Source of the DNA: Bacillota bacterium | GTDB taxonomy: Bacteria > Bacillota > Clostridia > Lachnospirales > CAG-274 | DNA: 21,932 nucleotides | Direction: 5' to 3' | Assembly: GCA_017627115.1 (NCBI GenBank) | Contig: JAGAHK010000297.1 | Coordinates: 1 to 21,932, forward strand | Shown here: one piece after another, positions 1 to 21,932 of the stretch | Layout of the letters: every line of letters starts with the position of its first letter | Position numbering within the stretch: position 1 is the stretch's first letter | The notes under the pieces: generated by a model | Told to the model about the DNA's origin: nothing | Database searches by the model: none | Seen by the model: the letters and a program-made list of their open reading frames with translations, nothing else | Translations under genes and position numbers: made by a program

Positions 1-45
1 GATAAAGAAGTACAGGATAAAGAGGTACAGGATAAAGAAGTACAG
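1..45 (+). repeat. 15-bp tandem repeat, three copies
   Basis: Three head-to-tail copies of GATAAAGAAGTACAG, the middle one with a single synonymous A-to-G change. The array may begin upstream of the window. The unit is a multiple of three, so copy number can change without breaking the frame (DKEVQ per unit). Confidence 0.9.
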
Positions 46-75
46 GACAGGAACACGGCAAACGATAACGAATAA
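1..75 (+). CDS. 3' end of an upstream gene, DKEVQ-repeat tail
   Basis: Frame 1 is open from the first base to a TAA at 73-75 and reads as three perfect copies of the pentapeptide DKEVQ followed by DRNTANDNE. The gene starts outside the window, so its function cannot be stated. The tail is highly charged and hydrophilic, as in disordered C-terminal extensions. Its stop lies 20 bp before the next gene, so the two are probably co-transcribed. The protein frame is judged only from the repeat phase and the stop spacing. Confidence 0.6.
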   Translation, partial: DKEVQDKEVQDKEVQDRNTANDNE

Positions 76-95
76 TATGTAAAGGACTTGATATT

Positions 96-629
96 ATGTA
101 TGATGATCCTATAGTACGCGCGATCGGTTCAAGACACGAGATATTTGACGAAAACGACCCTCTTACACAGGATTTTTTAAGCTGCATAAGCGACCTGCTT
201 GAACACAAAAGGGTGCAGAAGCTTAAAAAATATCACCAGCACTGCAATACATCGCGTTTGCAGCACTGTATAAGTGTAAGTTACTATAGTTATCTTATTG
301 CAAGAAAAATCGGCGCAGACCCGCGCAAAGCTGCAAGAGCAGGGCTTTTGCACGATCTGTTCCTCTATGATTGGCGCACAAAGAAAACGCCGCAGGTACA
401 CGCATTTTTCCACCCGAAAGCTGCCGCAGAGAATGCTAAAAGGGTAACTGAGCTTTCCGACTGCGAAATAGATGCTATTTTAAAACATATGTGGCCGCTG
501 TGTTGGGGTCTGCCTGCTTATAGGGAGTCCGTGGCGGTGACTTTGGCGGATAAATACGCGGCATCAATTGAGGTGGTTTATCAGTGGAGTATGGTGTGTC
601 TGCGGAAACTGCATTTGGTGAGAGGCTGA
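96..629 (+). CDS. HD-domain metal-dependent phosphohydrolase-like protein
   Basis: The 177-residue protein carries an HD-superfamily signature: H57, the H86-D87 doublet in GLLHDLF, and D152 in LADKYAA, with extra conserved-looking histidines at H106 (FHPKAA) and H131 (KHMWP). HD proteins bind one or two metal ions and usually hydrolyse phosphoesters; the substrate here is unknown. It has no signal peptide or membrane segment, so it should be cytosolic. The ATG follows AAAGGA at 81-86 with normal spacing. It sits between the DKEVQ-tail gene and cysE and ends just before a terminator, so it closes the upstream transcript. The HD call is secure; the specific activity is not. Confidence 0.8.
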   Translation: MYDDPIVRAIGSRHEIFDENDPLTQDFLSCISDLLEHKRVQKLKKYHQHCNTSRLQHCISVSYYSYLIARKIGADPRKAARAGLLHDLFLYDWRTKKTPQVHAFFHPKAAAENAKRVTELSDCEIDAILKHMWPLCWGLPAYRESVAVTLADKYAASIEVVYQWSMVCLRKLHLVRG

Positions 630-633
630 AAAC

Positions 634-670
634 AAAAGCTGTCTTATCCTCGGGATGCGGCAGCTTTTTC
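634..670 (+). terminator. Rho-independent terminator after the HD-domain gene
   Basis: AAAGCTGTC (635-643) pairs with GGCAGCTTT (659-667) with one G.T pair. The loop holds a further short stem (ATCC-TCG-GGAT), and the right arm runs into a T tract at 665-669. It begins five bases after the HD gene's stop and separates that gene from cysE. Confidence 0.8.
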
Positions 671-672
671 CT

Positions 673-700
673 ATTTATATGATTTGATTTATATGATTTG
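673..700 (+). repeat. Perfect 14-bp tandem duplication upstream of cysE
   Basis: ATTTATATGATTTG occurs at 673-686 and again, identically, at 687-700, between the terminator and the cysE ribosome binding site (GGAGGT at 716-721). Any cysE promoter must overlap it or lie upstream. I see no convincing -35/-10 pair here. Confidence 0.85.
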
Positions 701-726
701 AAATTCTGAATATCGGAGGTAGACCA

Positions 727-1413
727 ATGGGGCTTAAAGCTCAGATACAAACGGTCAAAAAGAAAGACCCCGCAATAAAAAGCGGTCTTGAAGTTATTTT
801 ATATCCGAGCTTCTGGGCTATGCTGTTTCACAGCGCGGCGCATAAGCTTTATCTAAAAAAACACTTTTTCACGGCAAGGCTTATCTCACAGCTTTCAAGG
901 GGCTGGACGGGTATAGAGATACACCCCGGCGCAAAGATAGGCAAGGGCGTGTTCATAGACCACGGTATGGCGGTCGTTATCGGAGAGACCTGCGAGATAG
1001 GCGATAATGTTCTTATCTATCAGGGTGTCACTCTCGGCGGTACGGGCAAGGATGTCGGCAAACGTCACCCCACCGTGGGCAACAACGTGCTTATCGGCTC
1101 GGGCGCAAGGGTGCTCGGACCCATAAATATAGGCGATAATTCAAAAATAGGCGCAGGCAGTGTTGTACTGCATGATGTTGCGCCGTATTCCACTGTTGTC
1201 GGTGTGCCGGGTCATGCGGTAAGGATAAGGAACGAGGCGTGTCCGTCCGATACTCTTGACCAGCTTATGCTGCCCGATGTGATGGAAATGGAGATAAACC
1301 GCTTGAAAAGCGAATACAGCGTATTGACAAAGCGGCTTGAAGAAAGCCTTTCCGAATTGAAACAGGAAAATGAAGAATTAAGGGAAGAAATCAAAGAATT
1401 AAAGAATAAATGA
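727..1413 (+). CDS. cysE: Serine O-acetyltransferase
   Basis: Acetylates L-serine with acetyl-CoA to O-acetylserine, the direct precursor of cysteine, in the cytosol. The 228-residue protein is the short CysE/EpsC form. A helical N-terminus is followed by a left-handed beta-helix of hexapeptide repeats (about residues 62-165), with the expected D78-H79 (FIDHG) and H114 (KRHPT) active-site residues and the GVTLGGTGK segment at 100-108. Residues 186-228 form a Glu/Lys/Leu-rich coiled coil, longer than the minimal enzyme and possibly involved in oligomerisation. The start follows GGAGGT with good spacing. cysS begins 12 bp after the stop, the pairing found in many Firmicutes. No T-box or other cysteine-sensing leader is visible upstream. 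Confidence 0.95.
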   Translation: MGLKAQIQTVKKKDPAIKSGLEVILYPSFWAMLFHSAAHKLYLKKHFFTARLISQLSRGWTGIEIHPGAKIGKGVFIDHGMAVVIGETCEIGDNVLIYQGVTLGGTGKDVGKRHPTVGNNVLIGSGARVLGPINIGDNSKIGAGSVVLHDVAPYSTVVGVPGHAVRIRNEACPSDTLDQLMLPDVMEMEINRLKSEYSVLTKRLEESLSELKQENEELREEIKELKNK

Positions 1414-1425
1414 GAGGTTTAAATT

Positions 1426-2829
1426 ATGAAGCTTTATAACACTTTAACACGAAGAAAAGAGGAGTTTGTGCCGCTTGAAGAGGGCAAAATAAAAATGTAT
1501 GTCTGCGGTCCCACCGTTTACGATTTTATCCATATCGGCAATGCACGCCCTTACGTTATTTTTGACACTATCAGACGATATTTTGAATATAAGGGCTATG
1601 AAGTCAACTATGTTCAGAACTTTACCGACGTTGACGATAAAATAATCAAGCGTGCGAATGCCGAGGGCGTGGAGTCTACGGTCATATCCGAAAGATATAT
1701 CGCGGAGGCGCTTAAAGATGCGCAGGGTCTTAATGTCGAGCCTGCGACCAAAAACCCGAAAGTTACCGAGGAAATGCCCTATATCATACAAATGGTGCAG
1801 ACACTTATCGACAAGGGTCATGCCTATGAGGTGGACGGTACGGTGTTTTTTGATACAAAATCTTTCGAGGGCTACGGCAAGCTGTCGGGCAAAAATATCG
1901 ACGAACTTATGGCAGGCGCAAGAATAGACGTTGACGACAACAAGAAAAGCCCTATGGACTTTGTGCTCTGGAAACCCAAAAAGCCGGGCGAACCCGCATG
2001 GGACTCACCCTGGGGCGAGGGTCGTCCCGGCTGGCATATCGAATGTTCGGTAATGGCAAAGAGGTATTTGGGCGATACCATTGATATACACGCAGGCGGC
2101 GAGGATCTTATCTTCCCGCACCACGAAAACGAGATAGCACAGAGCGAAGCCGCAAACGGCGTGCAGTTTGCAAAATATTGGATGCACAACGGCTTTATTA
2201 ATGTCGATAACGAGAAAATGAGCAAATCAAAGGGCAATTTCTTTACACTGCGTGAAATAGTGGCGGAAGTGCCTTATGATGTGGTGCGTTTCTTTATCCT
2301 GAGCGGTCATTACAGAAGCCCCATCAACTTTTCGCGTGAGCTTATGGAAGCCGCAGGTACAAGCCTTGACAGAATAAAGAACTGTGCAAGATCGCTTGAT
2401 TTTATCGTGAAAAATGTTCAGGGCGAAATGACAGAGGACGAGAAGAAACTCTCCGAACAGGCAGATGAATTCCGTGTTCAGCTTGAAAATGCAATGGAGG
2501 ACGATTTCAACACAGCCGATGCAGTAACGGCGATATTTGAACTTGTTACCTTTGCAAACCGCAATGTAAGCGAGTCTTCGTCAAAAGCTTTTGCCGAGGA
2601 TATTTTGAACAAACTGCTCAAACTCTGTTCGATATTGGGTATCGACCCCGTCGAAAAGACCGAAGATAACGGCGATACCGCAAAAATAGAGGAACTTATA
2701 GCAAAGCGCACAGAGGCTAAAAAGGCAAAGGATTTTGCAACAGCCGATGCTATCCGCGCGGAATTGCTTGAAATGGGTGTTGTTATCGAAGATACAAGAG
2801 CGGGTGTACGTTGGTCATATGCAAAATAA
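1426..2829 (+). CDS. cysS: Cysteinyl-tRNA synthetase
   Basis: Charges tRNA-Cys with cysteine using ATP. The 467-residue length is normal for the class I enzyme. The HIGH-type motif reads HIGN (36-39) and the KMSKS loop is intact at 264-268. The zinc site that selects cysteine is complete: C27 (MYVCGPTVY), C207 (WHIECSVMA), H232 and E236 (PHHENE). The C-terminal segment from about 340 is the helical DALR and tRNA-binding part. The start follows GAGAGG at normal distance. The last 11 bp overlap the start of mrnC in another frame, so the two are translationally coupled. Confidence 0.97.
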   Translation: MKLYNTLTRRKEEFVPLEEGKIKMYVCGPTVYDFIHIGNARPYVIFDTIRRYFEYKGYEVNYVQNFTDVDDKIIKRANAEGVESTVISERYIAEALKDAQGLNVEPATKNPKVTEEMPYIIQMVQTLIDKGHAYEVDGTVFFDTKSFEGYGKLSGKNIDELMAGARIDVDDNKKSPMDFVLWKPKKPGEPAWDSPWGEGRPGWHIECSVMAKRYLGDTIDIHAGGEDLIFPHHENEIAQSEAANGVQFAKYWMHNGFINVDNEKMSKSKGNFFTLREIVAEVPYDVVRFFILSGHYRSPINFSRELMEAAGTSLDRIKNCARSLDFIVKNVQGEMTEDEKKLSEQADEFRVQLENAMEDDFNTADAVTAIFELVTFANRNVSESSSKAFAEDILNKLLKLCSILGIDPVEKTEDNGDTAKIEELIAKRTEAKKAKDFATADAIRAELLEMGVVIEDTRAGVRWSYAK

Positions 2830-3205
2830 TATAAATCCAAAGGAATATTCGCCGCTTGGGCTTGCGTATATCGGCGATTCCGTTTTTGATATTCTTGTGA
2901 GAGAAATGCTGCTTGCAAGGGGCAATATGCCCGTGAACAAGCTGCATAAGCTTGCCAAAGGCTATGTAAATGCAGGCTCACAGGCAAAAATGTATATTTT
3001 TCTTGAAGATAAGGTGACGGAAGAAGAACTTGCGGTGATGAAACGCGGCAGAAATGCCAAAAGCTATACCACCGCAAAAAATCAGTCCGTGACGGACTAC
3101 CGCCACGCAACGGGTCTGGAAGCCCTTTTCGGCTATCTGTATCTGAAAGGTGATAAAGAGAGAATAAGGGAATTGTTTGAACTTTGCGTGAGCGCGGAAA
3201 AATAA
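2819..3205 (+). CDS. mrnC: Mini-ribonuclease III (23S rRNA maturation)
   Basis: A 128-residue stand-alone RNase III catalytic domain without a dsRNA-binding domain; in Bacillus it trims the ends of 23S rRNA precursors. The signature LAYIGDSVFDILVRE contains the catalytic D20. RGRNA is at 76-80, and the second acidic site is E101 in ATGLEALFGYLYL. I chose ATG 2819 rather than the longer frame opening at 2735: the earlier residues are the out-of-frame end of cysS, and family members begin just before the YIGDS region. No strong ribosome binding site precedes it, which fits coupling to the overlapping cysS stop. A degenerate tandem repeat begins at its stop codon. Confidence 0.93.
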   Translation: MQNNINPKEYSPLGLAYIGDSVFDILVREMLLARGNMPVNKLHKLAKGYVNAGSQAKMYIFLEDKVTEEELAVMKRGRNAKSYTTAKNQSVTDYRHATGLEALFGYLYLKGDKERIRELFELCVSAEK

Positions 3206-3252
3206 GTTTTTAAAGTAAGTATTTAAGTAAGTTTTTAAGGCAAGTTTTTATG
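3203..3252 (+). repeat. Degenerate 12-13 bp tandem repeat spanning mrnC stop and next start
   Basis: Four adjacent units, TAAGTTTTTAAAG (3203-3215), TAAGTATTTAAG (3216-3227), TAAGTTTTTAAGG (3228-3240) and CAAGTTTTTATG (3241-3252). The first contains the mrnC stop and the last contains the start codon of the following gene. This slippage-type array marks the left edge of the inserted cluster. Confidence 0.8.
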
Positions 3253-3849
3253 AAAAATGAGAAATTAAAGGAAAAATATAACTTTTGGATATCCGTCGCC
3301 GCCATAATAGTCGGTGTTCCGTATTTTATTTATATGCTTTATCTGATAATAACGGGCTATAAGCCGTATATTTTCGGATGTGAGACATCGGTGGGTGAAG
3401 TTTCGGTAGGCTTATACTTTTTTATTATAGTATTGAATTTGATATATGCAAATGTTGTGGATGAAGCTGAAAAAGCCGGTTATTTGAAAAGGCTTGCCTG
3501 TGCTTTGGGCATTATTGCGGCATTGGAGTGCTTTTGCTTTGCAATGCGTTTCAATTCCATGTTTTATCCGCGCCAGCTGATATACAACTTCGACGGAACA
3601 AAAGTCATGCTTGAAGAATACAAATACAAACTTTTTGAGGATTCTCCCGAACGCAGTGAGATATATGTGAAACAACTGCATTTTTTGAGTTTGGAAAAGA
3701 TAGGCGTTGTGAATTCGTATGATTTTCCCGAAGTATCGCCGCTTGAAAGAGGTATGTGCCGATACAGCTATGACGAGACCGCCAAAAAGTTTAAACTTAT
3801 GTTCGAATACAGCGGGGATTATTATGAGGAAGAATTTGAGCTGAAATAA
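3250..3849 (+). CDS. Membrane protein of unknown function, three N-terminal TM segments
   Basis: I do not recognise the family. The 199-residue protein has three hydrophobic segments in its first half (about residues 12-36, 50-68 and 78-97). A hydrophilic domain of about 100 residues rich in acidic and aromatic residues follows (for example the YYEEEFELK end). The ATG lies in the last unit of the tandem repeat, with AAGG about 8 bp upstream as a weak ribosome binding site. It is the first gene of the cluster that separates mrnC from rlmB, and a hairpin-rich repeat follows it. Uniform amino-acid composition and an intact long frame argue that it is a real gene. Confidence 0.65.
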   Translation: MKNEKLKEKYNFWISVAAIIVGVPYFIYMLYLIITGYKPYIFGCETSVGEVSVGLYFFIIVLNLIYANVVDEAEKAGYLKRLACALGIIAALECFCFAMRFNSMFYPRQLIYNFDGTKVMLEEYKYKLFEDSPERSEIYVKQLHFLSLEKIGVVNSYDFPEVSPLERGMCRYSYDETAKKFKLMFEYSGDYYEEEFELK

Positions 3850-3933
3850 AAAAGATAAATTAAATGAAAATATACGGGTGTTAAAATTGCCGCTGACGAA
3901 GAAAGTTTGAAATATTGTTTATCTTATTTAATA

Positions 3934-4081
3934 GTTACTTTTAGAACCTCTCCGTCAGCCTGCGGCTGCCACCTCTCCTGAAAGGAGAGGCTTTAGAATG
4001 TTAACTGAAATGCAGTAACTAAAGGCTCGCCTGAAAGGAGAGCTGGCGCGGCTTGCCGCGACTGAGAGGTTAAAACGTAAC
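3934..4081. mobile_element. 148-bp MITE-like / hairpin-rich interspersed repeat
   Basis: The ends form an imperfect terminal inverted repeat: GTTACTTTTAGAACCTCTC at 3934-3952 and, read from the other strand, GTTACGTTTTAACCTCTC at 4081-4064. Inside are four or five stem-loops. These are CAGCC-TGC-GGCTG (about 3956-3968), CCTCTCC-TGAAA-GGAGAGG (3972-3990), a central CTTTAG/CTAAAG stem with GTTA-CTG/CAG-TAAC (about 3990-4025), an imperfect second copy of the CTCTCC-TGAAA-GGAGAG hairpin (about 4025-4042), and CGCGGC-TT-GCCGCG (about 4047-4060). It contains no transposase or ORF. From memory, similar AACCTCTC...GAGAGGTT elements recur in Clostridia intergenic regions; only one copy is visible here. 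A simple bidirectional terminator is less likely because it lacks clean T tails. Confidence 0.65.
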
Positions 4082-4134
4082 AATAACGACTTAGTAACGC
4101 AATCAACAATTTACACAACCTACAGGTGACACAA

Positions 4135-4749
4135 ATGAACAAAGCAAAAAAACTCAAAAACATCTTTTTTATCTTATGGGAACTTATAAAAACGGCAGTT
4201 CTTACGGCTGTTATATATTTCCTTGCCATGTTCATTTTTGTTTATGCGGATTTTATGTTTGATACGTTTGGGCAACTGCTTGCGCTCGTGCTGATGTCTT
4301 TGTTTATTTGGGTGATAATTTACATAGACGCGGGCAGATACTACCGTGCCAAGGCGGAATACGGCGCGATAAAGCCGAAAGATGTGGATTTTTCGGAATA
4401 TCCGCAGATACGCCGCCGAAATATGCGTGTTTGGGCTTTCCCTTTGTTCGGATTGCTGACTTTTATTGCCGTGAACAGCCAACATATTATGTTTTTCAGC
4501 AGAGAGAGCCTTTTTTCGCTTATCCCCGTGTTCGGGGCGGCGGTGTACTCGTTTTTGAGAAGCCGTGTTGAGATGTACGAGATAAAGCGAAACCCCGAAA
4601 GCTACAGAACCGACTATATCGACAGATACAAAAGGGAGTATGCGGGTATCGAAAGCGCAAAAAAATGTGCTTTATGCATTGACGATAGCCGCGGCTGTTG
4701 CATTAACTGTCGGGTTAGAACAATGGGACAAAGACCTTCACCGTTATGA
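4135..4749 (+). CDS. Membrane protein of unknown function; 3' end overlaps next gene by 110 bp
   Basis: Not recognised. Counting from ATG 4135 the protein has 204 residues, with hydrophobic segments at about 12-37 and 44-66 and two more near residues 98-112 and 122-139. Basic and acidic soluble stretches separate them. ATG 4135 is preferred over GTG 4126 because AGGTGA at 4124-4129 is then a well-placed ribosome binding site. The last 36 codons run through the start of the PstS-like gene and encode a cysteine-rich tail unlike the rest of the protein, which may be an out-of-frame extension caused by an indel near 4630-4660. The neighbouring binding protein may be a functional partner, but this is inference. 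Confidence 0.6.
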   Translation: MNKAKKLKNIFFILWELIKTAVLTAVIYFLAMFIFVYADFMFDTFGQLLALVLMSLFIWVIIYIDAGRYYRAKAEYGAIKPKDVDFSEYPQIRRRNMRVWAFPLFGLLTFIAVNSQHIMFFSRESLFSLIPVFGAAVYSFLRSRVEMYEIKRNPESYRTDYIDRYKREYAGIESAKKCALCIDDSRGCCINCRVRTMGQRPSPL

Positions 4750-5746
4750 GGGTCACGGCTTTGAATATATGAACGGCTATTCGACAACCGATTTCAAGGG
4801 TTATCATGTGTACGATTTCCCGGGCAAGCTTGCAAAATTGGGCCATAAGTCACCGTTTATCATTAAAAATGAAGCCGATATGCCTATACTTGACGGCGCT
4901 GAGGCGTGTTATCCGCTTTACAGTGCGGCGGCAAAGGCCGTATATAAAAATATAGCAAAAACAGAAAAAAAATATAACAGAATTTACGGCGATTACGGTT
5001 ATAACGGTAAAATAGTCACGTTTTCAAACAGCAGCAAGGGCTATGAACGCCTTATAAGGGGCGATGTTGATATATTTTTCGGCGCGCGCCCATCACGGAA
5101 ACAAAAGGAAAAAGCCGCGGAAAACGGCGAACAGATAATAAGCATACCTATCGCAAAGGAAGCCTTTGTTTTCTTCGTTGAAAAGAACAACCCGATAACA
5201 GATATATCTTCGGATGATTTAAGGAAGATATACAGCGGCGAGATAAAAAACTGGAGCGAACTTTGCGATTACGATAAAAAGATAATCGCCTTTCAGCGCC
5301 CCGAAAACTCGGGTTCGCAGGTGATGATGCGCTTTTTTATGGGTGATGCAAAGCTGAAAGCGCCTTTGACCTATGAAATGGGCATGGGTATGGGCGATGT
5401 TGTGACAAAAGTCGCGCAGTATGCCGACGATGAGGGCGCTCTTGCCTATTCTTTCCGCTATTTTGTGGAGGAATTGGGACAGGAGAAAAATGTGAAGATA
5501 TTGAGTGTGGACGGCGTTGCTCCCACGCTTGAAAATATCGAAAACGGCACTTATCCCATACTTGCCGATCTGGTATGTGCCAAGCTTGAAAGCAACAAAA
5601 AAGCAAATACCGATAAAATGATAGATTTTATGCTGTCCGAGGACGGCAAAACGCTGATAAGAAAAACAGGTTATGCACCCGTAAAAAGCGGCAGAACGGA
5701 AATACGGGAAATTACCGTTATAACGGAAGAAACGACGGAGGACTAA
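4640..5746 (+). CDS. PstS-like periplasmic-binding-protein (phosphate/oxyanion-type), membrane-anchored or secreted
   Basis: A 368-residue type II solute-binding protein of the PstS/PBP_like_2 group. After a basic N-terminus and a hydrophobic segment (about residues 9-26, no lipobox cysteine) comes the binding domain. It contains FSNSSKGYERLIRGDVDIFFGARP (127-150), the paired-lobe segment IAKEAFVFFVEKNNPI, the GEIKNWSEL region (200-208) and the ligand-loop motif AFQRPENSGSQ (217-227). PstS proteins deliver phosphate to PstCAB, but no pstC, pstA, pstB or phoU lies nearby, so the ligand and role are open. The start codon is uncertain: a purine-rich AAGGGAG sits only 1-2 bp before ATG 4640, too close for normal use. 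The 110-bp overlap with the upstream gene suggests coupling or a frameshift upstream. Confidence 0.75.
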   Translation: MRVSKAQKNVLYALTIAAAVALTVGLEQWDKDLHRYEGHGFEYMNGYSTTDFKGYHVYDFPGKLAKLGHKSPFIIKNEADMPILDGAEACYPLYSAAAKAVYKNIAKTEKKYNRIYGDYGYNGKIVTFSNSSKGYERLIRGDVDIFFGARPSRKQKEKAAENGEQIISIPIAKEAFVFFVEKNNPITDISSDDLRKIYSGEIKNWSELCDYDKKIIAFQRPENSGSQVMMRFFMGDAKLKAPLTYEMGMGMGDVVTKVAQYADDEGALAYSFRYFVEELGQEKNVKILSVDGVAPTLENIENGTYPILADLVCAKLESNKKANTDKMIDFMLSEDGKTLIRKTGYAPVKSGRTEIREITVITEETTED

Positions 5747-5758
5747 AATAAGAATAAA

Positions 5759-6214
5759 ATGGAAAGAGAGTTTTTTATAAGCAGTGAAATATATGCTTCC
5801 GCCCATGCCGTGTCGGAGATAATAAGGGATATTTGTGAAAAAATAGACGAAAGAAATTTTACCGTATCGGAATTTTGCGAGGGTATAGACGATATCGGCG
5901 TGATAGTAAACTGTTTCCCGAAAAATATGATGGAAGCAGGCTGGGGCAAGCCGAGAAAATACATAAGCTACAAAAACAGGTCTGCGGATATTCGTCTGCC
6001 GATACCTTATGACGATTTTATAGCAGCCGACAGTGATAAAAAATATCTTATGGTCGTGAAAAATATAGTCGTTTCGCTTGAAGTGATAGAGCAGAGGTGT
6101 AATAAAAGCAAAAGAGCGGCTTTTGACAGTAAGGGGATGATAAAAAAATTTTTGGATAAACTCGGCGTTACTGTGACAGAACTTGATGGGATAAACGGTG
6201 TTGAAGAAATTTAG
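5759..6214 (+). CDS. Uncharacterised 151-residue cytosolic protein
   Basis: I do not recognise this protein with confidence. It is soluble, acidic, predicted mixed alpha/beta, with no signal peptide, beginning MEREFFISSEIYASAHAV and ending with a basic helix (KKFLDKLG). The opening ISSEI followed by a long helix is reminiscent of small immunity-type proteins (Imm44-like), but that is only an impression and no toxin gene is adjacent. It starts 12 bp after, and in the same frame as, the stop of the PstS-like gene. The ribosome binding site is poor: GGAGG at about 5736-5740 is too far away. rlmB begins 18 bp downstream. It closes the inserted cluster. Confidence 0.6.
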   Translation: MEREFFISSEIYASAHAVSEIIRDICEKIDERNFTVSEFCEGIDDIGVIVNCFPKNMMEAGWGKPRKYISYKNRSADIRLPIPYDDFIAADSDKKYLMVVKNIVVSLEVIEQRCNKSKRAAFDSKGMIKKFLDKLGVTVTELDGINGVEEI

Positions 6215-6232
6215 TGATGAAAGGTGAGCGGT

Positions 6233-7060
6233 ATGGAAAAAAAGCGATATAAAGAATACAACAGAGGAAAAGGGCAGGACAAGCCAAGAGAAAAAAGAGA
6301 AGAAAACTTTGACCCCGCGGAAAACTACCAGCTTGAGGGCAGAAATCCCGTGCTTGAAGCGTTAAATCACGACAGACCCATTGACAAGATATTTGTCAAA
6401 AAGGGCGAGATCGAGGGTACTTTGAAAGTTATTGTTGCAAAAGCGCGTGAAAAGGGGATACCCGTGCAGGAAGTTGACAAGGTGAAGATGGAACATCTTA
6501 CACGCAGCAACAACAATCAGGGTGTTATAGCGGTTTGTCCGTCGCACGAGTACTGCGAGGTCAGCGATATTTTGAAAAATGCCGCAGATAAGGGCGAAAA
6601 GCCGCTTATCATCATTCTTGATGAGATAACCGACCCGCATAATCTGGGTGCGGTCATAAGAACAGCGGAGTGCTGCGGCGCTCACGGCATAATAATACCG
6701 AAAAGGCGCGCTGTCGGGCTGACGGCTATCGTAGGCAAAACATCTGCGGGTGCGGTGGAATATATGCCCGTTGCAAGAGTGACGAACCTTGCACGCACCA
6801 TAGAGGACTTAAAGAAAGAGAATATCTGGGTAGCCTGTGCCGATATGGGCGGCAGACTGTACTACAACTCGCCGCTTGACGGTGCGCTTGCCATCGTTAT
6901 TGGCAACGAGGGCGAGGGCGTGAGCAGGCTTATTAAGGAAAAATGCGATTTTACGGTCGGTATACCTATGAACGGAAAAATAAATTCACTCAATGCCTCG
7001 GTCTCCGCTGCGCTGATAATGTATGAAGCGGTAAGACAGAGAAAGGCAGCCAAACAGTGA
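6233..7060 (+). CDS. rlmB: TrmH/SpoU-family 23S rRNA (guanosine-2'-O-)-methyltransferase
   Basis: Methylates a ribose 2'-OH in 23S rRNA using S-adenosylmethionine (G2251 in E. coli for RlmB). From ATG 6233 the protein has 275 residues: a basic low-complexity leader (1-30), an L30e-like RNA-binding domain (about 33-105) and a SPOUT knot. All three SpoU motifs are intact: LDEITDPHNLGAVIRTA (129-145, catalytic R143), IVIGNEGEGV (221-230) and IPMNGKINSLNASVSAAL (244-261). ATG 6233 is preferred to GTG 6224 because AAAGGTG (6220-6226) is then correctly spaced as ribosome binding site. In Bacillus (yacO) this gene directly follows mrnC; here about 3 kb intervene. Confidence 0.92.
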   Translation: MEKKRYKEYNRGKGQDKPREKREENFDPAENYQLEGRNPVLEALNHDRPIDKIFVKKGEIEGTLKVIVAKAREKGIPVQEVDKVKMEHLTRSNNNQGVIAVCPSHEYCEVSDILKNAADKGEKPLIIILDEITDPHNLGAVIRTAECCGAHGIIIPKRRAVGLTAIVGKTSAGAVEYMPVARVTNLARTIEDLKKENIWVACADMGGRLYYNSPLDGALAIVIGNEGEGVSRLIKEKCDFTVGIPMNGKINSLNASVSAALIMYEAVRQRKAAKQ

Positions 7061-7141
7061 TAAACTGCGCCAAAGGTGAGGCAGAGGTCTGCGGAATACG
7101 AATATCATTGACTTTACGAAATATAACGAAAGAGGAACAAA

Positions 7142-7705
7142 ATGACAAATGATTATCTGCTTGTTGACGGGTATAACATAATTTTCGCGTGGGACGAGCT
7201 TAAAAAGCTTGCCGAGGACAATCTCGACCATGCGCGCGAAAAGCTGATAAACACTTTGAGTAATTATCAGGGTGTCAGAAAATGCAATTTAATAATAGTT
7301 TTTGATGCCTATATGGTCAAAGGCAGCGTGGGCAGTGTTATAAAGCAGGGCAATGTCTATGTGGTATACACAAGGGAAGCGGAAACGGCGGACTCATACA
7401 TAGAGCGCACAACGGCGCTTTTAAGGCGTGACGGCGCGGTTTTTCCTTTTGGAAAAGAAAGCGGGGACCCGCATAAAAAGAACAATATACGGGTCGCCAC
7501 TTCGGACGGTCTTGAACAGGTGATAATAATGAGTCAGGGCGCTGTCCGTGTTTCCGCAAGTGAGCTGTATGACGAGGTACACGTAGTAAATAAGCATATC
7601 CGCGGACATATCGACCGCATCCGTCCCGTCAAGAATAATATGCTGATCGACAACCTTGACCCCGAGGCGGCTCAATGGCTTGAAAATCTGCGCAGGGAAA
7701 AGTAG
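7142..7705 (+). CDS. rae1: NYN/PIN-like endoribonuclease, YacP/Rae1 family
   Basis: Bacillus Rae1 (YacP) cleaves specific mRNAs in the ribosomal A site in a translation-dependent way. The 187-residue protein keeps the acidic PIN/NYN core: D9 in LLVDGYNII, D55 in VFDAYMV, D84 in ETADSYIER and D122 in VATSDGLEQ. Residues around 97-113 (FPFGKESGDPHKK) look like an insertion between the ERTTALL helix and the VATSD strand compared with the Bacillus protein as I remember it. ATG 7142 follows AGAGGA with good spacing. It lies between rlmB and sigH, the same order as in Bacillus. The 81 bp before it hold no gene. Confidence 0.87.
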   Translation: MTNDYLLVDGYNIIFAWDELKKLAEDNLDHAREKLINTLSNYQGVRKCNLIIVFDAYMVKGSVGSVIKQGNVYVVYTREAETADSYIERTTALLRRDGAVFPFGKESGDPHKKNNIRVATSDGLEQVIIMSQGAVRVSASELYDEVHVVNKHIRGHIDRIRPVKNNMLIDNLDPEAAQWLENLRREK

Positions 7706-7728
7706 CATTAAACAAGGGGAGTGAAAAA

Positions 7729-8361
7729 TTGGAAGATAAGTTGGTTTTTAAAAATTATGAAACGCTGGAGGACAGCGAACTCATAGAGAAGATAAAATCG
7801 GGCGATATGCTTGCACAGGAATCGCTGATAGACCGCTACAAAAAAGTGGTGCGCATAAAAGCGCGCGGCTATTATATACTCGGCGGCGATACCGAAGATA
7901 TAATACAGGAGGGTATGATAGGTCTGTATAAGGCTATACGCGATTTTGACATACAAAAACAGGTCAATTTCTACAGCTTTGCCGTTTTGTGCATAACGCG
8001 GCAGATACATACCGCCATAAAATCTGCAAACAGGCAGAAGCATATACCTCTGAATTCGTCTTTGAGTCTTGACCGCACGGTCTTTGAAGAAAATGATGAT
8101 TTCACCTATCTTGAAACATTGGCAAACAGCGAGGTGTCAAACCCCGAAAACCTTGTGATAAGCAACGAGAACAAGAACAGTCTTGAAAGAAAGATAAGCG
8201 ACTCTTTGAGCTCGCTTGAAAAAAATGTGCTCTCGCTCTATCTCAGGGGCAAAAGCTATGCGGAGATAGCCAATATAATAGGCAAGGACGAAAAAAGCAT
8301 AGACAATGCCCTGCAAAGGATAAAGAAAAAAATAATAAAGATATTGGATAAAACGGGTTGA
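7729..8361 (+). CDS. sigH: RNA polymerase sigma-H factor (TTG start)
   Basis: Sigma-70 family factor that in Bacillus directs early sporulation and transition-state genes. The 210-residue protein matches SigH throughout. Region 2 includes RYKKVVRIKARGYYILGGD and DIIQEGMIGLYKAIRDF (37-73), then CITRQIHTAIKSANRQKHIPLNS (88-110), and region 4 is a helix-turn-helix at about 168-197 (YLRGKSYAEIANIIGK). The start is TTG 7729, preceded by GGGGAG at an ideal distance; no ATG or GTG is in frame before region 1.2. Its place after rae1 is the conserved one. The rpmG-secE-nusG genes that follow in Bacillus are not in this window. Confidence 0.93.
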   Translation: MEDKLVFKNYETLEDSELIEKIKSGDMLAQESLIDRYKKVVRIKARGYYILGGDTEDIIQEGMIGLYKAIRDFDIQKQVNFYSFAVLCITRQIHTAIKSANRQKHIPLNSSLSLDRTVFEENDDFTYLETLANSEVSNPENLVISNENKNSLERKISDSLSSLEKNVLSLYLRGKSYAEIANIIGKDEKSIDNALQRIKKKIIKILDKTG

Positions 8362-8370
8362 AACAGAATT

Positions 8371-8865
8371 ATGGCTAAAGAAAAAGACGTAAAAACAAAC
8401 GCTATGCGTATACTCGATAAAAACAAAATTAATTATAAGGTCAACACATATGAATGTGAGGAGTTCCATGACGGTGTGAGCGTTGCGAATATGCTCGGTC
8501 AGGACCCCGATATGACTTTCAAGACCCTTGTTACACAGGGCAAAAGCGGCGATTTCTTTGTTTTTGTCATTCCCGTGAACAGGGAGATAAACTTAAAGGC
8601 GGCAGCTGCGGCGGTCGGTGAAAAATCGGTCGAGATGATACACGTAAAGGATATAAACAAAATAACGGGCTATATCCGAGGCGGCTGCACGCCGATAGGT
8701 ATGAAAAAACAGTTTGTCACGGTCGTGGACAATACCGCGAAAAACTTTGACGAAATAATAATAAGCGGCGGCAGGATAGGCTCGCAGATATTCCTTGCGC
8801 CAAAAGATCTTGCTGCGGTCACACGCGCAAAATATGCCGATATTCTTGCGGAACAGACGGAATAA
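8371..8865 (+). CDS. ybaK: Cys-tRNA(Pro)/Cys-tRNA(Cys) deacylase, YbaK/EbsC family
   Basis: Hydrolyses cysteine mis-attached to tRNA-Pro by prolyl-tRNA synthetase, acting in trans. The 164-residue length is typical. The essential lysine is in the TFKTLV motif (K51), and the family segments GYIRGGCTPIGMKK (100-113) and ISGGRIGSQIFLAP (131-144) are present. The start lies 9 bp after the sigH stop with only a weak upstream ribosome binding site (GGG near 8355), suggesting coupling to sigH. Having cysS, cysE and this proofreading enzyme within 7 kb is thematically consistent but may be coincidental. Confidence 0.92.
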   Translation: MAKEKDVKTNAMRILDKNKINYKVNTYECEEFHDGVSVANMLGQDPDMTFKTLVTQGKSGDFFVFVIPVNREINLKAAAAAVGEKSVEMIHVKDINKITGYIRGGCTPIGMKKQFVTVVDNTAKNFDEIIISGGRIGSQIFLAPKDLAAVTRAKYADILAEQTE

Positions 8866-8875
8866 GGAGGAAGAA

Positions 8876-9928
8876 ATGTCAAAAAAACTCGGTATCATTT
8901 GGTTTTTTATACACTTTGCACTTGAAGTTGTATGTTATCAGTTTTATACGCAGTTTTTCCAAAACGGCGCCTATGCAATGGTGCTTATGATCGTCTATGA
9001 CGTGCTTGCATTTCTGCCGCAGCTGTTTATAGGCGGCTTTGCGGAGCGTATGGAGAAAATGCAGGTCGGCAAGATCGGCGCTATGCTTGTGCTTTTAGGC
9101 AGTCTGAGCATTATTTTCAGCGGCGGTCAGAAACTTATTATTGCGGGCTTCGTGATCTTGTCGCTTGGCAATGCCTTTGTTCACGTAGGCGGTGCAAAAG
9201 CCACTCTCGGCACCTGTGCAAATAAAATAAGTCCTTCTGCAATATTTATTGCGGGCGGCTCCTTCGGTGTTATAACGGGCAAACTTCTCGGCAGCTCGGG
9301 AAAGCCGTTTCTGATAGGCTTTGTTGTTATGTCGGCAGGTACGCTGCTTATGTTTGTTGCGGATAAAATGTTTGAGCGCGCGGAAAAATATATCCCCCTT
9401 ATGAATATGGCGGATGAAAACAAAAATGTCGGCGTTGTTATAATGCTTGCCTTTTTCGTTGTGGGCTTCCGCGGTCTTTTAAGCTACGGTATACCTATGA
9501 CATGGAACCGCGGCTGGCAGGAAAATCTGCTGCTGTTTTGTATGATGGGCGTAGGCAAGGCGCTTGGCGGCATACTTTCGGATATGGTCGGCGCAAAAAA
9601 GACCGCCCTTGTCTCAACGGCGCTTTCGCTGCCGTTTCTGCTTCTCGGCGATAAGGTGATGTGGGTGTCGCTTGTGGGCATTGCATTGTTTTCAATGACA
9701 ACGGCAAGCACATTGGGCGTACTCGTTTCCGCAGTGCCCGAACATCCTCTCACAGCTTACGGCGTTAGTGTGGCGGGGCTTCTGGCAGGCACTCTGCCCG
9801 TATTTTTCACACCCGTTAAGAATTTTGTGTCAAATGCGGTGTTTCTTTCGGTGCTTACCGTTATCTGCTTTGCCGCACTTGCATATATAATGAAGAAAGA
9901 TGTTAAGATAAAACAGACAGGAGGCTGA
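8876..9928 (+). CDS. MFS-type membrane transporter, substrate unknown
   Basis: From ATG 8876 the protein has 350 residues and about ten to eleven hydrophobic segments, shorter than the usual 400-residue twelve-helix MFS permease. The loop between helices 2 and 3 reads IGGFAERMEKMQVGK and its second-half equivalent is LGGILSDMVGAKKTA, the repeated G-[FI]-x-[AS][DE] MFS loop pattern. A polar linker near 165-185 separates the halves. The frame opens at 8795, but AAGGAGG at 8864-8870 clearly assigns ATG 8876, only 10 bp after ybaK. The next gene's ribosome binding site overlaps its final codons, so this and the two small membrane genes after it form a tight cassette. Substrate cannot be deduced. 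Confidence 0.8.
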   Translation: MSKKLGIIWFFIHFALEVVCYQFYTQFFQNGAYAMVLMIVYDVLAFLPQLFIGGFAERMEKMQVGKIGAMLVLLGSLSIIFSGGQKLIIAGFVILSLGNAFVHVGGAKATLGTCANKISPSAIFIAGGSFGVITGKLLGSSGKPFLIGFVVMSAGTLLMFVADKMFERAEKYIPLMNMADENKNVGVVIMLAFFVVGFRGLLSYGIPMTWNRGWQENLLLFCMMGVGKALGGILSDMVGAKKTALVSTALSLPFLLLGDKVMWVSLVGIALFSMTTASTLGVLVSAVPEHPLTAYGVSVAGLLAGTLPVFFTPVKNFVSNAVFLSVLTVICFAALAYIMKKDVKIKQTGG

Positions 9929-9932
9929 TATT

Positions 9933-10175
9933 ATGCTGAATTTTGCAAAGAACTTTATTGATGTGATCTATATCCCGCCAGAACAGCTGACGGAGGTGCA
10001 GACGGCGGTACCGATAATAAATGATACGGTAACGAGCACGACCACACTGGGCGAGATGCTGAATACCGCCATTGCCGTACTGATAGGCGTGTTTTTCGCC
10101 GCAGCGGTAATATCGGTCGCCGTTTTTGCCGTCAAAACCTCAAAAAGCCGCAAAGCAGCGGAGAATAAGGCTTGA
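9933..10175 (+). CDS. Small single-pass membrane protein of unknown function (80 aa)
   Basis: Not recognised. About 44 mostly polar residues (with a TVTSTTT stretch) precede one hydrophobic helix (about 45-68, TAIAVLIGVFFAAAVISVAVF). A basic tail KTSKSRKAAENKA follows, so by the positive-inside rule the N-terminal half should be outside the cell. AGGAGG at 9919-9924 gives a strong, well-spaced ribosome binding site for ATG 9933, only 4 bp after the MFS stop. The stop overlaps the start of the next gene (TTGA). This tight coupling to a transporter suggests a subunit or accessory role, which is inference. Confidence 0.7.
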   Translation: MLNFAKNFIDVIYIPPEQLTEVQTAVPIINDTVTSTTTLGEMLNTAIAVLIGVFFAAAVISVAVFAVKTSKSRKAAENKA

Positions 10176-10522
10176 TAAGGGGTCTTGCATACGCGCTTGC
10201 GCTTACATGGCTGACCGAGGGCATAGTCACGCTTTTGCTGACACGCAGAAAAAGTTTTGTGCTTTATAATTTTTGGTGCAATGCGCTCACAAACCCTCTT
10301 ATGAATGTTCTCGGCATTGTTTTGATGTATAAAATGCCGCAGTTTGATATAAGAATATATTATACGGCGGCGGAAACGGCGGTCATTCTTTCGGAGACCA
10401 CGCTTTATGCCTTTTTTGACAAAAAACGACATTCAAAAAAATTCTACTTTCTGCTCTCGCTTGCGACAAATGCCGCTTCGCTTGCTTTCGGCGCGGTTTT
10501 GTCAAAATATCGTTTATGGTGA
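10172..10522 (+). CDS. Small polytopic membrane protein of unknown function (116 aa)
   Basis: The start is TTG 10172, overlapping the previous stop as TTGA, with GGAG at 10160-10163 correctly spaced. Four hydrophobic segments cover nearly the whole protein (about 3-22, 28-52, 62-82 and 90-110). The NALTNPLMNVLG segment near residues 38-49 resembles a motif I associate with small uncharacterised membrane proteins, but I cannot name the family. Translation depends on the upstream small gene, making MFS, 80-aa and 116-aa proteins one co-translated set. Confidence 0.68.
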   Translation: MIRGLAYALALTWLTEGIVTLLLTRRKSFVLYNFWCNALTNPLMNVLGIVLMYKMPQFDIRIYYTAAETAVILSETTLYAFFDKKRHSKKFYFLLSLATNAASLAFGAVLSKYRLW

Positions 10523-10591
10523 ATATTGCTTGTAATAATCACCCGCTTTTGCGCCAAAATAATAGTGTATTGCAGGGTATCTGCATACGAA

Positions 10592-10608
10592 AATGCCTTT
10601 TTGGCATT
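10592..10608 (+). promoter_or_regulatory. Hairpin directly ahead of the DUF378 ribosome binding site
   Basis: AATGCC and GGCATT pair around a five-T loop, ending 4-5 bases before the AGGAGGG ribosome binding site (10613-10619). A second small stem, GCAG/CTGC, lies just upstream near 10573-10585. Without a T tail it is not a terminator; it may affect translation or mRNA stability of the next gene. The rest of 10523-10626 shows no clear promoter. Confidence 0.45.
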
Positions 10609-10626
10609 GCAAAAGGAGGGTTTTAT

Positions 10627-10848
10627 ATGAACAGCAGCAGAGGACTGGACATCACTGCTATCACCCTTGTTATTATCGGTGCGATAAACTGGGGCTTGAT
10701 AGGCTTCTTCCGCCTTGACCTTCTCTCGGAGATATTCGGCGGTCAGACAGCGCTTGTGAGCAGGATAATCTATGCGCTTGTGGGTCTTGCGGGCTTGTAC
10801 ACTTTTACCATGTACGGCAAACTCAAGGACAGTCACGATAATATGTAA
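10627..10848 (+). CDS. DUF378 family small membrane protein
   Basis: The 73-residue protein has two transmembrane segments (about 10-34 and 46-64) and the DUF378 hallmark LVIIGAINWGLIGFFRLDLL followed by SRIIYALVGLAGLYTF. Function of the family is unknown. The frame opens further left at 10516, but AGGAGGG at 10613-10619 fixes ATG 10627, and the added residues would be unlike the family. A 104-bp gap with a hairpin precedes it, so it may be a separate message; a strong terminator follows. Confidence 0.85.
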   Translation: MNSSRGLDITAITLVIIGAINWGLIGFFRLDLLSEIFGGQTALVSRIIYALVGLAGLYTFTMYGKLKDSHDNM

Positions 10849-10866
10849 AAGCCGTCGGGCAGAATA

Positions 10867-10928
10867 AACAGCGGGTCGGCGATATGCCCCGAAGTGGGTC
10901 GGTATCGCACAAGCCCGTTGTTTTTTTG
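10867..10928 (+). terminator. Long rho-independent terminator
   Basis: AACAGCGGG (10867-10875) pairs with CCCGTTGTT (about 10914-10922). Nested within are GCGATA/TATCGC and a short GCCCC/GGGT stem, and the far arm runs into seven Ts at 10921-10927. It ends the transcript carrying DUF378 and insulates the ABC transporter unit downstream. Confidence 0.85.
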
Positions 10929-11012
10929 TGCAAAGATCAACGAATGTACACAAGTTTTAAAAGATGATTAAAACCAATTGTAAAAAATGCTTAAAAAAAT
11001 TTAAAAAAAAGC

Positions 11013-11041
11013 TTTTCAAATCATAAATTTTTTGTTATAAT
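11013..11041 (+). promoter_or_regulatory. Candidate upstream promoter of the sugar ABC operon
   Basis: TTTTCA at 11013-11018 and a perfect TATAAT at 11036-11041, separated by 17 bp, within an A/T-tract region that could act as an UP element. A transcript from here would have a leader of about 255 bases containing the palindrome at 11122-11151. Confidence 0.5.
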
Positions 11042-11121
11042 ATAAAAAGAGGATAGTTTGACCCCTAAAAGGTGATTTTGTTTTTACAGTTTGTTTAAAT
11101 TATTGTATCATTTTTGTGTCA

Positions 11122-11151
11122 TTTTACGGTTTTTTTAAAAAATCCGTAAAA
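11122..11151. promoter_or_regulatory. 30-bp near-perfect palindrome in the ABC operon leader
   Basis: TTTTACGG (11122-11129) and CCGTAAAA (11144-11151) flank a T7-A6-type centre that is itself complementary, so nearly the whole 30 bp folds on itself. It lies between the two promoter candidates. It could be an attenuator or terminator hairpin for the upstream start, or a dimeric operator. Its arms are not followed by a run of T. Confidence 0.55.
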
Positions 11152-11177
11152 AATGTATAAAAATTTTCAAAAATCTA

Positions 11178-11206
11178 TTTACAAATTAGTAAAAATAGGT
11201 TATTCT
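11178..11206 (+). promoter_or_regulatory. Candidate proximal promoter of the sugar ABC operon
   Basis: TTTACA at 11178-11183 and TATTCT at 11201-11206 with 17-bp spacing, in good agreement with a housekeeping promoter. Transcription would begin near 11213, leaving about 90 bases of leader. An operator-like inverted repeat lies just downstream. Confidence 0.6.
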
Positions 11207-11226
11207 ATATATAGGTCAAATTATTG

Positions 11227-11241
11227 CACAGAATTACTGTG
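11227..11241. promoter_or_regulatory. Operator-like inverted repeat CACAG-AATTA-CTGTG
   Basis: Perfect 5-bp arms around AATTA, about 20 bp after the -10 element of the proximal promoter, a usual place for a repressor site. The half-site does not identify a regulator, and no regulator gene lies next to the operon. Confidence 0.4.
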
Positions 11242-11303
11242 TTAAAAAAACTATACAAAAAACCTACAAAAAAAACTTAACCAAAAAAGAAAGGGGATTA
11301 AAA

Positions 11304-12791
11304 ATGAAGAAAAAACTTATCAGATTGACGAGCATGGGTCTCGCTGCTGTGATGACTTTCGGTCTTGCCGCTTGTACAGGCAACGGCGGTGGCGGCAGCA
11401 ATGGCGGCGGTTCCGCAAGCCTTGAGTACTCCAAGCCCGATTCGATCAAAATGACATTCGACACCTGTATGACACCCGAAAACGGCGTTAACGATGTTTG
11501 CGCAAAGTATGAGGAACTTACAGGCATCAAGCTTGAGCTTGAGAAACCCGACCATGCAAAGTACTATGAGAAGATCACTCTCTCCTTCGCATCGGGCAAT
11601 CCTTCGGATGTTATTGAAATGGGTTCGACATACTATCCCGAAAATGCTAACAACGGCGCTCTCTGGGATATGACGGACGCATGGGAAAACACTACGGCTC
11701 ACTGCAAAGAGATCATTGACGAATCTTATGTTGATGCTCTTAAGATGGACGTAAGAGACGGCAGCGGCATGAGACTGTACGGCTTCCCGACAGTTGCCGG
11801 CAACGGTACTATTACTTATGTAAGAGAAGACTGGTTAAAGGATGCAGGTATGGATCTTCCTACAGATTATGACGGCTTCATCAAGATGCTCCGTGCATTC
11901 AAGGAAAGAGGCTCAAACGGCAAGACACCCGGTGCTATTCCTCTTACTGCAGCAGGTCTTCTTAACAACGGTGAAACACCTTATGACATTTATTTAAGAG
12001 AATTCTATCAGGATGCTATCCCCGATTTCTATCAGAAAGAGGACGGCACATGGGCTGACGGTTTCTCCGAACCCGAAATGGCAGCAGCTCTTACAAGATT
12101 CCGCGAAGCTTTCGCAGAAGGTCTTATCGACGGTGAAGTCGTAACAAACAAGACTTCAACTTGCCGTGATAAGTTCAACTCGGGTCTTGTTGGTGCATTC
12201 AACTACTGGGCTGGTATGTGGGATGCTAAGCTTGAAGATAACACACCCGGCGCTACACTTCTTCCTATGCCCGCTATCAAGGAGACAGGCGGCTATACGG
12301 AGCGTGTACCTACCGCTTTGGTTATCACAAACAACTGCTCCAACCCTGTTGGTGTATTTGAAGACCTTATCATGTACTCACATGACGGCGGCGAAGGTCA
12401 GATGCTCTTCACACGCGGTGTTGAAGGCGAGCACTATGAAGTTAAGGAAGACGGCACAACAGTTGCTTTGAAGTATCTTGAAGATCCTACAAAGGATGTT
12501 GAAAAGTCATTCTACGCTCCCGAGCTTTCAATCACAAAGTGGGATGATCCTATCAAGCTTGATCCTCGTGTTGAGAATTCACTTGAAGTATTCCGTTCAA
12601 ACAGAAAGTTTGCTACGGTTCCCGTTGTTTCGGATGTTATCTCCGACAGCCTTGCAAACCTTAACGTAATCAAGGGTGAAGTTTGCGCTAACGTTATCCA
12701 CGGCAACCTCACTGTTGATGAAGGTATGGAAAAATACAACAAGGAAGCTGCTCCTTATGTTGAAGCTATCCTTGCTGACTTAAACGGTTGA
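11304..12791 (+). CDS. Sugar ABC transporter extracellular solute-binding lipoprotein
   Basis: A 495-residue family 1 extracellular solute-binding protein that captures oligosaccharides outside the membrane for the two permeases encoded next. It has a basic signal sequence with lipobox LAAC (C24 is the lipidated residue) and then a Gly/Ser-rich linker (25-38). The mature domain includes the family segment SFASGNPSDVIEM and a C-terminal AxxxG-type hinge region. It resembles LplA/YtcQ proteins. AAAGGGG at 11290-11296 is the ribosome binding site. The codon choice (ATC, AAG, GCT, CTT) is much more biased than in flanking genes, as expected for an abundant protein. The substrate is not shown by sequence; pectin-derived oligosaccharides are a guess from the pectate lyase 6 kb away. 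Confidence 0.92.
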   Translation: MKKKLIRLTSMGLAAVMTFGLAACTGNGGGGSNGGGSASLEYSKPDSIKMTFDTCMTPENGVNDVCAKYEELTGIKLELEKPDHAKYYEKITLSFASGNPSDVIEMGSTYYPENANNGALWDMTDAWENTTAHCKEIIDESYVDALKMDVRDGSGMRLYGFPTVAGNGTITYVREDWLKDAGMDLPTDYDGFIKMLRAFKERGSNGKTPGAIPLTAAGLLNNGETPYDIYLREFYQDAIPDFYQKEDGTWADGFSEPEMAAALTRFREAFAEGLIDGEVVTNKTSTCRDKFNSGLVGAFNYWAGMWDAKLEDNTPGATLLPMPAIKETGGYTERVPTALVITNNCSNPVGVFEDLIMYSHDGGEGQMLFTRGVEGEHYEVKEDGTTVALKYLEDPTKDVEKSFYAPELSITKWDDPIKLDPRVENSLEVFRSNRKFATVPVVSDVISDSLANLNVIKGEVCANVIHGNLTVDEGMEKYNKEAAPYVEAILADLNG

Positions 12792-12824
12792 TTTTGATTA
12801 ATCATTTGATCTTTTAAGTATTTT

Positions 12825-12860
12825 TGCAGTCCCTGTATGTTTTACCAAACAGGGACTGTA
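12825..12860 (+). promoter_or_regulatory. Intercistronic stem-loop between binding protein and permease genes
   Basis: CAGTCCCTGT (12827-12836) and ACAGGGACTG (12849-12858) pair perfectly around a 12-base loop, extended by two more pairs. No T tract follows, so it is not a standard terminator. Such hairpins after binding-protein genes commonly protect the upstream mRNA segment so that the binding protein outnumbers the permeases. Confidence 0.75.
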
Positions 12861-12892
12861 TTAACCAAAAAAATCAGAAAGGATGATTAAGT

Positions 12893-13876
12893 ATGGCAAA
12901 AGTAAATGTCGATACTCTCGTAGTTAAAAAGCCGCCTTTGGGCGTAAGAATGTATAAGTACAGATATTTCTATCTTATGGCTTTGCCTGTAGTTATTCTG
13001 CTGCTTATTTTCTATTATTGGCCTATGCTCGGTATCAGATATGCTTTCTCTACATATAAGTTAAAGCACATCACCAGCGGTCAGGGTCCCGATTATTCAA
13101 CGGGCATTGGCAACTTCCAAAAGCTTTTTACAGACCGTTTCTTCCTTGATGCATTCAGAAACACTGTAATCCTGAGCTTCTGGAACCTTGTTTTCGCAAC
13201 AGTATTCACAGTTATTGTTGCGCTTCTTATCAACGAAATCCAGGCAGAGTGGGGCAAGAAATTTGTTCAGACAGTTCTTTACCTTCCACACTTCCTTTCA
13301 TGGGTTGTTGTTGCATCTATCTTCACACTTATCCTTTCGGCAGGTTCAGATGCAACAGGTGTAGATACATCAACAGTTGGTTTTATCAACGCTGTTTTCT
13401 TAAAGCTTGGCATCATCAGCAAACCCGTGTCTTTCCTTACGGAAAAGTCAACATGGCGTCCTGCATGGTACATCATCCAGCGTTGGAAAGAAACAGGCTG
13501 GGGCACAATTATCTATCTTGCAGCTTTATCGGGTATCAGCCCCGACCTTTATGAAGCAGCCGAGATCGACGGTGCAGGCAGATTAAAACAAACATGGTAC
13601 ATCACTCTTCCGAGCCTTATGAACACTATCCTTATCGTGTTCATCCTTAACCTTGCGAAGATCCTTAACGTATTTGAATCTGTCTTCGTTCTTTACAACG
13701 AACTCGTTTACTCTGTATCTGACGTTATCCAGACTTACACATACCGTAAAGGTATCCAGGGCAACGACTACGGCTATTCAACAGCTATCGGTCTGTTCAA
13801 GTCTGTAATTTCTCTGTTCCTTGTTACAGGTGCTGACTATGTAGCAAAGAGGATCAGAGGTTATGGTATTGTATAA
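12893..13876 (+). CDS. Sugar ABC transporter permease, LplB/YteP type
   Basis: A 327-residue inner permease subunit with six predicted transmembrane helices, the first at about 25-48 (YFYLMALPVVILLLIFYYWP). The binding-protein-dependent transport signature (EAA loop) reads EAAEIDGAGRLKQTWYITLP at 221-240, the site that docks the ATPase. AAGGATG precedes ATG 12893 at suitable distance. It pairs with the second permease 15 bp downstream. Like lplABC and yteP-ytcPQ of Bacillus, the operon has no ATPase gene, so an ATPase encoded elsewhere (MsmX type) probably serves it. Biased codons like those of the binding protein. Confidence 0.93.
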   Translation: MAKVNVDTLVVKKPPLGVRMYKYRYFYLMALPVVILLLIFYYWPMLGIRYAFSTYKLKHITSGQGPDYSTGIGNFQKLFTDRFFLDAFRNTVILSFWNLVFATVFTVIVALLINEIQAEWGKKFVQTVLYLPHFLSWVVVASIFTLILSAGSDATGVDTSTVGFINAVFLKLGIISKPVSFLTEKSTWRPAWYIIQRWKETGWGTIIYLAALSGISPDLYEAAEIDGAGRLKQTWYITLPSLMNTILIVFILNLAKILNVFESVFVLYNELVYSVSDVIQTYTYRKGIQGNDYGYSTAIGLFKSVISLFLVTGADYVAKRIRGYGIV

Positions 13877-13891
13877 GGAGGCGATATTGTT

Positions 13892-14755
13892 ATGAGTACA
13901 AAATTCAGTTTTAAAAAGGGTTACAGAGCTCGTGCAGTATTCGTTATCTGTAACGTAATATTCTTTGTTTTCATGATGGTCTGCATGATCGTACCTATCA
14001 TCAAGATCCTTTCCGACTCTTTGATGAACCATACGGTTTACGGTCTTCAGCTCATCCCCGATGAATTCAACCTTATCGCATATAAAGACATTTTCTCACA
14101 GGATTCCTTGAGAAGACCTTTCTTTATTTCGATATACACAACACTTATGACTACTTTTCTGGGTCTTCTTGTTTCCACCATCGGTGCTTACATCCTTATC
14201 CAGAGAGAAATGCCCGGCGTTAAGTTCTTCGGTTATATGCTTATGTTCACTATGATCTTCAACGGCGGTCTTATCCCTACATTCCTTGTTATGAAGAAGC
14301 TCGGTCTTCTTAACTCTCTTTGGGCAGTTATCTTACCTATGGCGCTCAACGTATCTAACCTGGTACTTATGCGTTCATTCTTCGAGGGTCTGCCTACAAG
14401 CCTTTTCGAGGCTGCCGAGATCGACGGCTGTACTCCTATCGGTACATTCATCAAGATCGTGCTTCCTATTTCAAAGGCTGCTCTTGCATCTATCGGCCTG
14501 TTCTTCGCGGTTGCTGCATGGAGTGAATACTTCCACTATGTAATGTACATCAGTGATACAAAGAAGTATAACTTCCAGTACAAACTGCGTGACCTTTTCG
14601 CTGATAAGATAGAACAGTCGGACGGTATAAACATCAACGTTAAGACTCTTCAGTCTGCCGCTATCATCGTTTCTATCGTTCCTTTCATGTTCATCTATCC
14701 TTTCTGCCAGAAGTACTTTATGACAGGTATCACAATGGGTGCTGTTAAGGAATAA
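13892..14755 (+). CDS. Sugar ABC transporter permease, LplC/YtcP type
   Basis: The 287-residue partner permease, with six predicted helices beginning at about 14-40 (ARAVFVICNVIFFVFMMVC) and an EAA loop EAAEIDGCTPIGTFIKIVLP at 173-192. The C-terminus FMTGITMGAVKE is typical of the CUT1-like second permease. AAGGAGG at 13874-13880 overlaps the previous stop codon region. It ends the operon; a terminator follows within 45 bp. Confidence 0.93.
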   Translation: MSTKFSFKKGYRARAVFVICNVIFFVFMMVCMIVPIIKILSDSLMNHTVYGLQLIPDEFNLIAYKDIFSQDSLRRPFFISIYTTLMTTFLGLLVSTIGAYILIQREMPGVKFFGYMLMFTMIFNGGLIPTFLVMKKLGLLNSLWAVILPMALNVSNLVLMRSFFEGLPTSLFEAAEIDGCTPIGTFIKIVLPISKAALASIGLFFAVAAWSEYFHYVMYISDTKKYNFQYKLRDLFADKIEQSDGININVKTLQSAAIIVSIVPFMFIYPFCQKYFMTGITMGAVKE

Positions 14756-14796
14756 TAAAAAAATGAGTTCGTTACGGATCTCAATATGTAAATTCA

Positions 14797-14826
14797 AAGG
14801 CTGCCGCAATATGGCAGCCTTTTTTC
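14797..14826. terminator. Rho-independent terminator shared by ABC operon and spoVA operon
   Basis: AAAGGCTGCC (14796-14805) and GGCAGCCTTT (14813-14822) form a 10-bp stem with a 7-base loop, followed by Ts to 14825 on the plus strand. The spoVAEb stop (14826-14828, minus strand) abuts it. In reverse the stem ends in only three Ts, so it is stronger for the ABC operon. Confidence 0.88.
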
Positions 14827-15179
14827 TATTTTTCTTTTGGTCTGAATATCACCGCTGCGGCAAATGCACTCACTATAGCCGCGGCTATACCGCCTGCGCC
14901 TGCTTTTATGCCGCCTGTCAGTATTCCAAGCGCACCGACACTGTCTATCTCTTCTTTAACACCCTTTGCAAGCAGGTTTCCGAACCCGGGCAGAGGCACA
15001 TTCGCACCTGCGCCTGCAAAATCAGCAAGTTTCTCGTACCACCCCAGACCTCCGAGAATACACCCGACTACCACGAATAATACCAATATCCTTGCCGAAG
15101 TCAGCTTTGTCTTGTCTATAAGTATCTGACCTATCACACATATCAGTCCGCCTACCGCAAATGCCTTTAAATATTCCAT
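14826..15179 (-). CDS. spoVAE: Stage V sporulation protein AE (SpoVAEb)
   Basis: A 117-residue integral membrane protein of the SpoVAC/SpoVAEb fold, with about four hydrophobic helices. The conserved loop DFAGAGANVPLPGFGN parallels the GAGSIVPITGFSN loop of the neighbouring SpoVAC. SpoVA proteins form the channel in the spore inner membrane that takes up dipicolinic acid during sporulation and releases it at germination. The ATG (15179) overlaps the end of spoVAD by 13 bp and follows a GAGGCGGTG ribosome binding site. It is the last gene of the operon; spoVAEa and spoVAF, present in Bacillus, are absent here. Confidence 0.92.
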   Translation of the reverse strand: MEYLKAFAVGGLICVIGQILIDKTKLTSARILVLFVVVGCILGGLGWYEKLADFAGAGANVPLPGFGNLLAKGVKEEIDSVGALGILTGGIKAGAGGIAAAIVSAFAAAVIFRPKEK

Positions 15180-16186
15180 TTCACCGCCTCGCTTTCTATC
15201 GCCACCGCATGCGCTATGCCTGCTATGCTTTCGCCCTCGTTTATCGAATCCGTACTCATCAGCGCACCCGTGGGAATAAAAAGAATACGCTTTAAAGCGC
15301 CGCTTTTCAGCTTCCTGTAAAGCATACCTCCGAAAACAGCCGCCGAACAGGCACAGCCGCTGCCGCCAGAGTGCGTGTCCTGTGTTTCGCGGTCAAACAT
15401 CTCTATGCCGCAGTCACTGTACTGTTTGGAAATATCAAGCTTCTTTTCATCCAATAACTGCAAAAGCAGGTCTTTGCCGACATACCCCAGATCTCCCGTT
15501 ATAATAAGGTCGTAATGATCGGGATGCCGCCCCGTGTCACAAAAATGCGCATATATGCAGTCCGCTGCGGCAGGTGCCATTGCTGCACCCATATTGGATG
15601 AATCCTTGACACCGTAATCGACGATCTTACCCGTAGTCACGGCTGTTATATAGGGTGGTTTGTCGGCATTTGATACCATTGCCGCACCGTCACCCGTTAC
15701 GGTGTAAGTGGCGGTAGGCGGCCGCTGATTGCCAAGCTCAAGCGGAAAACGGAACTGCCGCTCCGCACTGCAAAAGTGGCTTGATGCCGCTGCGATAACA
15801 TTTTCCGCACCGCCGCTGTCAACAAGTACCGCCGCAAGGCTCAAAGCCTCGCCAAAGGTAGAACAGGCACCGAAAATGCCGAAAAACGGTATCTCCAGAT
15901 CTCGTATGCCGTAGGTGGATGCACAGCATTGGTTGAGCAGGTCGCCCGAAAGAATGTAATCGGGCTTTGCGGTGCATTTTTTCATAAGCAGCTGTAAGTT
16001 TTGCTTTACTATAGCTATTTCAGCCGCTTCCCAGCTTTTTTGTCCTGCCATATTATCCTTTAATATTTGGTCGAAATACTTGCCCAAAGGTCCTGCGCCC
16101 TCTTTTGTGCCGACCGTGACCGCCGTTTCAAGCACAGAAACGGGGGACGAAAAGACCATAGTCTGTTTGCCGATATGTTTTGCCAT
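15167..16186 (-). CDS. spoVAD: Stage V sporulation protein AD (DPA-binding)
   Basis: The 339-residue protein has the thiolase-like fold typical of SpoVAD, which binds Ca-dipicolinate on the spore inner membrane. Recognisable segments are FSSPVSVLETAVTVGTKEGAGPLGKYFD at the N-terminus, GIFGACSTFGEALSLAA (about 104-120), TVTGDGAAMVS, and HSGGSGCACSA near residue 280. ATG 16186 follows GGGAGGT. The spoVAC stop lies 4 bp upstream, so translation is coupled. Length matches the family. Confidence 0.95.
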   Translation of the reverse strand: MAKHIGKQTMVFSSPVSVLETAVTVGTKEGAGPLGKYFDQILKDNMAGQKSWEAAEIAIVKQNLQLLMKKCTAKPDYILSGDLLNQCCASTYGIRDLEIPFFGIFGACSTFGEALSLAAVLVDSGGAENVIAAASSHFCSAERQFRFPLELGNQRPPTATYTVTGDGAAMVSNADKPPYITAVTTGKIVDYGVKDSSNMGAAMAPAAADCIYAHFCDTGRHPDHYDLIITGDLGYVGKDLLLQLLDEKKLDISKQYSDCGIEMFDRETQDTHSGGSGCACSAAVFGGMLYRKLKSGALKRILFIPTGALMSTDSINEGESIAGIAHAVAIESEAVKWNI

Positions 16187-16189
16187 AGC

Positions 16190-16630
16190 TTACCTCCCGA
16201 GAAAATAGTAAAATATGCCGACAATGACGGAAGTCAGCGTGCCGTAGAGTATGACGGGCCCTGCAATAATGAATATCTTTGCGCCGACACCCAGGATAAA
16301 GCCCTCCTGCTTGAACTCCACCGCAGGCGAGGTGACCGAGTTTGAAAAGCCCGTTATGGGTACGATAGAGCCTGCGCCCGCAAACTTGCCTATTTTGCTG
16401 TATATGCCAAGCCCCGTCAGCAGCGAGGCAGCGGCAATGAGGATAACGGAGGTGAGAGTGCCCGAAGTCTTTTCGTCAAAACCGCTTGTCAGCATAAAAT
16501 TTGTGATAAACTGCCCGATAACGCAGATAAGACCTCCCACAAAAAATGCTTTTATACAGTTTTTTAAAATGGGACTGTCGGGCGAAGCCTTTTTGACCAT
16601 CTGCGAATATTTTTGCTTTATGTTTTCCAT
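16190..16630 (-). CDS. spoVAC: Stage V sporulation protein AC
   Basis: From ATG 16630 the protein has 146 residues with four hydrophobic helices and the SpoVAC loop FAGAGSIVPITGFSNSV; SpoVAC is a mechanosensitive-type channel component of the spore DPA transporter. The frame is open further, to 16720, but the extra 30 residues overlap the end of spoVAB and lack family similarity, while AAGGAG just before 16630 is an ideal ribosome binding site. A 79-bp gap with a small CGCAGG/CCTGCG hairpin (16684-16707) separates it from spoVAB. Confidence 0.93.
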   Translation of the reverse strand: MENIKQKYSQMVKKASPDSPILKNCIKAFFVGGLICVIGQFITNFMLTSGFDEKTSGTLTSVILIAAASLLTGLGIYSKIGKFAGAGSIVPITGFSNSVTSPAVEFKQEGFILGVGAKIFIIAGPVILYGTLTSVIVGIFYYFLGR

Positions 16631-16709
16631 ATAAAACTCCTTTCCGAAAAATAAAATAAGGTAAAATAAGGAAAAATCAAGTACGCAGGTATAAAAAACG
16701 GCCTGCGGC

Positions 16710-17141
16710 TTAATCCACAAAAAATCCCGGTACGGTATAATACAGCACCGAGCCTACAAGTTTTCCGACCGCCAATGCAGTCACAAAATACTTTATCCCC
16801 TTTTTCAGCCTGCCGCGCCTTGCAAGTATCGGTATCACATCCAGCACTTCCGCAAGCGATACCGCAAGACAGCCGTAAAATACACCTGTCAGCAGCATCA
16901 GAAACATTGCGGCAGGCACGCCTATAGGCAGATACCAATTATACATCAGGTACAGTGTGCCCGAAATACCGCCGATTATTATACCCGTTTCGTAAGTGCG
17001 TATCTTCTCTTTTGTGCCCGTTTTCTGCGCTATGCGCGGCACAACACCGATGATCGCAATAAATGCGAATACCGCACCCGCGATCACCACGCCCGAACCA
17101 AACCCAAGCGTTATAAAAATCAGAATTTTAATAATCTCCAT
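16710..17141 (-). CDS. spoVAB: Stage V sporulation protein AB
   Basis: A 143-residue membrane protein with five hydrophobic segments. The start FITLGFGSGVVIAGAVFAFIA and the middle LLTGVFYGCLAVSLAEVLDVIPILARR match SpoVAB as known from Bacillus. Its precise role in the SpoVA complex is unsettled. ATG 17141 lies 24 bp after the spoVAA stop, with a G-rich but imperfect ribosome binding site (TTGGGGCT). Many Clostridium species lack spoVAA and spoVAB, so their presence resembles the Bacillus-type operon. Confidence 0.9.
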   Translation of the reverse strand: MEIIKILIFITLGFGSGVVIAGAVFAFIAIIGVVPRIAQKTGTKEKIRTYETGIIIGGISGTLYLMYNWYLPIGVPAAMFLMLLTGVFYGCLAVSLAEVLDVIPILARRGRLKKGIKYFVTALAVGKLVGSVLYYTVPGFFVD

Positions 17142-17165
17142 TGTTCAGCCCCAAGATAATTATTT

Positions 17166-17777
17166 TTAATTATTGCCGCCGTTCTTCCTCTGTGCGTTCA
17201 GGGTGTCGATGATATTATCGGTAACGTCGCTTTCGTAGGTCGACATCTCCACCTCGATAGGCGTAGGGTCGGAGGTCAGCTTTTTGCCCGTAAAATGATT
17301 GAAGAACACTATTATCCCGACCGCAAGCCCGATAGAGTAGGGCAGATGTATCACCGCAGGGTTTATACTTCTGCTGCCGAAGAATATGCGGTAATAGGTC
17401 TCGAATACGCGCGACATCTGAGCATCGGAGTGAAAACTCATTATTGCCGTTGCCGAACCCGAGGCAAGCATCAGTGTCACAAGTGCGGTCTTTATAAACA
17501 GCTTTATGCCGCCCTCGTGTTTTTTCGGCGAATCATATTCTATCACCGTGTCGGTCTCACCAACATTGCTGATGTCAAAATTCGGGAAAGCCGCACTGAT
17601 TTTTGCGATGATATCGGTCACGGATACAAGATAGCTCTTATCCTCTGTTACCTCGGCTATTTTCAGCGCCTTTACACGCTTTTCAATATCTTTCGGCGCA
17701 ACTATCTCCGCAATGTCGCCTATTTTTACACTGCCTTTTGCACTCGCCTTTTTTACGGGCTTTATATATATGGTCAT
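17166..17777 (-). CDS. spoVAA: Stage V sporulation protein AA
   Basis: The 203-residue protein begins with a beta-rich soluble domain (MTIYIKPVKKASAKGSVKIGDIAEIV) of about 85 residues. Membrane helices follow (about 92-112 and 142-162, the latter PYSIGLAVGIIVFFNHF, a strong SpoVAA hallmark), then a hydrophilic end. The ATG at 17777 overlaps the stop of the upstream 43-codon gene as ATGA, and the upstream ribosome binding site is weak, so translation is likely coupled to that small gene. Confidence 0.9.
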   Translation of the reverse strand: MTIYIKPVKKASAKGSVKIGDIAEIVAPKDIEKRVKALKIAEVTEDKSYLVSVTDIIAKISAAFPNFDISNVGETDTVIEYDSPKKHEGGIKLFIKTALVTLMLASGSATAIMSFHSDAQMSRVFETYYRIFFGSRSINPAVIHLPYSIGLAVGIIVFFNHFTGKKLTSDPTPIEVEMSTYESDVTDNIIDTLNAQRKNGGNN

Positions 17778-17905
17778 TGTGTTGTCACCACTCTCACAAA
17801 AGTACCGTTCTGCGGCTCGAATGTGGGAGGATGTGTGCGGTTGAAGATATAAATGCCTGCAAGTGCCGCAAGCAGTATCAGTATAAGCAGAATATTCAGC
17901 TTCAT
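17774..17905 (-). CDS. Small membrane-anchored or secreted protein leading the spoVA operon (43 aa)
   Basis: The predicted protein begins MKLNILLILILLAALAGIYI, a single hydrophobic helix or signal segment. About 23 polar residues follow (FNRTHPPTFEPQNG, then TFVRVVTTQ). Support for it being a gene: GGGGTG at a suitable distance before ATG 17905, a stop that overlaps the spoVAA start as ATGA, hydrophobic-then-polar design, and a sigma-G-like promoter about 40 bp upstream with no other gene between. I know of no named counterpart in the Bacillus spoVA operon. It could be a SpoVA accessory peptide or act mainly to couple translation. Confidence 0.65.
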   Translation of the reverse strand: MKLNILLILILLAALAGIYIFNRTHPPTFEPQNGTFVRVVTTQ

Positions 17906-17942
17906 TTTTGTCACCCCGTATATTAATCTAATTCGCTGACTA

Positions 17943-17971
17943 TAGTTTGCCGCATACGGTTTTTTTTATGC
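17943..17971 (-). promoter_or_regulatory. Sigma-G-type forespore promoter for the spoVA operon
   Basis: Read on the minus strand, GCATA at 17971-17967 fits the sigma-G -35 (GHATR). CAAACTA at 17949-17943 fits the -10 (CATWMTA) except for one base, with a 17-bp spacer. Transcription would start near 17935, about 30 bases before the 43-codon gene. The Bacillus spoVA operon is sigma-G dependent, which agrees. Confidence 0.65.
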
Positions 17972-18030
17972 GTAACATATACCGCTTAAAATTAATAAAC
18001 TGAAAAAAAGGGGAAAGGAGGGCGAAAAAT

Positions 18031-18396
18031 ATGCTCGGTAAACGCGCTTCGGAGCTTTACAGGCGCGGTGAAAGCTGCTCCGCCTGCATTTTGAAAGCCT
18101 ATGAGGATGTATACGGGATGAGGCTGCCCAAAGATTATTATAAGATCTGCCCGGGCATAAACAACGGTTTCGGCACGGGCGGAATGTGCAGTGCCGCGGT
18201 TGCCGCTGTGATCGTGCTTGCGTACCGCCTGCGTGACGAAACGATGATAAAACAGGCGCGCATATATTTTCTGACGGCAGTTAACGAAAAACTTAAAAGC
18301 ACGTCATGCGGCAGATTGAAAACCGATTGCAGGACAGCTGTTTTTGAATGTGGAGAGATACTTGAAGAAACGATAGATAAGTTTGAGAAAGAATAA
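18031..18396 (+). CDS. C_GCAxxG_C_C family cysteine-rich (redox-type) protein
   Basis: The 121-residue soluble protein has the family's spaced cysteines: C16/C19 (SCSAC), C40, C53 in NGFGTGGMCSAA, then C93 and C100 in TSCGRLKTDC, and C107. The family is thought to bind a metal or cluster or to act in redox reactions, but no activity is established. AAAGGAGG with good spacing defines ATG 18031. It is divergent from the spoVA operon across 125 bp, so it may share sporulation timing, though I see no convincing plus-strand promoter. The stop is followed by a hairpin that serves mainly the opposite strand. Confidence 0.82.
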   Translation: MLGKRASELYRRGESCSACILKAYEDVYGMRLPKDYYKICPGINNGFGTGGMCSAAVAAVIVLAYRLRDETMIKQARIYFLTAVNEKLKSTSCGRLKTDCRTAVFECGEILEETIDKFEKE

Positions 18397-18472
18397 AAAA
18401 AGAGCGGCCGCACTGTGATAAGTGCGACTGCCCATTTTACACGGGTGATGTTCCGAAGGAACTCACTAAATA
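18397..18472 (-). terminator. Terminator of the apbE-pectate lyase unit
   Basis: On the minus strand, after the pectate lyase stop, come a small GTGAG-TTCC/GGAA-CATCAC hairpin (18445-18466) and then a stronger stem. In that stem GCAGTCGCACT pairs with AGTGCGGCCGC around TATCAC (about 18408-18431), and seven Ts follow (plus-strand A run at 18397-18402 and nearby). In the plus direction there is no T tail, so it ends the minus-strand transcript. Confidence 0.8.
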
Positions 18473-20653
18473 TTATTTCTTTTCCACAGGCATCATAAAG
18501 CTGCCGTTGAGTGTTTTTTGCAGTACATTTGTCGCATCGTTTGCGGTCACGCCGCTTTCGCCGTCAACATCACAGCGTGTTTCAAACTTCTCATCGACTG
18601 CGAGCGCGCTCTTGTTGAGAACATACTGCAATATCATTGCCGAATCGTTTGCCTCTATTTTGCCGTTTGAGTCCGCATCGCCGTAAAGTATGTCTTCGGT
18701 CGGTGTGGGTATATCTGCATCGGGAAGTGTGGGCGGTATTTCCGCGCCGTCATATTCGGCAACTTCTATATAATAGAAATCCACATTGGACTTGGGTGCG
18801 ATAGTGTAGGTGCCTGCCTTTAAAAGCTCGATAGTGGTCAGCACATCGTTGCCCTTGTTGCCCGATTGGAATGTGCCGTGGTAAACAGCATCGGGTTCTG
18901 CGGAATTTGTGACCTCCATACGCACGGGAGAGTTTGCGGTGCTGCTTGCTATCATTGTAAGCTTTGCCTGCGAACTTGTGGTAAAGGTAATGTTGCCGCT
19001 TGAAGAAAAGCTGCCCGAATAATTATATTTTTCGGTGCCGCGGTAGCCGGAAGCGGTGTTTGATTTAAGGCTTATGCTGCCCTTGAAGAAATCACCCGTG
19101 CCGTCTTTACCGCCGAATGCCGATGCACTGCCGCTTGTTTCGGGGTCATAGTAATATACGTTTGTTATATTGCCCTTTGCTTCGGGAGCCGCAATATCTT
19201 CCAACTCGGGATAAACCGTGTCTTTGAGTGTGCCTGCGTTGTAAAAAGCGTTTGCACGCGCATCTTCGGGGCTTTCAAGCAGATAGTTCTTTGCTGCGAT
19301 ATAGCCCGAAGCATCAAAGTTATTGTAGGTATAGCCGCCTGCTTTTGTGGTGTAATCATCGGCTGTGAGCCTGTATTCACGGCTCGGTGCTACAAAGTAG
19401 TCAATGCCTTCAAGACTTTCCCATGTGTTTAAAAGTATGTTGTTATATGCTTTGATAACGCCGCCGTCGTTGCTTGAAAACTTGGATGCAAAGCCGCCCT
19501 GCGAAGATGTCAGGAAAGGCGAGGACGCATCCTCGAAGAAGTTGTTTTCGGCAAAAATGCTTGCGTTGCAGGTGCAGCCTATGCCATAGGCGGTAGTGCC
19601 GTAGTAATAGTTGTTGTAGGCATGGATATTATGCCACCTTACGCGCGGTGTTCTCTGACCCGTGTGGTCAAAGTAATTGTGGTGGAAGGTGATATTGCCC
19701 GTACTTTCACGGCTTGTTGAACTTGAACCGATAAGCGATGTCTTGTCGGTGTTTTTAAAATGGTTGTAGCTTACCGTGACATTGTTGCATTCACGCAGAT
19801 CGCAGGAACCGTCGCCGTGGAGCTTGTCTCTTTCGGCTGTGCTGTCCTTGGGGTTGTAGCCCGAATAAAAGTCGTTGTTATGTATCCAGAGTTTTGTCGA
19901 TTTTTCAAAACCGATGGCATCCTCGATGTAATCGCGGAAAGAAAGATTGCGGAACTCGGTGTCTTTATTATCGCCCGAACCGATACCCCAGCCGACAAAG
20001 CCCGAACCCGGACCTACGCCCTCGATGGTAACGCCGCAGGTATTTTTCCACATACCCGGAGAAGTGTCACTTGAACTTAAGGGTGTTACCTCGCCTATAA
20101 CGCGCAGAATTACGGGCTTTTTGCCGTTAAGGCTGTCAAAACCGCTTAAAATGCTTTTGATATTTTTGTTATTGTATACGTTTTTCTTGTTTTCTTCCGT
20201 AACGTAGATTATAAGCGCATCATCGGGGACCGTGCCGTCTGCGTTGTATGCGCCCGGGGCGTTGTTTGTGCCGTCAAAAGCAAAGCCCGAACGGTCAAAA
20301 GGCGCAGGTTCCGCACTGAAATTGCATTTTTCGGAACCGTCTGTGGCTTCAAGCGTGATCTCATATTCCGTGTTGCCTTTCAGACCGAGGATGTCGAGGC
20401 GGTATTTGCCCTCGCTTACCTCTCGGATAAGCTCCGCATCGACGGTTTTGACGTCTGTTGTGCCTTTTTCCCGATATGTGGCTTTATATGTCTTGTTGGG
20501 CGTACTTTTCCATTCGGCATATGTCGATTCGTACCATGAGCCGATGTTGAGCATCTCTGCATCTTCCGCCTGAACGGAAACTATGCCGAATGAGCCGAAT
20601 ACCATTGCTGCCGACAGCAGTGCCGACACAAATCTTGCTTTAAATTTTTTCAT
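18473..20653 (-). CDS. Secreted pectate lyase (PL1 family) with dockerin
   Basis: Cleaves polygalacturonate by beta-elimination outside the cell. Order in the 726 residues: signal peptide ending near VQA-ED (29-30); a fibronectin-III-like beta domain (about 35-115); and a right-handed beta-helix PL1 domain (about 120-475). The PL1 domain has Ca-site region HGDGSCDL (279-286), HHNYFDHTGQRTPRVRWHNI (324-343, with the RTPRVR catalytic arginine motif) and repeated N-rich turns. A CBM-like beta-sandwich (about 505-635), a Pro/Thr linker and a dockerin complete the protein. The dockerin's two Ca-binding repeats start DADSNGKIEAND (659-670) and DVDGESGVTAND (695-706). The dockerin implies attachment to a cohesin scaffold encoded elsewhere. 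The ribosome binding site is AGAGGGA. It follows apbE by 30 bp. Confidence 0.93.
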   Translation of the reverse strand: MKKFKARFVSALLSAAMVFGSFGIVSVQAEDAEMLNIGSWYESTYAEWKSTPNKTYKATYREKGTTDVKTVDAELIREVSEGKYRLDILGLKGNTEYEITLEATDGSEKCNFSAEPAPFDRSGFAFDGTNNAPGAYNADGTVPDDALIIYVTEENKKNVYNNKNIKSILSGFDSLNGKKPVILRVIGEVTPLSSSDTSPGMWKNTCGVTIEGVGPGSGFVGWGIGSGDNKDTEFRNLSFRDYIEDAIGFEKSTKLWIHNNDFYSGYNPKDSTAERDKLHGDGSCDLRECNNVTVSYNHFKNTDKTSLIGSSSTSRESTGNITFHHNYFDHTGQRTPRVRWHNIHAYNNYYYGTTAYGIGCTCNASIFAENNFFEDASSPFLTSSQGGFASKFSSNDGGVIKAYNNILLNTWESLEGIDYFVAPSREYRLTADDYTTKAGGYTYNNFDASGYIAAKNYLLESPEDARANAFYNAGTLKDTVYPELEDIAAPEAKGNITNVYYYDPETSGSASAFGGKDGTGDFFKGSISLKSNTASGYRGTEKYNYSGSFSSSGNITFTTSSQAKLTMIASSTANSPVRMEVTNSAEPDAVYHGTFQSGNKGNDVLTTIELLKAGTYTIAPKSNVDFYYIEVAEYDGAEIPPTLPDADIPTPTEDILYGDADSNGKIEANDSAMILQYVLNKSALAVDEKFETRCDVDGESGVTANDATNVLQKTLNGSFMMPVEKK

Positions 20654-20683
20654 TGCATTTTTCCCTCTTTTTTTATAAATATT

Positions 20684-21715
20684 TTACTCTATTATCTCAT
20701 ATTCAAACTCACTTGTAAAGTCATTTTCCAATCCTTTTGTGATATAAATTTTCTTATCCGAAGTCTGTATGATAAAATCAAAGTTTTGGCTGCTTTTTTG
20801 GTATTCCTTTGCCTTTTCAAGCCCCATTACGTAAAGCGCGGTGGAAAGACCGTCGGCGAGCCTGCCCGAATTTGCCACTATCGTTGCCGAGATCACGCCG
20901 CTTTCGGCGGGACAGCCTGTTTTCGGGTCGATTATATGATGATATATTTTGCCGTCCTGTTCAAAAAAACGCTGATAGCCGCCGGATGTGATGACCGCTT
21001 TTTCGTTGACTGCGAGCACGCCGATAAACGGGTGTTCTTCATCCGTTTCGGGGTTTTGTATGCCTATTTTCCACTTGCTGCCGTCGGGTTTTGTGCCGAG
21101 GGTCTGAACATTGCCGCCAAGAGAAACGATGGCGGAGTTTATGCCGTTCTGCCTGAAAATGTCGATAACGCGGTCGGAAGTGTAGCCCTTTGCAATGCCG
21201 CCGAGGTCAATAAGCATATCATCGGGCTTTTCTATTGTGTTGTCTTTTATTTTGACCCTGTCATAGCCTACTTTTTCAAGAGCTGCCGCTATTTCCTCCG
21301 CTGTGGGTACGCGGTACTGCTCGTCAGTGAAGCCCCAGGCTTCCGTAACGGGTGCGACCGTGATGTCAAAGGCGCCGTTTGTGCTTTTGCCTGTTTCAAG
21401 TGCAGATGAAACAAGGTCGAGTGTCTCGGCGGATATGTTTTCGGTCTCGCCGTGGTTTATACGGTAAATATCGCTTTTTTCATTCGTTTTCGCAAACAGC
21501 GCATCAAGACGGTTTATCTCCGTTTCGGCTTTTTTCAGGGCAAGGTTGTTCGTGCCGTACATTTTAAGATCCATTACGGTGTCCATTGCGAATATCTCGG
21601 AAGAGAATTCCCGATCGGAAACTGAAGAAACAGGGGACTGCGCCGTTTCGGGAGACTGCGAACAGCCCATAAAAAGCGCAAGCGAAAGCAAAATTGCGGT
21701 AAGTTTAAGTTTCAT
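20684..21715 (-). CDS. apbE: FAD:protein FMN transferase lipoprotein
   Basis: Transfers FMN from FAD to a threonine of target flavoproteins, using Mg2+, on the outer face of the membrane. The 343-residue protein has a lipobox LFMGC (C18). The ApbE core is present: DLGGIAKGYTSD (170-181), SLGGN (198-202), TSGGYQRFF (243-251), HHIIDPKTGCPA (259-270) and ADGLSTALYVMG (287-298). ATG 21715 gives a sound signal peptide, though the nearest purine-rich AAAGGA lies about 16 bp away. No flavoprotein target (RnfG, NqrC or FMN-bind domain) is in the window; the neighbour is a pectate lyase, an unexpected partner. A good promoter precedes it. Confidence 0.95.
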   Translation of the reverse strand: MKLKLTAILLSLALFMGCSQSPETAQSPVSSVSDREFSSEIFAMDTVMDLKMYGTNNLALKKAETEINRLDALFAKTNEKSDIYRINHGETENISAETLDLVSSALETGKSTNGAFDITVAPVTEAWGFTDEQYRVPTAEEIAAALEKVGYDRVKIKDNTIEKPDDMLIDLGGIAKGYTSDRVIDIFRQNGINSAIVSLGGNVQTLGTKPDGSKWKIGIQNPETDEEHPFIGVLAVNEKAVITSGGYQRFFEQDGKIYHHIIDPKTGCPAESGVISATIVANSGRLADGLSTALYVMGLEKAKEYQKSSQNFDFIIQTSDKKIYITKGLENDFTSEFEYEIIE

Positions 21716-21754
21716 AGCTTTTTTTGGTTAGTCCTTTCATACTGTGTTATATTG

Positions 21755-21783
21755 ATTTTATCATTATGAGGGTGAAAAGTCAA
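21755..21783 (-). promoter_or_regulatory. Housekeeping promoter of apbE
   Basis: On the minus strand TTGACT (21783-21778) and TAAAAT (21760-21755) with exactly 17 bp between them, a near-consensus vegetative promoter about 40 bp upstream of the apbE start. It probably drives apbE and the pectate lyase together. Confidence 0.75.
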
Positions 21784-21854
21784 CACGGACAGAGGCGGCT
21801 TTTGAGCTTTTGTGCGCTTGTTAAAAATATTTGTTTTTTTTGTGTAATTTTCGG

Positions 21855-21873
21855 TAAGTTTTTCAAAAACTTA
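21855..21873. promoter_or_regulatory. 19-bp perfect palindrome in the right-edge intergenic region
   Basis: TAAGTTTTT and AAAAACTTA flank a single C. It lies about 70 bp upstream of the apbE promoter. On the plus strand a weak promoter-like pair follows it (TTGATT at 21877-21882, TATACA at 21900-21905, 17-bp spacing), perhaps for a gene beyond the window. No coding region is seen in 21716-21932. Confidence 0.35.
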
Positions 21874-21932
21874 ATCTTGATTATACGGATGATTTTTTGT
21901 ATACAGTAATATAGGATATTATAGTTAAAAAA

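Follow-up and report, generated by a model that had tools for sequence, protein, structure and literature searches.

A conserved small gene at the head of the clostridial spoVA operon encodes a predicted membrane microprotein that may be an accessory component of the SpoVA channel

The window analyzed here, the whole stretch of 21,932 nucleotides from a Bacillota bacterium (contig JAGAHK010000297.1), carries on its minus strand a spoVA operon with spoVAA (17166-17777; Pfam PF12164, E 1.6e-19), spoVAB (16710-17141; PF13782, E 6.8e-35), spoVAC (16190-16630; PF03862, E 1.3e-41), spoVAD (15167-16186; PF07451, E 1.7e-141) and spoVAEb (14826-15179; PF03862, E 7e-36). Past spoVAEb, the next long non-shadow frame (13892-14755) lies on the opposite strand. 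Ahead of spoVAA, on the same strand, we found an ORF of 43 codons and a stop (17774-17905), the product of which is MKLNILLILILLAALAGIYIFNRTHPPTFEPQNGTFVRVVTTQ; its HMM and hhalign relatives and its dN/dS mark it as a gene for a small predicted membrane protein, the first cistron of spoVA. It extends from an ATG at 17905-17903 to a TGA at 17776-17774, and this stop overlaps the ATG of spoVAA (17777-17775) as ATGA (17774-17777). A Shine-Dalgarno sequence of its own, GGGGTGA, is located at 17911-17917 (minus strand; duplex of -10.7 kcal/mol), and since an alternative GTG at 17914 falls within it, the ATG at 17905 is the likely start. Farther upstream, at 17943-17971 of the minus strand, a sigma-G-like promoter, GCATA-N17-CAAACTA, differs by one mismatch from the consensus GHATR/CATWHTA known from work on Bacillus subtilis. 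Within the small gene, codons of a transmembrane helix, read directly from the sequence at about residues 3-21, occupy 17843-17899, those of a conserved tail motif detected with a motif finder, here N-G-T-F-V, occupy 17795-17809, and the Shine-Dalgarno sequence of spoVAA, GGTGA (duplex of -10.9 kcal/mol), occupies 17785-17789, all on the minus strand. The first-pass annotation had thus been correct in placing a short ORF between a sigma-G-like promoter and spoVAA, and in its description of the ATGA junction. Its assignment of the host to Oscillospiraceae was rejected, as the order in question includes Anaerotignum and is Lachnospirales.

Some neighboring features deserve mention in their own right. 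A gene for a putative C_GCAxxG_C_C redox protein (18031-18396, plus strand) is divergent from the operon and has its upstream region in common with the sigma-G-like promoter of spoVA. A pectate lyase of 726 residues, encoded at 18473-20653 on the minus strand, carries a type I dockerin at its C-terminus and may be a sign of a cellulosome-like system in this genome. A 185-residue frame on the plus strand (17295-17852), antisense to spoVAA and to the small gene, is probably a shadow of the coding strand.

The small ORF is a protein gene under purifying selection. In 20 independent pairs picked on SpoVAA identity (0.70-0.995), with the last 12 nt before spoVAA excluded, its dN/dS was 0.30 in its own frame; the two shifted frames, read from the same alignments, gave 0.88 and 1.46, and spoVAA gave 0.10. 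Third codon positions accounted for 312 of the 653 differences (p=2.7e-14), and when 18 of the 20 pairs were divided into parts, the N-terminus with the helix (0.29) and the tail (0.28) gave nearly identical values. One pair (G083/G112) contributed no differences to this set. A value of 0.17, obtained with pairs picked by similarity of the small protein, is biased low, and the set chosen on SpoVAA identity replaces it. It had been proposed at the outset that lack of conservation among relatives, or substitutions blind to codon position, should speak against the gene; the dN/dS of 0.30 and the excess at third positions favor it.

Relatives of the protein are alike in having a single transmembrane helix, followed by a tail with the motif [GA]-x-[FL]-V, in which x is most frequently T. 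When the motif finder was applied to 99 tails it returned [SY]-x-[GA]-T-[FL]-V with a score of 854, compared to 354-375 for shuffled tails; G or A was present in 86 of these 99 sequences, T in 43, F or L in 84 and V in 81. The motif lies at a median of 9 residues past the helix core; relative to the spoVAA start, however, its distance varies and each of the three phases is represented, which rules out that it merely reflects a DNA element anchored at that start. Charges are distributed unevenly along the 99 members, with 2.48 K/R and 0.33 D/E per protein before the helix and 1.84 K/R and 2.07 D/E after it. According to the positive-inside rule, the excess of K/R before the helix would orient the N-terminus toward the core and the tail outward, and the protein is predicted to reside in the membrane in this orientation.

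Comparisons by hhalign connected the window's family (f1) with family f6 at 96%, and both of them with other families of the order at 96-97%. Other orders were reached at 89% from f6 and at 78% from f1, the range across these sets being 78-92%, while the connection to other classes (36-81%) is the weakest link of the family; controls made from transmembrane parts of SpoVAA and SpoVAB gave 13% at most. Family f6 includes Faecalimonas, as a protein named Faecalimonas at NCBI (P0017) equals the protein of G246 from its second Met on. The alignment of 81 sequences omitted the ORFs of G203, G278, G328 and G371, all four judged by eye to be SpoVAEb; profile A2 consists of 65 of those 81 sequences, trimmed, and profile A3 of 98 of the 99 members, one identical copy having been omitted. 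The alignment of SpoVAA itself (A4) holds 74 of 189 sequences.

No Pfam or NCBIfam family describes the small protein. Pfam returned no family for the product of 17774-17905 at E up to 1, and the one NCBIfam match of the window's protein was to SecE, at 15 bits, far below the cut-off. When 65 members were compared with both collections (E up to 0.1), 70 Pfam and 78 NCBIfam families were touched, and among the best 25 of each no family was touched by more than 3 (Pfam) or 4 (NCBIfam) members; PF12164, PF13782, PF03862 and PF07451 were absent among the best 25 of those 70 Pfam families. By its sequence the small protein thus matches no SpoVA subunit family. Used alone as a query, it retrieved no sequence but its own, and profile A2 found 23 proteins at E<=0.01 among 5.8 billion, the window's own included; the five of these 23 that bear a name are all called hypothetical or uncharacterised. 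The earlier view that the gene is below gene-calling cutoffs was consequently only partly right, for some database copies are annotated, as hypothetical proteins. Profile matches in the PDB numbered 12 at E up to 1 (best 0.005) and were to membrane anchors and unrelated proteins. By title or abstract opening we found no paper concerning this gene, in a literature search whose scope took in few subscription papers.

To follow the gene across the phylum we used 193 spoVAA loci, 43 from the family, 118 from the order, 19 from the class search and 13 from the phylum search. They were sampled by score and list position and are thus non-random, the order-level loci being high scorers for PF12164, and many of the named genomes are metagenome assemblies. 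An ORF of 34-105 aa with a strong hydrophobic helix, ending between about 110 nt before and 65 nt after the spoVAA start, was present directly upstream of spoVAA at 99 of the 193 loci, or at 91 of 185 if the eight loci (L163-L170) that were fetched through a small-protein match are left aside. Markov resampling of the same regions gave such an ORF in 20 of 3820 cases (0.5%), and an antisense control, in which real coding composition is kept, in 14 of 190. The HMM added four cases (G032, G035, G037 and G044), which brings the count to 103 of 193. In G032 and G035 the ORF ends about 250 and 415 nt upstream of spoVAA; in G037 and G044 (L154 and L161, genus g10) there is no ATG, GTG or TTG between the last stop and the helix. 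In G041 of the same genus (L158) the first such codon is at the edge of the helix, and the copies of G037, G041 and G044 either need a rare start, for example ATT or ATA, or are damaged.

In the window's genus, spoVAA was found in all six genomes searched, each time with a short hydrophobic ORF ahead of it. In the family as a whole, where spoVAA was found in 43 of 48 genomes, the HMM detected the ORF in 23 of the 43, and its presence was all-or-none per genus: 6/6 in g1, 3/3 in g2, 1/1 in g3, 1/1 in g5, 4/4 in g8 and 8/8 in g10, as against 0/5, 0/6 and 0/9 at the spoVAA loci of g4, g6 and g7. The ORF precedes spoVAA at 16 of 17 loci from other orders of the class and at five of six loci outside the class, from families Pf149, Pf158, Pf195 and Pf224; at seven loci of a type that we call Bacilli from the look of SpoVAA (Pf129, Pf185 and Pf200) it was found at none. 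As 90 of the 193 spoVAA loci are without the ORF, including all seven of the Bacilli type, SpoVA can evidently work without the small protein. On the SpoVAA tree the presence of the ORF changed at least 18 times, compared to a mean of 63.8 for shuffled labels, which points to inheritance with repeated loss or gain.

We also considered that the small gene might have moved elsewhere in genomes lacking it at spoVAA. Profile searches of 53 of these 90 genomes gave only weak matches (best E 5.9e-6), 47 of them in 27 genomes and 44 of the 47 inside frames of more than 110 aa; within this scope a relocated copy was rejected. Fusion of the microprotein to SpoVAA was rejected as well, no in-frame N-terminal extension with a helix being present at the 193 loci within the reach of their sequences. 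At five loci of family f6 (L213, L226, L232, L185 and L196, of G278, G328, G203, G371 and G368, respectively), the ORF before spoVAA resembles spoVAEb by eye; the operon order is rearranged there, and no small ORF was found before spoVAA.

The association of the gene is not restricted to spoVAA. A profile of 98 members searched against 321 genomes of the class gave matches at E<=0.001 in 139 of them, many being weak and inside long frames. Among the best 30 loci, the ORF is next to spoVAA at 14 and next to spoVAC without a match to spoVAA at 11 (G489, G652, G557, G617, G682, G597, G462, G634, G495, G582 and G541), and these 11 genomes are absent from the 27 genomes of the class with PF12164. 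The rest comprise one chance match and four loci with a sigF-like gene upstream and an unrecognised gene downstream. In these four, G658 (L336), G632 (L339), G432 (L344) and G520 (L353), the small ORF follows the sigF-like gene, and its downstream neighbor could be identified neither as spoVAA nor as spoVAC; these loci may hold a diverged spoVAA or some other arrangement, and L353 ends soon after the ORF.

In a set anchored on spoVAD, consisting of 29 genomes of the class and non-random, many having been picked for a listed profile match, spoVAD was matched in 28 and preceded by spoVAC in 23. In these 23 loci, read by hand, a motif-bearing ORF stood before spoVAC in 15, was doubtful in 2 and was lacking in 6. 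These 15 spoVAC-linked proteins, with G445 and G442 (ORFs without the motif) and G541 (misplaced spoVAC start) omitted, matched the spoVAA-linked groups by hhalign at 92-97%, the values for f1, f6, other families and other orders being 95-97%, as compared with 7% at most for controls. Since the same protein precedes spoVAC without a detectable spoVAA, the gene is tied to the head of the operon rather than to spoVAA. Still, it is probably not universal in Clostridia, as a published map of C. difficile has spoVAC leading the operon directly behind a sigma-G promoter (PMC4959285).

The position of putative promoters agrees with this assignment. With at most one mismatch, the sigma-G consensus occurs 10-150 nt upstream of the ORF start at 44 of 98 loci (null mean 7.2), and in perfect form at 16 (null 0.43); within the ORF it occurs at only 4 of 98 (null 8.4) and never in perfect form. 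At loci without the ORF it is found upstream of spoVAA in 51 of 94 (null 5.7). A consensus upstream of the ORF, and not inside it, indicates that the ORF is part of a sigma-G-type transcript. In the literature, spoVAA is listed in the sigma-G regulon (PMC3416734). As a gene unit, the ORF belongs to the spoVA operon, for it lies on the same strand, adjoins spoVAA or spoVAC and stands behind a promoter-like site.

We consider the ORF to be the genuine first cistron of the forespore spoVA operon, and its product an accessory membrane microprotein of the SpoVA channel, with a probability of roughly two in three for this reading. The gene and its linkage to spoVA are well supported, its coding nature, selection, motif, operon and promoter position and distribution being computed results; the function we infer from the fact that the gene travels with the channel genes with or without spoVAA and spoVAB, and topology, membrane location and physical contact of the microprotein with SpoVA are likewise predictions, linkage in the genome being no proof of association. 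The first-pass suggestion of a new small component of the DPA channel therefore gains a conserved protein frame, a place at the head of a sigma-G-type operon and retention with spoVAC, its channel role keeping the status of a proposal. According to this proposal, a sigma-G-type forespore transcript would begin with the microprotein cistron, and the single-pass product would cross the inner forespore membrane with its N-terminus facing the core and its short polar tail, with [GA]-x-[FL]-V, on the outer face. There it might help to assemble, stabilise or gate the SpoVAC/SpoVAEb pore. A bolder version, which we put forward tentatively and would not yet favor, is that clostridial SpoVA has an unrecognised microprotein subunit, ancestral to the operon in Clostridia and, in Bacilli, either lost or absent from the beginning, the tail of which gates or assembles the SpoVAC/SpoVAEb pore. 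If true, it would shed light on the control of dipicolinate uptake and release in clostridia whose operon has neither spoVAA nor spoVAB.

Among the alternatives, the one that survives best, though we regard it as rather unlikely, is that the product is a forespore membrane microprotein whose gene only shares the spoVA transcript and whose target is a different one, such as germinant receptors, the sigma-F/sigma-G switch, cortex enzymes or membrane properties. That the small protein matches no SpoVA subunit family would suit such a role. So would the gene ahead of it, recognised by tblastn with one such protein and presumably sigF, which was found upstream at 61 of the 103 loci with the ORF and could mean that timing alone is shared; yet at 40 of them (two being undecidable) no such gene was found and the ORF stays with spoVA nevertheless. 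At the 90 loci without the ORF the corresponding numbers are 37, 50 and 3, and the median gap between the sigF-like gene and spoVAA is 87 nt, compared to 285 nt where the ORF is present; no significant association between adjacency of the sigF-like gene and presence of the ORF was detected, the informative pairs being too few. Retention of the ORF with spoVAC where spoVAA was not found, and the lack of a convincing relocated copy in the 53 genomes searched, also speak against mere co-transcription.

A different possibility, which we judge improbable, is that the act of translating the ORF controls how much SpoVAA is made, by termination and reinitiation, whereas the peptide itself has no part in it. 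The junctions lend this idea some appeal: 69 of the 99 copies run into the beginning of spoVAA, 11 of them through ATGA, and in the window the Shine-Dalgarno sequence of spoVAA sits within the small ORF. However, in 26 copies a gap of 0-28 nt and in four a gap of 71-77 nt separates the two genes, and with the two copies ending about 250 and 415 nt upstream, six lie some 71-415 nt away. The first-pass annotation, which offered control of spoVAA translation as an alternative to the channel role, had argued from the lack of a good ribosome binding site at spoVAA; this was rejected, for GGTGA at 17789-17785 forms a duplex of -10.9 kcal/mol, against -10.7 kcal/mol for that of the small ORF. The same holds more widely, as the Shine-Dalgarno sequence of spoVAA is normal both with the ORF (median -9.3 kcal/mol; 89 of 99 at -5 or better) and without it (-10.1 kcal/mol; 90 of 94), compared to shuffled upstream sequence (-3.1 kcal/mol; 57 of 193). 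Thus, in the window and at those 89 loci the downstream gene has its own ribosome binding site, and the peptide is not free to vary, selection acting at the amino-acid level with the tail included. The variable distance and phase of the motif relative to the spoVAA start and the presence of the same protein ahead of spoVAC likewise argue against a leader as the main role. A structured RNA leader was rejected too, Rfam having given no element above threshold, only a snoRNA match at E 0.26. Where the small gene and spoVAA overlap, their translation may nonetheless be coupled.

That the protein is a small hydrophobic toxin-like or phage-derived peptide, as its single hydrophobic helix and a weak PHROGs match to an Rz-like spanin could suggest, is very improbable in view of the operon position fixed across orders, the purifying selection and the sigma-G-type promoter, and the PHROGs match (E 0.56) is at chance level. 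That the ORF is a chance occurrence in the leader of spoVAA, as its shortness and the antisense control might suggest, is contradicted by the occurrence at 99 of 193 loci against 0.5% after resampling, by dN/dS and the codon-position test, and by a motif score far above that of shuffled tails, so that we give this explanation practically no weight.

Returning to the accessory-subunit reading, we note that knowledge of the SpoVA operon comes mostly from Bacillus subtilis, whose locus type had no small gene (0/7 loci), and that the copies in other genomes are so short that annotation can pass over them or leave them as hypothetical proteins. Should the microprotein prove to be a partner of the channel, a component would be missing from the current inventory of the dipicolinic-acid channel in gut clostridia, and the question of channel gating would gain a small, deletable and testable element.

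In Bacillus subtilis the SpoVA operon is spoVAA-AB-AC-AD-AEb-AEa-AF. The operon of the window resembles it in the downstream genes from spoVAA to spoVAEb and in the logic of a sigma-G-type promoter, but differs in having the microprotein as its first cistron, a protein that matches none of the SpoVA subunit families and was found at none of the seven Bacilli-type loci. According to published work, SpoVAC, SpoVAD and SpoVAEb constitute the minimal channel, and SpoVAA and SpoVAB are helpers, loss of which leads to premature germination (PMC11841064). The microprotein would be comparable to this pair as an accessory membrane protein encoded beside the core spoVAC, spoVAD and spoVAEb genes; unlike the pair, it has no match to PF12164 or PF13782, and its family is present where spoVAA is undetected. 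An analogy of layout only is offered by small transmembrane proteins encoded in germinant-receptor operons, for instance GerX(x), a 74-residue single-pass protein whose gene holds the ribosome binding site of the next gene (PMC5083711). GerX(x) and, by prediction, the microprotein are small single-pass membrane proteins whose genes carry the ribosome binding site of the following gene, GerX(x) in a germinant-receptor operon and the window's copy in spoVA.
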